Assembly (NCBI GenBank): GCA_013335115.1
Contig: JAAXWQ010000002.1
Span: 124,001-188,000, forward strand
Source: Chlorobiaceae bacterium
Lineage (GTDB): Bacteria > Bacteroidota > Chlorobiia > Chlorobiales > Chlorobiaceae
DNA: 64,000 nucleotides
Reading direction: 5' to 3'
The translations under genes were made by a program, and so were the position numbers. Below are positions 1 through 64,000 of this stretch, one piece after another. Below the pieces are notes generated by a model. The model saw nothing but the letters and a program-made list of their open reading frames with translations, did no database searches and was not told the origin of the DNA. Numbering within the stretch: the first letter of the stretch is position 1; every line of letters starts with the position of its first letter.

Positions 1-940
1 GGACGAGCGCGGGGAGCAGCGCGATCGTCAGGACCCAGCGACTGACGAGCTCGTAGAGCTTCCGGATGCCGGCCTGGTCCCCCCGGGCGTGGCAGGCGGC
101 GATCATGGGTGCGGCAATGCCGGAGAATGCGAGGAAGACCGAACGAAGCAGTCCGGCCGTGCGGGCTGCTGGGTGGTAGAGGCCGACCGTCTTCGGGTCG
201 GTGAGCAGGCCCAGCATCATGATGTCGATCCAGTGCGAGAACATGCCGAAAAGCGACACGGCGAGCAGCGGCAGGGCGACGCGCATCATCCCCAGGTCTC
301 GACGGGCGTGCAGGAGGTCGCCGGGCCCGACGCCGGTCGCCTTGCCGAAGGCTGGCAGGATCCAGGCGAAAGCAAGGAGTGCCGTCGGCACGAACGGCAC
401 GACAAGGGCCGCTTCGACACCCGAAAAGGACCACGCCCCGATCATGAGCAGGAGCAGCGCCGTCGGGGCGAGGACCTGCGTCGCCAGCACCTTTGGCGCG
501 AGCCTCATCGATGCCTGCACCGCATGGCCGGCGAGCAGGGTCGCGACCGAAACCGGTATTGCGGCGGCCGCGCTGCAGAGCGTCAGCCGCAGCAGCGCTC
601 CCCCGTGCAGGGCGGAGGCGATCCTCCCCGAAAAGATGATGAGCAGCGCCGACACGACCAGCGCCGAGATGACGCCAGTCCTGAGGGCCGAAGCGACCGC
701 GCGCCGCCGCTCCTCCCCTTCGTGCAGGCTGGCGAAACGCAAGAGGGCGGCATCGAGGCCAAGGGCCGCGACCACCTCGCCGACCTGCACGACCGAGACC
801 ACGAGGGCGTAGATGCCGAGGGCTTCTGCACCGAGCAGGCGGGCGGCCGCGAGGCTGTAGCCGAATCTGGCAAGCTGGCCGAAAGCAAAGCCGGCCATCG
901 AAATGCCCGCCTGGCGGGCGATGGTCACCTCCTGCTTCAT
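1..940 (-). CDS. Polysaccharide flippase (Wzx/MATE-like), C-terminus cut by window edge
   Basis: The first 313 codons of a multi-pass membrane protein are present; the rest lies before base 1. It starts MKQEVTIARQAGISMAGFAF and carries repeated hydrophobic segments plus a 'RLLGAEALGIYALVVS' stretch typical of oligosaccharide flippases. Such proteins move lipid-linked sugar units across the inner membrane. The start ATG overlaps the stop codon of the upstream glycosyltransferase in an ATGA (937-940), so the two are translationally coupled. Membership of the export cluster is clear; the exact substrate cannot be read from sequence. Confidence 0.8.
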   Translation of the reverse strand, partial: MKQEVTIARQAGISMAGFAFGQLARFGYSLAAARLLGAEALGIYALVVSVVQVGEVVAALGLDAALLRFASLHEGEERRRAVASALRTGVISALVVSALLIIFSGRIASALHGGALLRLTLCSAAAAIPVSVATLLAGHAVQASMRLAPKVLATQVLAPTALLLLMIGAWSFSGVEAALVVPFVPTALLAFAWILPAFGKATGVGPGDLLHARRDLGMMRVALPLLAVSLFGMFSHWIDIMMLGLLTDPKTVGLYHPAARTAGLLRSVFLAFSGIAAPMIAACHARGDQAGIRKLYELVSRWVLTIALLPALV

Positions 941-2103
941 GGACGCCCCTGATCGAGGGATTGACGGATCTCCCGAACCATGGCGGCAGCCAGGGCGTCC
1001 CACCCGTGCTCCCGGGCGAAAGCCTGGCGATCCTCCCTGCGGGTATCGGCCATCGCCTGCGGCACGAGCCGGACGAACTCATCCTCGCTCGACGCGACCG
1101 TCACCACCTGCCGCGCCCGGTCGAGTGCGCTGCAATAATCGATGGCGAGCACCGGCACGCCGGCCGCCGCATATTCGTAGAGCTTGTTTGGGTGCGAGGC
1201 CCGCTTCAGGTCGCTGCGTTCAAGCGGCATCAGGGCCAGGTCGAAGCGCTGCACCCATGCGGGCAGCACTTCGTAGTCCACCTTGCCCGCGCAATGGACG
1301 TTAGGCAGGGCGAGCAGGGATGCGTGCCGCTCCTTCCAGTCCCGCGCGTAGGCAGGGCCGACCAGGACGACGCTGCAATGGGGCCAGGCTTTCGCCACCT
1401 CCTCAACGAGACCGGCATCGATCCAATCGAGCGCACCGGCGTAGCCGAGGATGGGTTTCGGCAATGCGGCCAGCATATCCGGGAGTTCCTGGCGAAGCCG
1501 GGCGAAGTGCTCGAACTCCACACCGTTACCGAGCTCGACGCACCGCACCTCCTTTGCGGGCCGGAGCTTGTCGAGCAGCTCGGGGCTCACATAGAAAAGC
1601 AGCGCCGAGACGTCGAGGTAGCTGCGGAGCGAGTCTCGCAGCCAGCCGGGCGCACGGGTAAAGCCGAGGTGGTCGTCGTTGGCGTCGTAGAAGCGGAGCC
1701 GGCAGGGCATCGTGGCCGCCACGCTCCCCCAGAAGATGTTGCTCAGGCCGATGACGCGTTCGGGGGATGCATAGCCGAGCGCCCGCGTCCAGAACCCGAG
1801 GATGAGCCTCCCGGCGAGGCAGGCGAGCCAGCGCACCGGGGCGCTGTCGAAGAGCTGCACCATGCCGGCGGGAACCTCCTTGAGCCAGGGCACGGTCACG
1901 ACAGTGACGTTGCCCCGCTGCACGGGCAGCCAGTGCTGCTTCCTGCCCAGCGCGAGCGGCTCGACGAAGAGGATGCGCCACTCAGGCGGGAAGCGCCGCA
2001 GGAGACGCTGCTTGCGGGTAGACAGGAAATCCCACTGGATCTCCGAGAACCAGAGGAGCGTAAAGCCCCCCCCCGCACCATTATGGCCGCTTGGCAAGCT
2101 CAT
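937..2103 (-). CDS. Glycosyltransferase, GT-B fold (GT4-like)
   Basis: A 388-residue protein starting MSLPSGHNGAG. The open frame continues upstream, but this ATG has AAAGGATC in front of it, and the upstream extension is arginine/serine-rich noise antisense to the methyltransferase coding frame. The C-terminal half holds the donor-binding features of GT-B enzymes: 'PKPILGYAGALDWID' and 'SHPNKLYEYAAAGVPVLA' (the E-x7-E-like region). It probably adds a sugar during surface polysaccharide assembly. It overlaps the methyltransferase by 23 nt and the flippase by 4 nt, so it sits inside a tight operon. The sugar specificity is unknown. Confidence 0.8.
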   Translation of the reverse strand: MSLPSGHNGAGGGFTLLWFSEIQWDFLSTRKQRLLRRFPPEWRILFVEPLALGRKQHWLPVQRGNVTVVTVPWLKEVPAGMVQLFDSAPVRWLACLAGRLILGFWTRALGYASPERVIGLSNIFWGSVAATMPCRLRFYDANDDHLGFTRAPGWLRDSLRSYLDVSALLFYVSPELLDKLRPAKEVRCVELGNGVEFEHFARLRQELPDMLAALPKPILGYAGALDWIDAGLVEEVAKAWPHCSVVLVGPAYARDWKERHASLLALPNVHCAGKVDYEVLPAWVQRFDLALMPLERSDLKRASHPNKLYEYAAAGVPVLAIDYCSALDRARQVVTVASSEDEFVRLVPQAMADTRREDRQAFAREHGWDALAAAMVREIRQSLDQGRP

Positions 2104-2653
2104 AGATACTGATCCTTTCGAAGATGCAACGCAGGAGGGGGCGGATGCCTTTGAAGCAGAACCCGAACGGGCGGATGCCGAACTCCCCCCGGCGGACGAC
2201 CGCGAAGCCGGCCCGGTCGAAGAGCGATTCGAGCGAGCGGCGCGACATCTCGTGGAAATGGTCGGGGCTCTGCAGGAAGCGTGGCTTGCAGGACGGGGTC
2301 GAGACGAAAAGTCGCGACGACGGGCCGGGGGCAAGCACCTTCCGGGCTTCGAGCAGGAGGTGCAGCGGGTTGTAGAGATGTTCGAGCACCTCGAAGGCGG
2401 CCACGACCGGGAAGCTCCCGTCGAGGGCGCCGATGTCGAGATCCACCGAAGTGGACTCGAAGCGACATCCGAAGAACTCCTCGAGCATGCCCGTCATGGG
2501 GGTGCGGTCGCCGATATCGAGGCCTGCAGACACCGCCCGCCCTGCAAGCCCGGAGCCCCTGAGGAAGTCGAGGCTCCGGTCCCAACGCAACGCGTGCGCG
2601 GCGTCAGAGCACCACGCCCGGTCGACCATGGTCCTGTAGGCCCCCTGCCTCAT
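2081..2653 (-). CDS. SAM-dependent methyltransferase (class I)
   Basis: A 190-residue protein with a compact class I methyltransferase fold. 'GLDIGDRTPMTGMLEEF' resembles motif I, followed by 'STSVDLDIG' and 'VVAAFEVLEHLYNP', the motif common in methyltransferases acting on sugars or lipid-linked glycans. The ATG overlaps the stop of the GT2 gene in ATGA (2650-2653). Position within a glycosyltransferase cluster suggests O-methylation of a glycan or its carrier, which is inference. Motif I is less glycine-rich than usual, so the family call is firmer than the reaction. Confidence 0.78.
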   Translation of the reverse strand: MRQGAYRTMVDRAWCSDAAHALRWDRSLDFLRGSGLAGRAVSAGLDIGDRTPMTGMLEEFFGCRFESTSVDLDIGALDGSFPVVAAFEVLEHLYNPLHLLLEARKVLAPGPSSRLFVSTPSCKPRFLQSPDHFHEMSRRSLESLFDRAGFAVVRRGEFGIRPFGFCFKGIRPLLRCIFERISIYELAKRP

Positions 2654-3507
2654 GCGCGCCGCGCCTTCCGCACCCGCGCCCGGTTAAAGATCGCAAGCTT
2701 CAGCAGGCTGGCAGCGCTTCGGAAAGGCAGCAGCAGCGGGTAGAGCAGCAAGCCCCGCCACATGCGGTGCCGTCGCATGATCCGGAGAGCTGCCCTACTT
2801 TTGCGGAGTTGCCTGCCGAGGCTCAACTCCCCGCCGGAGGAGGCCGAAACCCGGTGCCATATCCGCGACGCCGGTTCGTACCGGACGACCTGGCCCATTT
2901 CGCGAACCCTCAGGGAGAGGTCTACATCCTCGCCGTACATCAGGAACCCTTCGTCGAAACCGCCCAGCGCCTCGAAGTCGGCGCTACGCATGCTGAGGCA
3001 GCAACCGGTGGCGTAGCGGGTAGGGCCGGCGACGCTGAATTCCGGGCCGTCGGGCATCCTGATGCCGCGATGGGCAATCAAGCCGGTGCCCCGCACGACG
3101 ATGCCTCCAGCGTACCAGATGCGTCCGGGGTCGTCCATGTAGAGGATCTTCGGCACGGCGATGCCGTTCCAGGGTTCGCGCAGGGCCTCGACGAGGGGTT
3201 CGAGGAACCCTTCGTCCACGATCGTGTCGTTGTTCAGGAACACCACCGTGTCGAATCCCCGGCCACGGAGCGCGGCGAAGCCGGCGTTGCAGCCGGCGGC
3301 GAAGCCGAGGTTGCGCGGCAGCCCGACCACCTCGACCCCAGGGAATGCCCGTCGGACAAGCTCCACGGAGCCGTCGGTGGAGCCGTTGTCGACGACGACC
3401 GTAGCGAAGTCCGGATGACTCACCTTCGCGAGCGAAGCGAGGCAGGCGAGCGTGTCCGGCGCACCGTTCCAGTTGAGCACGATGACCGCGGTCCTGTTTT
3501 CCTTCAT
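2650..3507 (-). CDS. Glycosyltransferase family 2 (rhamnosyltransferase-like)
   Basis: A 285-residue GT-A enzyme. The N-terminus 'TAVIVLNWNGAPDTLACLAS' is the nucleotide-binding start of family 2, 'VVVDNGSTDGSVELV' holds the first aspartates, and 'FLNNDTIVDEGFLEPLV' supplies the DxD-equivalent metal site. 'GGFDEGFLMYGEDVDLSLRV' is the acceptor/catalytic region of rhamnosyltransferase-like members. The C-terminus is basic and hydrophobic and probably membrane-associated. It is coupled by ATGA to both the upstream GT4 gene (3504-3507) and the downstream methyltransferase. It likely adds a deoxyhexose during polysaccharide synthesis; the specificity is not certain. Confidence 0.87.
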   Translation of the reverse strand: MKENRTAVIVLNWNGAPDTLACLASLAKVSHPDFATVVVDNGSTDGSVELVRRAFPGVEVVGLPRNLGFAAGCNAGFAALRGRGFDTVVFLNNDTIVDEGFLEPLVEALREPWNGIAVPKILYMDDPGRIWYAGGIVVRGTGLIAHRGIRMPDGPEFSVAGPTRYATGCCLSMRSADFEALGGFDEGFLMYGEDVDLSLRVREMGQVVRYEPASRIWHRVSASSGGELSLGRQLRKSRAALRIMRRHRMWRGLLLYPLLLPFRSAASLLKLAIFNRARVRKARRA

Positions 3508-4637
3508 GCGGCCCCCTTTGCGCAGGAGTCGAGGAAAGATGCGGCCTGCGAGGCGAACTCCTGCCAGGAGGCGGCTCGCCGTGCCTCGTCGAGCCCCTCA
3601 CGCAACGGCATCGACCCGCGGCAGCGGAAAAACTCCAGGATGCCTTCGGCGAGCGCTTCGTGGCCGGCGCGCCGCACGACCCAGCCGGTTCGGCCGTGCG
3701 CCACCTGCGAAGGAAGGGCACCGGCGTCGCAGGCGATGACCGGCACCCCGTGGCTGAGGGCGAGGGGCGCCACCCCCGACTGTGTAGCCGAACGGTAGGG
3801 CAGCACAACGGCATCGGCTGCGGCGAAAAGCGGGGCGAGCCGGTCAGCGGACACATAGCCCGGCAGGAGCTGCACGCAGCCGGCGATGCCAAGCCGTTCC
3901 ACCGCCGCGCCGACGCTCCCTGCGGCGCCGACGGGTTCACCCGCCACGACGAGCAGCAACGACGGATCCCGCCGGTGCGCGACGGCCATGGTCTCGAGCA
4001 GCACGTCGAGCCCCTTGTAGCGCCGGAGGTAGCCGAAGAAGAGCAGCACCTTCGCCTCCGACGGCAGGCCGAGGAGCTTGCGGGCCTCAGGTTTCGACGG
4101 CAGGTGTTCAGGCGCTGCGTCGACAGGATGGAAAAGGGTCGTCGCGGGCTTACGGTGCCCGGCGGAGTCGAGCTCCTCCCGGACACTGGAGGAAAGGGTG
4201 ATGAAGCCGTCGGAGGAGGCGAGCAGCAGGCGCTGGAGTAGCGCCTCGGCAGGCAACCGCTCATGCGAGGCGAAATTGTGCAGCAAGGCGACGGTCCTGA
4301 TGCCGGTCACGGCCCGAAACACCGCGCAGAGCGGGGCGAGGAGGCCGCCCCAGTAGGCCACGAGCAGCAGGTCGGGCCGCTGGTTCCTGACGGCCCGGGC
4401 CGTCAGGAACCAGCTCAGGGGGTTCATGAGGTCGAGGCGGAAAGAGGATGGCAGCGTAGCCTGGTCACCGGCATCGGCGGCGGGGCGCCCGTTCAGGAGC
4501 CATCGAGGGTAGAGCCTGCGGAACGGTACCGGAAGCACCTCGCAGCCGGCCGCTTCAAGAGCGGGCCGGAGCAGGCCGCTGAACCGTGCGATGCCGCCTT
4601 TCAGCGGCGGAAACGGGCTGATCAGGGCTATCCGCAA
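3504..4637 (-). CDS. Glycosyltransferase family 4
   Basis: About 377 residues, GT-B fold. The homologous part begins 'RIALISPFPPLKGGIARFSG', the typical N-terminal glycine-rich loop. The C-terminal domain has 'AKVLLFFGYLRRYKGLDVLLE' and 'GVAPLALSHGVPVIACDAG', the donor-site E-x7-E region. No ATG lies in the right place: the open frame runs back through ptsH antisense to its own frame. I therefore choose the TTG at 4637, 30 nt after the ptsH stop, although no good ribosome site precedes it. An undetected start is possible. The stop overlaps the GT2 start (ATGA). Confidence 0.78.
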   Translation of the reverse strand: MRIALISPFPPLKGGIARFSGLLRPALEAAGCEVLPVPFRRLYPRWLLNGRPAADAGDQATLPSSFRLDLMNPLSWFLTARAVRNQRPDLLLVAYWGGLLAPLCAVFRAVTGIRTVALLHNFASHERLPAEALLQRLLLASSDGFITLSSSVREELDSAGHRKPATTLFHPVDAAPEHLPSKPEARKLLGLPSEAKVLLFFGYLRRYKGLDVLLETMAVAHRRDPSLLLVVAGEPVGAAGSVGAAVERLGIAGCVQLLPGYVSADRLAPLFAAADAVVLPYRSATQSGVAPLALSHGVPVIACDAGALPSQVAHGRTGWVVRRAGHEALAEGILEFFRCRGSMPLREGLDEARRAASWQEFASQAASFLDSCAKGAA

Positions 4638-4666
4638 GGGCTGAACGATGTGTGTCCGGGCGGAAG

Positions 4667-4933
4667 CTACGCTTCGCCGAACCCCTGTTCGAAAAATTCC
4701 ACGAGCTGGCGGGCAGCCTCTGTTTCGTCCTCGCCCTCGAGCCGGAGCACCATGCGGGACCCCTTCGGGGCGGCAAGGCTCATGACGCCGATGATCGATT
4801 TGGCATTGATCTCGGTGCCTTCCATCTCGATAAAGAAATCGGACTTGAACTTCGAGGCAAGTTTGACGACGGCTGCGGCCGGACGGGTATGCAGGCCTGC
4901 GTTGTTCCTTATGGTTACTTCCTGGACGATCAC
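4667..4933 (-). CDS. ptsH: Phosphocarrier protein HPr
   Basis: An 88-residue protein with the full HPr pattern. 'NNAGLHTRPAAAV' places the phosphorylated histidine at residue 15. 'NAKSIIGVMSLAA' puts a serine at residue 46, the site used by HPr kinase/phosphorylase in Gram-positives and some Gram-negatives. No EI, EII or hprK gene lies in the window, so this copy more likely serves regulation than sugar uptake; that is inference. It lies 24 nt downstream of the acetyltransferase and directly before the glycosyltransferases, transcribed the same way. Confidence 0.93.
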   Translation of the reverse strand: MIVQEVTIRNNAGLHTRPAAAVVKLASKFKSDFFIEMEGTEINAKSIIGVMSLAAPKGSRMVLRLEGEDETEAARQLVEFFEQGFGEA

Positions 4934-4957
4934 GTATCCCGCTCCGTTTTGAAGTTA

Positions 4958-5425
4958 TTACAGTTTCCTGACCATGGCGATCTCGTCGCACGCCATGAGC
5001 TTGGGGCAGTTGGTGCAGTCCCGCCATATCTTCTGGGGGAAGTACTCCTTGTCGATATCCTTGTAGCCCATCCTCCCGAAGAACCCAGGGTTCAGGGTGA
5101 GGACAAACACCTCCCGGACCCCCTCTTCGCCGAGCACGGACTCCGCCTTTTCGATGAGCAGGCGACCGATGCGGGCCCCTTTGAACTCCTCGACGACGGC
5201 AAGGGAGCGGATCTCTGCGAGACGCTCCGTGTAGAAGGCCACGGCGCAGCAGCCGATGACCTTGCCCTGGTATTCGGCTACGAAGAAATTACGAATATCC
5301 TCGATAATATTCTCGACCGGTCGCTTGAGCATGAGCCCCTTTCCGGCATAGGAAGCGGTGATCTGCGAAATGGCCGAGGCATCGGCGAGGCGGGCGTTCC
5401 TGACGCTGGTTGTAGCAGCCGGCAT
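4958..5425 (-). CDS. GNAT N-acetyltransferase (short ArgA-like)
   Basis: A 155-residue GNAT protein. 'AEIRSLAVVEEFKGARIGRLL' forms motif A with the acetyl-CoA pyrophosphate loop, and 'VFVLTLNPGFFGRMGYKDID' is motif B. The C-terminal 'WRDCTNCPKLMACDEIAM' contains three cysteines and is typical of short stand-alone N-acetylglutamate-synthase-like proteins. These have been proposed to start arginine synthesis in organisms lacking classical argA. The gene begins 2 nt after the obgE stop, so both are probably cotranscribed. Amino-acid acetylation is plausible but not proven by sequence; other GNAT substrates remain possible. Confidence 0.82.
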   Translation of the reverse strand: MPAATTSVRNARLADASAISQITASYAGKGLMLKRPVENIIEDIRNFFVAEYQGKVIGCCAVAFYTERLAEIRSLAVVEEFKGARIGRLLIEKAESVLGEEGVREVFVLTLNPGFFGRMGYKDIDKEYFPQKIWRDCTNCPKLMACDEIAMVRKL

Positions 5426-5427
5426 CT

Positions 5428-6438
<1,011 letters not shown>

Positions 6439-6445
6439 CTACCTT

Positions 6446-6474
6446 TTGTAATAATCGTCATCAAATCCTATGTT
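6446..6474 (+). promoter_or_regulatory. Candidate sigma-70 promoter for xseB
   Basis: TTGTAA (6446-6451), a 17-nt spacer and TATGTT (6469-6474) sit 28 nt before the xseB ATG. Each hexamer matches four of six consensus bases. The spacing is ideal, but the match is moderate and untested. Confidence 0.35.
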
Positions 6475-6501
6475 ATCCTGAACCTGTAACCACCACCGCC
6501 A

Positions 6502-6765
6502 ATGCCCGGATCAAAGAAACCCGCAGACACCGCAGCAACGAGCATCGAAGAGCTGATCCAGCGGCTAGAGGAGCTCGCCCGCCGCATCGAGAACCCCGAT
6601 ACGGGCCTTGAAAACTCCATCGCACTCTACCAGGAGGGCATGGCCCTCGCCGAACAGTGCCGGCAGCGGCTGATCGAAACCAGAAAGACGCTCGAGACGA
6701 TCAACCCCGAGCTGTCGAAAACCCGATCCGACCCCGCCCGCCCGAAAGACCTCTTCGGCCTGTAG
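6502..6765 (+). CDS. xseB: Exodeoxyribonuclease VII small subunit
   Basis: An 87-residue, largely helical protein with the XseB signature: 'SIEELIQRLEELARRIENPD' followed by 'LENSIALYQEGMALAEQC' and 'RQRLIETRKTLETI'. XseB binds XseA to degrade single-stranded DNA in mismatch repair and recombination. The length is normal for the family. The large subunit xseA is not in this window. The gene faces gatB, and their stop codons lie 22 nt apart around a short inverted repeat. Confidence 0.93.
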   Translation: MPGSKKPADTAATSIEELIQRLEELARRIENPDTGLENSIALYQEGMALAEQCRQRLIETRKTLETINPELSKTRSDPARPKDLFGL

Positions 6766-6787
6766 GGGCAGGCCCCTGTGCCTGCCC
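6766..6787. terminator. Inverted repeat between convergent xseB and gatB stops
   Basis: GGGCAGG (6766-6772) pairs with CCTGCCC (6781-6787) across an 8-nt loop. It lies exactly between the two stop codons and could end transcription from both sides. No U-run follows on either strand, so an intrinsic terminator is only a modest guess. Confidence 0.35.
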
Positions 6788-8214
6788 TAGCCCTCAAGCA
6801 TCTTCTTCAATATCTCGTTTACCACCTTCGGGTTCGCCGTACCCTTCGTCTTCTGCATGCACTGGCCGACAAAGAACCCGAAGAGCTGCACCTTGCCGCT
6901 GCGGTACTGCTCGAGCTGCTTCGTGTTGGCGTCGAGGATCTCCTGGATTGCCGCCTCGATGGCGCCGGTATCGGAAACCTGCGCAAGGCCTTCACGCTCC
7001 ACGACCGCCTCGGCCGTCGCCTCGTCGGCAAGCATGATCTCAAACACCTGCTTGGCGATGGTGTTGCTGATGACGCCTGCACCGATGAGCCTGATGAGCC
7101 CGCCGAGCCGTCCTGATGAAATACCGAACTCCGCAATGTCGAGGTACTTCTCCTTCAGGGTGCGCATCACCTCGCCCATGACCCAGTTCGACGAGGCCTT
7201 GGCGTCGCCGGAGGCATTGACGACCCCTTCGAAGTAGTCGGCAAGCTCACGCTCGACGGTCAGCACGCCGGCGTCGTATGCCGGAATGCCGTACTCCGAA
7301 ACGAAACGGGCCGAACGGTCTTCCGGGAACTCGGGAAGCTCCTGTTTCATGCGATTGAGCATGTCGTCGTCCACCAGCACCGGCACGAGGTCGGGATCCG
7401 GGAAGTAGCGGTAGTCGTGCGCGGCCTCCTTGCCCCTCATGGAGCGGGTCTCCATCTTGTCGGCATCCCAGAGGCGGGTCTCCTGCACAATCGTACCACC
7501 ACCCTCGATCACCTCGATATGGCGTTTGGCCTCGTACTCGATCGCCTTTTCAACGTTCTTGAAGGAGTTCATGTTCTTGATCTCGGTGCGGGTGCCGTAT
7601 TCGGTCGAACCGACCGGGCGGACCGAGACGTTGGCGTCGCATCGGAGGCTGCCCTCCTCCATGTTGCCGTCGGAGACACCGAGGTACTTGACGATCTGAC
7701 GGAGCTTCTGCAGGTAGGCCGAGGCCTCCTTCGAGGTGCGCAGGTCGGGGTAGCTGACGATCTCGAGCAGCGGAACGCCGCACCGGTTCACGTCGATGTA
7801 GGTGTCGGCTCCGATATCGTGGATCGACTTTCCTGCGTCCTCCTCGATGTGGATCCTGATCAGGCGGATATCCTTTCGCCCCTCGTCAGTGTCGATACGG
7901 ATCATCCCCTCCGAGCAGATCGGATCCTCGAACTGCGAAATCTGGTAGCCTTTGGGAAGGTCCGGGTAGAAATAGTTCTTGCGCGCGAGGATCGAGTGGC
8001 GGGCGATGGTGCAGTCGGTCGCCAGGCCGAGCTTGACGGCGTCTTCGACCACTCGGGCGTTGAGCACCGGGAGTGCGCCCGGGAGCGCAAGGCATACCGG
8101 GCAGACGCTGGAGTTGGCCGGCCCGCCGAACTTTGCCGAGCAACCGCAGAACGCCTTGGTCGCGGTGTTCAACTGGCAATGGACCTCAAGGCCCACGACG
8201 ATTTCATAATTCAT
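6787..8214 (-). CDS. gatB: Asp/Glu-tRNA amidotransferase subunit B
   Basis: A 475-residue GatB, the kinase/amidotransferase subunit of GatCAB. It converts Glu-tRNA(Gln) and Asp-tRNA(Asn) to the amidated forms. The N-terminus '[15 protein letters not shown]' is canonical. Zinc-binding cysteines appear in 'FCGCSAKFG' and '[11 protein letters not shown]', and '[15 protein letters not shown]' and '[11 protein letters not shown]' are family motifs. The C-terminal YqeY-like helical domain ends '[15 protein letters not shown]'. A GTG ten codons upstream is open, but the ATG at 8214 matches the family start. gatA and gatC are elsewhere. Confidence 0.96.
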
Positions 8215-8277
8215 TGATACTGAATGCGATAATGAATAAAACACGATATAGCTGCACGGCCGCCGCCAAACCCTCTG

Positions 8278-8829
8278 TTACTGGTCGATCGGCCTGTAGC
8301 TGAACTTCTGTCCACCGACAGAGGCCTCGGCCATGATGCCTCCGTTCGCCATGACGAACACGGCAACCCCGTTCGAGTAATCGGCATTGGTCGCAATGCC
8401 CGTCGTGGCTACGACCGCCCCGGCCTGTGCGTTCAACTCGAAGTTGCCGCTCTTGAAGTTGTCGAGGTCGGCCTTGGACTTGAAGAAAATGATCTCCCCG
8501 AACGACTGCCCGCCGAGTTGCGGACCAAGGTTCAGCTGGGTAATCGAGGATCTCCCGACGATCACACCGTTCTCGAAGACGTAACCGGACCCATGGCCAC
8601 CGCCGATAATCATGAAGCCGCCCTTGAACACTTCCGGGAACACGGCGTAGCCGTAAGCCTTTGAAAAGAACCGATCCAGTGAGGGGTCCTTCTGCTTGAA
8701 TTTCTCGATGGCGGAGTGGGCCCGCTGCTCATCGGCCGGGTCCCACCCTGCCTTCGCCGTACCGAACATCATGGTGACTGCGGCGAGCGCGATCACCAGA
8801 ATCCTGCTGATTCCCATGTGCTTCATCAT
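8278..8829 (-). CDS. SYLF-domain (Ysc84/DUF500) lipid-binding secreted protein
   Basis: A 183-residue protein with a signal peptide (hydrophobic segment 'ILVIALAAVTMMFG', cleavage near TAKA-GW). It is followed by one SYLF domain: 'KAYGYAVFPEVFKGGFMIIG', 'GGHGSGYVFENG' and 'GPQLGGQSFGEIIFF'. Bacterial members are periplasmic or outer-membrane-associated and are thought to bind lipids. I start at ATG 8829 because AAAAAGG lies 6 nt before it; an in-frame upstream extension lacks such a site. It is apparently monocistronic, between gatB and clpB-N. Confidence 0.85.
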   Translation of the reverse strand: MMKHMGISRILVIALAAVTMMFGTAKAGWDPADEQRAHSAIEKFKQKDPSLDRFFSKAYGYAVFPEVFKGGFMIIGGGHGSGYVFENGVIVGRSSITQLNLGPQLGGQSFGEIIFFKSKADLDNFKSGNFELNAQAGAVVATTGIATNADYSNGVAVFVMANGGIMAEASVGGQKFSYRPIDQ

Positions 8830-8947
8830 GGCATACCTTTTTTGTTGGACTAATAAAATCAAACGTTATAAAACATGCAATGAGGCTTTAAACCGCAATG
8901 TACGATTTTCCGGCGTGAAAACCGGTAGCGCTTTCCCGAAAGCCCGT

Positions 8948-10264
<1,317 letters not shown>

Positions 10265-10360
10265 GGTGCGTCCGGTTCTTGCTTGTATGTATTTCATGAC
10301 GGTGCCGGGCAAGCAGTCGCCCTGCACCCCCGACCTCTTCAATACATAACCGTGAAAACG

Positions 10361-10395
10361 GCAAAAACATCACCGCCCGGCTCGGGGCCGGGTGG
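10361..10395 (-). terminator. Intrinsic terminator after the 95-residue gene
   Basis: On the minus strand a 9-bp stem (arms 10395-10387 and 10381-10373, one G-U pair) with a 5-nt loop is followed within a few bases by TTTTT. It lies 32 nt past the stop of the gene at 10427-10714 and ahead of clpB-N. Confidence 0.6.
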
Positions 10396-10426
10396 CAGAA
10401 CGGCCGGGACCTGCCGGCAGCTGCGC

Positions 10427-10714
10427 TCAGTGCTCTGCGGGCTGCTTGGGAAGGTTCTGGAAGAATGCGGTGGTAATGATCCTCAGGATCTGGCCCCCGG
10501 TCACCAGGAGTTCGGCACCCTTCTCCTTGATATGCTGCTGGGTGGCAACCTGGTCCTTGAAAAAGTCGATGCTCGCCTGGTCGTAGTCCTTGCCGGAGAC
10601 ATAGTCGTCGATGACCTCTTCGGCTTCGGCGTAGGGAAGGTTGAAGACCTTGAGGCCGAGTTTGGCCCGTTCGATGGGGTCGAGGATCCTCTGTCCAGTT
10701 TCTTGATGCTCCAT
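10427..10714 (-). CDS. Small hypothetical protein
   Basis: A 95-residue, acidic, predicted helical and soluble protein beginning MEHQETGQRILDPIERAKLG. It has no signal peptide, membrane segment or motif I can assign. It is likely a real gene: ACCGGAG precedes the ATG by a few bases, codon use matches the neighbours, and a terminator-like hairpin follows the stop. The phrase 'EEVIDDYVSGKDYDQASIDFF' suggests a helical bundle. It stands alone between the bat operon and clpB-N. The function is unknown. Confidence 0.65.
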   Translation of the reverse strand: MEHQETGQRILDPIERAKLGLKVFNLPYAEAEEVIDDYVSGKDYDQASIDFFKDQVATQQHIKEKGAELLVTGGQILRIITTAFFQNLPKQPAEH

Positions 10715-10820
10715 ATCGCTCCGGTTGTCTTCTGGTGGTAAAAAATGATGCGGTGACGCCGCCGGGCGGCTTATTTCAAATATAACGCCTTATCAACAAA
10801 CCGCAAGCCTGCAGGCAGCA

Positions 10821-11849
10821 TCATGACGACCCTGGCCGGGCGCGGCGGGAGGTGTCGCCACTCAGCAGGCCGGCGGCGAGGACAAGCAGGGCTGCCGCGA
10901 TGACTGGCCGGTGGATCGGGCGGCGGTTGGCCGGAACCATCACCCACCGGGAAGCGGCCTCCTCCCTTGCAATTTCCGCCGCGACCCTGGCGGCGACGGG
11001 GGCGTCGGGGAGGCTATGGTAATAGCGTCCACCAGTGGCGCGGGCGATCTCCTGGAACACGTCCGGCCGGAACCGCGTCATGACCACCTGGCCTTGAGCG
11101 TCCCGCAACAGCCCCTCGGGAGCGGCGGCTGATACCGGCACGGGCACGGGCACCGAGGCCCCGCTCCCCACCCCGATCGCGTGCAGCCGGATCTGCCGCT
11201 TCCTGATTTCAGAGGAGGGCCGCTCGAAATCCTGGGCGTGGTCTTCGCCGTCGCCGGCAAGCACCAGCACGGTTTGCGCCCCGCCCTCCCTCCGTGCGGT
11301 GCCGGCGATGTTGAGCACGGCATCGAACGCCCTGCGGTAGACGCTTCCCTGGGATTCGACCTGGTCGGGGGAGGCGATGGACAGGAGGGTTTCGAACAGC
11401 TCCTGGTCGGCGGTCATCGGGCACTGGACAACCGGGGTGGCGGCGAACAGCACCAGCGACCGGCGCCCCTCGCCGAGGCTTCGGCTGACCTGCAGGATCT
11501 CGGATTTGGCCCTCGAAAGGCGGTCCGGCGTGATGTCGCGGGCGAGCATGCTTCGGGAAATGTCGAGCATGAAGACGAGGTCGGCGCCCCTGCGCCTCAC
11601 CGGTTTCAGGCCGCTGGTCATCTCCGGCCCGGCCATGGCGATAAAGAAGAGGGCCATGGCTGCACAGAACAATGCCCTGCGCATGAAGAGCTTGAAGAAT
11701 CCAGGTTCGGCAACAAAGCCCTGCTCGAAGCCGGTCCCGGCGATGCGCCTGCGGATCCGGAGCTTGCGCCGTGAAGCGTAGGCCGCCAGCAGGAGTGCGG
11801 GGACGACGAGCCAGAGCCAGGCGAGGTATTCGGGACGCGAGAAGTTCAT
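10821..11849 (-). CDS. batB: BatB-like von Willebrand factor A membrane protein
   Basis: A 342-residue protein. Two N-terminal membrane segments ('YLAWLWLVVPALLLAAYA' and 'ALFCAAMALFFIAMAG') precede a VWA domain with the MIDAS motif 'FMLDISRSMLA'. A C-terminal hydrophobic helix follows ('PVIAAALLVLAAGLLSG'). This is the BatA/BatB architecture from Bacteroides-type aerotolerance operons, where VWA proteins face the periplasm. It starts 2 nt after the batA stop. The start MNFSRPEY at 11849 is preferred; the longer open frame reads through batA. The family role in envelope or oxidative stress is established only loosely. Confidence 0.87.
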   Translation of the reverse strand: MNFSRPEYLAWLWLVVPALLLAAYASRRKLRIRRRIAGTGFEQGFVAEPGFFKLFMRRALFCAAMALFFIAMAGPEMTSGLKPVRRRGADLVFMLDISRSMLARDITPDRLSRAKSEILQVSRSLGEGRRSLVLFAATPVVQCPMTADQELFETLLSIASPDQVESQGSVYRRAFDAVLNIAGTARREGGAQTVLVLAGDGEDHAQDFERPSSEIRKRQIRLHAIGVGSGASVPVPVPVSAAAPEGLLRDAQGQVVMTRFRPDVFQEIARATGGRYYHSLPDAPVAARVAAEIAREEAASRWVMVPANRRPIHRPVIAAALLVLAAGLLSGDTSRRARPGSS

Positions 11850-11851
11850 GG

Positions 11852-12859
11852 TCAGGGTATCCTCATGAGGCGTGTCGAGGAGAGGGCCATTTCGGCGGCC
11901 AGCATCAGGCCGGCGGCCAGCATCAGCCACGGGTAGAGTTCGGCGGTGCTTCCCTGCCGCCTTCCCGTCAGGCGCGTTTTTTCGAGGCGGTCGATGTCGT
12001 GGAACGTCCGGCTCAGCCCTACTGGATCGTCGGCGCTGAAGGTGCGGCCGCCGCTGAGCCTCGCCATCTCCGCAAGCTCGGCCCTACCCTGGCGCGGGGC
12101 CGACGCCGTACTGTCGGCGGGGAGTGCGCCGTGGCTCCTGCCGGCGAACACCGTGTAGATCCTGATGCCGTTTTCCGAGGCGAGCTTCGCGGCCGTTGCC
12201 GGGCCGACCTCACCGGTGTTGTTCTCGCCGTCGGTGAGGAGCACCAGCACCTTCTCGCCCGATTCCGACGCCTTGAGCCGGTTGGTAGCCGTCAGCACCG
12301 CCATGCCGATGGCCGTGCCCGGTTCGCGGATGATGCCCGGCTCGATGGAGTCGACCAGGCGGTCGAGCAGGTCATGGTCAAGCGTGAGCGGGCAGCTCGT
12401 AAAGCTTCCCCCGCTGAAGACGAGAAGGCCCATGCGGTCGGAAGGGCGGCTGTCGATGAACTCGCGGGCAGCATCGCGTGCAGCGTCGAAGCGGCTCTTG
12501 CCGTCGAAGTCGCGCTGACGCATCGATTCCGAGACGTCGAGGGCCAGCATGAGGTCAATGCCATTAGCGGCGAGGTCAGACGCGGGGATCGGGGCACGGG
12601 GGCCGGCCAGGGCGAGCACCCCGGCAGCGAAGGCCAGCCAGCGCAGCGTTGCCGGCAGGGCGCCGGCGATCGGGTTGATGGCAAGCATCTCCCTGCGAAG
12701 GCGGGCGACGCCGGGAAAAAGCACGCCTGGCCGCTGCCTTCGCCCGAAGAACCACCTGAACAGGACATAACCGCCCATCGCGGGCAGCAGCAGGAGCCAC
12801 CAGGGATCGCTGAAGCGCAACCAGGCCAGGATGTCCATCAGTCGCTCCATGTGGTTCAC
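11852..12859 (-). CDS. batA: BatA-like von Willebrand factor A membrane protein
   Basis: A 335-residue paralogue of the next gene. The N-terminal helices 'WWLLLLPAMGGYVLFRWFFG' and 'LRWLAFAAGVLALAG' precede a VWA domain with MIDAS 'MLALDVSESMRQ' and the later 'VLLTDGENNTGEV'. A C-terminal membrane helix is present ('LYPWLMLAAGLMLAAEMAL'). The ATG overlaps the upstream stop in ATGA (12856-12859), which supports this start over internal methionines. With MoxR, DUF58 and BatB it forms the core of a Bat system, in which the AAA protein is thought to act on VWA clients. Confidence 0.88.
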   Translation of the reverse strand: MNHMERLMDILAWLRFSDPWWLLLLPAMGGYVLFRWFFGRRQRPGVLFPGVARLRREMLAINPIAGALPATLRWLAFAAGVLALAGPRAPIPASDLAANGIDLMLALDVSESMRQRDFDGKSRFDAARDAAREFIDSRPSDRMGLLVFSGGSFTSCPLTLDHDLLDRLVDSIEPGIIREPGTAIGMAVLTATNRLKASESGEKVLVLLTDGENNTGEVGPATAAKLASENGIRIYTVFAGRSHGALPADSTASAPRQGRAELAEMARLSGGRTFSADDPVGLSRTFHDIDRLEKTRLTGRRQGSTAELYPWLMLAAGLMLAAEMALSSTRLMRIP

Positions 12860-13851
12860 TCAGGGTTTCCGGATACTGGTTGACCGGCAGGGGCCGGTGC
12901 CTCGCCGGCCTGCTGGGCGAGTGCGTCGAGCTGCTCTGGAGTTCCGGTGATGAAGGCCGTGGCGATCTTCAGCGAACTCCGGCACTCGCCGATATCCGGC
13001 CGCCCGTCGGCGAACTTGATGAAGTCGGCGCGGAGCAGGAGCTTCAGGACGACCTCGCGTGCACGCACCCCGCGCCCCTCCAGCTCATCGGCAATCTCCT
13101 GGGTGACCTGCTCCATGGCGCGGAACCGGTACTGGTATTGGAGGTACTGCCGCAGGATGTTGCTCAATGCTTCGTACCCTTCTGCCGGGGCGAGCCCCTT
13201 CGAGAGCTGCCGGTCGAGGGAGCGGAGCTTCTGGCGGGCGAACCTCGACGGATTGATAAGTCCGGCCGCGCTGTTCTTCAGGATCGTCCGTTTCAGGAGG
13301 AAGAAGATGGCGAAGGCGAGCAGCAGGGCCACGCCTGCCACCGGGACGATCACCAGCCAAGGCAGGAATCCGGGGCCGAAAGGGGGCGCGGACGGGCGCA
13401 ACTGCGTCATGGTCGAGTCGGTCGCAGCCATGACGACCACCGAGGAGGCCGGGCGGAAGATGAAGCGGGATGCCTTCGACCGGGCGTCACGCCACTCGAC
13501 CACCGTGAAACCGGGGAGGCGCTGGGGCCCCTTGCCGAACGTGGCGAGGTCGACCGATACCCGCAGCTCCACGCTCCCGTCCGGCAGGCGCTTCGACGAC
13601 TGGCTGCGCCGGACGGCCTCGAACGCCGTCGATGGCCCTGCCTGGAGGTTGTCGACGGCGACGCTCCTGCCTCCGTCATGGTGCACGACGATGAGGTAGT
13701 TGAGTCGTTCCCCGGCAAACAGGCTGTCGGGATCGGCCCTCACGGTGACGTCGGCGGCGCCGACCGGCCCGGCCACCCCCTGAGGGATGGCGAAAAGAAG
13801 GGCGCAGGCGGCCAGTACCGCGACCCACAGCCGGCTATACCTTGCGCTCAC
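12856..13851 (-). CDS. Bat-operon membrane protein with BatD-like N-terminal domain
   Basis: A 331-residue protein with a signal peptide ('LWVAVLAACALLFAIPQGVAG') and a beta-rich periplasmic domain resembling BatD ('PDSLFAGERLNYLIVV', 'FGKGPQRLPGFTVVEW'). One membrane helix near 175-200 ('LVIVPVAGVALLLAFAIFFLL') leads to a helical cytoplasmic tail. The start is GTG at 13851 with AGGA just upstream; it overlaps the DUF58 gene by 17 nt. It sits where many Bat operons carry a small BatD-like or DUF4381 protein. I do not assign a gene symbol; the biochemical role is unknown. Confidence 0.72.
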   Translation of the reverse strand: MSARYSRLWVAVLAACALLFAIPQGVAGPVGAADVTVRADPDSLFAGERLNYLIVVHHDGGRSVAVDNLQAGPSTAFEAVRRSQSSKRLPDGSVELRVSVDLATFGKGPQRLPGFTVVEWRDARSKASRFIFRPASSVVVMAATDSTMTQLRPSAPPFGPGFLPWLVIVPVAGVALLLAFAIFFLLKRTILKNSAAGLINPSRFARQKLRSLDRQLSKGLAPAEGYEALSNILRQYLQYQYRFRAMEQVTQEIADELEGRGVRAREVVLKLLLRADFIKFADGRPDIGECRSSLKIATAFITGTPEQLDALAQQAGEAPAPAGQPVSGNPE

Positions 13852-14767
13852 GGTTCCTGAAGAAAGCGTTCAGTCCACCGATGATCGACCGGTCGGTTTC
13901 GAGGAAGACGGTATCGACCTTCATACGCCGGAGCTGCTGGCGAAGATCGTCGCGGTCGCGCCTTGCGGCTGCCGAGTAGCGGGCGAGCGTCAGCAGGCTC
14001 CGTGCGTCGATCGTCAGCCGCTCGCCGCTCTCCGGGTCGACGAGGTCGAGGAGGCATGAGAGGGGCAGCTCCATGTCGAGCCGGTCGCCGAGGTGGATCA
14101 CCACGAAGTCATGCCTGACATTGAGCAACTTCATCCCCTTATCGTACCCGGCGCCAATCAGGTCGCTCATGAGGAAAATGATCGCCTTTCGCTTCTGGGT
14201 TCGGCGGATGAAGCCGAGGGCTGCGTCGATGTCGGTCTTGCGCCCCGTGTGGTCGATGGAGTAGATCGCCCTCAGGATAGCGAGCGCATGGGCCCTGCCC
14301 TTGCGCGGCGGGATGTAGGTTTCGACGCGGTCGGTGAAAATCAGCAGGCCGACCTTGTCGTTGTTCTGCACGGCGCTGAAGGCGAGGATCGCCGAAACCT
14401 CCGCGGCGATGTCCTTCTTCAGCCGGCCGCCGCTGCCGAAGAGCATGGATCCCGAACCGTCGAGCAGCAGCAGCAGGGTACGCTCGCGCTCCTCGGTGAA
14501 CTGCTTGACGTAGAGGTCGTTCTTGTGCGCCGAGGTGTTCCAGTCCACGGAACGCACGTCGTCCCCGTACTGGTACTCCCTGACGTGGCTGAACTCGATG
14601 CCGCGCCCCTTGAACGAGGAGTGGTACTCACCGCTGAACAGCTCGTTGACGAGGCGCCGCGAACGGATTTCGAGCTTGCGGATCTTCCGTGTCAGCTCGT
14701 TCGTTTCACGGCCGGCCGACGTCCCGCTACGCGGCTCCCCCTGCATGGCGCGCTCCCGCTGCTGCAT
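13835..14767 (-). CDS. DUF58 domain protein of the MoxR/Bat operon
   Basis: About 310 residues with the DUF58 signature 'YGDDVRSVDWNTSAHKNDLY' followed by 'VKQFTEERERTLLLLLDGSG'. A VWA-like fold has a degenerate metal site ('DGSGSM'). DUF58 proteins nearly always sit beside MoxR ATPases. The start is either ATG 14767 (TGATG with the moxR stop), GTG 14770, or the ATG at 14746, which has the best ribosome site (GGGAG, 6 nt away). It is cytoplasmic by sequence, with no membrane helix. It probably links the AAA protein to the VWA membrane proteins. Confidence 0.88.
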   Translation of the reverse strand: MQQRERAMQGEPRSGTSAGRETNELTRKIRKLEIRSRRLVNELFSGEYHSSFKGRGIEFSHVREYQYGDDVRSVDWNTSAHKNDLYVKQFTEERERTLLLLLDGSGSMLFGSGGRLKKDIAAEVSAILAFSAVQNNDKVGLLIFTDRVETYIPPRKGRAHALAILRAIYSIDHTGRKTDIDAALGFIRRTQKRKAIIFLMSDLIGAGYDKGMKLLNVRHDFVVIHLGDRLDMELPLSCLLDLVDPESGERLTIDARSLLTLARYSAAARRDRDDLRQQLRRMKVDTVFLETDRSIIGGLNAFFRNRERKV

Positions 14768-15771
14768 CACGGGACCTGCACATGTTCGAGGATGTTCCGG
14801 ATGAAATCCTCGGCCTTCAGGTTTTCGGCTTCGGCCTCATAACTCGGCCTGATGCGGTGGCGCAACACGTCGTAAGCGATGCTCTTCACGTCTTCCGGCG
14901 TGGCATAGGGGCGGGACTGCAGGAACGCATGGGCCTTCGAGGCGAGCAGCATGAAGATCGAGGCCCTCGGCGAAGCGCCATACTCGATCATCGGCGAGAG
15001 GTCCTCCAGGCCGCAGCGGTCGGGATAGCGCGTCGCCATGACCAGGTCGACGATGTAGCGCTGCACCCGCTGGTCGACGTAGATGCGGTCGACCAGTTTC
15101 CTGGCCAGGAAAATCTGTTCCGGCCGGACCACCGGCAAAAGCTCATCCTCGACCCCGAAGGCGGAAGCCCGCTGCATGATCTCGATCTCCTCGTCGTAGG
15201 ATGGGTACTCCACCATGACCTTCATCATGAAGCGGTCGAGCTGCGCCTCGGGAAGCATGTAGGTGCCTTCGTGCTCGACCGGGTTCTGGGTCGCCAGCAC
15301 CATGAATGGCTCGCTGAGCGGGTAGGTCGCATCGCCGATGGTGACCTGCTTCTCCTGCATGGCCTCAAGGAGCGCCGACTGCACCTTGGCCGGCGAGCGG
15401 TTGATTTCGTCGGCGAGGATCACGTTGGCGAAGACCGGCCCCTTGCGGGGATGGAACTCCATCTCCCTGGGATTGTAGATCATAGTGCCGATCAGGTCGG
15501 CGGGAAGCATGTCGGGGGTAAACTGGATGCGGCGGAACGAAAGGTCCATGGCCGCGGCGAAGGTACGCACGATCAGGGTCTTGGCCAGGCCGGGCACCCC
15601 TTCGAGCAGCAGGTGGCCGTTGGCGAGCAGGGCGATGAGCACCCGGTCGACGACCCCCTTCTGGCCGATGATGCGCGACGAAAGTGCGTCGCGGGCGGCG
15701 TCGAGGAAGACCGACTCCTGCATGATCTCCCGGCCGAGGGCCTCAAGTTCCGTTTCCTGCTTTATGATCAT
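14767..15771 (-). CDS. moxR: MoxR-family AAA+ ATPase
   Basis: A 334-residue AAA+ protein with Walker A 'LLEGVPGLAKTLIVR', Walker B 'NVILADEINRSPAK', sensor 1 'VLATQNPVEHEGTYMLPEAQ' and the lid domain. These are the hallmarks of the MoxR/RavA branch. MoxR proteins are chaperone-like ATPases that mature VWA-domain partners. This gene leads the minus-strand operon moxR-DUF58-BatD-like-batA-batB with every junction overlapping or within 2 nt. GGGAGG lies only 3 nt before the ATG, which is close but usable. There is a short divergent gap to the membrane gene at 15818. Confidence 0.93.
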   Translation of the reverse strand: MIIKQETELEALGREIMQESVFLDAARDALSSRIIGQKGVVDRVLIALLANGHLLLEGVPGLAKTLIVRTFAAAMDLSFRRIQFTPDMLPADLIGTMIYNPREMEFHPRKGPVFANVILADEINRSPAKVQSALLEAMQEKQVTIGDATYPLSEPFMVLATQNPVEHEGTYMLPEAQLDRFMMKVMVEYPSYDEEIEIMQRASAFGVEDELLPVVRPEQIFLARKLVDRIYVDQRVQRYIVDLVMATRYPDRCGLEDLSPMIEYGASPRASIFMLLASKAHAFLQSRPYATPEDVKSIAYDVLRHRIRPSYEAEAENLKAEDFIRNILEHVQVP

Positions 15772-15817
15772 GATCCTCCCGAATCGTTAGGACACCTTGA
15801 AAAACCTTTCCCGCCGC

Positions 15818-16045
15818 TCATCCCTTGCGGTAAAGCCCCCTGAAACCCGCCACCAGCAAGGCGACGCCTACCAGGAGCGCCGGCCAGGCGATCATGTCGC
15901 CAATGAAGAACACGCTGTTCAGGATACCCAGGCCAGGCGCGAAAAGCAGCACGATATCGGCGCCGACCAGGATGAGCAGCGCATGCAGGAACCTGATGCC
16001 GGGGGCCGGTTTGCTATTCTTCTCCTGTTTCTTAGCTTTGGCCAT
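15818..16045 (-). CDS. Small two-helix membrane protein
   Basis: A 75-residue protein with a lysine-rich N-terminus ([12 protein letters not shown]) and two hydrophobic segments ('[20 protein letters not shown]' and '[15 protein letters not shown]'). No known domain is recognised. GAGGAGG lies about 10 nt before the ATG, which supports translation. It ends 46 nt before moxR begins on the same strand, so it could be the first gene of that operon. It is divergent from tsaD across 24 nt. Function unknown. Confidence 0.6.
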
Positions 16046-16069
16046 AACTCTTTGACCTCCTCTTGTACC

Positions 16070-17125
16070 ATGAACATTCTCGGAATAGAAACCAGCTGCG
16101 ACGAAACATCGGCTGCGGTCCTCGTGGGCGGTGCTGTCCGCGCCAACGTGGTCAGCTCACAACGCTGCCACGGGGATTTCGGCGGAGTCGTTCCGGAACT
16201 GGCCTCCAGGGAGCACGAACGCCTGATCGTCTCGATCGTCGACGACGCCCTGAAGGAAGCAAATATAAGAAAAAACGAGCTCGATGTCATAGCCGCCACG
16301 GCGGGACCGGGCCTTATCGGTGCGGTCATGGTGGGGCTCTGCTTCGGCGAGGGGCTCGCCTGGGCACTCGGCAAGCCGTTCGTGCCGGTCAACCACGTCG
16401 AGGCGCACATCTTCTCACCCTTCATCGGCCAGGACGCGACGACCCGCATCCCGAAGGGGGATTTCGTCGCCCTGACGGTCTCCGGCGGCCACACCCTGCT
16501 GTCGGTCGTGCACCAGGACCTCTCCTACGAGGTGGTCGGCCGCACCATCGACGACGCGGCCGGCGAAGCCTTCGACAAGACCGGCAAGATGCTCGGCCTG
16601 GGCTATCCGGCCGGACCGGTGATCGACCGCCTCTCGCGGCAGGGGGACCCGAAATTCCACCGCTTTCCGCGCGCCCTGACCGCAAGCTCGCAGACCAGCC
16701 GAAACTACCACGGCAACTACGACTTTAGCTTCTCGGGGCTGAAGACCTCGGTGCGCACCTGGCTCGACCGGCACGACCCTGCCCATGTCGAACGCCACAT
16801 CGCGGACATCGCAGCCTCGGTCCAGGACGCCATCGTCAGCGTGCTGGTCGAAAAGACCATCGCCGCCGCCCGGCAGTTCCGGGTAGAGGCGGTGTCGGTT
16901 GCCGGCGGGGTAAGCGCCAACTCCGGGCTGCGCGCAGCCATGGGCGAGGCCTGCAGGACGCACGGGCTGGAGCTGTTCATCCCGGACGCCGCCTATTCGA
17001 CCGACAACGCCGCCATGATCGCCACCATGGCCGGGCTGATGCAGTCGCGGGGCAAGGCGGTGGCCAACGCCTACGACGTAGCCCCCTTCGCCCGTTTCGT
17101 GCCGGCAGGAAGAGCCCTGCATTGA
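16070..17125 (+). CDS. tsaD: tRNA N6-threonylcarbamoyladenosine synthase subunit TsaD
   Basis: A 351-residue ASKHA-fold enzyme that with TsaB/TsaE transfers the threonylcarbamoyl group to A37 of ANN-decoding tRNAs. '[18 protein letters not shown]' is the classical start. The metal-binding histidines lie in '[10 protein letters not shown]', and '[11 protein letters not shown]' and '[12 protein letters not shown]' are nucleotide-site motifs. The frame is open for 91 codons upstream, but that part is antisense to the small membrane gene. The length and this ATG match the family. Its ribosome site is weak. Confidence 0.96.
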
Positions 17126-17230
17126 AATAGTTGAGAAATAGATTATCTTGAGGACCAGAAAAAAGAGCTCCCGGCCGCGCACCTGCCGACCCGGACTCCA
17201 GCTACCGATTACCAACAGCAAGACCCGACC

Positions 17231-17584
17231 ATGCACGACTCCATCCTTGCCCTGATGCTCTTCGCGCCGCCTACCGGAGGCCAGACGCCGAACCCGTTCG
17301 TCCAGATCGTCCCGCTCGTCCTGATCTTCGTCGTCTTCTACTTCTTCATGATCCGCCCGCAGCAGAAGAAGCAGAAGGACCGCCAGAAGCTCCTCGACGA
17401 CATCAAGCGCGGCGACCGGGTCGTCACCATCGGCGGGATCCATGGCACCGTCGCAGGGATCGAAACCGAGAAGAAAACGGTTCTCGTCCAGATTGCCGAC
17501 AACGTGAAGATCAAGTTTGAACGTTCGGCGATCGCCAACATCGAAAAACAGGAAACCGGCGACAAACTCGCCGAAAAGGAGTGA
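17231..17584 (+). CDS. yajC: Preprotein translocase subunit YajC
   Basis: A 117-residue protein with one N-terminal membrane helix ('IVPLVLIFVVFYFFMIRP') followed by the signature 'RPQQKKQKDRQKLLDDIKRGD' region and a small beta domain ('VVTIGGIHGTVAGI'). YajC accompanies SecDF in the Sec translocon and has been seen with AcrB. The charged C-terminus is cytoplasmic. It lies 105 nt after tsaD and 9 nt before carA, with which it probably shares a transcript. secD and secF are not in the window. Confidence 0.93.
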   Translation: MHDSILALMLFAPPTGGQTPNPFVQIVPLVLIFVVFYFFMIRPQQKKQKDRQKLLDDIKRGDRVVTIGGIHGTVAGIETEKKTVLVQIADNVKIKFERSAIANIEKQETGDKLAEKE

Positions 17585-17593
17585 CAGGCAGCG

Positions 17594-18703
17594 ATGCAGG
17601 AAATACCAGCAGTACTGGTTCTCGAAAACGGCTCGGTCTACCGGGGCACAGCCTTCGGCCACGCGGGCGAAGCTGCCGGTGAAGTTGTCTTCAACACCTC
17701 GCTGACCGGATACCAGGAGATCCTCACCGACCCCTCCTACACCGGCCAGATGGTGGTCATGACCTACCCGCTCATCGGGAACTACGGCATCACGCCGAAC
17801 GACGACGAATCGAAGAAGATCTGGGCATCGGCCCTGATCGTGCGCGAAGCATCGAACGTCTACAGCAACTTCGAATCGACCCGGAGCCTCGACGATGCCC
17901 TCAAGGCGGCAGGCGTCATGGGCCTTGCCGGCATCGACACCCGCAAGCTCGTCCGCGAGATCCGGCAGATGGGCGCCATGCGCGGCGTCATCTCGACATC
18001 CTGCGCAGACGAAGAGGAGCTCAAGCACCAGGCGGCGGGCATTCCTGCCATGACCGGCCTCGACCTGGTCAGCAGGGTCACCACCGGCGCCACCTATATC
18101 TGCGACACCAGTGACGCGAAGTACCACGTGGTCGCCTTCGATTACGGCATCAAGACCAACATCGTCCGCCAGCTCCAGGTCGAAGGCTGCAAGGTGACCG
18201 TCGTCAGCGCGAACACCCCGGCAAGCGAAGTGGTCAGGATGAACCCCGACGGCGTCTTCCTCTCGAACGGCCCGGGCGACCCCTTCGCCGTGACCTATGC
18301 GGTAGAGGCCATCAGGGAGCTCGCCGAGTACAACCGGACCACCCGCAGGTTACCGATCTTCGGCATCTGCCTCGGCCACCAGCTGCTTTCGCTGGCGTTC
18401 GGCGCAAAGACCTACAAGCTCAAGTTCGGCCACCACGGTGCGAACCACCCGGTCAAGAACCTCGTGAACGGCAAGATCGAGATCACCTCGCAGAACCACG
18501 GGTTCGCGGTCGACGAGTGCTCGCTCCCCGAGGTGCTCGAGCTCACCCATCGCAACCTGTACGACCAGACGGTCGAAGGCGTCCGCCACCGCGACCTGCC
18601 CTGCTTCTCGGTGCAGTACCACCCGGAGGCGGCACCAGGCCCACACGACTCGCACTACCTGTTCAAGGAGTTCACCGAGCTCATGGCGCAGGCCAAGAAC
18701 TGA
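17594..18703 (+). CDS. carA: Carbamoyl-phosphate synthase small subunit
   Basis: A 369-residue glutaminase subunit that feeds ammonia to CarB for arginine and pyrimidine synthesis. The N-terminal CPSase domain shows '[20 protein letters not shown]'. The class I amidotransferase domain has the nucleophile in '[15 protein letters not shown]' and the catalytic His/Glu in '[15 protein letters not shown]'. The length is normal. GGAG lies before the ATG at the yajC stop. carB is not adjacent here, as in several phyla. A perfect 18-bp inverted repeat follows the stop. Confidence 0.97.
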
Positions 18704-18711
18704 TCATCCAC

Positions 18712-18753
18712 GAAATGCATCGCGGCGGACTCAACTCCGCCGCGATGCATTTC
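18712..18753. terminator. Perfect 18-bp hairpin after carA
   Basis: Arms 18712-18729 and 18736-18753 are perfectly complementary with a 6-nt loop (CTCAAC), starting 9 nt after the carA stop. No U-run follows, so it may act as a Rho-assisted terminator, a 3'-end stabiliser or a folded repeat unit. The stem includes the octamer ATGCATCG and a GC-rich half. Confidence 0.6.
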
Positions 18754-18795
18754 ACCCAACAGTGCATCCATCAACCCGTTGCAACCCGGAACACC

Positions 18796-19134
18796 ATGAG
18801 CACCTTGCCGAACTGCCCGAAATGTAACTCCGCATACACCTACGAAGCAGGAACCCTCCTGACCTGCCCCGAATGCGCCCACGAATGGAGCAGATCGGAA
18901 GCATCCGGCCAGGAAGATGCCCGCGTATGGAAGGACGCGAATGGCAACATCCTTCAGGACGGGGATACCGTGACGGTGATCAAGGACCTCAAGGTCAGGG
19001 GTTCGTCATCGGTGGTCAAGGGTGGCACGAAGGTGAAGAACATCCGCCTCGTCGACGGCGACCACGACATCGATTGCAAAATCGACGGGATCGGCGCGAT
19101 GCAACTGAAGTCGGAGTTCGTCAGGAAAGCCTGA
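18796..19134 (+). CDS. PhnA/YjdM-family zinc-ribbon protein
   Basis: A 112-residue protein. An N-terminal zinc ribbon with two CxxC pairs ('[12 protein letters not shown]' and '[10 protein letters not shown]') is joined to the PhnA domain ('[20 protein letters not shown]', '[20 protein letters not shown]'). The family was named for alkylphosphonate use in E. coli, but YjdM is not part of C-P lyase and its role is unclear. The frame is open further back, but the ATG at 18796 matches the family start. It stands alone between the carA hairpin and the aminotransferase. Confidence 0.9.
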
Positions 19135-19166
19135 ATTGCCGCGACCCCGCGTCCAGGCGCAGGCGC

Positions 19167-19194
19167 TTTACAGCGGTGCCAAAATGCTTATATT
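19167..19194 (+). promoter_or_regulatory. Candidate sigma-70 promoter before the aminotransferase
   Basis: TTTACA (19167-19172), a 16-nt spacer and TATATT (19189-19194) each match five of six consensus bases. The predicted transcript starts near 19201, about 55 nt before the ATG at 19256. Confidence 0.5.
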
Positions 19195-19215
19195 GTACTC
19201 CTGTTGATTTGGTAA

Positions 19216-19234
19216 CGTCTCGACCGGCGAGACG
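19216..19234 (+). promoter_or_regulatory. Leader hairpin upstream of the aminotransferase
   Basis: CGTCTCG (19216-19222) pairs with CGAGACG (19228-19234) over a 5-nt loop. It lies in the predicted 5' leader, 21 nt before the start codon. It may be a protein-binding or RNA-stability element; no known riboswitch is recognised. Confidence 0.35.
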
Positions 19235-19255
19235 CCAGTAAAACAAGCCGTATCC

Positions 19256-20395
19256 ATGAAAAAACGACTTTTCACCCCCGGCCCGACGCCCGTCCCGGAA
19301 AACGTCATGCTCAGCATGGCCGCCCCGATCATCCATCACCGGAACCCCGAATTCATGGAGATCCTGACGCGGGTGCATGAAGACCTCCAGTACCTGTTCA
19401 GGACGACCCAGCCGGTCGTGGTGATGACCTGCTCCGGCACCGGCGGCATGGAGTCAGCCATTTCGAGCCTTTTCGGGACCGGCGACAAGGTGGTCACGGT
19501 CAACGCCGGCAAGTTCGGCGAGCGCTGGGGCGAACTGGTCCGCACCTTCACCGGCGGCTGCGTCGAGGTGATGGTCCCCTGGGGCGAAGCGATCCGGCCG
19601 GAACGACTCGTCGAAGTGCTCCGCGAGCATCCGGACGCCCGCGGCGTCTGCATCACGCACTCCGAAACTTCGACCGGCACCGCTGCCGACATCCAGGCGC
19701 TGTGCGCGGCAATCCACGAGGCCTCCGACGCACTGATCCTCGTGGACGGCATCACGGCCATAGGCGCGCATGAGTTCCATTTCGACGAATGGGGGGCGGA
19801 CATCTGCATCACCGGGTCGCAGAAGGGGCTCATGATGCCTCCCGGCCTGGCGCTCATCGCCGTATCGGAGCGGGCGCAGGACATCATCGAGGGGCGGGGC
19901 GACCATCCGCAGTTCTACCTCAGCCTGAAAAAGGCGCTTGAGTCCCACGCCGGCAACGACACGCCGTTCACCCCGGCCGTCACGCTCATCATCGGCCTTG
20001 CCGAAGCCCTTGGGATGCTCCGAGATGAGGGGATCGAGAACGTCTGGAAACGGCATGAGCGACTCGCCGCCGCCTGCCGCCAGGGTTGCGAGGCGCTCGG
20101 CATGAAGCTCTTCAGCAGCTCGCCCTCCTTCGCCGTCACCCCCGTGTGGCTTCCGGAAGGGGTCGACTGGAAGCAGTTCAACAAGACCCTCAAGGCCGAC
20201 AACGGCATTACGGTAGCGGCCGGCCAGGACGAATTCGCCGGCAGGATCTTCCGGATCTCCCACCTCGGCTACTACGACGAACTCGACATGCTCGCGGTGA
20301 TCGGCGGCCTGGAGTTCACCCTGAAGTCGATGGGCGTACCGTTCGAGCCCGGGGCAGGCGTCGCCGCCGTCCAGCGGGCGTTCCTGTCGGACTGA
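19256..20395 (+). CDS. Class V PLP aminotransferase (alanine-glyoxylate/serine-pyruvate type)
   Basis: A 379-residue fold-type I enzyme. 'LFTPGPTPVPENV' is the classical N-terminus of the alanine-glyoxylate/serine aminotransferase branch. 'MTCSGTGGMESAIS' binds cofactor phosphate, and the Schiff-base lysine lies in 'ICITGSQKGLMMPPGL'. 'FRISHLGYYDELDM' near the C-terminus contains the substrate-carboxylate arginine. It could act in serine or glycine metabolism or as an aspartate or phosphoserine-like transaminase; the exact substrate cannot be set from sequence. It is preceded by a good promoter and a leader hairpin. Confidence 0.88.
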   Translation: MKKRLFTPGPTPVPENVMLSMAAPIIHHRNPEFMEILTRVHEDLQYLFRTTQPVVVMTCSGTGGMESAISSLFGTGDKVVTVNAGKFGERWGELVRTFTGGCVEVMVPWGEAIRPERLVEVLREHPDARGVCITHSETSTGTAADIQALCAAIHEASDALILVDGITAIGAHEFHFDEWGADICITGSQKGLMMPPGLALIAVSERAQDIIEGRGDHPQFYLSLKKALESHAGNDTPFTPAVTLIIGLAEALGMLRDEGIENVWKRHERLAAACRQGCEALGMKLFSSSPSFAVTPVWLPEGVDWKQFNKTLKADNGITVAAGQDEFAGRIFRISHLGYYDELDMLAVIGGLEFTLKSMGVPFEPGAGVAAVQRAFLSD

Positions 20396-20420
20396 CCCTC
20401 TCCTCAAAAAAACACCCGCC

Positions 20421-21083
20421 ATGCACCGACTGGCCATCGCCCTCTTCGCGTTCCTGACGTTCAGCGACATCCCTTCGGCCGTCAGGCAGTACCAGATCTT
20501 CGCGGATGCTTACGACCGCCAGCGGAACGGAGATCCGGGCGCGGCCAGCCGGGGCTACGCCGACCTGCTCGCCCGTTACCCCGGGAGTTTCTTCCGGAAC
20601 GAAGCGCTGTTCGACCTTGCCGTGATCCGTCAAGCCAAGGGCCAGACGCAACAAGCATCGGCGATCTATGCCGGCCTGCAGGCGGTGAAGGGACCGATCG
20701 GTGTCAACGCCGCATACAACCAGGGAAACCTCCTGGCAACGACCGCGTTCGCGAACCCCAAAGCGCCGGACTACCCTGCCCGGCTCCGCAATGCGCTGGC
20801 GTTCTACCGGCGGGCGCTCACCGGGGACCCGAACCATGCCGACGCGAGGATCAACTACGAAATCGTCCTCCGTGCGCTTCGCACCATCGAGCCGCCCCGA
20901 GCGCCCGCCGGTGGCGGCCAGGGCGCCGGCTCACCCGGAAACCAGCCGCAGCAGCAGGAACTCAGCTCCGACGTGTCGAACCTCGTCCTGGGCAATGCCC
21001 GCCAGGACGAAGGGCAGATGATGCGCAAGTATTTCCGCCCCGCGCCGCCCCGGCAGCTCCCCAAGGAAGAGAAGGCGTGGTAA
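20421..21083 (+). CDS. TPR-like secreted/periplasmic protein, possibly BatC/BatE-like
   Basis: A 220-residue protein with a short hydrophobic N-terminus (HRLAIALFAFLTF) and helical tetratricopeptide-like repeats ('RGYADLLARYPGSFFRNEAL', 'FDLAVIRQAKGQTQQASAIY', 'ALTGDPNHADARINYEIVL'). A Gly/Pro/Gln-rich linker and a basic tail follow. The repeat-then-low-complexity layout resembles the TPR members BatC/BatE of aerotolerance operons. It is 25 nt after the aminotransferase and 10 nt before the radical SAM gene. A link to the Bat system is inference. Confidence 0.68.
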   Translation: MHRLAIALFAFLTFSDIPSAVRQYQIFADAYDRQRNGDPGAASRGYADLLARYPGSFFRNEALFDLAVIRQAKGQTQQASAIYAGLQAVKGPIGVNAAYNQGNLLATTAFANPKAPDYPARLRNALAFYRRALTGDPNHADARINYEIVLRALRTIEPPRAPAGGGQGAGSPGNQPQQQELSSDVSNLVLGNARQDEGQMMRKYFRPAPPRQLPKEEKAW

Positions 21084-21093
21084 CCCGCTGCAG

Positions 21094-22542
21094 ATGAACA
21101 AACAGGTCTCCCTCGTGTTCCTCCCGTCCGACAGCGGCGTCGACGGGGCCCGGTCGCTCTATGGCGAGGGCTCGGCGTTCGGGCCGGTACGCTGGTTCAA
21201 CGAAACCGTACGCAACCTCATCAAGAAGACGCAGTTCGCCATTCCCCCGCTGGCCCTCATGATCCTCGCTTCGGCAGAGGCGCCGGGCGTCGAACAGCAC
21301 ATCTGCGACCTCAGGTTCGAGCCCTTCCCGTTCGACAGGAAGTGGGACCTCGTGGGCATCAGCGTCCAGACCGGCATGGCCGGCAAAGCGTTCGGGCTGG
21401 CGAGGGAGATCAGGGCAAGGGGCATCCCTGTGGTGCTCGGCGGGCCGCACGCCACCATGTTCCCCGACTCCTGCCGGCCGCACGCGGACACGCTCGTGCT
21501 CGGCGAGGCTGACGACCTCTGGAAGGAGGTACTCGCGGACCTTGCCACAGGCAGCCTGAAACCGGAGTACCGGGCTGACAAGCCTCCGGACCTCTCGCTC
21601 CCCAGGCCTGTCGGAAAAGCGTCACTAAAGAAAAACCGTTACTTCACCACGAACCTCGTCCAGACCGGCCGGGGTTGCCCCTGGCGCTGCGACTTCTGCA
21701 ACGTCCACGTCCTGAACGGCCATGTGCTTCGCCAGCGTCGCATCGACGATCTGGTCGACGAGGTGGTGCGTTTCAGGGAGGATGACCGGAGGATCTTCTT
21801 TTTCGTGGACGACTCCATCAACGCCGACCCGGCCTTCGCCTTCGAACTGTTCGACCGTCTTGCCCCCCTCGGCATCAGCTGGTTCGGCCAGGCCACCACG
21901 ACCCTCGGCCAGCAGCCGCGCCTGCTCGACGCCTTCGCCCGCTCCGGCTGCCAGGCCCTCCTTGTCGGCATCGAGAGCATCGAACCCACGAGCCGCGACG
22001 CGCACCGCAAGCACCAGAACCGCACCGAAGAGCTCGCGGGGAACATCCGGGCCATACGGGAGAGCGGCATAAGCCTTTACGGAAGCTTCATCTACGGCCT
22101 CGATGGGGACACGCTCGCCACGCCGGCGGCGATCCTCGACTTCATCGCCGACACGCGGCTCGACGTGCCGGGGATCAACCTCCTCAGGCCAAACCCGGGG
22201 ACCAAGGTGTTCGAACGCCTGCGTGCGGAGGGGCGGCTGCTGTTCGATCCCGACGACCTCGCCTCGTTCCGTTACACCTTCGGCCAGGAGATGCTGTACC
22301 GGCCCAAGAACATCCCCCTGCCAGACTTCATCGAAAGCTACTCCGAGCTGACCCGCAAGGTCTTCAACACGCGCAACGCGTTCATGCGAGGCCTGGGCGC
22401 TCCCAGCATCAAGCCCGCAGTGCTGCTCTTCAACCTCTTCTACGCCCACCTCTACAGCCTCTCGCGCCACGACCTGAAGCGGCAGCTGGAAGGGCTGGAC
22501 GGTCTGGAAAAAGGAGTACCGCGCGTTGAAAATCCATTTTGA
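21094..22542 (+). CDS. B12-binding radical SAM protein
   Basis: A 482-residue enzyme. The N-terminal cobalamin-binding-like Rossmann domain contains 'WDLVGISVQTGMAGKAFGLA' and 'VVLGGPHATMFP'. The radical SAM core has Cys195, Cys199 and Cys202 in 'GRGCPWRCDFCNVH', which hold the [4Fe-4S] cluster. 'LLVGIESIEP' and 'GSFIYGLDGDT' are later SAM-barrel motifs. The family includes the chlorosome bacteriochlorophyll methyltransferases BchQ/BchR and BchE, hopanoid enzymes and others, so a pigment or lipid methylation role is possible but unproven. It precedes two cytochrome c genes on the same strand. Confidence 0.88.
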   Translation: MNKQVSLVFLPSDSGVDGARSLYGEGSAFGPVRWFNETVRNLIKKTQFAIPPLALMILASAEAPGVEQHICDLRFEPFPFDRKWDLVGISVQTGMAGKAFGLAREIRARGIPVVLGGPHATMFPDSCRPHADTLVLGEADDLWKEVLADLATGSLKPEYRADKPPDLSLPRPVGKASLKKNRYFTTNLVQTGRGCPWRCDFCNVHVLNGHVLRQRRIDDLVDEVVRFREDDRRIFFFVDDSINADPAFAFELFDRLAPLGISWFGQATTTLGQQPRLLDAFARSGCQALLVGIESIEPTSRDAHRKHQNRTEELAGNIRAIRESGISLYGSFIYGLDGDTLATPAAILDFIADTRLDVPGINLLRPNPGTKVFERLRAEGRLLFDPDDLASFRYTFGQEMLYRPKNIPLPDFIESYSELTRKVFNTRNAFMRGLGAPSIKPAVLLFNLFYAHLYSLSRHDLKRQLEGLDGLEKGVPRVENPF

Positions 22543-22631
22543 GAGAACGTGATTTATCGTTAAAATAAAATTCGTTTGATTTTCCACTACACCGCCATAC
22601 AAACGCGAGACCAAATACAAAGGAGATGACC

Positions 22632-23051
22632 ATGAAAAGATTCCTGCCCCTGCTCACTGTCGGACTTGTCGTCCTCGGCGGCTGCGGACTCGAAAAACCC
22701 CCGGCAAAACTTGCCGAAGAGCTGAACAAGGCCGAAAAGCCGGCCAGCGCCCCCGCCGCAGCCCCGGCTGCCGCACCTGCAGCAGCTCCGGCGCCTGCAG
22801 ACCCGAAACTGGCCGAAGGCAAGACCGTCTACGAAGGCGGTTGCAACGCCTGCCACGACGCCGGCATGATGAATGCACCGAAACCGGGCGACAAGGCCGC
22901 CTGGGCGCCACGCATCGCCAAGGGCGAGGCGAGCGTGATCAAGAACACGATCAACGGCCTCAACGCCATGCCCGCCAAAGGCGGCAACGCCGCGCTGACC
23001 GACGAGCAGCTGACCAACGCTGCACTCTACCTGATCAGCGTTTCGAAGTAA
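22632..23051 (+). CDS. Lipoprotein monoheme cytochrome c (class I, c-555-like)
   Basis: A 139-residue precursor. A signal peptide ends in lipobox 'VVLGGC', so Cys18 would be lipidated. An Ala/Pro linker (about residues 37-57) follows, then a heme domain with CNACH at 71-75 and the likely axial Met113 in 'NAMPAKGGNA'. The heme domain is closely related to the soluble cytochrome c-555 encoded just downstream but lacks its short 'GFKGTKG' insertion. AAAGGAG sits 7 nt before this ATG; an ATG 6 nt upstream is too close to that site. It is probably a membrane-anchored periplasmic electron carrier. Confidence 0.9.
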   Translation: MKRFLPLLTVGLVVLGGCGLEKPPAKLAEELNKAEKPASAPAAAPAAAPAAAPAPADPKLAEGKTVYEGGCNACHDAGMMNAPKPGDKAAWAPRIAKGEASVIKNTINGLNAMPAKGGNAALTDEQLTNAALYLISVSK

Positions 23052-23075
23052 CTGTCAAGACAGCATATCGGATAC

Positions 23076-23104
23076 CGTAAAGGCTGGCTCGACCGGCCTT
23101 TACG
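23076..23104 (+). terminator. Hairpin after the lipoprotein cytochrome gene
   Basis: CGTAAAGGC (23076-23084) pairs with GCCTTTACG (23096-23104) over an 11-nt loop, 25 nt past the stop. No U-run follows, so termination strength is uncertain. Confidence 0.45.
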
Positions 23105-23235
23105 CATTCCTGCCGACCATGCCCCCCTAACCAAAAAGATTTGGAGGACTGGGGGCAAAATGGTAAAATCAGCTTACAAGGACATGTATTTGTCCGGACA
23201 CCACACAACATCACAACCACTAACGGAGTAGATCT

Positions 23236-23568
23236 ATGTCCCGTTTCGTTTCCACTGCCCTCATCGGCGCCGCGATGCTCGTTTCCGGCAACGCTTTTGC
23301 TGCCAAGTACGATGCTGCTGCCGGCAAGGCCACCTATGACGCAAGCTGTGCCACCTGCCACAAGGCCGGCCTGATGGGCGCCCCCAAGACCGGCGCCAAA
23401 GCCGACTGGGCTCCGCGCGTCGCCCAGGGTGTCGACGCCATGGTCGCCAAATCCATCAAGGGTTTCAAGGGTACCAAGGGAATGATGCCGGCAAAGGGCG
23501 GCAACGCGAAACTGACCGACGCCCAGGTCGGCAACGCCGTAGCCTACATGGTCGGCGCCAGCAAGTAA
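23236..23568 (+). CDS. Cytochrome c-555 (soluble periplasmic)
   Basis: A 110-residue precursor with a Sec signal peptide ending near 'SGNAFA' and a mature part starting about 'KYDAAAGKATYDASC'. Heme attaches at CATCH (38-42). 'GTKGMMPAKGGN' carries the axial methionine, and 'LTDAQVGNAVAYMVG' is the C-terminal helix. This matches what I remember of the sequenced Chlorobium c-555. In green sulfur bacteria this carrier links sulfur-compound oxidation to the photosynthetic reaction centre. Its own 5' region is 184 nt long, GGAG precedes the ATG, and a strong terminator follows, so it is likely monocistronic and highly expressed. Confidence 0.94.
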   Translation: MSRFVSTALIGAAMLVSGNAFAAKYDAAAGKATYDASCATCHKAGLMGAPKTGAKADWAPRVAQGVDAMVAKSIKGFKGTKGMMPAKGGNAKLTDAQVGNAVAYMVGASK

Positions 23569-23590
23569 TCGTACCACTTCGACCGATAGG

Positions 23591-23619
23591 AAAACGGGAG
23601 CCAGGCTCCCGTTTTTTTT
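23591..23619 (+). terminator. Rho-independent terminator of cytochrome c-555
   Basis: AAAACGGGAG (23591-23600) pairs with CTCCCGTTTT (23606-23615) over loop CCAGG, and the right arm continues into a run of eight T. This is the clearest intrinsic terminator in the window. Confidence 0.9.
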
Positions 23620-23733
23620 ACCCCTCCGCCCGCCCCGTTCCGTACCCTACCGATCCCGGCGCCGCAAGTCACGATTATTTCCTATCTTTGACATGCGACA
23701 ACGGAGCATGGCAACGAAAGGAACCGAACGGAC

Positions 23734-23991
23734 ATGACGCTTGAGATCGAGTATATCGGCTTCGCCGCAGGAGTACTGACCACGTTCGGCCTCTTTCCCC
23801 AGGCATTGAGGATGCTCCGTACCCGACAGGCCCGTGACGTCAGCCTGACCTGGGTGGTCGTCACCACGCTCGGCGTCGCACTCTGGCTCTGCTACGGCCT
23901 GGCCAGGCAAAGCCCGTCCATCATCACGGCCAACGGCATCACGCTGGTGCTTTTCGGCATCATCCTCGTCATCAAGCTCCGTCACGGCTGA
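23734..23991 (+). CDS. SemiSWEET / PQ-loop membrane protein
   Basis: An 85-residue three-helix protein. 'GVLTTFGLFPQALRMLRTRQ' holds the PQ motif at the end of helix 1, and 'DVSLTWVVVTTLGVALWLCYG' is helix 2 with the conserved tryptophan. 'ITANGITLVLFGIILVIKL' is helix 3 with the conserved asparagine. SemiSWEETs dimerise to form small sugar carriers; the substrate here is unknown. The ribosome site is weak (GGA about 14 nt and CGGA about 3 nt upstream). It is separated from proC by 45 nt. Confidence 0.9.
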   Translation: MTLEIEYIGFAAGVLTTFGLFPQALRMLRTRQARDVSLTWVVVTTLGVALWLCYGLARQSPSIITANGITLVLFGIILVIKLRHG

Positions 23992-24036
23992 ACTCCCGCA
24001 ACGCGGCTGTCAACCATCAATGAATTTCAACCCTTC

Positions 24037-24837
24037 ATGAACAAACCATCCATTGGCTTTATCGGGACAGGCAGGATCGCCCAGGCATTGATTTCCGGCC
24101 TCGTAAAAACTCCCGGGAACACCATCGCAGGTTACGACAAGGACGCCGCTGCCCTGCAAGGGGTCGCCGACCGGTTCGGCATCGATACGGCGGAATCGAT
24201 ACCCGAGCTTGCAAAAAAAACGTCCATCCTCGTGATCGCCGTCAAACCTTACCAGGTAGCCGACGTGCTGGCCGACCTGAAACCGGCGCTCGGCAGCGGC
24301 CACCTCGTCGTCAGCGTCGCCGCAGGCATTTCGACAGGCTTCATCGGCGCGAACTGCCCTCCGGGAACCAGGATCATCCGGGTCATGCCGAACACGCCGG
24401 CGTTCGTCGGCAAAGGCATGACCGCGCTGTGCAGTGGGGCCCATGCCACCGATGCCGACATGTTCATTGCCGAAGAGCTGTTCAACGCCCTCGGCCGGAC
24501 CGCCGTCGTGGATGAGGGCGGCATGGATGCGGCAACCGCCGTTTCCGGCAGCGGCCCTGCCTACATGTTCAGGATCATCGACGCCCTCGCAGAAGGGGGC
24601 GCCGCCTGCGGACTCGATCGCGACACGTCGATCCTGCTGGCCGCACAGACCATGCTCGGCGCTGCGGCGATGGTGCTCGAGGGCCGGAAAGCCCCCGCCG
24701 ACCTCGTGAAGGAGGTGACGACTCCCGGGGGCACGACGGAGGCGGGATTGCGGGAAATGGAGCGTCTCGGCGTGGATTTGGCCATGCTCGAAACCGTCCG
24801 TGCGGCGGCGGCGAGGTCGAGGGAACTCATGAAATAG
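24037..24837 (+). CDS. proC: Pyrroline-5-carboxylate reductase
   Basis: A 266-residue enzyme for the last step of proline synthesis. The Rossmann start 'IGFIGTGRIAQALISGL' binds NAD(P)H. 'LVVSVAAGIS' and 'RVMPNTPAFVGKGMTAL' are family motifs, and the C-terminal signature 'DLVKEVTTPGGTTEAGLREM' is complete. The length is normal. It is followed after 7 nt by the batD-like gene on the same strand. The ATG follows a short A/T-rich stretch with no strong ribosome site. Confidence 0.97.
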   Translation: MNKPSIGFIGTGRIAQALISGLVKTPGNTIAGYDKDAAALQGVADRFGIDTAESIPELAKKTSILVIAVKPYQVADVLADLKPALGSGHLVVSVAAGISTGFIGANCPPGTRIIRVMPNTPAFVGKGMTALCSGAHATDADMFIAEELFNALGRTAVVDEGGMDAATAVSGSGPAYMFRIIDALAEGGAACGLDRDTSILLAAQTMLGAAAMVLEGRKAPADLVKEVTTPGGTTEAGLREMERLGVDLAMLETVRAAAARSRELMK

Positions 24838-24844
24838 GCCGGAC

Positions 24845-26194
24845 ATGCGTCAATGCATCAAAGTCTGGATGCTGCTGCTCTCGCTCATCCCGAGCGTGGC
24901 ATCGGCAAAGTTCGACAACGGGAGCGGCAGCCCGCATGGTGCCACGCCGTACCTCGATACGGCCATCGACAACCGGACGCCCTATGTCGGGCAGGAGGTG
25001 CTCCTGACCTACTCGCTCTACTTCTCAGGCATCGCGCCGCGAATCGTCGATGCCGGAAAGGCCGAGCACACCGGCCTCTGGGTCCAGGAGGTGACACCGG
25101 AGGGATACATCGGAAGCTCCGTGGTGAAGGCGGGGGGGCGAAGCCTGAGGATGGCGGTCATCAAGCAGTTGAAGCTGGTGCCCATGCAGGAGGGCAAGCT
25201 CACGGTCTCAAACTATCGGCTCAAATGCCTCGTCCCGTCGGGCACAGGAACCGGTACCGACTCCGGCACGGATATCGAATCCATCATCACCGCACCGACG
25301 GCCACCATCATCGCCAGGCCTTTGCCGCAGGGCGCTCCGGAAGGGTTCATCGGCGCGGTGGGGGATTTTTCGATCCTGGTCGCTACGAACAGCTCCCAGG
25401 TTCGGGTCGGGGAGCCGTTGACCCTGGCCGTGAAGATTCGCGGAAGGGGTAACCTCAAGACCTTCCCCCAGGTGGAGCTGGAGTTGCCGAAAGGCTTCAG
25501 GAGGCTCGACGGCGAAGTGCCGACCGTCACCAGTGAAGCGCCCGGCAAAGCGGACGATGCCGTGTATTCGAAGATTGCCCTGACCTCGGACCAACCGGGG
25601 AACTTCAGCTTCAGGCCCGTCAAGCTGACGGCATTCAATCCATGGAAAGGACGATACGAAACCGTCGCTTCCGGTGAAGTCACCGTCAAGGTCCTGCCGC
25701 CAGGAAAAGCTTCCGGGCGTACCGCCGCCGAGCCGGTTACCGCCGCACCCCCATCCGACAGGACCGGATGGGTCCCGACCACCGTCATGCTCTTCATGGC
25801 TGCGGCCTTCCTGGCACTGATCGCCATGCTCTTCCTGACCGAAAAAAAACAACGGAAACAACCTGACCCCATCCCGGAAAAACGCACGAAACCGCCATCC
25901 GCGCCCCGGAAACCTTCGATGACGGAGTCACCGGAGCTCCTGAAACAACGCATCTACAACGAGCTCGGCAATGCCGGCATCAACAAACCCGCCGGCCTGA
26001 CATCCCAGCAGCTCAGGCAGGAACTGGAAGGCCAGAAGATTGGGCCGGAATGCTGGGAGGCAGTGATGGAGGTCATGGAGATGATCGACCATGCCGTCTA
26101 CACGCCCGGAAAGATCTCCGGCGACGCCATTGAGAAGCTGAACAGGAAAGCCGCCGAGGCACTTGAACTGCTCCATCGAGGCAGCGCCCCCTGA
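24845..26194 (+). CDS. batD: BatD-like oxygen-tolerance membrane protein
   Basis: A 449-residue protein. A signal peptide ('VWMLLLSLIPSVASA') precedes tandem immunoglobulin-like periplasmic domains with BatD motifs ('PYVGQEVLLTYSLYFSG', 'RVGEPLTLAVKIRGRGNLK', 'FSFRPVKLTAFNP'). One membrane helix follows ('TTVMLFMAAAFLALIAMLFL'), then a cytoplasmic helical tail with a charged Pro/Lys linker. BatD normally sits beside batA/batB; here it lies 9 kb from that operon, behind proC. It likely works with them at the inner membrane. Convergent with the GDPD gene, with a 7-nt gap. Confidence 0.85.
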   Translation: MRQCIKVWMLLLSLIPSVASAKFDNGSGSPHGATPYLDTAIDNRTPYVGQEVLLTYSLYFSGIAPRIVDAGKAEHTGLWVQEVTPEGYIGSSVVKAGGRSLRMAVIKQLKLVPMQEGKLTVSNYRLKCLVPSGTGTGTDSGTDIESIITAPTATIIARPLPQGAPEGFIGAVGDFSILVATNSSQVRVGEPLTLAVKIRGRGNLKTFPQVELELPKGFRRLDGEVPTVTSEAPGKADDAVYSKIALTSDQPGNFSFRPVKLTAFNPWKGRYETVASGEVTVKVLPPGKASGRTAAEPVTAAPPSDRTGWVPTTVMLFMAAAFLALIAMLFLTEKKQRKQPDPIPEKRTKPPSAPRKPSMTESPELLKQRIYNELGNAGINKPAGLTSQQLRQELEGQKIGPECWEAVMEVMEMIDHAVYTPGKISGDAIEKLNRKAAEALELLHRGSAP

Positions 26195-26201
26195 AGAAAC
26201 C

Positions 26202-27005
26202 TTACAACGCCGAAAGAGCCGGCAGGCCCAGGGCCGTTTCGGGATGGTCGGTGATCAGCCCGTCGACGCCGAGGAGCTTCATCCGGTTCATCTCTTCCGG
26301 AGCGTTGACCGTCCAGGCGACGACCTTCGATCCGTGGCGGTGCAGCATGTCGACCAGGGGCCGGTCGACGAGTGACCTATGCGGATTGACGTAGTCGGGA
26401 ACGAAGCCGATGCCTTCCGGAAACCCTTCGAGGGCCGAAAGCTCCTCGACGAGCAGCCCGACACGGAGTTCCGGCATGAGGCGGCGGGTTTCGGCAACAA
26501 TCCGTGGATCGAACGACTGCACCCGTACCCGGTCGGAAAGCCCGGAATCCCTTATCACTTCGGCGACGAGCCCTGCATATTCACCAGGAGGAGGGAATGC
26601 GACGCCTTCAAGTCCCGCCCGCGACTTCACCTCGAGATTATACACCATCGCGCCCGGCCGACCGATGCGGCAGAGATGCGCCTCGACCTCGCGGAACACC
26701 TCCGAAAGGAGGGGGCGGTATGCCGCTATGCGCTGCTGCTGCGGGAAATCCGGGGAGGGGGTGCCGCAATCGATGGCGGCGATATCACGGTAGTCCATGG
26801 TGAAGAACAGTTGCCGCGAAGGCTTGCCGTCATCTCCGGCAGGTATCCATGGGTCGTGGGAAACCAGGATGCGCCGGTCTTTCGAGGCAACCAGGTCGAG
26901 CTCGACCACCCGGCACCCGAGGTCGGCGGCCTTGCAGAATGCCTGGATGGTATTTTCGGGATAAAACGCCCTGGCCCCGCGATGGGCCTGAATTTCGAAC
27001 AGCAT
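26202..27005 (-). CDS. Glycerophosphodiester phosphodiesterase
   Basis: A 267-residue GDPD TIM-barrel enzyme. 'IQAHRGARAFYPENTIQAF' holds the catalytic His and the Glu-Asn of the active site, and 'VVELDLVASKDRRILVSHDP' supplies the metal-binding Glu/Asp and second histidine. 'VYNLEVKS' is the later acidic metal ligand. It releases glycerol-3-phosphate from deacylated phospholipids. No signal peptide is seen, so a cytoplasmic site is likely. It is alone on its strand between batD and the low-GC patch. Confidence 0.92.
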   Translation of the reverse strand: MLFEIQAHRGARAFYPENTIQAFCKAADLGCRVVELDLVASKDRRILVSHDPWIPAGDDGKPSRQLFFTMDYRDIAAIDCGTPSPDFPQQQRIAAYRPLLSEVFREVEAHLCRIGRPGAMVYNLEVKSRAGLEGVAFPPPGEYAGLVAEVIRDSGLSDRVRVQSFDPRIVAETRRLMPELRVGLLVEELSALEGFPEGIGFVPDYVNPHRSLVDRPLVDMLHRHGSKVVAWTVNAPEEMNRMKLLGVDGLITDHPETALGLPALSAL

Positions 27006-27103
27006 GATGGTATCGGTGTGCTTCCACGCAACGTCATGACGCCAGCTTACCCTGCCGCCGGGAGGACGGAATCCTCACGGTAGGCCGCTGAACGGCGGGC
27101 CGC

Positions 27104-27412
27104 TCAGGAAGAGCGCTTCCCTTTCGGAGCCCTCGAAGGCTTTGCCGAAGGGGCTTTCTTGTTGTTCTTCTTCTGGATATGGTTGCCGGTGACTTTGGTC
27201 CCGCTGGACTGCGGCAATCCATGGGTTCCGTAGAGGGATGTGGTGGTTCCGTTGTTACGGGCTCGATTGAATTTGTTCTTTCGATACTTCTTCTCGAGAT
27301 CGGCGTAAGGACTGGGAGGCTCTGGCGAGGTGTTGAAATTATTGAAGTTAGGCTCGTCAATAACCTCGTAATCTACATCCAGGACCACGTCAGGATGAGT
27401 CTTCTTCTGCAA
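27104..27412 (-). CDS. Low-GC, basic, low-complexity small ORF (possible gene remnant)
   Basis: 102 codons, rich in Lys, Asn, Ser and Pro, ending in a basic tail ('QKKNNKKAPSAKPSRAPKGK'). Base composition is clearly lower in GC than the flanking genes. The only start in frame is TTG at 27412; a stop lies 15 codons upstream and no ribosome site is visible. The acidic front ('LDVDYEVIDEPNFNNF') and basic tail recall C-terminal ends of polymorphic or secreted proteins, so it may be a decayed fragment. Expression is doubtful. Confidence 0.35.
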   Translation of the reverse strand: MQKKTHPDVVLDVDYEVIDEPNFNNFNTSPEPPSPYADLEKKYRKNKFNRARNNGTTTSLYGTHGLPQSSGTKVTGNHIQKKNNKKAPSAKPSRAPKGKRSS

Positions 27413-27561
27413 GTTGATAGATCTTTTTGTTCTGAAAACCGCGAGCGATACTCAACTCTGGATCTCTCTTGGAACGGGGCTTTCAATTTAATATTTCAAC
27501 GTTAAAAAGCAAGGATACCTTTTTTCATTCCGCTTTACGGAGAATGCCGGCGGGGGTTTTA

Positions 27562-27582
27562 TTTGACTGTTACATCGTCAAA
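27562..27582. promoter_or_regulatory. Candidate operator (palindrome) before the Pmp3 gene
   Basis: TTTGAC (27562-27567) and GTCAAA (27577-27582) form a 6-9-6 palindrome that overlaps the predicted -35 element. A repressor binding here would block the promoter. No regulator is identified. Confidence 0.3.
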
Positions 27583-27602
27583 CATTAAATTTATGTTATA
27601 AT
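27575..27602 (+). promoter_or_regulatory. Candidate promoter for the Pmp3/YqaE gene
   Basis: TCGTCA (27575-27580), a 16-nt A/T-rich spacer and a perfect TATAAT (27597-27602). The expected transcript start is about 25 nt before the ATG at 27633. Confidence 0.55.
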
Positions 27603-27632
27603 CTGACAAACACATAACCCGGAGACCCACCC

Positions 27633-27803
27633 ATGGATATTCGCCGCTTGATCCTGGCAATCATACTGCCGCCTGCCGCCGTCATGAACAAAGAAGCCGG
27701 CACGATCATGCTCACCGGCCTGTTGACCCTCCTCGGATGGGTTCCTGGCGTCGTAGCCGCCCTCATCATGATCGCACAGGAACAGAAACAGGTCCAGGCT
27801 TAA
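27633..27803 (+). CDS. Pmp3/YqaE family small membrane protein
   Basis: A 56-residue protein, starting MDIRRLILAIILPPAAVMNK. Two hydrophobic helices are separated by a short turn. The 'ILPPAAV' motif in helix 1 and 'GWVPGVVAALIMIAQ' in helix 2 are the Pmp3 (UPF0057) pattern. Family members in yeast and bacteria affect membrane potential and cold, salt or heat tolerance. Support for a real gene: GGAG 8 nt before the ATG, a TATAAT promoter, and GC content typical of the genome, unlike the A/T-rich leader. It lies upstream of ruvX on the same strand. Confidence 0.82.
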   Translation: MDIRRLILAIILPPAAVMNKEAGTIMLTGLLTLLGWVPGVVAALIMIAQEQKQVQA

Positions 27804-27916
27804 GCCACCGCCGGGGCATCAACGTCCCCATGCCGGACCGGATGCACAGCGGAAAGCCGTGGACCGGCCCGGCATTTCAATGCATGGCGCCATGACACCC
27901 CCGCAGACTGACGAAC

Positions 27917-28345
27917 ATGACTTCACCTTCCTACAAGAGGCTGGTTGCCATCGATTTCGGCACCAGGCGCATCGGATTGGCCAAGAGCGACCCGCTCGGG
28001 ATCTTTGCCCAACCGGCGGGGACCTTCGAGATTGAGGGTCTGTACGCCGCACTGGAACGCATCATCCGCGAAGACGGCATCGACCGGCTCATCGTGGGCT
28101 ACCCCCTGAGCGACCGGGGCGAGGCCAACCGGATGACCGGCGTCATCGACCGCTTCGTGGAGGAGCTCGGCGCAAGGTTCCCCGGCCTGCCCATCGAAAC
28201 CGTCGATGAGCACCGATCGTCGAGGGAGGCGCGGCAAATCCTGGCCAGCTCCGGGGAAAGCCGGAAGAAACGCTGCGTCAAGGGAAGGGTCGACACTGCG
28301 GCCGCCTGCGTGATCCTGCAGAGCTACCTCGATGCAGCCCGATAA
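27917..28345 (+). CDS. ruvX: Putative pre-16S rRNA nuclease / Holliday junction resolvase YqgF
   Basis: A 142-residue RNase H-like nuclease. 'LVAIDFGTRRIGLAKSDPLG' carries the first catalytic Asp, 'RLIVGYPLSDRGEANRM' the conserved GxP segment, 'VDEHRSSREARQIL' the Glu, and 'KKRCVKGRVDTAAACVILQ' the last Asp. YqgF matures the 5' end of 16S rRNA in E. coli and was first described as a resolvase. The length is normal. It precedes pyrE by 111 nt on the same strand. Confidence 0.95.
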   Translation: MTSPSYKRLVAIDFGTRRIGLAKSDPLGIFAQPAGTFEIEGLYAALERIIREDGIDRLIVGYPLSDRGEANRMTGVIDRFVEELGARFPGLPIETVDEHRSSREARQILASSGESRKKRCVKGRVDTAAACVILQSYLDAAR

Positions 28346-28456
28346 AGCACGGGAGTAAACCGGCCTCTGCCCATTTTGCGTTTAGCTTTTCGGAAGGGCT
28401 TCAGTATCTTTGAGGATAAGCTGAAGCATCATCTACCCTATCCCGAACCATCCCGC

Positions 28457-29038
28457 ATGACCAACGCCGAAACCCTCGCGATGTTCAAGTCGACCGGAGC
28501 GCTGCTCGACGGTCACTTCAAGCTCACCTCCGGCCGCCACAGCAACTCCTATTTCCAGTGCGCCAAGGTGCTGCAGCATCCTGAACACCTTTCGGCGATC
28601 TGCGCGGCAATTGCCGGCCACTTCAGGGGCACCGGTATCACGACCGTCATCTCACCGGCCATCGGCGGCATCGTCGTCGGCACCGAAGTTGGCCGGCAGC
28701 TCGGCGTCAAGACGATCTTCGCGGAACGCAAGGAGGGGGTCATGACCATCCGCAGGGGCTTCGTCATCGAACCGTCCGAACAGGTGCTCGTCGTCGAGGA
28801 CGTCATCACGACCGGAGGGTCCGTCGCCGAAGTGATCGAGCTGGTCAGGGCGTCGGACGCGACGGTTGCCGGAGTGGGCTCAGTGGTCGACCGCAGCAAC
28901 GGAAAGGTGAGGCTCTCCGAAAACCAGTACTCACTGCTGTCGCTCGAAGTGGTGAGCCATGCTCCCGAAGCGTGCCCGCTGTGCAGCCAGGGCGTCCCGA
29001 TCTACGCACCGGGAAGCAGGACCAACACGCAAGGCTGA
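28457..29038 (+). CDS. pyrE: Orotate phosphoribosyltransferase
   Basis: A 193-residue pyrimidine-pathway enzyme. '[19 protein letters not shown]' is the N-terminal substrate region, '[19 protein letters not shown]' lies in the core, and '[19 protein letters not shown]' is the PRPP-binding signature. A C-terminal '[17 protein letters not shown]' has a CxxC pair common in the PyrE-like branch. The open frame extends 27 codons upstream from an alternative start, but ATG 28457 fits the family. The stop is 8 nt before tyrA. Confidence 0.95.
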
Positions 29039-29046
29039 ACACTTCC

Positions 29047-29916
29047 ATGCAGCTGACGCACATCAGAAGGATTTCGTTCGCAGGGCTCGGGCTCATCGGC
29101 ACCTCGATCATGCAGGCGCTCCGGAAGGCGGCGGCGGAATCCGGCAAAGCCATCGAGCTGGTCGGTTGGGACCCATGTTTCGACGAAGGGGACATCGCCC
29201 TCATCACCGGGCAGCTCGGCCTCGACCGATTCGAGCCCGAGCCGGCCAAACTCTACGATGCCGACGTCATCGTGCTTTGTGCCCCGGTGAAGGCGAACAT
29301 TGCCATGCTTGAAACAGTCCGTCTCCACGCCCCCGCAGGTACGCTCGTCACCGACGTGTCGAGCACCAAGCAGCTGATTGCCGAGAGGGCCGCAGAGCTG
29401 GGCCTCGACTTCATCGGGATGCACCCCATCGCCGGGCGTGAGCAGCAGGGCTATCTCGCAGCCTCTCCGGAGCTGCTCGCCGGACGGCTCCTGATCGTCT
29501 GCTCGGGGGACAGCCTGCCTGAAACCGGCCACGCAGCGGAGTTCATCGGCCTGCTCAATGCCGCAGGCTGCATCCCGGCAGCCATGAGGCCCGACAAGCA
29601 CGACCGGGCCTACGCCAACATCAGCCACCTGCCGCAACTTATCTCGACCCTCCTCACGACCCACTGCCGCGAGAACATCTCCCGCTCAGGACCGGGGTTC
29701 TCATCGGTTTCCCGGCTGGCCGGTAGCGCCTGGCCAATCTGGCGCGACATCATCGAAACCAATGCCGCCAACATCGCCGACGAGCTCGACGCATTCTCGG
29801 CGATCCTCGCCCGTGCAGCGGCCGACGTGCGGGAACTGCAGCTCGACGCGATCGCCGGAAGCTTCGGCGAAGCGAACCGCATCTACCAATCCCTGCAGCA
29901 AGGAGGCCGGCCATGA
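29047..29916 (+). CDS. tyrA: Prephenate (or arogenate) dehydrogenase
   Basis: A 289-residue enzyme for tyrosine synthesis. The Rossmann motif '[20 protein letters not shown]' binds NAD(P). '[13 protein letters not shown]', '[12 protein letters not shown]', '[15 protein letters not shown]' and '[18 protein letters not shown]' are TyrA signatures, including the catalytic histidine. No chorismate mutase or ACT domain is fused, so it is monofunctional. It overlaps nadK in an ATGA (29913-29916), an unusual pairing of tyrosine and NADP synthesis. Prephenate versus arogenate preference cannot be told. Confidence 0.92.
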
Positions 29917-30770
29917 AATTCGCCATCATCGTCAACATCACCCGCGACAAGGCGCTCAGGCTGGCACGCGAGCTGGCCGCATGGCTTGAGGCCCGGGGGC
30001 TCGACTACATCTACGACACCGAATCGGCCAGGGCGCTCGGCAGCCCGAAATCGGCCGGGGTCGAATCGCTCACCCGCCTCTGCGACCTCTTCATTTCGCT
30101 CGGCGGGGACGGTACGCTGCTCTACACCTCGCACTATTCCGTAGCCAAGCCGGTACTCGGCATCAACGTCGGCAACCTGGGGTTCCTGACCGAGTTCAAT
30201 CCGGCGGACATGTTTGCGGCCATGGAGCACGTGCTGAACGGCAACTACTCGATCCATACCCGTTCGCAGCTCGAGGCCACCGTCGGCGGCGACGGCGGGA
30301 TAAGCCGGATGACCGCCCTGAACGACGTGGTCATCGAAAAGGGGACCTATTCCCGCATTCCGACCTTCATCATCCGCCTCGACGACGAAGTCCTCGGATC
30401 CTACCGTGCCGACGGCATCATCATTGCCACATCGACGGGATCGACCGCATACTCCCTGTCGGCGGGGGGCCCGATCATCGCCCCGAAATCGAACGTCTTC
30501 GTCATCACCCCCATCTGCCCGCACATGCTGACGGTAAGGCCGATCGTCATCAGCGACGACAAGCTGATCAGTGTATCGGTCGAGGCTACAGGCGGAGAGT
30601 TCCCGCTGAACCTCGACGGCCAGCTCCGCAAGATGCTGGAGCCCGGCGAGATCGTCGCGGTCAGGAAATCCCCGCAGGCCGTCAACCTGGTGGCCAACGA
30701 AAACCGGAACTACTGCGAAATCCTCAGGACCAAACTCCTCTGGGGCCACGAACACCCCGCCGGCCAGTAA
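29913..30770 (+). CDS. nadK: NAD kinase
   Basis: A 285-residue NAD kinase that makes NADP. '[17 protein letters not shown]' is the conserved GGDGT motif. '[14 protein letters not shown]', '[13 protein letters not shown]' and '[20 protein letters not shown]' bind substrate, and 'ISPQA'-like C-terminal elements are replaced by a short basic tail. The length is typical. It is coupled by overlap to tyrA and is the last gene before the repeat island. Confidence 0.96.
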
Positions 30771-30785
30771 CCAAAGCTATTCTTA

Positions 30786-30803
30786 ACCCTTTCGTCCCTG
30801 CTG
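30786..30803. repeat. Left 18-bp direct repeat flanking the island
   Basis: ACCCTTTCGTCCCTGCTG; the right copy at 31580-31597 differs at one base. The pair could mark an insertion into a GTCC-rich intergenic element, or both could be fragments of that element. Confidence 0.55.
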
Positions 30804-30818
30804 AATTCTGCCACGGCA

Positions 30819-30877
30819 TTCCCGGGGTTCGCTTCGCATCACCCCGCGCTACCCACATATCGCCCCTAACGGGGCTT
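30819..30877. repeat. Left inverted repeat of the island
   Basis: This arm is the imperfect reverse complement of 31415-31463. Shared blocks are TTCCCGGGGTT, GCTACCCACATATCGCCCCT and GGGGCTT. The outer part carries about 10 extra bases on the left. Confidence 0.75.
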
Positions 30878-30900
30878 GGCCCAAGCCCGCAATGCAGATA

Positions 30901-31437
30901 TATCGGTAGCTCGGATGTTAAGCCCCGGAGGGGCGTGATATCGGTAGCTCGGATGTTAAGCCCCGAAGGGGCGTGATATCGGTAGCTCGGATGTTAAGCC
31001 CCGGAGGGGCGTGATCTCGGCAAGCACGGATGTTAAGCCCCGGAGGGGCGTGATATTGGTAGCTCGGGTGTTAAGCCCCGAAGGGGCGTGATATCGGTAG
31101 CTCGGATGTTAAGCCCCGGAGGGGCGTGATATCGGTAGCTCGGATGTTAAGCCCCGGAGGGGCGTGATATTGGTAGCTCGGGTGTTAAGCCCCGAAGGGG
31201 CGTGATATCGGTAGCTCGGGTGTTAAGCCCCGGAGGGGCGTGATATCGGCAGCTCGGATGTTAAGCCCCGAAGGGGCGTGATATCGGTAGCTCGGGTGTT
31301 AAGCCCCGGAGGGGCGTGATATTGGTAGCTCGGGTGTTAAGCCCCGGAGGGGCGTGATATCGGTAGCTCGGATGTTAAGCCCCGGAGGGGCGTGATATTG
31401 GTAGCTCGGGTGTTAAGCCCCAGAGGGGCGATATGTG
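30901..31437. repeat. 38-bp tandem repeat, 14 copies
   Basis: Units begin (at GGTAGC or a variant) at 30905, 30943, 30981, 31019, 31058, 31096, 31134, 31172, 31210, 31248, 31286, 31324, 31362 and 31400. The period is 38 bp except one 39-bp unit at 31019. Each unit has a small hairpin GCCCC-GRA-GGGGC; the last copy reads CAGA. Units vary only at a few fixed positions and there are no unique spacers, so this is not a CRISPR array. A 38-bp period is not a multiple of three. Confidence 0.92.
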
Positions 31438-31463
31438 GGTAGCCCGGGGCGTAACCCCGGGAA
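31415..31463. repeat. Right inverted repeat of the island
   Basis: Reverse-complement partner of 30819-30877. It begins with the last GCCCC hairpin unit and runs into a second small palindrome, CCCGGGGCGTAACCCCGGG. Confidence 0.75.
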
Positions 31464-31522
31464 ATCGGGCTTCTATAAATATTTTCAGCCCCGTTAGGGG
31501 CGTCCTGTGGGTTCTTGGGCAA

Positions 31523-31559
31523 TCCGGTGCATATCCGCCCCCACTCCACATGCACCGGA
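31523..31559. repeat. 10-bp perfect hairpin right of the island
   Basis: TCCGGTGCAT (31523-31532) pairs with ATGCACCGGA (31550-31559) over a 17-nt C-rich loop. There is no U-run next to it. Confidence 0.5.
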
Positions 31560-31579
31560 AAAGGATGGGTTCACAAAAC

Positions 31580-31622
31580 ACCCTTTCGTCCCCGCTGTCC
31601 CTATGGTCCCTTTAGTCCTTTT
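31580..31622. repeat. GTCC-rich interspersed repeat, copy A (includes the right direct repeat)
   Basis: Read on the minus strand this is AAGGACTAAAGGGACC followed by GGGACAGCGGGGAC. It shares the core GGGACAGC-GGGGAC with the elements near 34490-34640, 44269-44402 and 46114-46200. It lies immediately downstream of the KdsC-like stop (31630) on the minus strand. Confidence 0.6.
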
Positions 31623-31629
31623 CTTACAC

Positions 31630-32193
31630 TCACTCCTTGTCGCCGTAGGGCCAACGACCCTGGTGCTCCAGGATCATCTCGACAATCTCCCTGATGCACC
31701 CCCTCCCGCCTTCGTAGACCGAGATGTAGGCTACCCGGTTCCTCAGGTACTCGACCCCGTTGATGGTCGTTACCGGCAGACCGACCTTCCTGAGGATGTC
31801 CAGATCCTCGATATCGTCGGCGATGCAGGCGCACTCCTCATCCTTGAGGTCGTAGCGCTGCTTGAACGATTCGTAGGCATCGAGCAGGTCCCCACCCTCC
31901 AGGTAGAGGTCCATGGCTCCCGCAGCCTCGAGCAACGGCTGGTAAACGCTGGCGTTGCGTCCCGAAATGACGGCGATGCGCAGGCCGCTTCGCAGCGCCT
32001 CCCTGATGGCCACGCCGTCACGGGCATACAGGCGCGCGAGCTCCCGGCCTTCGCTGTCAAGGGTGATGGCCCCATCGGTAAGCACGCCGTCAATAGGGAA
32101 AATCACGGCTTTGATGGCGTCCAGGGCGGTTCCGACCTGGGATGAGGGATCAGCCTCGAAAGGCTGCATGCCGAAAAACTGAAAAGAGCTCAC
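31630..32193 (-). CDS. KdsC-like HAD protein lacking the nucleophile
   Basis: 187 residues, related to KdsC (Kdo-8-phosphate phosphatase). 'GVLTDGAITLDSEGRELARL', 'RIAVISGRNASV' and 'CACIADDIEDLDIL' are HAD motifs I (rear part), II and IV. However, motif I reads F-P-I-D-G at 32-36 where KdsC has D-V-D-G: Asp33, the nucleophile, is replaced by proline (codon CCT). The protein may be inactive as a phosphatase or have a structural role. The start is uncertain: GTG 32193 or ATG 32169. It directly follows kdsA (15-nt gap), which supports the pathway link. Confidence 0.8.
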   Translation of the reverse strand: MSSFQFFGMQPFEADPSSQVGTALDAIKAVIFPIDGVLTDGAITLDSEGRELARLYARDGVAIREALRSGLRIAVISGRNASVYQPLLEAAGAMDLYLEGGDLLDAYESFKQRYDLKDEECACIADDIEDLDILRKVGLPVTTINGVEYLRNRVAYISVYEGGRGCIREIVEMILEHQGRWPYGDKE

Positions 32194-32208
32194 TTCAGTA
32201 GATATTGA

Positions 32209-33039
32209 TTACCGTGAATGAATCGACTGCATGCAGGACTGCAGTTGCAGCAGCTCCCCGACCATCGGGGCGAACGCCTCGAGCGACACCTGGGTCGCCG
32301 CGTCGGACATGGCCCTTGCCGGGTCGGGATGGACTTCGAAGAAGAGGCCGTCGACACCGGTGGCGACCGCCGCACGGGCGAGCGGCATCAGGAAGCGACG
32401 GTCCCCGCCGGATACGCCGGAAGCCGCGCCGGGCAGCTGGACGCTGTGCGTCGCGTCGAAGACGACCGGCCAACCCGCCTCGCCCATGATGGGAAGCGAG
32501 CGGAAATCGACCACGAGGTTATGGTAGCCGAACGTGGTGCCCCGCTCGGTCAGCATGATCTTCCTGTTGCCCGTCGAGGCCGCCTTTTCGGCCGCGTAGG
32601 CCATGTCGCCGGGAGCCATGAACTGCCCCTTCTTGATGTTCACCGCAAGTCCCGTCGAAGCCGCGGCGACCAAGAGGTCGGTCTGGCGGCAAAGGAACGC
32701 CGGGATCTGCAGGACGTCGACGTATGGAGCCGCCAGCTCGACCTCCCCGGTCTCATGGACGTCGGTCAGGACCGGCATACCGTAAGTGTCCCGGACTTCG
32801 GCCAGGATTTCGAGGGCCTCGATATCGCCGATGCCGGTGAAAGAAGATGCCGACGAGCGGTTCGCCTTGCGGTAGGATCCCTTGAAGACCACGGGAACAT
32901 CAAACTCCTTGCCGACGCGGGACAGCTCAGCCGCAACCTCCATGGCCATCTGCCGGCTTTCGACCAGGCACGGGCCCGCAATGAGGAAAAGGCCCTTCCT
33001 GCCAGGCAAGTCGACCGAACCGATCGAGAACTTTTGCAT
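32209..33039 (-). CDS. kdsA: 3-deoxy-D-manno-octulosonate 8-phosphate synthase
   Basis: A 276-residue enzyme condensing phosphoenolpyruvate with arabinose-5-phosphate for lipopolysaccharide Kdo. '[20 protein letters not shown]' carries the cysteine that marks the metal-dependent class (E. coli has Asn there). '[20 protein letters not shown]', '[16 protein letters not shown]' and '[11 protein letters not shown]' are substrate-site motifs. '[14 protein letters not shown]' holds late metal ligands. It sits directly upstream of the KdsC-like gene on the same strand. The length is typical. Confidence 0.96.
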
Positions 33040-33162
33040 GCGTTTTCCCGTTAATCAAATCAGCCGGCGCATAAAACGGCCGGTAGCTTCGAGTTGCTTT
33101 TCAAGCCCCTAATTTACACATTAATTTATCTTTTCACGGTTCGACAACAACCTTCAAGCACC

Positions 33163-34500
33163 ATGAATACCGCAGATACCAGGCAGCGGCTACAGGAGAT
33201 CGAAAAGCAGCTTGCCAGCCTCCGCGAGGAGCAGGCGACGGTCAAGGCGCAATGGGACTCCGAAAAGGAGCTGATCCAAACTTCACGGCGGCTGAAGTCG
33301 GAGATCGAGGAGCTTCGGGTTCAGGCCGAGAGCTACGAACGCACAGGGGATTACGGAAAGGTCGCCGAGATCCGCTACGGCAGGATCGCCCAGCTGGAAC
33401 GAGACCTTGGGGAGAATGCGCGGAAGGTCGACGCCAAGCAGGCTTCGGGCGACCTGATCATGAAGGAGGAGATCGACGCCGGCGACATCGCCGACATCGT
33501 CTCCCGCTGGACGGGCATCCCTGTCAGCAAGATGCTGCAGTCCGAGCGGCAGAAGCTGCTCGGCATCGAGGGGGAGCTGCATCGCAGGGTCATCGGGCAG
33601 GAGGAGGCCGTCAGGGCGGTCAGCGATGCCGTGAAGCGCTCCCGCGCCGGCATGGGCGACGAGAAGCGCCCGATCGGATCGTTCATCTTCCTCGGCCCGA
33701 CCGGGGTCGGCAAGACCGAACTGGCCCGCACCCTCGCCGAATACCTCTTCGACGACGAGGAGTCGATGATCCGCATCGACATGAGCGAATACATGGAGTC
33801 GCACACCGTGAGCCGACTGGTGGGCGCGCCCCCCGGCTACATCGGCTACGAGGAGGGCGGGCAGCTCACCGAGGCCGTGCGGAGGAAGCCGTTCTCCGTG
33901 GTGCTGCTCGACGAGATCGAGAAGGCGCACCCGGATGTATTCAACATCCTCCTGCAGATCCTCGACGACGGGCGCCTGACCGACAGCAAGGGCCACACGG
34001 TGAACTTCAAGAACACCATCATCATCATGACCTCGAACATCGGGGCCCAGCTGATCCAGGCCGAGATGGAGAAGGTTGACGGCACCCCGTCCGAAGCGGT
34101 GCTCGGCGGCCTGCAGGAGAAGCTGTTCCAACTGCTCAAGCAGCAGGTGCGCCCGGAGTTCCTGAACCGGATCGACGAGGTCATCCTCTTCACGCCGCTC
34201 TCCCGCGACGACCTGAAGGAGATCGTCACCATCCAGTTCGACCGCATCAAGGCGCTGGCCATGCGCCAGCGGATTTCGCTCACGATCAGCGAAGATGCCG
34301 TCATGTGGCTGGCCCGGACCGGCTTCGACCCCGCCTTTGGGGCACGTCCGTTGAAGCGCGTCATGCAACGCCAGGTCACCAACCGGATCTCGGAGATGAT
34401 CCTTGCCGGGCAGGTCGACGAAGGCGACACCGTGGAGGTGGCGGTGGAGGGGGAGGGGATCGTACTGAGTAAGAAGGCTGAAGAAGAAGAAAAGGACTGA
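33163..34500 (+). CDS. clpB: ClpB C-terminal half (middle domain + AAA-2), split chaperone
   Basis: 445 residues. Residues 1 to about 90 are the coiled-coil middle domain ('[20 protein letters not shown]', '[19 protein letters not shown]'). AAA-2 has Walker A 'GPTGVGKT' at 178-185, pore loop 'GYIGYE' at 225-230, Walker B 'VVLLDE' at 246-251 and sensor 'TSNIGA'. A C-terminal D2 small domain ('[13 protein letters not shown]') follows. It resumes almost exactly where the protein encoded at 8948-10264 stops, with little or no missing sequence. ATG 33163 is the natural start; an upstream in-frame ATG at 33094 would add a hydrophobic extension. The acidic tail overlaps a repeat element. Confidence 0.95.
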
Positions 34501-34640
34501 AAGGACAAAAGGGACAGCAGGGACTACAGGAAGAAAATTTTCGATTGATTTTTCCGCAGGATTAGCGGAAATTGCCTTACATCGTTTATGTCCCTGCTGT
34601 CCTTTCAGTCACTTTAGTCCCTTTCTTCCTTTTTTTCCCT
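34487..34640. repeat. GGAC-rich inverted-repeat element, copy B
   Basis: The left arm (34487-34530) and right arm (34588-34640) are imperfect reverse complements sharing GGACAGCAGGGAC and GGACTGAAAGGAC-like blocks. The loop carries a second hairpin, TTTCCGC (34551-34557) with GCGGAAA (34565-34571). The left arm starts inside the last codons of clpB-C, and the right arm ends just before nagZ. It could fold as a long hairpin in RNA. Confidence 0.7.
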
Positions 34641-34644
34641 GCTC

Positions 34645-35763
34645 ATGAAAAAACTCCTGCTCATCCTGCTCCTCCTCGTTCCTCTTCAGCGGGCAAGCGC
34701 TGCCCGTCGCCATGCCGACAGCCTCTCGGTGAAGATCGGCCAGATGCTGATGATCGGCTTCAGGGGGCTGGACGCAGGGGGCGAACCCCGCCTCGCGGAC
34801 GATATCCGGAAGCGCCATATCGGCGGTGTGGTGCTGTTCGACTACGACCTGCCGTCGGCCTCGCCGGTACGGAACATCGAGTCACCGGAGCAGGTGAAGC
34901 GGCTCGTGGGCGAGTTGCAGATGATGGCGTCGATTCCGCTCTTCGTCGCCATCGACCAGGAGGGCGGCCGGATCTGCCGCCTCAAGCCGGCACGCGGCTT
35001 TCCGCCAAGCGTCTCGGCCAAGCACATCGGCAAGCTCGACAACCCCGACAGCACCCGGCAGGCTGCAGGGAGCACGGCGGCATTGCTCAGGAGCCTGAAG
35101 ATCAACATGGACTTCGCCCCGGTCGTCGACCTGGACACCAACCCGGAGAATCCGGTCATCGGAAAGCTCGAACGCAGCTTCTCGGACAACCCCGACGTCG
35201 TGACCCGTCAGGCGAAAATCTTCGTCGAGCGGTTTCATGCCGCCGGCGTCATCCCCGTACTGAAGCATTTCCCGGGCCACGGGAGTTCGACGAAGGACAC
35301 CCACAAGGACTTCACCGACGTCACCTCGACCTGGTCGAAAACGGAACTCGAACCCTACCGCAACCTCGTCAGGGAGGGCTACGACGACCCGGTCATGACG
35401 GCGCACGTCTTCAATGCCCGCCTCGACAGCATCAATCCGGCAACCCTCTCGAAAGCTGTCGTCGACGGCGTGCTCCGCAAGCAGATCGGGTTCAGGGGCG
35501 TCGTCTTCAGCGACGACATGCAGATGAAGGCGATCTCCGGCAGGTATGGCCTGGATGCCGCCATACGCCTCGCCGTCGAGGCCGGGGTTGACATCCTGGT
35601 CTTCGGCAACAACGCCGCCGCTTACGACCCGCAAATCGCCGAAAAAGCATCAGGCATCATCAGGAACCTCGTCGAACAGGGAATCGTCAGCCGGGAGAGG
35701 ATCGAACGTTCCTACCGGCGCATCATGAAGCTGAAACAACGCCTTAACCGCCCCCGCGAATGA
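34645..35763 (+). CDS. nagZ: Beta-N-acetylhexosaminidase-like glycoside hydrolase family 3
   Basis: A 372-residue protein with a signal peptide (MKKLLLILLLLVPLQRASA), so periplasmic rather than the cytosolic E. coli NagZ. 'IGQMLMIGFRGL', 'FVAIDQEGGRICRL', 'MDFAPVVDLDTNP' and 'VLKHFPGHGSSTKDTH' are NagZ-type GH3 motifs including the catalytic His/Asp loop. 'VVFSDDMQMKAIS' holds the nucleophile Asp. It is expected to trim GlcNAc from peptidoglycan fragments. The stop overlaps the sixA start in ATGA (35760-35763). Confidence 0.92.
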   Translation: MKKLLLILLLLVPLQRASAARRHADSLSVKIGQMLMIGFRGLDAGGEPRLADDIRKRHIGGVVLFDYDLPSASPVRNIESPEQVKRLVGELQMMASIPLFVAIDQEGGRICRLKPARGFPPSVSAKHIGKLDNPDSTRQAAGSTAALLRSLKINMDFAPVVDLDTNPENPVIGKLERSFSDNPDVVTRQAKIFVERFHAAGVIPVLKHFPGHGSSTKDTHKDFTDVTSTWSKTELEPYRNLVREGYDDPVMTAHVFNARLDSINPATLSKAVVDGVLRKQIGFRGVVFSDDMQMKAISGRYGLDAAIRLAVEAGVDILVFGNNAAAYDPQIAEKASGIIRNLVEQGIVSRERIERSYRRIMKLKQRLNRPRE

Positions 35764-36254
35764 AAACCCTCTACATCGTCAGGCATGCCCATGCCGGATG
35801 GAGCAACGCGAACCTGCCGGATTTCGAGCGGACGCTCAGTGGGAAGGGCAGGCTCGAAGCCGGCGAAATGGCTCACCGGCTCCACGAAGCAGGGGCACGT
35901 CCCGACGTCATCATCTCCAGTCCGGCCACGCGAGCGCTCGAAACGGCAGGGATTTTCGGTGACATCATGGGGTTCGGGAGCGAGCACATCAGGGATGAAC
36001 CGGCGATCTACTCCGGGAATGTCGATGCTCTGGCTGGCATCGTCTCGCGCTTGCCGCAGGAGTACCAGTCGGCCATGCTCTTCGGCCACAACCCGGCCGT
36101 AAGCCTCTACGGGTCATGGCTCACCGGGAAGCAACTGGGCCAGATGGATACCTGCGGGATACTGCGGCTGGAGCTGCCGGCGAAGATGTGGGGCGCCGCC
36201 AGCAGGGCGAGCGCCGAAATGTCATGGTACCTCTGCCCGAAAAAGCATCAGTAG
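35760..36254 (+). CDS. sixA: Phosphohistidine phosphatase SixA-like
   Basis: A 164-residue histidine-phosphatase-superfamily protein. '[13 protein letters not shown]' carries the phosphorylated His in the RHA motif. '[15 protein letters not shown]' and '[15 protein letters not shown]' hold the Arg and second His. SixA removes phosphate from phosphohistidine proteins; in E. coli its targets include the nitrogen PTS. That fits loosely with HPr encoded elsewhere in the window, but the link is inference. It is coupled to nagZ by overlap and converges on gpsA with a 7-nt overlap. Confidence 0.88.
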
Positions 36255-37249
36255 TTTTCGGCCTTCGGTTCCCGGTCCATCAGGTCGAGGATGGCCTGTT
36301 GGGCGGGCTTGCCTTCGAACAGCATCTGGTAGACGGCGCGGGTGATCGGCATGTCGACGCCAAGCCTGGCCGACAACTCGGCCACGGCCCGCGAGGTATG
36401 GACACCTTCGGCAATCATGTTCATCTCCCCGATCACTTCGTCGAGCGTCCTTCCCTTGCCGATCTGCTCTCCGACATGGCGGTTGCGGCTGTGCTTCGAC
36501 AGGCAGGTGACGACCAGGTCGCCGATGCCCGAAAGTCCCGACATGGTGACCGGGTCTCCGCCAAGCTTCGCACTCAGCCTCGATATCTCGGCCAGGCCAC
36601 GGGTGATGATGGCCGCCTTGGCGTTGTCGCCGAAACCCAGGCCATCCGAGATACCAGCAGCGATGGCGATGATGTTCTTGACCGATCCGGCAATCTCGAC
36701 GCCGACCAGGTCGGTGTTGAGGTAAACCCTGAAGAAGCGGGTGTGGAATGCCTCCTGGACCTGGCGCGCCGTCTCTGCCGAGACCGAGCAGGCCACCACG
36801 GTCGTCGGTTGCTCACGGGCAACCTCCTCGGCATGGCTCGGGCCGTAAAGCACGGCAACCTGCGAAAGGTCAAGGCCGGGAATGGCCTCGAGCAGCACCT
36901 CGGACATACGCTTGCCGCTCTTCACCTCGATACCCTTGGCGACATTGACGATGATCTTCCCTTCGAGGGAGACGCCGGCCATGGCCTTGGCGGTCTCGCG
37001 AAGCGCCTGCGAGGGAACGGCCGTGACGATCATCCCGGCGTCGCCGACGGCGGCGTTGAGGTTCTCGACGGCATGGAGTGATGGAGGGAAGACGATGCCG
37101 CCGAGGTAGCGCTTGTTTTCGCGCTCGGCCTCAAGCGCACGTGCGAATTCCGGGCGATGGGCCCAAAGAAGCACATCGTGTCCCCTGGCGGCGAGCAGCA
37201 CGGCGAGCGTGGTGCCCCAGCTCCCGGCTCCGAGGACGGCAATCTTCAT
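36248..37249 (-). CDS. gpsA: Glycerol-3-phosphate dehydrogenase [NAD(P)+]
   Basis: A 333-residue enzyme producing glycerol-3-phosphate for phospholipids. '[19 protein letters not shown]' is the nucleotide-binding start, '[11 protein letters not shown]' and '[20 protein letters not shown]' are the signatures, and '[20 protein letters not shown]' follows. An earlier in-frame ATG (37273) would overlap plsY by 8 nt. I prefer 37249 because it matches the usual start and length. It lies downstream of plsY on the same strand, so two consecutive steps of phospholipid synthesis are paired. Confidence 0.96.
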
Positions 37250-37265
37250 GTTCGTCGGCCCGGAC

Positions 37266-37976
37266 TCAGGCATGACGCCTGAAGTTCAGGCGGTTTTCGG
37301 TTCCGGAGAAGAGCCTCCTGATGTTGGCCCGGTGTGTCCAGATGATTGCCGCGGCAACGATGAAGCCGAAGATGAGCAGGTGGTAGTCGAGGCTGTCGTG
37401 GACGAACCACTTCGATCCGAGCAGTTTCACCTGGTAGTCGAGCCCGCCGCCAAGTTCGAAGAGGTACTTGCGGATGGCAATGATGATCGGGAAGGCGACG
37501 GCCGCAAGGATCGAGCCCAGCGAAACGTACCTGGAGATCCAGACGGCAGACAGGAACACGCCGATGACCATCAGCATGCTCACGGGGGCGATGCCGATCA
37601 GCATGCCCGCGGCCGTACTGACCCCCTTGCCGCCCTTGAATCCGGCGAAAACCGTGAAGACGTGGCCGATGACAGCGGCCATTCCGGCGACGAGGCTCAC
37701 GGCCACTTCGTTCAGGTCCGGGAACCCGCCCGCGACGGGATGCGCCTTGAAATAACCCACGACGTAGACCGCGGCCACGGTCCCTTTGACGATGTCGATC
37801 AGCGTTACGGCAAGGCCGGCCTTCCAGCCGAGCACCCTGAAGGCATTCGTCCCGCCGGCGTTGCCGCTACCGTACTCGCGGACGTCGATGCCTTTGAGGA
37901 GTTTTCCGGCGATGATGCTGGTCGGGATCGAACCGATGAGGTACGAAACGATAATGATGCACAGGAGGGTAAGCAT
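37266..37976 (-). CDS. plsY: Glycerol-3-phosphate acyltransferase PlsY
   Basis: A 236-residue integral membrane protein with about five hydrophobic segments. It transfers acyl groups from acyl-phosphate to glycerol-3-phosphate. '[20 protein letters not shown]', '[18 protein letters not shown]' and '[20 protein letters not shown]' are the three conserved loop motifs. It is a little longer than most PlsY proteins because of an insertion around '[20 protein letters not shown]' between late helices. It sits directly before gpsA, which makes its substrate. Confidence 0.95.
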
Positions 37977-38022
37977 ACGGAACCGTTATTGATGGGTGGA
38001 CTGTATCCCGCTCACTGGCGCC

Positions 38023-39018
<996 letters not shown>

Positions 39019-39051
39019 GCTTTGTTTTATCCTGTAAATATCAGCCGTCCC

Positions 39052-40461
39052 TCAGCGGCCCGCCGGCTTCTCGAAAATGCCGCCGTGCTCCCCGGAGAAG
39101 AACTCGCCGTGCAGGGCGTTGACGGCCGCCGCGACATCGTGCTCCTCGACGACGAACCCGACGTTGATCTCCGAGGCGCCCTGGGAGATCATCCTCAGGT
39201 TGACGTTGCTCAGCGCGCCAAAGATCCTGCCGGCCACGCCTTTCGACAGGCGGAGGTTGTCGCCGACCACGCTGACCGTGGCCACCTTGTGCTCGAGCTC
39301 CACGTCACCGAGTGCAGACAGTGCCTGGATGAGCGGATCGCTCACGGTCGAGTCGTCAATGGTCAGGGAGACTGACACCTCGCTGGTGGAGATCATCTCG
39401 ACCGAAACGCCGAAGCGCTCGAAGACCCCGAACAGCTCGTTCATGAAGCCGTGGCGGCCGAGCATGCGGTTCGAGCGGATGTTGACGATGGCCTGCCCTT
39501 TCTTGACGGCGATCGACTTGACCAGCCCTTCGTAGCTCATTCCCGAAAGCAGCGCCGGGTCGTCGGTGATCAGGGTGCCCTTCGAATCGGGGTGCCAGGT
39601 GTTGAGCACGTAGACCGGGATATTCTTCTTCACCGCCGGGGCGATGGTGTCGGGGTGCAGCACCTTGGCGCCGAGGTAGGCAAGCTCTGCCGCCTCGGAG
39701 AAGGTCATGATGCGGATGCTCCTTGCGTCAGGCACGAGGCGCGGATCGCAGGTCATCACGCCGTCGACGTCGGTCCAGATTTCGATCGAGTCGTCGTGCA
39801 GCCAGGCGCCAAGCAGCGCGGCGGAGAGGTCCGAACCCCCGCGGCCGAGGGTCGTGGTCCGCCCAGCGACGGTCGAGCCGATATAGCCCTGCGTCACGAC
39901 GACCACCCCCGATGCAAGCACGGGACGGACCAGCTCGGCCACCTTCGCCTCGCAGACCTCGTCGATCGGTCGGGCAAAGCCGAAGTTGTCGTCGGTGATC
40001 ATCACCGTCCGGACGTCGAGCCACCTGGCCTCGTGCCCCGCTTCGTTCATGGCCGCCGCAAACACGGTGGTCGAAAGGAGTTCGCCGAAAGAGCAGAAGG
40101 TGTCCTTCGAGCGCTCGGTCAACTCACCCACGATCTCGATGCCCTTGACCAGCATCTCCAGGCGGGAGACGTACCCGTCGATCTTTTCAACCAGCCCGGC
40201 CCTGATCTCTTCGCTTCCGATCAGTTCGCCGACCAGGTCAACGTGGTGCTTCCGCACCTCGGCGACCTTCGCCAGGGCATCTTCGAGCCGGCCCGAACCG
40301 GCGGCTTCGGCGATCTGGATGAGCTTGTTGGTGATGCCGCTGCAAGCGCTCAGCACGACGAGCGGTACGCCCGTCCTGCGCTTTCCGGCGACAATGGCGA
40401 TCGCCTGCCGCATGGCGCTGGCCGTGCCCACCGAAGTGCCGCCGAATTTCATGACTGCCAT
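39052..40461 (-). CDS. lysC: Aspartate kinase
   Basis: A 469-residue monofunctional aspartokinase, with no homoserine dehydrogenase fused. '[20 protein letters not shown]' starts the kinase domain. '[18 protein letters not shown]' and '[18 protein letters not shown]' bind ATP and aspartate, and two C-terminal ACT domains are visible ('[19 protein letters not shown]', '[18 protein letters not shown]'). These normally give feedback control by lysine or threonine. A long open extension upstream (to 40878) crosses the divergent NlpC gene and is rejected; ATG 40461 is natural. Confidence 0.96.
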
Positions 40462-40573
40462 AACTTCTGACGAATGAATTGGTTTCGCGTCGTTTTCCTT
40501 CCGTTGCGGATTTCTTATACTGCAAAATGGAGAGTTTCCTGAACCCTGAACACCGGGATTCCGCTGCGCCCCC

Positions 40574-41188
40574 ATGAACGAAAAACTCCGATCCGTGCCG
40601 CCCCGGGCGGCAAAACTGCGAAGGCACGGGAAAACCGTAGCACTCCTGCTGATCCCGGCCCTCCTGCTTTCGCTCGGAGCCTGCCAGGGCACGCGCCCCC
40701 TCCCCGATCGCATGGAGAGCAAATATAGTTTAAAAAAGAGAAAATCATACATCTCCTGCACCCGTCCGGAGGGCCTCTCCGGCTGTCCACTCCCGGTGCA
40801 CGTCACGGAAAACTCCTTCCGGCGGATGCTCAACTGGATCGAGGCCGCAAAAGGCACGAAATACCGCTTCGGCGGCACGGTTCCCGACGGCTTCGACTGC
40901 TCCGGATTCGTGCAGTACCTCTACAGCATCTCATTCCAGGTGCAGCTTCCCCGAACATCGGCCGACCTTGCGCTCCTGGGGCCCATCGTGCAGCGCAGTG
41001 AGCTGCAACGGGGCGACCTGGTCTTCTTCAGCTCCGGGGGCGAGGCCGTGGACCATGTCGGCGTGTTCCTCGGCGAGGAGCGTTTCGCCCACTCGGCCTC
41101 TAAGGCAGGTGTAATCGTCAGCTCGCTCCGCCAGGCATGGTACGACACCCATTTCTGCTTCGGCACGAGGGTGGTCAGGGTCGATTGA
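40574..41188 (+). CDS. NlpC/P60 family lipoprotein endopeptidase
   Basis: 204 residues. A basic N-terminus and hydrophobic segment end in a lipobox-like 'LLLSLGAC', so Cys37 is probably lipidated. The NlpC/P60 domain has the nucleophile in '[14 protein letters not shown]', the histidine in '[18 protein letters not shown]' and a final polar residue near the C-terminus. It likely cuts cell-wall peptide cross-links from the periplasm. It is divergent from lysC across 112 nt. The region between residues 45 and 80 is not obviously a known domain. Confidence 0.88.
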
Positions 41189-41251
41189 GCAGTTTAATTC
41201 GTATCTTCCCGCCACAGGCTAAACCAACAACACCCAAGCGACCACGCGTCA

Positions 41252-42121
41252 ATGCAGCCACCGAAAACCCACAACCACATCGAACTGTCGTTCCAGATCG
41301 ACAGCGACCTCTACGAGCTCTATATTGCCGTGCTTTCGCAGGAGGGCATCGAATACTTCCTCGAGGAGGACCGGAACCTCCTGGCCTACCTTCCCGAAAA
41401 CGACTGGAACGAAGATAAGGAGGCGGCCATCCGCAAAGTGCTCACCGATACCTTCGGCGCGCCCCCGCACTACACCACCTCGTTCATGGCCGACAGGAAC
41501 TGGAACGCCGAATGGGAGGCGCACCTCAAGCCGGTGGAGGTCTCCGACCGGTTCCTGATCGTCCAGCAGCAGAAGGAGTACGAGGTGAAGCCGGGACAGA
41601 TCGTCATCGGGATCAACCCCAAGATGTCCTTCGGCACGGGCTACCACGCCACCACGCGCCTGATGCTCCGGCAGATGGAGGCGATCGGCCTGGAGGACCG
41701 GAAGATCATGGACATCGGCACCGGCACGGGCGTGCTGGCCATCGCCGCCCGCAAGCTCGGCAACCGCAACCCGATCCTGGCTTTCGACAACAACGCCTGG
41801 GCAGCCGAGAACGCACTCGAAAACGTCCAGGAGAACCAGGCGCCGGACATCAGGGTCGAACTGCTTGACGCCGAAGAGGAACTGGCCGCGAACCTCGAAG
41901 AGGGGTACGACTTCATCCTGGCCAACATCAACAAGAACGTCATCGACCGCATCCTCCCCGTGATCCGGAAGCATGCGCCGAAAGCGGAGGTGCTGCTGTC
42001 GGGCGTGCTTGTCTACGACGAACCCTGGCTGAAAAAGCTGGTCAAAAGGCTCGGGTACGCGGCCAAAAGGACCATCTACGAAGAGGAGTGGCTCTCCTGC
42101 CTGATCGAGCCGAAAAACTGA
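41252..42121 (+). CDS. prmA: Ribosomal protein L11 methyltransferase
   Basis: A 289-residue PrmA. The N-terminal recognition domain is followed by the class I methyltransferase core. 'INPKMSFGTGYHATTRLMLR' is the PrmA signature with the 'FGTG-HxTT' pattern, 'KIMDIGTGTGVLAIAARKLG' is SAM motif I, and 'YDFILANINKNVIDRILPVI' holds the 'NIxxN' motif. It trimethylates ribosomal protein L11. The C-terminus and length are normal. It is followed after 11 nt by ppx. Confidence 0.93.
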   Translation: MQPPKTHNHIELSFQIDSDLYELYIAVLSQEGIEYFLEEDRNLLAYLPENDWNEDKEAAIRKVLTDTFGAPPHYTTSFMADRNWNAEWEAHLKPVEVSDRFLIVQQQKEYEVKPGQIVIGINPKMSFGTGYHATTRLMLRQMEAIGLEDRKIMDIGTGTGVLAIAARKLGNRNPILAFDNNAWAAENALENVQENQAPDIRVELLDAEEELAANLEEGYDFILANINKNVIDRILPVIRKHAPKAEVLLSGVLVYDEPWLKKLVKRLGYAAKRTIYEEEWLSCLIEPKN

Positions 42122-42132
42122 CCGGCGCCGCC

Positions 42133-43062
42133 ATGGTAAGGATCGCATGCATCGACGTGGGCACCAACACCGCCCTGCTCCTGGTGGCCGACCTCGATCC
42201 CGTGTCGGGCAGGATCGTCCCGGTCGAACACCGCCAGACGATCATCCGCCTGGGCCAGAAGGTCGACGAGGGGCGACTGGTCTGCCGGGAAGCCCTCGAC
42301 CGCCTTGTCGCCTGCATGTCGGAGTACGCGGGGATCTGCCGTAGCCTCGGCGTCAGCAAGGTCATCGCCGCGGGCACGAGCGCCCTGCGCGATGCGGCGA
42401 ACCGGGATGAGGTGATCGGCGAGGTGCTTCGGACGAGCGGCATCGAACTCCGCTGCATCAGCGGCAGCGAGGAGGCCGAACTTACCTTCTTCGGCGCCGT
42501 GGCCGGCATGCCCGCCGTCCCGGAGCCATTCACGGTGATCGACATCGGCGGAGGGAGCACGGAGGTCATCACGGGCACCACCACCGCGGTGGAGCGTTCC
42601 GTGAGCATCGATATCGGCTCGGTCAGGCTGACTGAACGGTGTTTCACAACCCTCCCGCCGACGCCTGCCCAATTCGAGGCCGCGCGAGACGAAATCAACC
42701 GGATGCTGACGGCGAATCTTGCCCCCACCTCCTGTTCGGGGCAGGAGGTGTTCGGCGTTGCCGGCACCCTCACCACCATCGCCCAGGTCTGCATGGGGGA
42801 GCTGCGCTTCGACCCGAAAAAAGTCCACGGGTACCGACTCGGGTACGACCAGGTGCACCGGCTCCTCGAACGGCTCAGGCCGATGCCCCTGCCCGCGGTC
42901 GTCGCCCTCGGCATCCCCGAAGGGCGCGCCGACGTCATCCTGATGGGAACACTGATTCTGCATGAGTTCATGCGCCTGCTCGCCATTGACAACATCACCG
43001 TCAGCATTCAGGGGCTGCGCTTCGGCATGGCCCAGAAAGAGCTGCTGCAGCTGCGCCGTTAA
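42133..43062 (+). CDS. Ppx/GppA family phosphatase (exopolyphosphatase-like)
   Basis: A 309-residue ASKHA phosphatase domain. 'RIACIDVGTNTALLLVADLD' is the P-loop-like phosphate 1 motif. 'GTSALRDAANRDEV', 'ISGSEEAELTFFGAV' and 'FTVIDIGGGSTEVITG' are the family motifs. It is short because no C-terminal HD domain is present, as in many bacterial Ppx2-type proteins. It hydrolyses polyphosphate or pppGpp in relatives; which one here is unknown. Its stop overlaps the converging methyltransferase stop by 4 nt (TTAA shared). Confidence 0.9.
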   Translation: MVRIACIDVGTNTALLLVADLDPVSGRIVPVEHRQTIIRLGQKVDEGRLVCREALDRLVACMSEYAGICRSLGVSKVIAAGTSALRDAANRDEVIGEVLRTSGIELRCISGSEEAELTFFGAVAGMPAVPEPFTVIDIGGGSTEVITGTTTAVERSVSIDIGSVRLTERCFTTLPPTPAQFEAARDEINRMLTANLAPTSCSGQEVFGVAGTLTTIAQVCMGELRFDPKKVHGYRLGYDQVHRLLERLRPMPLPAVVALGIPEGRADVILMGTLILHEFMRLLAIDNITVSIQGLRFGMAQKELLQLRR

Positions 43063-44264
43063 GGCTTTCGGCAGATAAGGCACACCAGCGCGCCCGAAGC
43101 ATCCCTCGTAAAGAACAGGAACACCTCGCTCCCCTCCCTGATGCGGAACCGCTTGCGCAGTTCGTCCGGGGAGAGCGGGAAATCCCGTCGCTGGATTGCC
43201 GCCCCATCGATGCCCATCCGGGAAAGTTCGGCCTTCAGGGTTTTCGGCCGGTACGCCACGCAGGCCTCGACCCGGAAGCTCCGGCCGGGAAAGCTTTCGA
43301 CGAAACGATCCGAGGTAAGGTAGTCGACGGTGCCGTTCAGAAATTCAAGATCCAGCTTCGCGGCCAGCCCAGCCGTAAGCCGTGCCTTGATGATGGCCGC
43401 ATCCGGCTCGTAGAACCACCGGCATGCCCCGGCGGCCACACGCCTTTCCGGGCTTGCGCCCCCCTCCTGAGAAATCCGGAACTCCCCGCCGTCATCGTCG
43501 AGGCAAACGGCCGTGACCCCGGGCGGTGCGCCTGGTGGGTGCCCCCGGTCGAGCAGCAGCAGGGTCTCCTTGCACTCGCCGCCGACCGACACCACGATCA
43601 CCGAAGCAAGCGCCGGCAGCTGATCCTGCAGGCCGGAGGCCTCGAGGGCAGGCGAGGCCTTGATGCACACCCGAGGGGCTTTTCGGAGCATCAGGTCGTG
43701 CAGACTGACCACGTCCGGACTCGTCGCTTCCAGCCCCACGGAGCGCCCGCCCTGTTCGCGCCGTGCGGGATCGACGTATACCCAGTCGAAGGCGTCGTCC
43801 GGAAACCCGGCGAGCAACGCCCCGCCATCGCCGACCAGCGCCTCGACGTTCGTGACGCCCATCGCTTCGCGGTTGGCTACGGCCAGGCCGGAAAGGACCC
43901 CGTCGCGCTCACAGGCGACAACCCGCTCGAACCTGCGGGCGAAAAAGAGGTCGTCGATGCCGAGCCCTCCGGTGAGGTCGATGATGCTGCGGCCGCTCAT
44001 GAGGCCGGACTTCCATTCGGCTGCACGCTGGCCCGAGGCCTGTTCGAGGGCAAGCTTCGTGTACAGCAGGGGGTATCGTGAGAGCGTGGGGAGCTTCAAC
44101 GAGGCCTTCCGGCGGCAGGCGATCTGCTCGGCCATGGCCCGGACCGGAAGCTCCTTCCGCCCATGGAACCTCAGGGCGAACGCCACGGGATCCTCATGGG
44201 CATGGGCCGCGATCAGGTCGAGGACGGCAGGGTCCTGCAAAGCCTGGAACTCTTGGGGATTCAT
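43059..44264 (-). CDS. Class I SAM-dependent methyltransferase, THUMP-like domain family
   Basis: 401 residues. After an N-terminal helical part comes a Rossmann methyltransferase core: 'GRSIIDLTGGLGIDDLFFAR' (SAM motif I) and 'FDWVYVDPARREQGGRSV' (the DPAR motif seen in THUMP-like/RlmD-type proteins). A C-terminal domain ends near 'RDFPLSPDELRKRFRI'. The family is common in Bacteroidetes and Chlorobi and is often annotated as a putative RNA methyltransferase; the substrate is unknown. I start at ATG 44264, not the earlier frame that reads through a repeat element. Confidence 0.82.
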   Translation of the reverse strand: MNPQEFQALQDPAVLDLIAAHAHEDPVAFALRFHGRKELPVRAMAEQIACRRKASLKLPTLSRYPLLYTKLALEQASGQRAAEWKSGLMSGRSIIDLTGGLGIDDLFFARRFERVVACERDGVLSGLAVANREAMGVTNVEALVGDGGALLAGFPDDAFDWVYVDPARREQGGRSVGLEATSPDVVSLHDLMLRKAPRVCIKASPALEASGLQDQLPALASVIVVSVGGECKETLLLLDRGHPPGAPPGVTAVCLDDDGGEFRISQEGGASPERRVAAGACRWFYEPDAAIIKARLTAGLAAKLDLEFLNGTVDYLTSDRFVESFPGRSFRVEACVAYRPKTLKAELSRMGIDGAAIQRRDFPLSPDELRKRFRIREGSEVFLFFTRDASGALVCLICRKP

Positions 44265-44268
44265 GGAA

Positions 44269-44402
44269 GAAAAGGACTTAAAAGACTTAAAGGACAACAG
44301 GGACAGCAGGAAGAATGCGCACACCCGGAATATATCGGCATTGACGGCTAATAGATTACAGTCCTTGCAGTCCCCGCTGTCCTTTATGTCCCTGACTTCG
44401 CC
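44269..44402. repeat. GGAC-rich inverted-repeat element, copy C
   Basis: The left arm (44269-44310) reads GGACTTAAAAGACTTAAAGG followed by GGGACAGCAGG. The right arm (44361-44402) reads the complementary GTCCTTGCAGTCCCCGCTG, then TCCTTTATGTCC. A 50-nt AT-richer spacer separates them. It fills the gap upstream of the methyltransferase and covers the stop of the acyl-CoA synthetase (44384). Confidence 0.65.
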
Positions 44403-46084
44403 AGGGAATTATGCTCTTCCACCAGCTGGCGGCGGAGCACCTTGCCGATATGCGATTTCGGCAGCGCTTCGCGGAACTCGATGTGGTTGGGCACTTTGTA
44501 TGCCGCAAGCTCCTTCCGGCAATGCTCCTTCAGCTCCTCGACAGGAAGCTCGCACCCGTTCCGCAACACCACCCATGCCTTGACGGCCTCGCCTTTCCGG
44601 TCGTCTGGCACGCCGGCCACGCCGACCTCGAGCACCGATGGGTGCAGGGCGATCACCTCCTCGACTTCGCGAGGCCAGACCTGGAAGCCGCTCGGCTTGA
44701 TCAGGTCCTTCTTGCGGTCGACGATGAAGAGGAAACCATCCTCGTCGAGATAGCCGAGGTCGCCCGTATGGAGCCATCCCCCGCGCAGCATCCCCTCGGT
44801 TTCTGACGGGTTGTGCCAGTAACACTCCATGAGCTGCGGCGCCTGCATGAGGACCTCGCCGACCGCCCCGCTTGGCAGCTCGACGCCGCTGTCGTCGGCA
44901 TCGACGATGCGGATGTCGACATCGGGACCGGGCACGCCGACCGCCCCGTTCTTCTTGATGCCCAGCACCGGGGTGAAAACCGCGGCGAGCATCGATTCGG
45001 TCATCCCGTAGGCCTCGATGATCTGCGCCCCCGTCATCGATTCGAAGCGCTGCCGCGTCTCCAGGTGGAGCGGCGACGCACCCGAAACGATCAGCTTGAT
45101 CGACTTGAGGAGCGTGTGGTCCTTCTGGAGTTTCGGGTGGGCAGCCAGGGCGTTGAACAGCGTCGGCACGCCCGGCAGGACAGCCGGTTTCTGCGATTTG
45201 ATGAGTTTGAGCAGGCCATCGATGTCCTTGGGGTTGGGCACCAGGATGAGCGGGTAGTTCCTGACCAGGCCGGCGGTCATGATGCCGAGCTGGCCGTAGA
45301 CGTGGAACAGCGGCATGTTGAGGATGATACTGTCCTCGCGGGTCGAAAGCACAACGCCGAACCACTTGCTGATCTGCATCCCGGAGATGACCAGGGCCTG
45401 GTGGCGGCCGATGGCGCACTTGGGCCTTCCGGTCGTCCCGCCCGAAAACATGAACACGGCCGGGTCGGCATGGGTGACGGATATACCCGTCGGGGACTTG
45501 CCCTCGTGGGCGGCGATCATCTCGCGCATCCCGTAGTCGCCAGGGGCGATGCTGGCCCGGTGCCCCTCCTTCGCCTCCTTGAGCATGGTGAAGAGCAGTC
45601 GTTTGAGCGGGGGTAGATAATCCTTGATGTTCGAGGCGACGATCCGTTTCAGCGGGGTTTTCCCCCTCACCTCACACACCTTGGCGTAAAACAGGGAGAG
45701 CACGACGGCGGTTTCGGCGCCGCACTCGGAGATGGCGTACTCCAGTTCGTGCCCGGTATACAGCGGATTGATCGGCACAACCACGCCGCCCGCCTTCCAG
45801 ATGCCGAACTCGGCGATGATCATCTGCGGGGAGTTGGGCATGACGATGGCGACCCGTTCCCCCTTGCGTACCCCTGCAGCCACGAGGGCCGAAGCGAAGG
45901 CGCCGCTCTGTTCCTCAAGCTCCCGGTAAGAAATCGTCGTGCCCTGGAACAGGAGCGCCGGATCGTCACCCCTGCCCGACTTCACGGTTTCGCGGAGGAC
46001 GTCGAGCAGGGTGTGCTCAGGATATGGCTGGAGCGTCTGCGGCACGCCCGCGTCGTAATGATTGAACCAGGGACGTTCGGTCAT
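44384..46084 (-). CDS. fadD: Acyl-CoA synthetase (long-chain fatty acid-CoA ligase type)
   Basis: A 566-residue ANL-family adenylating enzyme. 'FMFSGGTTGRPKCAIGRHQA' is the A3 phosphate-binding motif, 'IIEAYGMTESMLAAV' is A5, 'GGWLHTGDLGYLDEDGF' is A7, and 'LPKSHIGKVLRRQLVEEH' holds the A10 catalytic lysine. The overall pattern is FadD-like. In an autotroph it probably recycles membrane fatty acids or activates pigment or wax acyl groups rather than supporting fat oxidation; that is inference. The start MTERPWFN (46084) is chosen since the upstream frame is repeat-derived. Confidence 0.9.
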   Translation of the reverse strand: MTERPWFNHYDAGVPQTLQPYPEHTLLDVLRETVKSGRGDDPALLFQGTTISYRELEEQSGAFASALVAAGVRKGERVAIVMPNSPQMIIAEFGIWKAGGVVVPINPLYTGHELEYAISECGAETAVVLSLFYAKVCEVRGKTPLKRIVASNIKDYLPPLKRLLFTMLKEAKEGHRASIAPGDYGMREMIAAHEGKSPTGISVTHADPAVFMFSGGTTGRPKCAIGRHQALVISGMQISKWFGVVLSTREDSIILNMPLFHVYGQLGIMTAGLVRNYPLILVPNPKDIDGLLKLIKSQKPAVLPGVPTLFNALAAHPKLQKDHTLLKSIKLIVSGASPLHLETRQRFESMTGAQIIEAYGMTESMLAAVFTPVLGIKKNGAVGVPGPDVDIRIVDADDSGVELPSGAVGEVLMQAPQLMECYWHNPSETEGMLRGGWLHTGDLGYLDEDGFLFIVDRKKDLIKPSGFQVWPREVEEVIALHPSVLEVGVAGVPDDRKGEAVKAWVVLRNGCELPVEELKEHCRKELAAYKVPNHIEFREALPKSHIGKVLRRQLVEEHNSLAKSGT

Positions 46085-46113
46085 AAAGGAAAATGGAAAA
46101 GAGGAAATGGGCT

Positions 46114-46200
46114 TCAAGGACATAAAGGACAAGTGAAAATATAGGGATATTTTTCTCTTGCATTGCTCTCCTTGCTGTCCCTGTTGTCTTTTTAGTCCTG
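46114..46200. repeat. GGAC-rich inverted-repeat element, copy D
   Basis: The left arm near 46114-46135 (CAAGGACATAAAGGACAAG) and right arm 46169-46200 (ending GTCTTTTTAGTCCTG) are imperfect reverse complements around an A/T-rich loop. The right arm encodes the last residues of BioA (ELQD). Confidence 0.55.
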
Positions 46201-47472
46201 CAACTCCTCCGCTACCACTTCGCAAACAGCAACCGTGAGAATGGCAAGTTCTTCTTCCCCGATCACGAACGGCGGCATCAGGTAGACCAGGCGGCCGAAC
46301 GGCCGGACCCAGGCACCACGGTCGACGAACCGCTTCTGGATCCTGCCCATCTCCACCGGACGCTCGAGCTCCACCACCCCGATGGCGCCGAGCACCCGTA
46401 CGTCACGCACGCCAGGCATGCCGGCGCAGGGGGCGAGGCCTTCGCGGAGCCGGTGCTCGATGCCCGACACCTCGGCCTTCCAGTCGCGGCTTTGCAGGAG
46501 GCCGATGCTGGCGACCGCCACGGCGCAGGCCAGCGGGTTGGCCATGAAGGTCGGCCCGTGCATGAAGAGGCCGGGATCGCCGGAAGAGATCGTCTCGGCG
46601 AGGTGGCCGGTGGCGACTGTTGCCGCGAGCGTCATGTAACCGCCGGTCAGGGCCTTGCCGACGCAGGCGATGTCCGGCACGACACCCGCGTGCTCCATGG
46701 CGAACATCCGTCCCGTGCGGCCGAATCCCGTGGCGATCTCGTCGAAAATGAGCAGCACGCCGTGCTCCGTGCAGAGCTCGCGGAGCCGGCGCAGGTAATG
46801 CGGCGAGTAGAAACGCATCCCCCCGGCCCCCTGCACGACCGGCTCGATGAGTACCGCCGCGACCTCATGGCCGTGCCGTTCGAGCAGGCCACGCATCTCG
46901 TCGATCGCCGCTTCGCGCCATGGCCCGTCGAAACCGCAGGCGGGGGCTTCGGCGAAGAGCTGCCTTGCAAGCACGCCCCGGAAGAGGCCGTGCATACCGG
47001 TGACCGGGTCGCAGACCGACATGGCCATGAAGGTGTCGCCATGATAGCCGGACCGGACCGTGAGGAGCCGGTGCTTCGCGGGCTTCCCTGCGGCCTGCCA
47101 GTATTGCAGGGCCATCTTGACGGCCACTTCGACCGCTACCGATCCGGAGTCGCAGAAGAAGACCCGGTCGAGCGGCTCCGGAAGGAGTCGGACGAGCAGT
47201 TTGCCGAGTTCGATGGCCGGTTCGTGCACGAGGCCACCGAACATGACGTGGCTCATCCGCCCGAGCTGCTCTTCGACCGCGCGGTTGAGCACCGGGTGGT
47301 TGTAGCCGTGGATCGCCGCCCACCAGGAGGACATGCCGTCGACGAGCCGGCGGCCATCCTCAAGCTCGATCGTCACCCCTTCGGCACCGGCGACCGGATA
47401 GACCGGCAGCGGGTCGGACATGGAGGTGTACGGGTGCCAGAGGTGCCTGCGGTCGAAATCGAGGTCCATCAT
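46192..47472 (-). CDS. bioA: Adenosylmethionine-8-amino-7-oxononanoate aminotransferase
   Basis: A 426-residue PLP enzyme for the third step of biotin ring assembly, making DAPA. '[20 protein letters not shown]' is the BioA-specific N-terminus. '[20 protein letters not shown]' is a substrate loop, '[20 protein letters not shown]' and '[17 protein letters not shown]' (Schiff-base lysine) form the cofactor site. The start ATG 47472 gives [10 protein letters not shown]; the longer frame reads into bioD antisense to its coding frame. It is the last gene of the biotin operon, 19 nt after bioD. Confidence 0.96.
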
Positions 47473-47491
47473 ACGGGTAAGAAGGAAAGGT

Positions 47492-48172
47492 TCAGAGGTT
47501 GGCAATGAGGGATGCCGCATCCGGGTCAAAGCCGCCCGAACCGAGGTCGATGACCGGGACACCATTGACGCCGTAACGCTTCAGCCCCTTCTCGACCATC
47601 CGGCGGGTATCGTCGGCGATGGGGCCCGGCTCCTCTCCATGGCGGTTGTAGACGATCGCCCTGAGCTCGATGCCCCGTGACCGGCAGGCTTCGATCGACA
47701 GCAGGGTGTGGTTGATGCTGCCGAGGCGAGGCGAGGTGACCAGCACCAGCCCGTAGCCGGCGTCACGCAGGTAGTCGGCGAAGAGGAGCTCCTCGCTCAA
47801 GGGCACCAGCAGGCCTCCCGCCCCCTCGAGCAGCACGAGGTCATAGCGCTTCTGCAGGATGAAGGTCGCCCGCCTGATGGCGAGCAGGTCGATCTCCTTC
47901 CCCTCCATGGCCGCGGCAAGGTGGGGCGAAGCCGGATAGCCGAACACCCAGGGGCAGGTCGTGCCGTCCAGGTCGACATCCTGCAGCCCGATGCCCATGA
48001 TTTCGCGATGCACGGCGATGTCGCCCGAGATGCCCTCGCATCCGGTCTGGGCAATTTTCTGGGTGATGACCCGGACTCCAGCCTGCGACAGGGTCCTGGC
48101 GATGTGGCCGGTCGCCACCGTCTTGCCGATGCCGGTGTCGATACCCGACACGGCGATGACGCGTCCTTTCAT
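47492..48172 (-). CDS. bioD: Dethiobiotin synthetase
   Basis: A 226-residue ATP-dependent enzyme that closes the ureido ring. '[20 protein letters not shown]' is the P-loop, '[20 protein letters not shown]' binds DAPA, and '[20 protein letters not shown]' is the BioD signature. '[20 protein letters not shown]' follows. The length is typical. The ATG overlaps the bioC stop in ATGA (48169-48172), so translation is coupled. Confidence 0.96.
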
Positions 48173-48951
48173 GATTGCCTCCTCCTGAAACAGCAGTAAA
48201 CGGGATGGTAGGTCAGCCCGACGCCGCCTTCCGACGAAAACGAGTCACGGTAGCGCTGCAGGAACTGCTGGTAGCGCTCCCGGGTCCATGCCCTGCCGGC
48301 AACGCCGTTCACCCCGGTTTGGCGGATATGGCGCAGCACGGCTTCAGGTGAAGCGAACTCCAGGCGCCGCTCCTCCTCCTCGATGCAGATCGTCTCGAAG
48401 GCTTCGCCGGCAAGCGCCCCGATCTCGGCGGGGGTGCGGTATGCCAGCGAGACCCCTTCGAGCGCGGCGATCTCCAGCATGTTGCCCGGGCCGAAGGTGC
48501 TGAAGGCCAGAAGGCCGCCGGGTTGGAGCGACGAGGCCATGCGTGCGAAAAAGGCGCCGAGATCATGCAGCCACTGCACGGTGGCGTTCGATACCACCAG
48601 GTCGAGCCGCCCCGGAAGCGGGTCGAGCCGTTCGATGTCCCCTTCCAGGAAGAGCCCCTTCCCGACCGCGCGCCCTTCGAATGCCTGCATGACAAACTCA
48701 CGGCTCCCCGCCACCAGGTCGTTGGCGAAATAGGTGCCGGCCGAATGGTTCACCAGCAGCGCCGAAGTCAGGAGGCCCGATCCTGCGCCTACCTCGAGCA
48801 CCCGGCCGAGATGGGCAGGAGTCCCTGCCTGCCCGACCAGCCTGACGAGCCTCGTGGCCATCCCGCCCTGGACCACGGCGCTCCTGCGGTAGGTATGCAG
48901 TGACCGGCCGAATCGGCTGCAGACCAGCTGCTTGTCAGGAAGGGCGCTCAT
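48169..48951 (-). CDS. bioC: Malonyl-ACP O-methyltransferase
   Basis: A 260-residue methyltransferase that caps malonyl-ACP so that fatty acid synthase can build pimeloyl-ACP. 'RFGRSLHTYRRSAVVQGGMA' is the BioC N-terminal region, 'RVLEVGAGSGLLTSALLVNH' is SAM motif I, and 'DLVVSNATVQWLHDLGAFFA' and 'LAFSTFGPGNMLEI' are BioC motifs. It is coupled by ATGA to bioG above and bioD below. The upstream frame extension is antisense to the bioG coding frame and is rejected. Confidence 0.93.
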   Translation of the reverse strand: MSALPDKQLVCSRFGRSLHTYRRSAVVQGGMATRLVRLVGQAGTPAHLGRVLEVGAGSGLLTSALLVNHSAGTYFANDLVAGSREFVMQAFEGRAVGKGLFLEGDIERLDPLPGRLDLVVSNATVQWLHDLGAFFARMASSLQPGGLLAFSTFGPGNMLEIAALEGVSLAYRTPAEIGALAGEAFETICIEEEERRLEFASPEAVLRHIRQTGVNGVAGRAWTRERYQQFLQRYRDSFSSEGGVGLTYHPVYCCFRRRQS

Positions 48952-49625
48952 GCCAGCACCTCCGTCCAGCCTGCCAGGTGGAAAAACGGAAAGTGGGGCA
49001 TGGCCGCGATTTCGGAAATCGGCGTGCCCCGCCAGGCCGTCCGCTGGTTTTCCGGAAGGAAGACCAGGTCCCTCCCGCCGATGATGGCTTTCGAGAAGCC
49101 CCATGAAGGTTCCGGCGTTGCCCCTGCCGCTGAAACGGCGTCGGCGATGGCACGAAGCTCCGCCTGCTGGTCGGGCGAGGTACGGGCTGATCGCACCTGG
49201 CCGATGCGGACGTCGCATTCCTGGCCGGCGAACATGCGCCGCTCGAAGCGGCTGCGGGTCGCATCACACCAATGCTCGAGGGTACCCGTGAAGGTCTCGG
49301 GAGGGATGCCCCTGGCCGCGTCGATCGGGTGCGGCGTGCCGTTCAGGGCTACCGCCCGTCGGATGCCGCCAAGGCCGGAGTCGAGCGCCACCCGGACACC
49401 CAGCGACCAGGCGACGAGGTCCACCGCCCCATACCGGGCCATCTCCGACCCGAGCCCTTCGGGAAGATGCCGGTCGCGGTAATCGTAGAGCACGACGAGG
49501 TCGTGGGTGGCGGGGTCCGGCCATGCCACACGGAGCCAGTCCGCAACCCGGCGGTCCATCCCCCAGCCGTTGAAGAGGAGCAACAACGCCTCGCGCCCCT
49601 CGCGCACAAGCCACTCCCCCTTCAT
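48948..49625 (-). CDS. bioG: Pimeloyl-ACP methyl ester esterase BioG (DUF452)
   Basis: A 225-residue alpha/beta-hydrolase of the DUF452 family, the BioH substitute found in several phyla. 'LLLLFNGWGMDRRVADWLRV' is the family start. The nucleophile serine is in 'DLVAWSLGVRVALDSG', 'ALNGTPHPIDAARGIPP' follows, and a late histidine lies in 'MPHFPFFHLAGWTE'. It frees pimeloyl-ACP from its methyl ester after chain elongation. It is coupled by ATGA to bioF and bioC, exactly where pathway logic puts it. Confidence 0.93.
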   Translation of the reverse strand: MKGEWLVREGREALLLLFNGWGMDRRVADWLRVAWPDPATHDLVVLYDYRDRHLPEGLGSEMARYGAVDLVAWSLGVRVALDSGLGGIRRAVALNGTPHPIDAARGIPPETFTGTLEHWCDATRSRFERRMFAGQECDVRIGQVRSARTSPDQQAELRAIADAVSAAGATPEPSWGFSKAIIGGRDLVFLPENQRTAWRGTPISEIAAMPHFPFFHLAGWTEVLA

Positions 49626-50833
49626 GGCCGCCTCCGCACCATGGTTTCGACCAGGGCGTCGATATCCTCCGCCAGCAGGTCCGCCCGTAGCGAAAACCGC
49701 AGGCGGGCGCTGTTCTCGGGCACCGTCGGGGGCCGTACCGGCAGGGCGTGGAACCCCTCTTCGCGCAGGGCCTCGGCCATGCCGACCGCAGCCCGGTCCT
49801 CGCCGAGCACCACCGGCACGATCTGGCTGTCGCCGGGTACTTCGAATCCTGCAATCCGGAGCCCGTCGCGCAGCTTCGACGACAGGTCGATCAGGTGCTG
49901 CCGGGCGCCCTGCATGCCGAGCTGCCGGCGGAAGGTCTGGAGGCTCCAGCCGACGGCCACCGGCGGCAGGGCTGTCGTGTAGATCAGGGTGCGCATGGTG
50001 TTGACCAGGTACTCCCTGAAAAGCCCGCGCATGACCGCATAGGCCCCGGCGGAAGCGAAGGCCTTGCCGAACGTGCCGATGATGATGTCGATGTCTCGAA
50101 GCAGGCCGAGCGACTCACACAGGCCGAGGCCCTTACGGCCGTAGACCCCGACGCCGTGGGCTTCGTCGACAATCAGGAAAGCCCCGTGCCGGTATTTCAG
50201 TTCGACGAGTCGCCGGAGGTCGCCGAGGTCGCCGTCCATGCTGAAGACCGACTCGGTGACGATGAACACCTGCCGGTAGCGCCCCGAGGCGGCTTCGAGC
50301 AGCTCCTCGAGGTGGTCGAGGTCGGCGTGGCGGTATCGCCGGTACTCCGCCTCGGCAATCCGGATGCCGTCGATGATGCTGGCGTGGTTCAGGCGGTCGC
50401 AGAGGATGAGGTCGTGCCGGGTGCAGAGGGCAGGCAGGATGCCGGTGTTGGCGTGGTAGCCGCTGTTGAAGACGAGCGCCGACTCGCTGCCGTACTCAAG
50501 GGCGATGGCGGTTTCGAGCTCCCCGTACAGCGGGTGGTTCCCCGTGAGCAGGCGCGAGGAGGTGCTGGTGAACGCCGGGCCGTCCCCCCCCGAAGCTTCG
50601 AGGCCGTGCAGCCACGAGCCGAGCAGCTCCCGGTCGGCGCCAAGCCCGAGGTAGTCGTTCGAGGAGAGGTTCAGCAGCTTGCGGCCCGCCACCTCGATGA
50701 ACCTGCCGTTGCGCACTCCGATGGCGGGCAGCACGCGGTAGCGCTGCCTCGACTTCAGCGACTCCAGCTCACGGGCGATATCCTCCTCGACAGGCATCCT
50801 CTCAGCCTGCCTGCCGTCACTGCCCACGATCAT
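49622..50833 (-). CDS. bioF: 8-amino-7-oxononanoate synthase
   Basis: A 403-residue alpha-oxoamine synthase joining pimeloyl thioester and alanine. '[17 protein letters not shown]' and '[20 protein letters not shown]' are substrate motifs, '[19 protein letters not shown]' binds PLP, and the Schiff-base lysine is in '[17 protein letters not shown]'. The N-terminal 10-15 residues are variable; the start at ATG 50833 overlaps the bioB stop in ATGA and is the natural one. The C-terminal domain is complete. Confidence 0.95.
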
Positions 50834-51840
50834 GCGAACATCGCGACCTGTTCGGCGAGCTGCCGGTCGGAGGCCGTGTCCCGCCCGCGGGTGGTGAGGT
50901 AGCCGCCGGTCAGGAAGCCGTTCGCGCCGGCCAGCATCAGCAGCCCCTGGAAATCCCTCATCAGGGTCTCGCGTCCGGCGGCGAACTTGATGGTCCGGTC
51001 AGGATTGGCGAGGCGGCAGATCGCAAAGGTCTTGGCGATCTCCGGAACCGGCACGGGGGCGTTCCCCTCAAGCCGGGTCCCCTTGATCGGCACGAGCACG
51101 TTGAGCGGAATGACGTCGACATCGAGGTCCCGGAGCGTGAAGATGAGGGATATCCTGTCCTGCATGCTCTCCCCGGTGCCGATGATGCCGCCACTGCAGA
51201 CCGAGATCCCCTTGGAACGGAGCAGCCTGATGGTCTCGATGCGTTCGTCGACCGTATGGGTGCTGGCGATGAGTTCGCCATAGCGCTCGGGGGCGACCTG
51301 CAGGTTCATGTTGTAATGGATGATGCCGCGTTCGACCAGGGCCGAGGCCTGCTCCTCGCCGATCATGCCGAGGTCGGCGCAGACGTGCATCTCCGGAAGC
51401 TCCCGGTGCAGCATGTCGATCATGCCGAGGATCCTCTGGAACTCGGGCGTACTCTTCATGTAGCCGTAGCCGCTGGTCACGATGCCGTAATGCCTGACCC
51501 CCTGGAGGTAGGCTTCGCGGGCCGACTCGAGCACCTTCGCCTCATCGACCAGCCCGTAGCTGTCGATCGTCGCGCTGTTGTGGTTCGACTGGGCGCAAAA
51601 GCTGCAGTTCTCGCCGCAGTGGCCGGACTTGGCGTTGATGATCGAGCAGGCGTGCACGGCCCCCTCGTCGGCGGCATAGCGGGTCTTGACCTTGTTGGCA
51701 AGCGACACGAGGTCGAGCACCTCGCCGTTCGGCAGGCGACCGAGGGCCGAGGCAAGTTCGTAGTCGATCGGGATGCCGGTGTCGAGCACGCTGTAGGCTT
51801 TCTCGATGTCGGGATGCAGTCTTGAGGTCATGTTGGTCAT
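50830..51840 (-). CDS. bioB: Biotin synthase
   Basis: A 336-residue radical SAM enzyme inserting sulfur into dethiobiotin. '[19 protein letters not shown]' has the CxxxCxxC motif for the [4Fe-4S] cluster. '[10 protein letters not shown]' and '[20 protein letters not shown]' surround the barrel, and '[19 protein letters not shown]' and '[19 protein letters not shown]' are BioB signatures, the latter with the Arg ligand of the sacrificial [2Fe-2S] cluster. It overlaps birA in ATGA (51837-51840). Confidence 0.96.
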
Positions 51841-52829
51841 GGTTGGTCGTTGATGGGTTGGAGGTGTGCCTCACCGGAGCTGACGGCCGTCACCGTACCG
51901 TCGTCGCCGCGAAGCAGGAGGTGCCCCTGCGGTGAGAGGCCGGCAACCGTGCCCGTGATGAGCCGGTCGAACTGCTCGATGCGCACCGCCCTGCCCTGCA
52001 GCCAGGCGTGCTTTTCGAGCCTCGGCAACAGGAACCCGAGGTCCGGGTGGATCAGCCAATCGGTATAGAGCCGCTCGAAACGGTTCAGCACCGTAGCCAG
52101 GATGCGAGCCCGTGAAAGTGCCGTTCCGCCCTCCCGACAGAGGGAGGTGGCGATGTCACGAAGCTCCTCGGGTATCGGATCAAGGTTGACGTTCACGCCG
52201 AAGCCGACCACCACGAAATGGGTGAAGTCGGGCTCGGACTCCATTTCGCAAAGGATGCCGCAGAGCTTGCGTCCCTCGCAGAGGATGTCGTTCGGCCACT
52301 TGATGACAGGGCACAGGGAGGGGCACTCCGATTCGAGCGCCTCGTGGATTGCGGCGGCCGCGACGAGGGGGATTTCGGGAACGCGCACGGTCGGTACCGG
52401 CGGGCGCAAGACGATCGAGCAGTAGAGGTTCACGCCGGGCGGGGATACCCAGGCCCTGCGCATGCGGCCCCGGCCGCCCGACTGGCTGTCGGCCACGACC
52501 GTCGTCCCTTCTGCGGCCCCCTCCCTTGCCAGCGCACGGGCATGGAGGTTGGTCGAGTCGGCCGTTTCGAGGTAAACGAAGCTGCGCCCGAAAGCATGCG
52601 TCTCGAGAAGCGGACCGACCTCTTCGGCCACCGGGGCGCCGGTAAGCCCGGCAAGCCGGTACCCCCGCCCGCTGACGGCATCAATGGCATAGCCGGCCTC
52701 GCGCAGATGGGCCACATGCTTCCAGATTGCGCTCCTGGTGATGCCGAGATCCCGGCAAAGATCACCCCCGGAGACGAAGCCGTCCTGGCTGACAAGCCGA
52801 TGGAGGATGCGGGAAGTGACGGGATTCAT
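51837..52829 (-). CDS. birA: Biotin-protein ligase / biotin operon repressor BirA
   Basis: A 330-residue bifunctional BirA. Residues about 5-50 form a winged helix ('[20 protein letters not shown]'). The ligase domain has '[20 protein letters not shown]', the biotin loop '[18 protein letters not shown]' and '[19 protein letters not shown]'. The C-terminal SH3-like part is present. The start ATG 52829 is 24 nt from a perfect BirA-type operator, so autoregulation of the whole bio operon is expected. It is the first gene of that operon, which is uncommon. Confidence 0.94.
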
Positions 52830-52852
52830 GGTGGATCGATGGGTGGCCGAAT

Positions 52853-52884
52853 TTGTCAACCCGAATTTAGCACAAGGTTGACAA
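52853..52884. promoter_or_regulatory. BirA operator
   Basis: TTGTCAACC (52853-52861) and GGTTGACAA (52876-52884) are a perfect 9-bp inverted repeat with a 14-nt spacer, the classic BirA box layout. It lies between the birA start and the predicted -35 of the bio operon and covers the spacer and -10 of that promoter. Confidence 0.92.
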
Positions 52885-52892
52885 TCGGGCAA
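52864..52892 (-). promoter_or_regulatory. Promoter of the biotin operon
   Basis: On the minus strand TTGCCC (52892-52887), a 17-nt spacer and TAAATT (52869-52864). Each box matches four of six consensus bases. The -10 sits between the arms of the BirA operator, so bound BirA would exclude RNA polymerase. Confidence 0.6.
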
Positions 52893-52957
52893 AAAGAAAT
52901 GATCGGTCCGATCCGTTGGATCAGTCAAATCGGCCTGGTCAGACCGATCGGAAGGGG

Positions 52958-54721
52958 TTAGTCATCGGCCCTGGCTCCGGCGGCGAGCTGGCGGTTCTCG
53001 TAGCTGGCACGGTATTGCTGGAGGCCCTGGAAAATACCGAAGGCGATTTTGGCCTGCTGCTCCCGGGAGCGGAGGATCTTCTCCTCATCGGGGTTCGAAA
53101 GGTAGCCGGTCTCGACCAGGATGCTCGGCATCGACGGCGTCCAGAGCACCATGAACCCTGCCTGCCGTACGCCGAAACCGTTGCTTCCGTAGCGCTCCGC
53201 CTTCCTGAGCACATCCTGGGCGAGTTCGGTGGACTGGGTCGCGAAGGCGCTCTGGGCCATGCTGCTCATGATCAGGAACTCGTCTGAGAATCCCTTGTAG
53301 GTCTCGCGGGCGTTCTCCTCCCTGGAGATGACCGCGTTCTCGAACATGGCGACGTCGAGCGCCGCCTGGGTCTTGTGCGGCCCGAGGATGTAGACCTCCG
53401 TGCCCCTGGCGCGGGTAATGGAGGGCGTGGAGTTGCAATGGATGCTGACGAACAGCTTGCCGGCGTAGCGGTTGGCGATCTTGCCCCGTTCGTTCAGCTG
53501 GATGAACCGGTCGTCCTTACGGGTGTAAATGACTTTGACGCCCGGCCAGCGCTGCTTGACGAACATGCCGAGGTCGGTCGCGATATTGAGGACGACGTCC
53601 TTCTCCTTCGTGCCCCTCGTCCCTATGGCGCCAGGGTCCTTGCCGCCATGGCCGGCGTCGATGACTACGGCGTCGAGCTTCCACTTGCTCACGTCGCGGC
53701 TGAGCTGCTGCTGGATCTGGCGCTCCTTTTCGGTCCTGCGGATCGCCTCGACGTCGACGTCGCTCATCACGTAGAGCAGGTAGGCACCGGTTTTGGGATC
53801 GTACTGGAAGGAGGAGGACTTGAGGTTGAGGGCGGAGGTGTTGAGGGCGACCGTAAACTGGAGGGCCCCTCCCGGCAACTGAAGCGGCGTGACCGACCTG
53901 ACCACACCCCCGTCCGAATACCGCTTCGTGAGCCGGGCCAGGTTGCCGCTGGCCTTCTCGATGGTGAGGTAGGCGTTACCGTTCTCGTCAGGCCTGAGGT
54001 ACGAGGTGACGCTCTCGCCACCCGAAGCCACCATCCGCACCACGCAGCCGTTGGCAAGGGTCTCGACCCTGACATCCTCGATCACGGACTGGCCGGACGG
54101 GATCCTCGGCGGCACGATGGCCTGCGGCTGCCCGGGCTGGGCCGGAGCCGGTGCGGGACTCGGATCCACGGCGTCATCGGGAGGAAGAAGCCCTATGGAG
54201 CGAAGCGGGCTGCCGGAGCGGCGGCCGGAAACCGATGCCCGGATATGGCCGTTCGAAACATCGTAGGTAAGGTCGCGGTCGAGCCAGAGCGCGAAGATCC
54301 GGCATGCCTGGGTAACCGGCAGGTAGATGCGCCCCTGCCGCAACACCGGTGCGGAGGGGAGCTGGAGCAGCCGCTTCCCGGTGCTGCCATCGGCAGGCAC
54401 GATCAGCGAGAAGCTGCTGCCCGGCGAAAGAAGGAAGCTGGAGCCCGGTGTGCCGAACCCTTCATCGATCTGCATCCTGGACCCGTCGAACACGTTGCGA
54501 AGCCTCAGTGCGCGTGACATGGAACCGACGTCGACCAGCAGTGCGGAGTTGTCCCTGATGCCCTGGACCTTGATGTTGTATCCCTGGCCGGAGCCCGTCG
54601 AAACCTGCATGAAAACGGAAACCGGAAGGGGTTCGGCAGCAGCCGGCCCGTGGACGAACAGGACAAGGAGCGAGAGAAGGCCGGCGAGGCGAAGGAATAA
54701 AGAGTTGGAACGTTCTGGCAT
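52958..54721 (-). CDS. N-acetylmuramoyl-L-alanine amidase (AmiC-like) with AMIN-type domains
   Basis: 587 residues. A signal peptide ('LAGLLSLLVLFVHGPAAA') precedes a copper-amine-oxidase-like/AMIN region ('VIEDVRVETLANGCVVRMVA') and the Amidase_3 domain. Zinc and catalytic residues are in 'VVIDAGHGGKDPGAIGTRG', 'KEKDVVLNIATDL', 'FVSIHCNSTP' and 'SILVETGYLSNPDEE'. It cleaves the amide between MurNAc and the stem peptide during cell separation. A Pro/Ala linker joins the two parts. The TATAAT-like box at 54761-54766 probably drives it; it is divergent from topA. Confidence 0.93.
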   Translation of the reverse strand: MPERSNSLFLRLAGLLSLLVLFVHGPAAAEPLPVSVFMQVSTGSGQGYNIKVQGIRDNSALLVDVGSMSRALRLRNVFDGSRMQIDEGFGTPGSSFLLSPGSSFSLIVPADGSTGKRLLQLPSAPVLRQGRIYLPVTQACRIFALWLDRDLTYDVSNGHIRASVSGRRSGSPLRSIGLLPPDDAVDPSPAPAPAQPGQPQAIVPPRIPSGQSVIEDVRVETLANGCVVRMVASGGESVTSYLRPDENGNAYLTIEKASGNLARLTKRYSDGGVVRSVTPLQLPGGALQFTVALNTSALNLKSSSFQYDPKTGAYLLYVMSDVDVEAIRRTEKERQIQQQLSRDVSKWKLDAVVIDAGHGGKDPGAIGTRGTKEKDVVLNIATDLGMFVKQRWPGVKVIYTRKDDRFIQLNERGKIANRYAGKLFVSIHCNSTPSITRARGTEVYILGPHKTQAALDVAMFENAVISREENARETYKGFSDEFLIMSSMAQSAFATQSTELAQDVLRKAERYGSNGFGVRQAGFMVLWTPSMPSILVETGYLSNPDEEKILRSREQQAKIAFGIFQGLQQYRASYENRQLAAGARADD

Positions 54722-54760
54722 TGAGAGGTCTTCTTGAGATAGTCGGCGATTCAGCCTTTA

Positions 54761-54766
54761 ATTATA
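54761..54766 (-). promoter_or_regulatory. Candidate -10 box for the amidase gene
   Basis: A perfect TATAAT on the minus strand 40 nt before the amidase ATG. No convincing -35 is found at 16-18 nt. The 246-nt divergent gap to topA otherwise shows nothing I can name. Confidence 0.35.
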
Positions 54767-54967
54767 CTAATAAATATCGCTGCCGCCATCGTCGTTCCCT
54801 GTTTTTGCCGCCCCGAACAGCAAGACGCTGGACGCGGCTTCAAGCCGAATTTGTTTTTTGGGAAGCAAGCCCTATCTTTTCGGACATCATTCTCCATGGC
54901 ACCCCCTTCGTTATCGTCGAAAGCGGTTCGAGTGCCGATAAATCCCAAAGCATCAGGGATCAAGCAA

Positions 54968-57364
54968 ATGCCTTCCAAAAGCTTCACGCCGTCAGCCAAG
55001 AACAGGACCCTCATTGTTGTCGAATCCCCGTCCAAGGCAAAGACCATCAACAAGTACCTTGGCGACAACTATACCGTCTATGCCTCGATCGGCCACATCA
55101 AGGACCTTCCCAAGAAGGAGATCGGCATCGATTTCGACAACCACTACGAGCCGCGCTACGAGGTCATTGCCGGCAAGGAGAAGGTGGTCCGGCAACTGAA
55201 GAAGCTTGCCGGCGAAGCCGAAAGCATCATGATCGCCACCGACCCCGACCGTGAGGGGGAGGCCATCGCCTGGCACATCTCCAACGAGATCGAGTTCGCA
55301 CAGAAACCGGTGTTCAGGGTGCTGTTCAACGAGATCACCAAAAAAGCGATCGTGGAGGCCATCGGCCAGCCGCGGCAGATCGACTACCGGCTCGTACGCT
55401 CACAGCAGACCCGGCAGGGGCTCGACAAGATCGTCGGCTACCGGATAAGCCCGTTCCTCTGGAACGTCGTGTATCGCGGCCTTTCGGCAGGCAGGGTGCA
55501 GTCGGTGGCCCTGCGACTGATCTGCGAGCGTGAAGCCGAAATCGACGCCTTCACCCCCCAGGAGTACTGGACCGTGTCCGGTGACTTCGTCACCCCTGAA
55601 AAGGAGACCTTCAGGACAAAGCTGGTCAAGATAAAGGGCGAAAAGCCCGAAATCACCAATGCCGGGCAGGCGGAAGCGATCGCATCGGCCATCCAGGGGC
55701 GCCTGTTCGCCGTCAGCGACATCGTCCCGAAAGTCATCCAGCGACGCCAGCCCCTACCCTTCACCACCTCGCTCCTGCAGCAGGCGGCATCGAACCAGCT
55801 CGGATTCGGCTCCCAGAAGACCATGAGGGTCGCCCAGCAGCTCTATGAAGGCATCGAGATCGGCCCGGAGGGTGCCATGGGCCTGATCACCTACATGAGG
55901 ACCGACTCGACCCGCATCAGCGGCGAGGCGGTCGGGCAGGCACAGGAGTACATCACCCGCCAGTTCGGCAAGGAGTATATCGGGCCCGGCAGCCCCGCAA
56001 AGGCCGGCAAGAATAGCCAGGATGCGCACGAAGCCATCCGCCCGACGACGGTTGCCCGGACTCCGGAGTCGCTCCGGAAACACCTCTCGTCCGACCAGTT
56101 CAAGCTGTACGAGCTGATCTGGAAGCGATTCCTCGCCTCGATGATGGCTCCGGCAAAGATCGAGCAGACACGCGTCGACGTCGAAGACCACGAGAAGGAG
56201 TTCATCTTCCGCGCCACCGGAAACCGTACGGTATTCCCCGGCTTTTTCAGGGTCTACGACGACCAGCAGGAGTTGGACTACGAGGCCCAGAAATCGACCC
56301 GTGACGAGGTGGAGAAGGAGCTTATCGTCAAACTGCCCGAACACCTCTCGCTCAAGGATGCCCTCGCCCTTTCGGAACTGGACCGCCGCCAGAGCTTCAC
56401 CAGGCCCCCGGCACGCTTTACCGAGGCGAGCCTCGTCAAGGATCTCGACAACTACGGCATCGGCCGCCCGTCGACCTACGCATCGATCTTTTCGACACTC
56501 CAGGATCGGCGCTACGTCGAGCTCCAGAAAAAGAAGATCATCCCGACCGAGCTCGGCAAAGATGTGTCGACCATCCTGGTGGCAAACTTCCCCGAGCTGT
56601 TCAACGTGAAGTTCACGGCGGAGATGGAGGACGAGCTGGACAAGGTCGCCTCGGGCGACGACGACTACGAAAAGGTGCTGGATGCGTTCTACCGCCCGCT
56701 CGAGTCGGCACTGAGCAACCGGAAGGCGGAACCGGTCATCCCCCAGAACCGCGAAGCCGCGGTCTGCGAGAAGTGCGGCAAGGGGCGCATGATCGTGAAA
56801 TGGACCACCAGCGGCAAGTTCCTCGGATGTTCCTGCTACCCGGAGTGCAAGAACATCAAGCCGATCGCATCCTCCAAGGCCAAACCGAAGGATACCGGCA
56901 TCGCCTGCCCGACGTGCGGAGAGGGGCATATGCTCCTCCGGAACGGGCGGCTCGGCCCCTTCCTCGCCTGTTCGAACTATCCGAAATGCAACACGCTGCT
57001 CAACCTGAGCAAGCAGCGGCACATCGAACCGGTCAAGGCCCCGCCGGTCAAGACCGACCTCGCATGCCCGAAATGCGGCTCGCCAATGTACCTGAGGTCC
57101 GGCAAGCGCGGCCCGTGGCTCGGCTGCTCGACGTTCCCGAAGTGCCGGGGCCGGCTCTCGTGGAACGCCATCGAAAAGGAGGTCAGGGAGCACTGGGAAT
57201 CGGTCATCGCCGACCATCTCAAGGCCCATCCGCCGGTCTTGATCCGAATGATCGACGGCTCTGCCGCACCGATGACGCTCCCGATCGAGGACATCATCAC
57301 CAGGGCGGAGGAGGCCGGGCTCGTCAGTACCCCTTCCGAGCAGGAGAGCGCCGTCACGTCATGA
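54968..57364 (+). CDS. topA: DNA topoisomerase I
   Basis: A 798-residue type IA topoisomerase. The Toprim domain starts 'LIVVESPSKAKTINKYLGDN', with acidic metal residues in 'IATDPDREGEAIAWHI'. The catalytic tyrosine is Tyr309 in 'GLITYMRTDSTRIS'. The C-terminus has three four-cysteine zinc ribbons ('CEKCGKGRMI', 'CPTCGEGHMLL', 'CPKCGSPMYLR'). It relaxes negative supercoils. AGGGAT lies 9 nt before ATG 54968; the longer frame to 54851 is possible but unlike the family. Its last 11 nt overlap the feoB stop region. Confidence 0.96.
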   Translation: MPSKSFTPSAKNRTLIVVESPSKAKTINKYLGDNYTVYASIGHIKDLPKKEIGIDFDNHYEPRYEVIAGKEKVVRQLKKLAGEAESIMIATDPDREGEAIAWHISNEIEFAQKPVFRVLFNEITKKAIVEAIGQPRQIDYRLVRSQQTRQGLDKIVGYRISPFLWNVVYRGLSAGRVQSVALRLICEREAEIDAFTPQEYWTVSGDFVTPEKETFRTKLVKIKGEKPEITNAGQAEAIASAIQGRLFAVSDIVPKVIQRRQPLPFTTSLLQQAASNQLGFGSQKTMRVAQQLYEGIEIGPEGAMGLITYMRTDSTRISGEAVGQAQEYITRQFGKEYIGPGSPAKAGKNSQDAHEAIRPTTVARTPESLRKHLSSDQFKLYELIWKRFLASMMAPAKIEQTRVDVEDHEKEFIFRATGNRTVFPGFFRVYDDQQELDYEAQKSTRDEVEKELIVKLPEHLSLKDALALSELDRRQSFTRPPARFTEASLVKDLDNYGIGRPSTYASIFSTLQDRRYVELQKKKIIPTELGKDVSTILVANFPELFNVKFTAEMEDELDKVASGDDDYEKVLDAFYRPLESALSNRKAEPVIPQNREAAVCEKCGKGRMIVKWTTSGKFLGCSCYPECKNIKPIASSKAKPKDTGIACPTCGEGHMLLRNGRLGPFLACSNYPKCNTLLNLSKQRHIEPVKAPPVKTDLACPKCGSPMYLRSGKRGPWLGCSTFPKCRGRLSWNAIEKEVREHWESVIADHLKAHPPVLIRMIDGSAAPMTLPIEDIITRAEEAGLVSTPSEQESAVTS

Positions 57365-59492
57365 GCAGTGCCAGGCGATAGGTAATGAACGCGGCGATCC
57401 ACGCCACCAGCACGACGTAGCCCGTGTAGGCAAGCACGGGCTTCCATGCCCCCACCTCCTTCTTCATCACCCCCATCGAAGCGACGCACGGGATATACAG
57501 CAGGACGAACACCATCAGGCTGAGCGCAGTCGCCGGGCTGAAGGCAGGGTCGCTCCTGAGGATCGTGGCGAGGTCCGCGGGCTGGTTGCCCGCATGGCCG
57601 ATCGACACGATCGTGCCTAGGGTGGAGACCACCACCTCCTTGGCGGCAAGGCCCGTCACCAGCGCAATGCCGATCCGCCAGTCGAAACCCAGCGGGCTGA
57701 TCAGGGGCTCGAGCAACCTGCCAGCACGCCCGGCGACCGAGTACTCGAGCTGGGCCGCCTGCGCCTTCGACTCCGCCAGCCGAACGGCATGCTCCTTCTG
57801 GTCGATGCCGGCTCCTGATGCCTCGATACGCGCCTTGTCACGGGCAAGACCTGCATCGACCTCCCGGCTGCGCGGGAAGTTGCTCGCGGCCCAGATCACC
57901 ATGACCGCCGCGAGGATGAGGGTGCCGGCCTTCTTCAGGTACATCACGGCCTTCATCCTCGCCTGGAACACTACCGATGCAAGGGTCGGCCAACGGTAGG
58001 GCGGCAACTCCATGACGAACGGCTCCGATTCGCTCTTGAGTACGGTCGATTTGAGCATCCACGCCGTCCAGAGCCCAACGGCGATGCCGAGCAGGTAGAT
58101 GCCGAACATGACGTTGGCTGCGGTCGCAGGAGGGAAGAACGCCCCGGCGAGCAACACGTAGAGGGGGAGCTTCGCCCCGCAGCTCATGAACGGTATGGCC
58201 ATGATGGTTGCCAGCCGGTCCGATCGGCTCTTCAGGGTGCGCGTGGCCATGATTGCCGGGATCGAACAGCCGAATCCGGTGACCATGGGGATGAACGACT
58301 TGCCGTGCAGCCCGAACCGGTGCATCACCTTGTCGATCACGAATGCGGCCCGGGCCATGTAGCCGGATGCTTCGAGGAACGACAGGCCGATGAAAAGCAG
58401 CACGATGTTGGGCAGGAACACCACCACCCCGCCGACGCCGGAGAGGATGCCGTCGACAAGGATCGAGCGTGCGAGCGGGTCGGGCAGCCTCGGCGCAAGG
58501 GCCCCTGCGGCGAGCATGAACAGGTACTCGAGGCCACGGGTCAGGGGGGCCCCGAGGCTGAAGGTCATCTGGAAAATACCCCAGACCACGGCGAGGAATA
58601 TGGGCAGGCCAAGCACCCGGTTCAGTACGACCGTGTCGATACGGTCGGTCAGGGTGGCCTTGCCGGCATGGGGATTGCCGACGCACTCCTGCATCGCACC
58701 GCGGATAAAGGCTTGGCGGTCTTCGGTGATAAGCACCTCCGGATCGGTCCGGTGCATCCGCTCGCATTCGATGATCGCCTCCTGCAGGGCAAGCTCCACA
58801 CGGACCCAGACAGGATGCTGCCGCACCAGCCCGTAGGCTTCACGGTCGTTCTCGAGCAGCTTGATCGCCAGCCACCGATGGTTCGCGCCGTCCAGCTCAC
58901 GTTCGTGCGACAGGAGGCCTGCGATCTTATCAAGGGCCCGCTCGACTTCGGGGCTGAAGGCCAGCTTGTTCTTGGCGATACCGATCCTTCCGTCGGCGAC
59001 CCTGGCGATATGGTCGATCAGAGCCTCGATCCCCCGCTTCTGCCTGGCCGAAGTCGGGACGATATGCGAACCAAGCAGCTGCTGGAGCTGCTTGACATCG
59101 ATCGATATCCCCTTTTCCTCGACCTCGTCGATCATGTTGAGGGCCACGAGCAGTTCGACCTCCATCTCCATGAGCTGCACGGTGAGGAGCAGGTTCCTTT
59201 CAAGGTTCGCCCCTTCGACCACGTTCACCACCACATCAGGCTTCTCGTCGATGATGAACCGCCGGGTCACGATCTCCTCGGGTGAAAAGGGGGTCAGCGA
59301 GTAGGTCCCGGGGAGATCCACGACCGTGATCCGCCGCCCCTGGTAATCAACGTACCCCTCGTGCTTCTCGATGGTGACGCCAGGAAAGTTGCCAACCCGC
59401 TGGTGCGCCCCGGTGATGGCATTGAACAACGAGGACTTTCCGGCGTTCGGATTTCCGGTAAGTGCCACCGTGATGTCGCGGCCCCCGCTCAT
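57354..59492 (-). CDS. feoB: Ferrous iron transporter FeoB
   Basis: A 712-residue inner-membrane iron(II) transporter. The N-terminal G domain has G1 'ALTGNPNAGKSSLFNAITG', G2 'GVTIEKHEGYV', G3 'VVDLPGTYSLTPFSPEEIVT' and G4 'VALNMIDEVEEKGI', followed by the helical GDI domain. About ten membrane helices follow, with Gate motifs ('MVTGFGCSIPAIMATRTLK', 'MSCGAKLPLYVLLAGAFF'). A long hydrophilic loop near 'RDKARIEASGAGIDQKEHAV' is typical of the family. It is coupled to feoA by ATGA (59489-59492). Confidence 0.96.
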   Translation of the reverse strand: MSGGRDITVALTGNPNAGKSSLFNAITGAHQRVGNFPGVTIEKHEGYVDYQGRRITVVDLPGTYSLTPFSPEEIVTRRFIIDEKPDVVVNVVEGANLERNLLLTVQLMEMEVELLVALNMIDEVEEKGISIDVKQLQQLLGSHIVPTSARQKRGIEALIDHIARVADGRIGIAKNKLAFSPEVERALDKIAGLLSHERELDGANHRWLAIKLLENDREAYGLVRQHPVWVRVELALQEAIIECERMHRTDPEVLITEDRQAFIRGAMQECVGNPHAGKATLTDRIDTVVLNRVLGLPIFLAVVWGIFQMTFSLGAPLTRGLEYLFMLAAGALAPRLPDPLARSILVDGILSGVGGVVVFLPNIVLLFIGLSFLEASGYMARAAFVIDKVMHRFGLHGKSFIPMVTGFGCSIPAIMATRTLKSRSDRLATIMAIPFMSCGAKLPLYVLLAGAFFPPATAANVMFGIYLLGIAVGLWTAWMLKSTVLKSESEPFVMELPPYRWPTLASVVFQARMKAVMYLKKAGTLILAAVMVIWAASNFPRSREVDAGLARDKARIEASGAGIDQKEHAVRLAESKAQAAQLEYSVAGRAGRLLEPLISPLGFDWRIGIALVTGLAAKEVVVSTLGTIVSIGHAGNQPADLATILRSDPAFSPATALSLMVFVLLYIPCVASMGVMKKEVGAWKPVLAYTGYVVLVAWIAAFITYRLALLMT

Positions 59493-59716
59493 GAGGCCTG
59501 CCTGACGCCGATGCCATCGGCCTCGGATTTCCTGAGGGTCAGGTACAAACCCTTGAACAGTATCTCTATGGGATCTCCCAGCGGAGCCACCCGGAGAACC
59601 TTGAGCTCGGTCCCCCTGATGAGGCCGAGGTCCATGAGGCGCCTGCGGACAAGCGAATTGACGCCGGTCGAAGTGACGACGGCTTTGTCACCGACTTTGA
59701 GTTGGGATAACTTCAT
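59489..59716 (-). CDS. feoA: Ferrous iron transport protein FeoA
   Basis: A 75-residue SH3-like protein. 'LSQLKVGDKAVVTSTGVNSL' and 'RRRLMDLGLIRGTELKVLRV' are the FeoA signature, and 'APLGDPIEILFKGLYLTLRK' completes the barrel. It assists FeoB in the cytoplasm, though how is debated. It is the first gene of the feoAB pair. A palindromic A/T-rich region lies directly upstream. Confidence 0.95.
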   Translation of the reverse strand: MKLSQLKVGDKAVVTSTGVNSLVRRRLMDLGLIRGTELKVLRVAPLGDPIEILFKGLYLTLRKSEADGIGVRQAS

Positions 59717-59729
59717 CCAGATGCGAAGA

Positions 59730-59762
59730 GTAATGAATTACTGGTACTAATTAGAATTATTA
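59730..59762. promoter_or_regulatory. Candidate iron-regulator (Fur-like) site before feoA
   Basis: A palindrome GTAAT-GA-ATTAC (59730-59741) is followed by a 7-1-7-like element TAATTAGAATTATTA (59748-59762; five of seven pairs match). The A/T-rich patch lies 14 to 46 nt upstream of feoA, where a Fur-type repressor would act. The match to any published consensus is only partial. Confidence 0.45.
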
Positions 59763-59824
59763 CAAATAACACCAGAGGCAAGGCAAAACGTTTCCTGCAG
59801 GACCTCGGGGGTGTTTTTTTCAGG

Positions 59825-60205
59825 TCATCCGTGGCCTATCGGTTGGCCGGCAAACGGGGGCCAAGCCATGCTCTTGCCGCCGATGAGGTGGGCGTGGATA
59901 TGGCCGACGCTCTGCAGGGCGTCACGGCCGTTGTTGAACACGAGACGGTACCCGGATTCGAGCACCCCGGTCTTTTCCGCAACCGTACGGGCAGCCATCA
60001 GGATGTGGCCGGCGATCAGTTCGTCACCCTCGGACAACTGGCTCAACGAGGCAATGTGTTCGAGGGGAATGATCAGCACATGCGTCGGCCCAACGGGATT
60101 GAGGTCCCTGAAGGCCATAACGTAGTCGTTGCGGTAGACGACTGTGGCCGGAATGTGGCCGGCGGCAATCTTGCAGAAAATGCAGTCGGGATCGTATCTG
60201 GACAT
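59825..60205 (-). CDS. hinT: HIT family protein (HinT-like)
   Basis: A 126-residue purine nucleoside phosphoramidase/hydrolase. 'CIFCKIAAGHIPATVVYRND' is the conserved start with a CxxC pair and 'GPTHVLIIPLEHIASLSQL' forms the core. The catalytic histidine triad is 'SVGHIHAHLIGG'. The physiological role of HinT proteins is poorly defined. The C-terminus is slightly longer than E. coli HinT. It is preceded by the small lipoprotein gene (25-nt gap) on the same strand. Confidence 0.95.
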   Translation of the reverse strand: MSRYDPDCIFCKIAAGHIPATVVYRNDYVMAFRDLNPVGPTHVLIIPLEHIASLSQLSEGDELIAGHILMAARTVAEKTGVLESGYRLVFNNGRDALQSVGHIHAHLIGGKSMAWPPFAGQPIGHG

Positions 60206-60230
60206 GTTGCCTGCTGGTTGGGGTTACGGA

Positions 60231-60725
60231 CTATTTTTTCAGGGCCACGGAGATGGTGGCGTTTCCGGCGCTGCTCACGACGGCGATCGAGATGTTCCCC
60301 TTCTGCCCGGTCACGCTGCCGCCGTTACCGACGATCATGGAAGAGGCCTGGAATCCGCGCTCTTTCAGCAGCAACGCATACTTCTTTATGGCTTCCGGGA
60401 AGAGCTCCCCGGCCGCAATCGACCAGCTCACGCCGTCCGGGCTTTCCGTCCTGGTGACCGAATGGATGGTCCCGAAGGAGAATGGTGGCACCTCCGCAGG
60501 AACACCTGCCGGCCAGCCGACACCACCGGCCATGATCTCAACGGTCCGGCCCGAGGTTTCTATCGTGACGCTCTGTCCGCCATCCGGGACGGCTGAGTCT
60601 GCCTGCGTGGCTCGACGGGCCGACTTGCGGTCGGCATCCCCCTTGCGGCATCCGCCAAGCAGGGGCAGCATTGCCGCAAGCACGACCAGCCATCTTGAAA
60701 TCCCTGGAAATTGCATGTTCGCCAT
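60231..60725 (-). CDS. Putative lipoprotein of unknown function
   Basis: 164 residues. The signal peptide ends in lipobox 'LLGGC' (ISRWLVVLAAMLPLLGGC). A short charged linker and a globular domain with 'GVSWSIAAGELFPEAIKKYA', 'GFQASSMIVGNGGSVTGQKG' and a beta-rich C-terminus follow. This resembles small lipoproteins of the Chlorobi/Bacteroidetes type but matches no named domain I know. Starts are ATG 60725 or 60716. The large in-frame extension upstream is antisense to real genes. Probably anchored to the membrane. Confidence 0.72.
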   Translation of the reverse strand: MANMQFPGISRWLVVLAAMLPLLGGCRKGDADRKSARRATQADSAVPDGGQSVTIETSGRTVEIMAGGVGWPAGVPAEVPPFSFGTIHSVTRTESPDGVSWSIAAGELFPEAIKKYALLLKERGFQASSMIVGNGGSVTGQKGNISIAVVSSAGNATISVALKK

Positions 60726-60811
60726 AGTCGTTGAAGGTGTTGAGGTTCTTCGGTCAACTCCGGTATACTTCGTAATGTAATGAAAATTGTTCGGCCGCTG
60801 AGCGGCAGCGA

Positions 60812-62035
60812 TCACGAATGCCCGCTCCGGGCTATTGCAGCGCCGCACCACTGAGCGAGCATGCCAGCACCGGAAACCGCTGCAAAAAGGGCCCCCGCGA
60901 GAAAGGTGCCGGGGGGGCCGAATACCTGCCAGAGCATGCCGGCCATGAGGCTCGAAACCAGTACCGCAATGCCGAGCACCAGGTTGAAGATGCCGAAGCC
61001 CGTGGCGAGCAGCGCCGTCGGGGCGCTGTCGGCGACCAGCTTCGAGAGGATCCCCTGGGTCAGGCCGAGGTGCACGCCCCACAGGACCACGCCCACCATG
61101 ACCGCAACCGGCCCCCGGGCAGAGGCCAGGACGAGGTTCGCACAGACCAGCATGACGATCCCGGCAATCAGCTGCAGCCTCCCGCCGAACCGGTCCGCCA
61201 TGAGGCCTGCGGGATACGAAATCCCTGAATAGGCCAGGTTCATCACCACCAGGACAAGCGGCACCTGGCCGGCCGGGAGGCCGGAGGCGAGTGCCTTCAG
61301 CACAAGGAATGCGTCACTGAACCGCGCCATGGTGAACAGTGCCCCGATCAGCACGACAAGCCAGTAGGATACCGGCAGCCCTGACAACCCGGCCATCCCG
61401 AAGGCAATGGTTCCAGCCTCCTTCGCCTCATCCTTCCGTGGCGGTTCCTTCAGGCCTGCGCCGAGCAAGAGGATGCAGAGCATTGCGGGAAGCGTTGCTG
61501 CCCAGAGGACCGTCCTGATATGGTTTGAAAAAAGTGCCATCAGCGCCACTGCGCCGAGCGGCCCCAGGAATGCCCCCGCCGAATCCAGTGCCTGCCTGAG
61601 CCCATAGGCCGCCCCTCGCCTTTCGGCCGGGGCAAGCTCCGCGATCAGCGCGTCGCGCGGTGCATCGCGGATTCCCTTGCCTACGCGATCGGAAAATCGG
61701 GCAAAAAAGAGTACGCCGACCGATCCGGAAAGCGGGAACAGCGGCTTGGAAAGTGCGCTCATCCCATAGCCGAGCAGCGCAAGCGGTTTGCGGCGCCGCA
61801 TTCGGTCACTCCAGACGCCGGAAAAAACCTTCAGGATCGATGCCGTAGCTTCGGAGAAACCCTCGACAAGGCCGACACTGACCATGCTGGCGCCAAGAAC
61901 GGTCGTCATGACTACCGGAAGCAGGCTCAGCACCAGCTCCGACGAGATGTCCATGAGCATCGACACGAACCCGAGTACCCAGATGCCTGACGGCAACCCG
62001 GCGTACCTCCTGTGCGCTCCTTTTCCGGCCTCCAT
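60812..62035 (-). CDS. Major facilitator superfamily transporter
   Basis: A 407-residue protein with twelve predicted membrane helices. The MFS signature lies between helices 2 and 3 ('GVWSDRMRRRKPLALLGYGM') and repeats in the second half ('GLMADRFGGRLQLIAG'). 'RFSDRVGKGIRDAPRDALIA' is a hallmark of a subgroup often annotated as multidrug or sugar-proton permeases. GAGGAG precedes ATG 62035 by about 9 nt, so I choose it over an upstream frame. The substrate is unknown. It is divergent from the FISUMP gene. Confidence 0.87.
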   Translation of the reverse strand: MEAGKGAHRRYAGLPSGIWVLGFVSMLMDISSELVLSLLPVVMTTVLGASMVSVGLVEGFSEATASILKVFSGVWSDRMRRRKPLALLGYGMSALSKPLFPLSGSVGVLFFARFSDRVGKGIRDAPRDALIAELAPAERRGAAYGLRQALDSAGAFLGPLGAVALMALFSNHIRTVLWAATLPAMLCILLLGAGLKEPPRKDEAKEAGTIAFGMAGLSGLPVSYWLVVLIGALFTMARFSDAFLVLKALASGLPAGQVPLVLVVMNLAYSGISYPAGLMADRFGGRLQLIAGIVMLVCANLVLASARGPVAVMVGVVLWGVHLGLTQGILSKLVADSAPTALLATGFGIFNLVLGIAVLVSSLMAGMLWQVFGPPGTFLAGALFAAVSGAGMLAQWCGAAIARSGHS

Positions 62036-62197
62036 CGTGCGCTCCTCCTGTTCATGACGAAGCCATGTCGACGCAACCGCAACAACTCCCCGGTTGAAAC
62101 TCCCTTTTCCCGACGATACCATTTTGGTCGCCTTACCGTTCCTGCATCCCCTGAATTTTCTTATTATTGGCATATGCCACTAAAACAAGGAAAGCCC

Positions 62198-62893
62198 ATG
62201 ATATCACACACTCCACTCAGGAAGCTTGCAGCAGGCTTGCTCATGCTTCCGCTGCTACTCACCGCTACGGCTTGCACCAGGGACGGAAACGGGCGCGCCA
62301 CCGGATCGGTCGGGGATATCGACGGCAACCGTTACGGAACCGTCGTCATCGGCGGAAAAGGCTGGATGACGGAAAACCTCCGGGTGGGACGATACAGGAA
62401 TGGCGATCCCATCCCCGAGGTGCAGGATTCCTCTGCATGGTCCACCCTGGTGTCGGGGGCCTGGAGCAATTACGGGCATCGGGAAGAAAATGGCAAACGC
62501 TTCGGCAAACTCTACAACTGGCATGCCGTGAACGATCCGAGAGGCCTGGCGCCGGTCGGGTGGCATGTGGCGACCGACCGGGAGTGGACGGAACTTGCCG
62601 AATCGCTCGGTGGGGAAGCGCGGGCGGGGGAGGCCCTGAAGGCTCCCGGCAAATGGAGCGACCCGGCAGCCGGGGCGGGCAAAGCCAGCGGATTCGACGC
62701 ACTGCCGGCCGGAGCCAGGCGTGATAATGACGGTGCGTTCGTCCTGCTCGGGCAGTTCGCCCGCTTCTGGACATCGACCCCGGCCGATGCGGCAAGGGCG
62801 TATGGGCGGGCGATGGAGTACTACGACAGCGCCGTAAGGAGGGGTGAGGTTAAAAAGGAGAACGGATTTTCGGTGAGGTGCGTGAAGGACTGA
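62198..62893 (+). CDS. FISUMP-domain lipoprotein
   Basis: 231 residues. The lipoprotein signal has 'LPLLLTATAC' with Cys27 as the likely lipid site. The FISUMP domain ('Fibrobacter succinogenes major paralogous' type) is recognised by 'VVIGGKGWMTENLRVGRYRN', 'GKLYNWHAVNDPRGLAPVGW' and 'VATDREWTELAESLGG', ending 'GFSVRCVKD'. It is common on the surface of Bacteroidetes/Chlorobi; the role is unknown. AAGGA is 7 nt before ATG 62198, which decides the start. It ends 61 nt before sdhB's stop, facing it. Confidence 0.85.
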   Translation: MISHTPLRKLAAGLLMLPLLLTATACTRDGNGRATGSVGDIDGNRYGTVVIGGKGWMTENLRVGRYRNGDPIPEVQDSSAWSTLVSGAWSNYGHREENGKRFGKLYNWHAVNDPRGLAPVGWHVATDREWTELAESLGGEARAGEALKAPGKWSDPAAGAGKASGFDALPAGARRDNDGAFVLLGQFARFWTSTPADAARAYGRAMEYYDSAVRRGEVKKENGFSVRCVKD

Positions 62894-62954
62894 CCATCGA
62901 CCGGCAGGTGTGGAAACGCTTCCATCCTGCCGGCAGGGCAAAAAAGGGCTGGCA

Positions 62955-63728
62955 TCACATCGAGAAGCTGATCGTCTTCTCCTTTTCAGCGAAGACCTTG
63001 GCGGCAAGGAACTCGCGGTTCATGCGGGCGATGTTGGCCACCGAGATCTCCTTGGGACACTCGGCCTCGCAGGCGTAGGTGTTGCTGCAGTTGCCGAAGC
63101 CCAGGCTGTCCATGGTGGCGACCATGTTCTGTACGCGACGCTCGCCCTCCACGCGGCCCTGGGGAAGCAGGGCGAAGTGAGAGACCTTGGCCGACACGAA
63201 GAGCATTGCCGAGGCGTTCGGGCACGAAGCCACGCAGGCGCCGCAGCCGATGCAGGCAGCCGCATCGAACGAGGCGTCCGAATCGTGCTTGGGCACGGGA
63301 ATCGCATTGGCGTCGGGGATACCGCCGGAGTTCACCGTAACGTAACCGCCGGACTGGATGATCTTGTCGAAGGCGCTCCGGTCGACGATGAGGTCCTTGA
63401 GGACCGGGAATGCGCCACAGCGCCAAGGCTCGATGAAAATGTTCTCGCCGTCCTGGAACGAACGCATGTGCAGCTGGCAGGTGGTTACCCCCTTCAGCGG
63501 CCCGTGAGGGCGGCCGTTGATGTAGAGGCTGCAAGTGCCGCAAATGCCCTCGCGACAATCATGGTCGAAGGCGACGGGGTCGACGCCCTGGCTGATCAGC
63601 TGCTGGTTGAGCATGTCGAGCATTTCGAAGAAGGAGCTGTCCGGGGAGATCCCCTTGACCTCATAGGTGACCAGGCCGCCTTTATCCGCGCCGTTTTTCT
63701 GACGCCAAATCTTCAGGGTGAAATTCAT
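62955..63728 (-). CDS. sdhB: Succinate dehydrogenase/fumarate reductase iron-sulfur subunit
   Basis: 257 residues. The [2Fe-2S] site is in '[18 protein letters not shown]' with the fourth Cys in 'GVTTCQLHM'. '[20 protein letters not shown]' binds the [4Fe-4S] cluster and '[20 protein letters not shown]' the third cluster. Electrons pass between the flavoprotein and the membrane quinone. In green sulfur bacteria this complex runs as fumarate reductase in the reductive TCA cycle, which is established physiology for the group. It lies 9 nt after the sdhA stop. Confidence 0.96.
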
Positions 63729-63737
63729 GATCGCTGA

Positions 63738-64000
63738 TTATTTATAAGAGCGTTGAGATGGTGTCACCGTTTCGAAGCGGAGCTCTTCCTTGCGCAGTTC
63801 CGGAGCAGAGCCTCCGTCCGTAAACTCCCATGCGCCAACGAATGCGTACGCATCATCGTCGCGCATCGCCTCGCCGTCCGGCGTCTGGTATTCCTCGCGG
63901 AAGTGGCCGCCGCACGACTCGTTCCTCTGCAGCGCGTCGCGGACCATGAGCTCGCCGAGCTCGATGAAATCCTGGACTCGCCAGGCTTTCTCGAGTTCCG
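63738..64000 (-). CDS. sdhA: Succinate dehydrogenase/fumarate reductase flavoprotein subunit, C-terminal end
   Basis: Only the final 86 codons are present; the gene begins beyond base 64000. 'ELGELMVRDALQRNESCGGH' is the conserved C-terminal segment of the Bacteroides/epsilon-type SdhA/FrdA, and the frame ends 'SQRSYK'. It is coupled to sdhB on the same strand. The flavin and active-site parts are not visible here. Confidence 0.9.
   Translation of the reverse strand, partial: ELEKAWRVQDFIELGELMVRDALQRNESCGGHFREEYQTPDGEAMRDDDAYAFVGAWEFTDGGSAPELRKEELRFETVTPSQRSYK

Follow-up and report, generated by a model that had tools for sequence, protein, structure and literature searches.

A tandem-repeat island between nadK and kdsC in a Chlorobiaceae genome is probably an orphaned REP-like cluster related to subclass 1.2 Y1 transposases

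What kind of element is a tandem array of 38-bp hairpin units, set within inverted repeats that lie in turn within short direct repeats, and how did it come to occupy the gap between two genes of a Chlorobiaceae bacterium? The island lies in a 64,000-nt stretch of one contig, which we call the window, from a draft genome of 2.1 Mb (99.6% complete, 29 contigs), and fills the convergent gap between nadK (+) and kdsC (-). An earlier note had read it as a non-autonomous, possibly REP-like element that inserted and then expanded internally, with the inverted repeats as its ends and the direct repeats as its insertion footprint; a structured RNA was another suggestion.

The array itself is much as that note described. 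TRF finds the 38-bp unit in 13.9 copies at 30900-31430 (93% matches, score 920), and there are indeed fourteen hairpins of the form AGCCCC-NNN-GGGGC, all in direct orientation, the first starting at 30921 and 30959 and the last at 31416. Spacing from hairpin to hairpin is 38 bp in twelve cases and 39 bp in one, so the array consists of 13 direct 38/39-bp units and a terminal copy, which is itself part of the right inverted element; the number of units is less certain in a draft assembly. Each unit can be written as AGCCCC-GGA-GGGGC-GTGATATCG-GTAG-CTCGGATGTTA. Variants recur at fixed positions, as claimed: they are confined to four columns and form a mosaic. We detected no significant higher-order period in the array (permutation p = 0.10 at the best lag and 0.50 over all lags), and a lag-3 similarity between units was rejected as higher-order structure because it was not significant. 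A CRISPR array was also rejected, because the whole 38-bp period is repeated and there are no unique spacers.

The inverted repeats that bound the array are real (longest ungapped stretch 26 nt, 30842-30867 / 31424-31449, 96% complementary), but they are not the two ends of a single transposon. They are two full copies, in opposite orientation, of a single two-hairpin repeat, of which the 38-bp unit is a shortened version. In the full element, hairpin 1 (GCCCC-loop-GGGGC) is followed by a 9-nt spacer (consensus ATRTNG), the tag GTAG and then a second palindrome. Both hairpins are present in the DNA fold of the full elements, in each of which GTAG stands directly 5' of the palindrome (CGCGGGG...CCCCGGG at 30821-30876); the left copy is 56 nt long and the right 46 nt, a difference due to a loop insertion of about 10 nt. 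The array unit shares hairpin, spacer length and tag with the full element, whereas its palindrome 2 is degenerate, being truncated at the start of the next hairpin, so that its 3' arm coincides with hairpin 1 of the following unit. In the decayed third copy the tag is eroded to GTTC and the second palindrome is missing. All coordinates are collected in Table 1.

Table 1. Features of the island and its neighbours, in window coordinates unless stated otherwise
Feature	Position	Strand	Description
nadK (NAD kinase)	29913..30770	+	Left neighbour, points at island; Pfam PF01513/PF20143
18-bp direct repeat, left copy	30786..30803	+	15 bp past nadK stop; simple GTCCC-type sequence
Left full element	30821..30876	-	Hairpin 1 GCCCC-GTTA-GGGGC, spacer GATATGTGG, GTAG, palindrome 2 CGCGGGG...ACCCCGGG, long AAGCG-type loop
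Left full element, contig coordinates	C1:154821-154877		R1 model 69.9 bits in genome search
First, partial array unit	30894..30920	+	Without hairpin 1 (ATATCGGTAGCTCGGATGTTA)
Tandem array	30921..31415	+	13 units of 38 bp (39 bp at 30997); hairpin 1 + GTGATATYG + GTAG + CTCGGRTGTTA; TRF, R1
Right full element	31416..31461	+	AGCCCC-AGA-GGGGC, spacer GATATGTGG, GTAG, palindrome 2 CCCGGGGcgtaaCCCCGGG, short loop; R1 55.9 bits
Decayed third copy	31487..31514	+	AGCCCC-GTTA-GGGGC then GTCCTGTGGGTTC; inverted-repeat pair
18-bp direct repeat, right copy	31580..31597	+	Begins GTCCC-rich degenerate tract (31587-31618)
kdsC-like HAD phosphatase	31630..32193	-	Right neighbour, points at island; Pfam PF00702

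A search of the genome, which the earlier note had proposed, confirmed that the inverted repeats recur elsewhere; all copy counts given here derive from such searches. Chance is not the explanation, as the core pattern is matched 25 times in the 2.1 Mb and a reversed control pattern not once. R1, a covariance model built from five copies with a 3-nt loop, has 28 hits, of which 13 are array units and two the window ends; the remaining 13 are spread over about eight places outside the island. For a REP family, this is a small number of copies. Some of the other places are organized in a similar way, with a clean inverted pair of elements at C23:3939-4079 and, at C6:72304-72660, four tandem minus-strand copies in steps of about 79 bp together with one plus-strand copy. 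Because these two places repeat the same logic, the window exemplifies a general layout. Six of the seven places checked are free of overlap with long ORFs; the copy on C25 overlaps a mechanical ORF. Within the genus, the R1 family occurs in 4 of 21 genomes, mainly this one and its closest relative, G032, which has 21 copies. At the end of a short contig of G032 (C33:7200-8188, locus L191), more than ten window-family elements follow one another, alternating in orientation; the assembly probably broke here within a larger cluster.

To which enzyme, if any, do these repeats belong? For Y1 enzymes, a scan bears out the statement that no transposase is nearby: there is no Y1 gene in the window and the nearest lies about 135 kb off on the same contig. 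Evidence for a partner comes from relatives. In G032, positions 77492-77947 of contig C35 (G032:C35:77492-77947) encode a 152-aa Y1 (HUH) transposase with the motifs DHVH, WQ and YIRNQKEHH, which are the signature of subclass 1.2 (PMC6006769). Four or more elements lie immediately around this gene, several AGCCCCGTAGGGGCGGCATATGGGTAGC upstream and one directly downstream. A family-wide search yielded five further genes related to the G032 transposase (37-59% identity). R1 elements were present in the 1.5-kb flanks of all six subclass-1.2 genes, which belong to G032 and five other genomes of the family, vs none of the 11 other Y1 genes of the genus (Fisher p = 8e-5). At one of these loci, L267, a textbook copy, AGCCCCGTAGGGGCGGCATATTGGTAGCGCGGGGTGAAACCCCGGG, sits about 100 bp upstream of the transposase gene. 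The G032-type protein scores 71.6 bits against NCBIfam NF033573 (cut-off 55) and matches ISDra2 TnpA (2xm3) with E = 5e-9; its score against NF047646, the REP-associated transposase family, is 33 bits, under the cut-off of 80. The earlier reading was correct in that the likely enzyme is a Y1 protein of the IS200/REP type with no gene near the island; the linked gene has YIRNQKEHH rather than the class 2 RAYT signature.

Subclass 1.2 is described as being generally without typical IS200 terminal structures and as not sharing IS properties (PMC6006769). Our literature search found no description of subclass-1.2 repeats, which does not prove that none exists. The genus also has a second Y1 branch (L010-L012 and L014), with proteins of about 155-210 aa and YIxxQIEHH in those read; the palindrome near its genes, GTAGTCCCCGGCTTGAAAGCCGGGG, represents a separate REPtron type. 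L010-L014 and the other Y1 genes of the genus were considered as partners and rejected, because their flanks have this different palindrome and no R1. Another member of the genus, G012, gives 29 matches to Y1_Tnp, most of them fragments at the ends of contigs, a pattern to be expected of a high-copy IS200 element that breaks the assembly.

Our preferred reading, to which we assign a probability of about 0.8, is that the island is an orphaned, non-autonomous, tandemly amplified cluster of REP-like cis-repeats of a subclass 1.2 Y1 transposase. We call the repeats orphans because a search of this draft genome at E <= 0.01 detected no subclass-1.2 gene; the negative search and the draft state of the assembly also mean that mobilisation cannot be shown in this genome. 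An alternative is that the array is a plain minisatellite (VNTR), generated by slippage from a hairpin and unconnected with any transposase. Its units are highly identical, with their four variable columns in a mosaic, and hairpins promote slippage. This account is nevertheless partial, because slippage may well explain how the array grew but leaves the origin of its unit unexplained, and as a full account it is refuted by the dispersed copies: the unit belongs, with the flanking copies, to a family spread over the genome, whose members bracket a specific transposase gene in relatives. We therefore regard a minisatellite of this kind as very unlikely.

The orphaned cluster is best compared with two known systems. 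Like GTAG REP/BIME sequences and their REPtrons (TnpA-REP, RAYT), the elements are short, multicopy, intergenic palindromes with a GTAG foot, here that of palindrome 2, and they occur as inverted pairs, as tandem clusters and as repeats bracketing a Y1 gene (PMC3733652, PMC2817692, PMC8266576). Unlike REPtrons, the linked transposase is of class 1 (subclass 1.2, Y---Q--HH), whereas TnpA-REP is of class 2 (Y---NP). The anatomy also differs from the canonical REP, whose GTAG precedes the palindrome on its 5' side: hairpin 1, the conserved core, carries the tag 9-10 nt away on the 3' side, palindrome 2 alone is canonical, and in the array units even palindrome 2 is degenerate. GTAG repeats have been listed in Proteobacteria, Cyanobacteria, Chloroflexi and PVC but not in the phylum of this genome (PMC3733652). 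The likeness to IS200/IS605 insertion sequences and their non-autonomous derivatives lies in the linked transposase, which is of the same family (NF033573, and the ISDra2 TnpA fold as judged by sequence). Unlike those elements, which have one hairpin per end of a mobile unit, many repeats here surround one low-copy gene. A hairpin followed, about 10 nt beyond it on the 3' side, by a conserved tetranucleotide also resembles an IS608-type right end.

Similar motifs accompany such genes beyond the family. Our sample was the best 80 loci for a subclass-1.2 protein of the same order (L009), mostly from Bacteroidota, with a few from Anaerolineales and others. Motifs consisting of a hairpin, 6-10 nt and [A/G]TAG were found within 600 bp of the gene at 61 of the 80 loci, with a density of 2.03 per kb (<=600 bp) vs 0.16 per kb beyond 1.5 kb, a 12-fold enrichment. 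Because this first search demanded a hairpin, it was repeated with sequence only, as a non-circular check. The 80 loci contain 266 ATRTTTATAG sites, of which 223 have a 6-3-6 hairpin on the 5' side in a fixed register with at least 5/6 pairs; perfect 6-3-6 hairpins number 169 of 266, vs 17 expected when the arms are dealt anew. Among 54 distinct elements (window-family copies included), all six stem pairs show two-sided changes, and the covariation score is 0.631, vs 0.211 when shuffled and <=0.16 when slid; scores of this kind are inflated by relatedness among the sequences, but the slid registers still lie far below. Elements of the window family align without gaps and in the same register to those of the Bacteroidota-type loci. 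The window model gives weak scores on Bacteroidota subclass-1.2 loci (best 21 bits); it is therefore anatomy and register, and not sequence scores, that provide the link to them.

A different connection was provided by Rfam. No family matches the window at gathering level; the sole one near threshold is Acido-Lenti-1 (RF01687), described as a candidate sRNA (PMC2864571), which over its full length aligns with the minus strand of 31416-31461 (25.9 bits, E 0.001, cut-off 37). In a search of 395 genomes of the phylum, RF01687 had no match in this genome and was found in at least 63, often in many copies arranged as inverted pairs or tandem steps; copy counts are lower bounds, as 15 candidates were scored per genome. 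Examples are an inverted pair at G352:C52:5842-/6002+ and a tandem run in G080:C30 at 66-bp steps. RF01687 resembles the window element read on the opposite strand, with a palindrome, CTA(C) (CUA in the consensus), a spacer and a second hairpin, and reciprocal model matches coincide; indeed, R1 matches many RF01687 places on the opposite strand with up to 59 bits. Many RF01687 copies carry TATATCAGC where the window has ATATNGGTAGC, and the window copy stays under the Rfam cut-off. When 30 RF01687 loci (L236-L265) were inspected, six had a gene 35-38% identical to the G032 transposase within 1.5 kb, with the Y---Q--HH signature where complete. From a few such genes per 4-Mb genome, we estimate that chance would account for well below one case among 30 loci of 3 kb. 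At three loci (L242, L252 and L255), RF01687 copies lie on both sides of the gene in opposite orientation. In Bacteroidota, RF01687 behaves as a dispersed DNA repeat that flanks subclass-1.2 Y1 genes, and looks like an element of the same kind as those in the window rather than an sRNA. If so, annotations would need to be corrected in many genomes.

These data bear on the suggestion that the island is a tandemly duplicated structured non-coding RNA, Acido-Lenti-1 or a relative. The full-length alignment and the two stable hairpins speak for it, and to that extent the idea of a structured RNA found a match, if a weak one. The score is, however, under the curated cut-off; RF01687 is itself multicopy, with inverted pairs and tandem runs, and has subclass-1.2 genes close to some of its loci; and both orientations occur, so that no strand is favoured. 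We consider it highly improbable that an RNA accounts for the island.

Taken with the REP-like cluster proposed for the window, the wider survey suggests a broader interpretation, which we think likely: that subclass 1.2 Y1 transposases and hairpin-spacer-[A/G]TAG repeats form a third kind of REPtron, in Bacteroidota and some Chloroflexota, with RF01687 as one of its repeat families and the window as an orphan outpost in which a shortened element was amplified 14-fold. This would supply DNA partners for an HUH transposase branch to which the main survey assigned none (PMC6006769).

How might such a cluster arise? Enzymes of the TnpA family, such as those of IS608 and ISDra2, bind a hairpin on single-stranded DNA and cut beside a short, guide-matched site (PMC8266576). 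By analogy with these and with TnpA-REP, the transposase, when present, would bind hairpin 1 on single-stranded DNA and cut near the [A/G]TAG that lies 9-10 nt beyond it, allowing the elements to disperse. Movement of the elements by the transposase is inferred in this way, and the leading candidate for a cut site is the [A/G]TAG, with its fixed distance of 9-10 nt on the 3' side of hairpin 1. This tag doubles, in the window family, as the GTAG foot of palindrome 2, in the canonical REP position. With the enzyme lost, or never resident, the repeats would have become fixed here. The 38-bp array could have originated by recombination or slippage between two similar arms, the 3' one of palindrome 2 (TAACCCCGGG) and the 5' one of the hairpin 1 that follows (TTAAGCCCCGGAGGGGC); if TAACCCCGG from palindrome 2 is joined to TTAAGCCCCGG from that hairpin 1, the full element yields the unit. 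Slippage or unequal crossing-over may then have enlarged the array and produced the mosaic, and the lag analysis favours no particular higher-order step in that growth.

The surroundings of the island show what it replaced. In all 11 genus relatives whose kdsC locus was read (L066-L076), a gene of about 470 aa, here called X, precedes kdsC, and in 10 of the 11 the same contig also carries nadK, beyond X. A search of this genome for X gave no match, although the same query does match in relatives; the protein is without a Pfam or NCBIfam match, and a search for its remnants in the island gave only a weak tblastn match (E 0.17). Because X is unmatched here and lies between nadK and kdsC in relatives, the island occupies the place of a lost gene; both neighbours are as expected, which makes a chimeric assembly unlikely. 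The arrival or rearrangement of the cluster accompanied the loss of X in this lineage. Locally, then, a REP-like cluster could outlast its enzyme, expand in tandem and replace a conserved gene. In two of the relatives (L074 in G016 and L075 in G011), the gap between X and kdsC contains other GTAG-type inverted palindromes, GTAGGGGCAACCC...GGTTGCCC. With other repeats in the orthologous gap, this convergent gap seems to take in different repeat families repeatedly.

The 18-bp direct repeats are present with the single mismatch noted before (17/18 identical). If the island were a classical MITE or DNA transposon, with terminal inverted repeats, an 18-bp target duplication and an amplified interior, the inverted repeats should lie inside the direct repeats, as they do. 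Its arms are, however, complete family members that elsewhere are single or otherwise arranged, and the copies on C23 and C26, read by eye, are without flanking direct repeats. The empty site with a single 18-bp repeat that the earlier note had proposed to look for in relatives was not found: a whole gene is there instead, and we found no insertion with a clean empty site. The 18-mer itself is part of a recurring type of GTCCC tract: its right copy leads into such a degenerate, GTCCC-rich stretch, close counterparts of which are found in the window at 34489(-) and 44361 and in G032 next to kdsC. Exact CCCTTTCGTCCC sites number four in the genome, two of them away from the island. We accordingly rejected the 18-bp repeats as a target-site duplication. 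IS200/IS605-type enzymes are not known to generate such duplications. A classical transposon thus appears extremely unlikely, and of the earlier description the REP-like, non-autonomous, internally expanded element stands, without the 18-bp repeats as its footprint. Degenerate GTCCC(T)nnnn tracts of about 36 bp recur at gene ends in the window (31588-31623, 34489(-) and 44361).

Finally, that the repeats belong to the resident long Y1 genes (about 330 aa, NHAH...YIHLNP, subclass 2.1-like) is hardly credible: the genome does have five Y1_Tnp genes, the four with readable motifs being of this long type (NH[AV]H, YIHLNP), but GTAG palindromes lie beside none of the five, no REP-like sequences are reported near subclass 2.1 genes (PMC6006769), and in the family the elements flank subclass-1.2 genes only. 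Beyond kdsC, the window also contains a ClpB-like ORF (33094-34500, +) of 468 aa, limited to the middle and C-terminal half, with one AAA_2 domain and D2-small; the N-terminal half is missing there.

Follow-up and report, generated by a model that had tools for sequence, protein, structure and literature searches.

A KdsC orthologue lacking the HAD nucleophile throughout Chlorobiales is probably a pseudo-phosphatase retained in Kdo synthesis

The KdsC protein encoded behind kdsA in Chlorobiales has lost the nucleophilic aspartate of HAD phosphatases, and the loss is class-wide. The protein is probably a pseudo-phosphatase that has been kept for a non-catalytic job in Kdo synthesis while the chemistry of the step moved elsewhere. 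The gene was studied in a 64,000-nucleotide stretch of a contig from a Chlorobiaceae bacterium (the window) and in genomes of the same order. Phosphatases of the HAD type need the first Asp of motif I to form an aspartyl phosphate.

Because the KdsC profile still labels the protein a phosphatase, annotation gives green sulfur bacteria a full Kdo pathway although one of its steps lacks an assigned enzyme. The finding names the enzyme that is missing from this outer-membrane pathway and offers one candidate for it. Literature searches combining KdsC with Chlorobi, and KdsC with phosphatase and pseudoenzyme, found no printed description of a loss of the KdsC nucleophile in Chlorobi. The only paper found for KdsC with Chlorobi concerns Aquifex, as far as its available text goes, and KdsC is not mentioned in the accessible part of PMC3087551.

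The gene, its neighbours and its active site

The open frame at 31630-32193 has 187 codons on the minus strand and reads ...AVIFPIDGVLTDG... (Table 1). It encodes a free-standing protein, and kdsB is a separate 252-aa gene. The window gene belongs to the kdsA-kdsC operon and is its true KdsC orthologue. Its product scores 127.4 bits against TIGR01670 (KdsC), above the curated cut-off of 106.95, and lies under the cut-offs of the models for KDN-9-phosphate phosphatase (NF058599, 76.4 vs 180 bits) and phenylphosphate carboxylase delta (TIGR02726, 72.1 vs 281.95).

Table 1. Features of the kdsA-kdsC region in the window (positions count from the first letter of the window).
Feature	Position	Strand	Description
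kdsC orthologue without the HAD nucleophile (putative pseudo-phosphatase)	31630..32193	minus	187 aa, GTG start; orthologues in 95/98 Chlorobiales genomes
kdsA, Kdo-8-phosphate synthase, 276 aa	32209..33039	minus	TIGR01362 369.6 bits (cut-off 314); NF003543 387.9 bits (cut-off 242)
15-nt gap, kdsA stop (TAA) to GTG start of the putative pseudo-phosphatase	32194..32208	minus	both genes in the same orientation
Codon 33, CCT (Pro), replacing the nucleophilic Asp of motif I	32095..32097	minus	codon read and orthologue alignment
Codon 35, Asp (D+2, acid/base position)	32089..32091	minus	83/83 in the family, 12/12 in other families of the order
Motif II region, codons 77-79 (S-G-R)	31957..31965	minus	Arg79 invariant; position 77 Ala in 14/83
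Codon 103, Leu replacing the motif III Lys	31885..31887	minus	Lys in 0/83 family rows, 12/12 other Chlorobiales, 88/88 outgroup
Motif IV Asp-Asp (metal-site acidic pair), codons 126-127	31813..31818	minus	retained in 83/83
EGGxGCxRE C-terminal motif, codons 161-169	31687..31713	minus	retained; largely common to active KdsC
N-terminal tail, codons 1-18 (FQ[FY]FGMxPxxADPSS)	32140..32193	minus	conserved in the family; low pLDDT in the model

Motif I of the window protein is F-P-I-D-G-V-L-T-D-G, with Pro33 at the position of the HAD nucleophile. Reading the minus-strand frame bore out what the first-pass annotation had given for this gene, namely its boundaries at 31630-32193, the CCT codon for Pro33, the retained Asp35 and a place directly after kdsA. 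The gene starts 15 nt behind kdsA in the same orientation. The same annotation had described all other HAD motifs as intact, which was incorrect. Motif III Lys103 is replaced by Leu and motif IV Gly125 by Ala. In the window's family (f1), position 103 is occupied by L, R, P, F or V in 83/83 copies and position 125 by Ala in 19/83; the 12 rows of the other families (f2, f3 and f4) all keep Lys103. On mechanistic grounds, Pro, Ala, Val or Asn at position 33, combined with the missing phosphate-holding Lys, would exclude catalysis through an aspartyl phosphate. Judged from its sequence, the protein is very likely unable to act as a phosphatase through the HAD mechanism, and so should not cleave Kdo-8-phosphate.

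The N-terminal tail is a feature of the family. Gln5, Phe7, Gly8, Pro11, Ala14, Asp15 and Pro16 are invariant in 82/82 family rows, and their codons vary synonymously. The only member of the order that keeps Asp33 (G039) is without the tail. The start codon is TTG in 78/82 family rows and GTG in 4/82, the window codon lying at 32191-32193. Such constant use of a rare start may keep translation of the pseudo-phosphatase below that of kdsA.

The structure of the window protein was predicted from 18 alignment rows with a mean pLDDT of 71.7; residues 1-16 and 140-164 fell below 50. The model matches KdsC/YrbI structures best (Z 18.8, rmsd 2.4, 156 residues), with Z 18.8 to 17.9 over the first 16 rows of matches, and it also aligns with the C-domain of CMP-sialic acid synthetase (3ewi, Z 15.1). 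With its fold, D+2 Asp, motif IV Asp pair, Arg79 and GGxGxxRE tail retained and a new N-terminal tail added, the protein looks as if it can still assemble or bind a ligand.

The two genes are adjacent and on the same strand in 88/88 fetched loci that hold both. The gap between them is 11-15 nt in most family loci and is often out of frame, which points to coupling of kdsA and the pseudo-phosphatase gene and not to read-through. A KdsA/pseudo-phosphatase fusion made by reading through the stop codon was considered and rejected; the two frames are in phase here and in 17/20 loci of the genus, but out of phase in 38/62 loci of the sister genus. In the outgroup loci L070 and L071, kdsA is followed by an intact KdsC and then by a KdsD-like frame (KdsD identity read by eye). 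The NAD-kinase gene of G039 neighbours its KdsC orthologue in the same relative orientation as in the window. kdsA lies elsewhere in G039 and in five f2 genomes without the nucleophile (G037, G043, G044, G046 and G047), and these five show that KdsA is no obligatory neighbour.

Two observations concern kdsA itself. The kdsA of the five f2 genomes is more divergent (53-55% identity vs 63-64% in g6 and g8), and it is possible that it was replaced from outside with the pseudo-phosphatase gene left in place. One single-contig genome (G016:C1:2232040-2232860) has a kdsA that runs over two frames, through either a sequencing error or a real break in kdsA beside an intact pseudo-phosphatase gene.

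Distribution and ancestry of the nucleophile loss

In the whole-genome set, the order and the class of the window comprise one and the same group of 98 Chlorobiales genomes. A kdsA-type KdsC orthologue was identified in 95/98. The remaining three (G004, G083 and G088) have neither an orthologue nor kdsA, probably because their assemblies do not include the region. The 95 orthologues were aligned; one row has a gap at position 33, where the gene is split over contigs. Asp33 is absent from 93/94 rows with a residue at this position, which carry Pro (67), Ser (17), Asn (4), Thr (3), Ala (1) or Val (1), and one Asp remains. Asp35 and the motif IV Asp126 are found in 95/95. A collection of named genomes contributed 17 relatives, all of them Chlorobi records, and Asp is absent in 17/17; all five named Chlorobaculum loci have Ser33. 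As a control, 88 members of the KdsC family from elsewhere in the phylum were examined, and D33, D35, K103 and D126 are present in 88/88.

All four Pro codons are used for Pro33 across the family, and Ser33 likewise occurs as each of the four TCN codons. This synonymous variation, and the recurrence of the change in 93/94 orthologues, argue against a sequencing or assembly error, an explanation that the first-pass annotation had already thought unlikely and that we reject. Alignment with other Chlorobi had been proposed there as a check on the conservation of Pro33. Pro33 itself proved not to be what is conserved, with Ser, Thr, Asn, Ala or Val at the position in other clades.

The Asp-bearing G039 was placed in the tree as sister to f1 (support 97/84), an arrangement that would require several losses or a regain of Asp33. 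A single loss with G039 placed outside was not rejected by the topology test (p-AU 0.301). Near the base of the order, Asp was thus lost one or more times, with up to three losses possible. The genomes form a series in which the site is intact (one genome), the nucleophile is lost and Lys is kept (f2, f3), or both are lost (f1), and this series lets the turn from enzyme to pseudo-enzyme be followed. A long branch (0.70 changes per column) leads to f1, as a change of role would predict.

An intact paralogue, candidate partners and alternative readings

In the available part of PMC12285230, KDO was reported by HPLC in every tested sample of Chlorobaculum tepidum and was highest in whole cells. 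Since Kdo has been measured in this species and the Chlorobaculum loci carry Ser33, another phosphatase must act on Kdo-8-phosphate. KdsB is over the cut-off in 90/98 genomes, and the window's own genome has KdsB and KdsD. WaaA (PF04413) was not found in the window's own assembly; because it is over the cut-off in 54/61 sampled genomes, its absence is probably a contig gap.

The first-pass annotation had proposed looking for a second KdsC, and the genome does hold one further relative with an intact site. It lies at G000:C6:61994-62464 and is 29% identical to the window protein; across the order, paralogue and orthologue are about 24-32% identical. D33, D35, T77, K103 and G-D-D are present in 24/24 paralogue copies examined across the order, and a NeuB-like gene adjoins the paralogue in 22/24 loci (L019 among them). 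By match counts it occurs in about 93/98 genomes, being absent from G039 and from four assemblies of 77-91% completeness.

The best NCBIfam match of the paralogue is the KDN-9-phosphatase model, at 138.1 bits and below the cut-off of 180, and it exceeds the cut-off of the general KdsC subfamily (118.1 vs 106.95 bits). Its best PDB match is the KDN-9-phosphate phosphatase of Bacteroides thetaiotaomicron (1.2e-30). By family match, neighbouring gene and closest structure, it looks like a nonulosonate-9-phosphate phosphatase. A PseF-like cytidylyltransferase is also encoded in the window's own genome (L148), and this gene and the NeuB-like neighbour hint at possible synthesis of a nonulosonic acid in green sulfur bacteria. 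A Glu after motif II, a possible mark of nonulosonate-phosphate specificity to judge from the titles of the E56A mutants 4hgq and 4hgr, was tried and set aside; it is not clean, as 39/88 outgroup copies carry Glu.

The paralogue is nevertheless the best candidate for the Kdo-8-phosphate phosphatase, with about even chances of being that enzyme. The association of its presence with loss of the nucleophile has a single contrasting genome, G039, which has Asp33 and no paralogue. The idea that the window protein is a pseudo-enzyme with a true phosphatase elsewhere agrees well with the class-wide loss, with purifying selection and with the intact second copy; the nonulosonate-type appearance of that copy complicates it.

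We propose the following course of events. The ancestral KdsC of the kdsA-kdsC operon would have lost its nucleophile, and in f1 its Lys as well, and so become a pseudo-phosphatase. As Kdo is made in the group, a different phosphatase would have taken over the Kdo-8-phosphate step, the intact NeuB-linked paralogue being the best candidate. The old protein most likely still binds something in its pocket or takes part in an oligomer of the KdsC type. It would then serve as a binding, assembly or regulatory subunit of Kdo synthesis, with KdsA or the active phosphatase as its partner. A role within the Kdo pathway is the placement towards which we lean, and KdsA and the intact paralogue are both candidate partners. 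Counting against the proposal, the pseudo-phosphatase gene changes more quickly than kdsA (median identity 0.583 vs 0.696 over 136 common pairs).

That the protein directly partners KdsA is a tentative suggestion that we find doubtful. The first-pass annotation had offered a scaffold or regulator of KdsA as an example. Adjacency in 88/88 loci agrees with this, whereas the five f2 genomes with kdsA elsewhere do not, and no ordered docking of the tail on KdsA was seen when KdsA, the gap and the window protein were folded in phase as a single chain (pTM 0.60; tail disordered, with pLDDT about 32-36). The disordered tail lends no support to docking, and a fold from 16 rows with a short linker is weak evidence either way. 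A more specific version is speculative and rather unlikely. In it the NeuB-linked phosphatase would do the Kdo-8-phosphate chemistry, and the old KdsC, held through the invariant N-terminal tail, would serve KdsA either as a non-catalytic partner that it cannot do without or as a sensor of its product; a pathway enzyme would then have turned regulator across a whole bacterial class.

Alternatively, the pseudo-phosphatase may form mixed oligomers with the NeuB-linked paralogue and steer it to Kdo-8-phosphate, not acting on KdsA at all. Most genomes hold both proteins (paralogue about 93/98, orthologue 95/98, by match counts), the C-domain of vertebrate CMP-sialic acid synthetase offers a precedent (PMC8636478, in its available part), and the distances of the two proteins co-vary (r 0.896; partial 0.790 given NeuB). 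Co-variation is stronger with KdsA (r 0.935; partial 0.665 given the paralogue) than with the paralogue given KdsA (0.346), and mirror-tree distances from 18 genomes with no null are only a hint. The low identity between the two proteins also speaks against mixing, and we regard this arrangement as unlikely.

The protein could also be a relict whose activity was lost once the paralogue or another phosphatase had taken over, and which is slowly decaying or is kept for local structural or expression reasons. Residue 33 does drift (P, S, A, N, T, V), and E. coli kdsC tolerates insertions provided that lptC is expressed, according to the part of PMC5821084 that is available. Several observations oppose decay. 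Median pairwise dN/dS is 0.131 for the pseudo-phosphatase, 0.087 for kdsA, 0.090 for the NeuB-linked paralogue and 0.061 for NeuB (Nei-Gojobori, own script, pairs with dS 0.1-1.5; the 97 pseudo-phosphatase rows include a few outgroup copies). Of the 187 positions, 63 show conservation of 95% or more within the family. Among the orthologue matches shown, none was listed with an internal stop, and the three genomes without the gene are also without kdsA. Purifying selection and the invariant N-terminal tail speak against both a sequencing slip and a pseudogene in decay, and a pseudogene specific to the window was rejected on the dN/dS of ~0.13 and the orthologues' lack of listed stops. A relict is therefore improbable, and a selected non-catalytic role is very likely.

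Least probable of all is an enzyme of altered chemistry that cleaves Kdo-8-phosphate or a related ester without an aspartyl phosphate, for example by direct attack of water aided by Asp35 and the motif IV acids; Asp35, Arg79, Asp126 and Asp127 are invariant in 83/83 and 20/93 changed copies have Ser or Thr at position 33, but 73/93 have Pro, Ala, Val or Asn, which cannot replace the nucleophile, the phosphate-binding motif III Lys is lost in 83/83, and the motif II Ser/Thr has become Ala in 14/83.

Comparison with known systems

The retained pseudo-phosphatase is closest in kind to KdsC/YrbI (TIGR01670; 2r8e, 3ij5, 4hgn), which it resembles in its place behind kdsA, its fold (Z 18.8), its score above the cut-off, the D+2 Asp, the motif IV Asp pair and the GGxGxxRE tail. 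The window family differs from KdsC/YrbI in lacking the nucleophilic Asp and the motif III Lys, in its extra conserved N-terminal tail, and in starting with a codon other than ATG wherever the alignment has a residue at that place (82 rows). The KDN-9-phosphate phosphatase of Bacteroides thetaiotaomicron (3e81, 4hgo) belongs to the same HAD subfamily, and the likeness to it belongs to the intact paralogue and not to the window protein. The phenylphosphate carboxylase delta subunit (TIGR02726) is likewise KdsC-like, and its name makes it part of a different enzyme complex.

By analogy, the nearest precedent would be the KdsC-like C-domain of vertebrate CMP-sialic acid synthetase. According to the available part of PMC8636478, this KdsC-like module has no phosphatase activity and serves oligomerisation. 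The module (3ewi) has the KdsC fold and works in a keto-sugar-acid pathway, and the window protein matches it by sequence and by model. In the synthetase the module is a fused domain of a cytidylyltransferase, whereas the window protein is a free-standing chain of 187 aa encoded beside the synthase gene kdsA.
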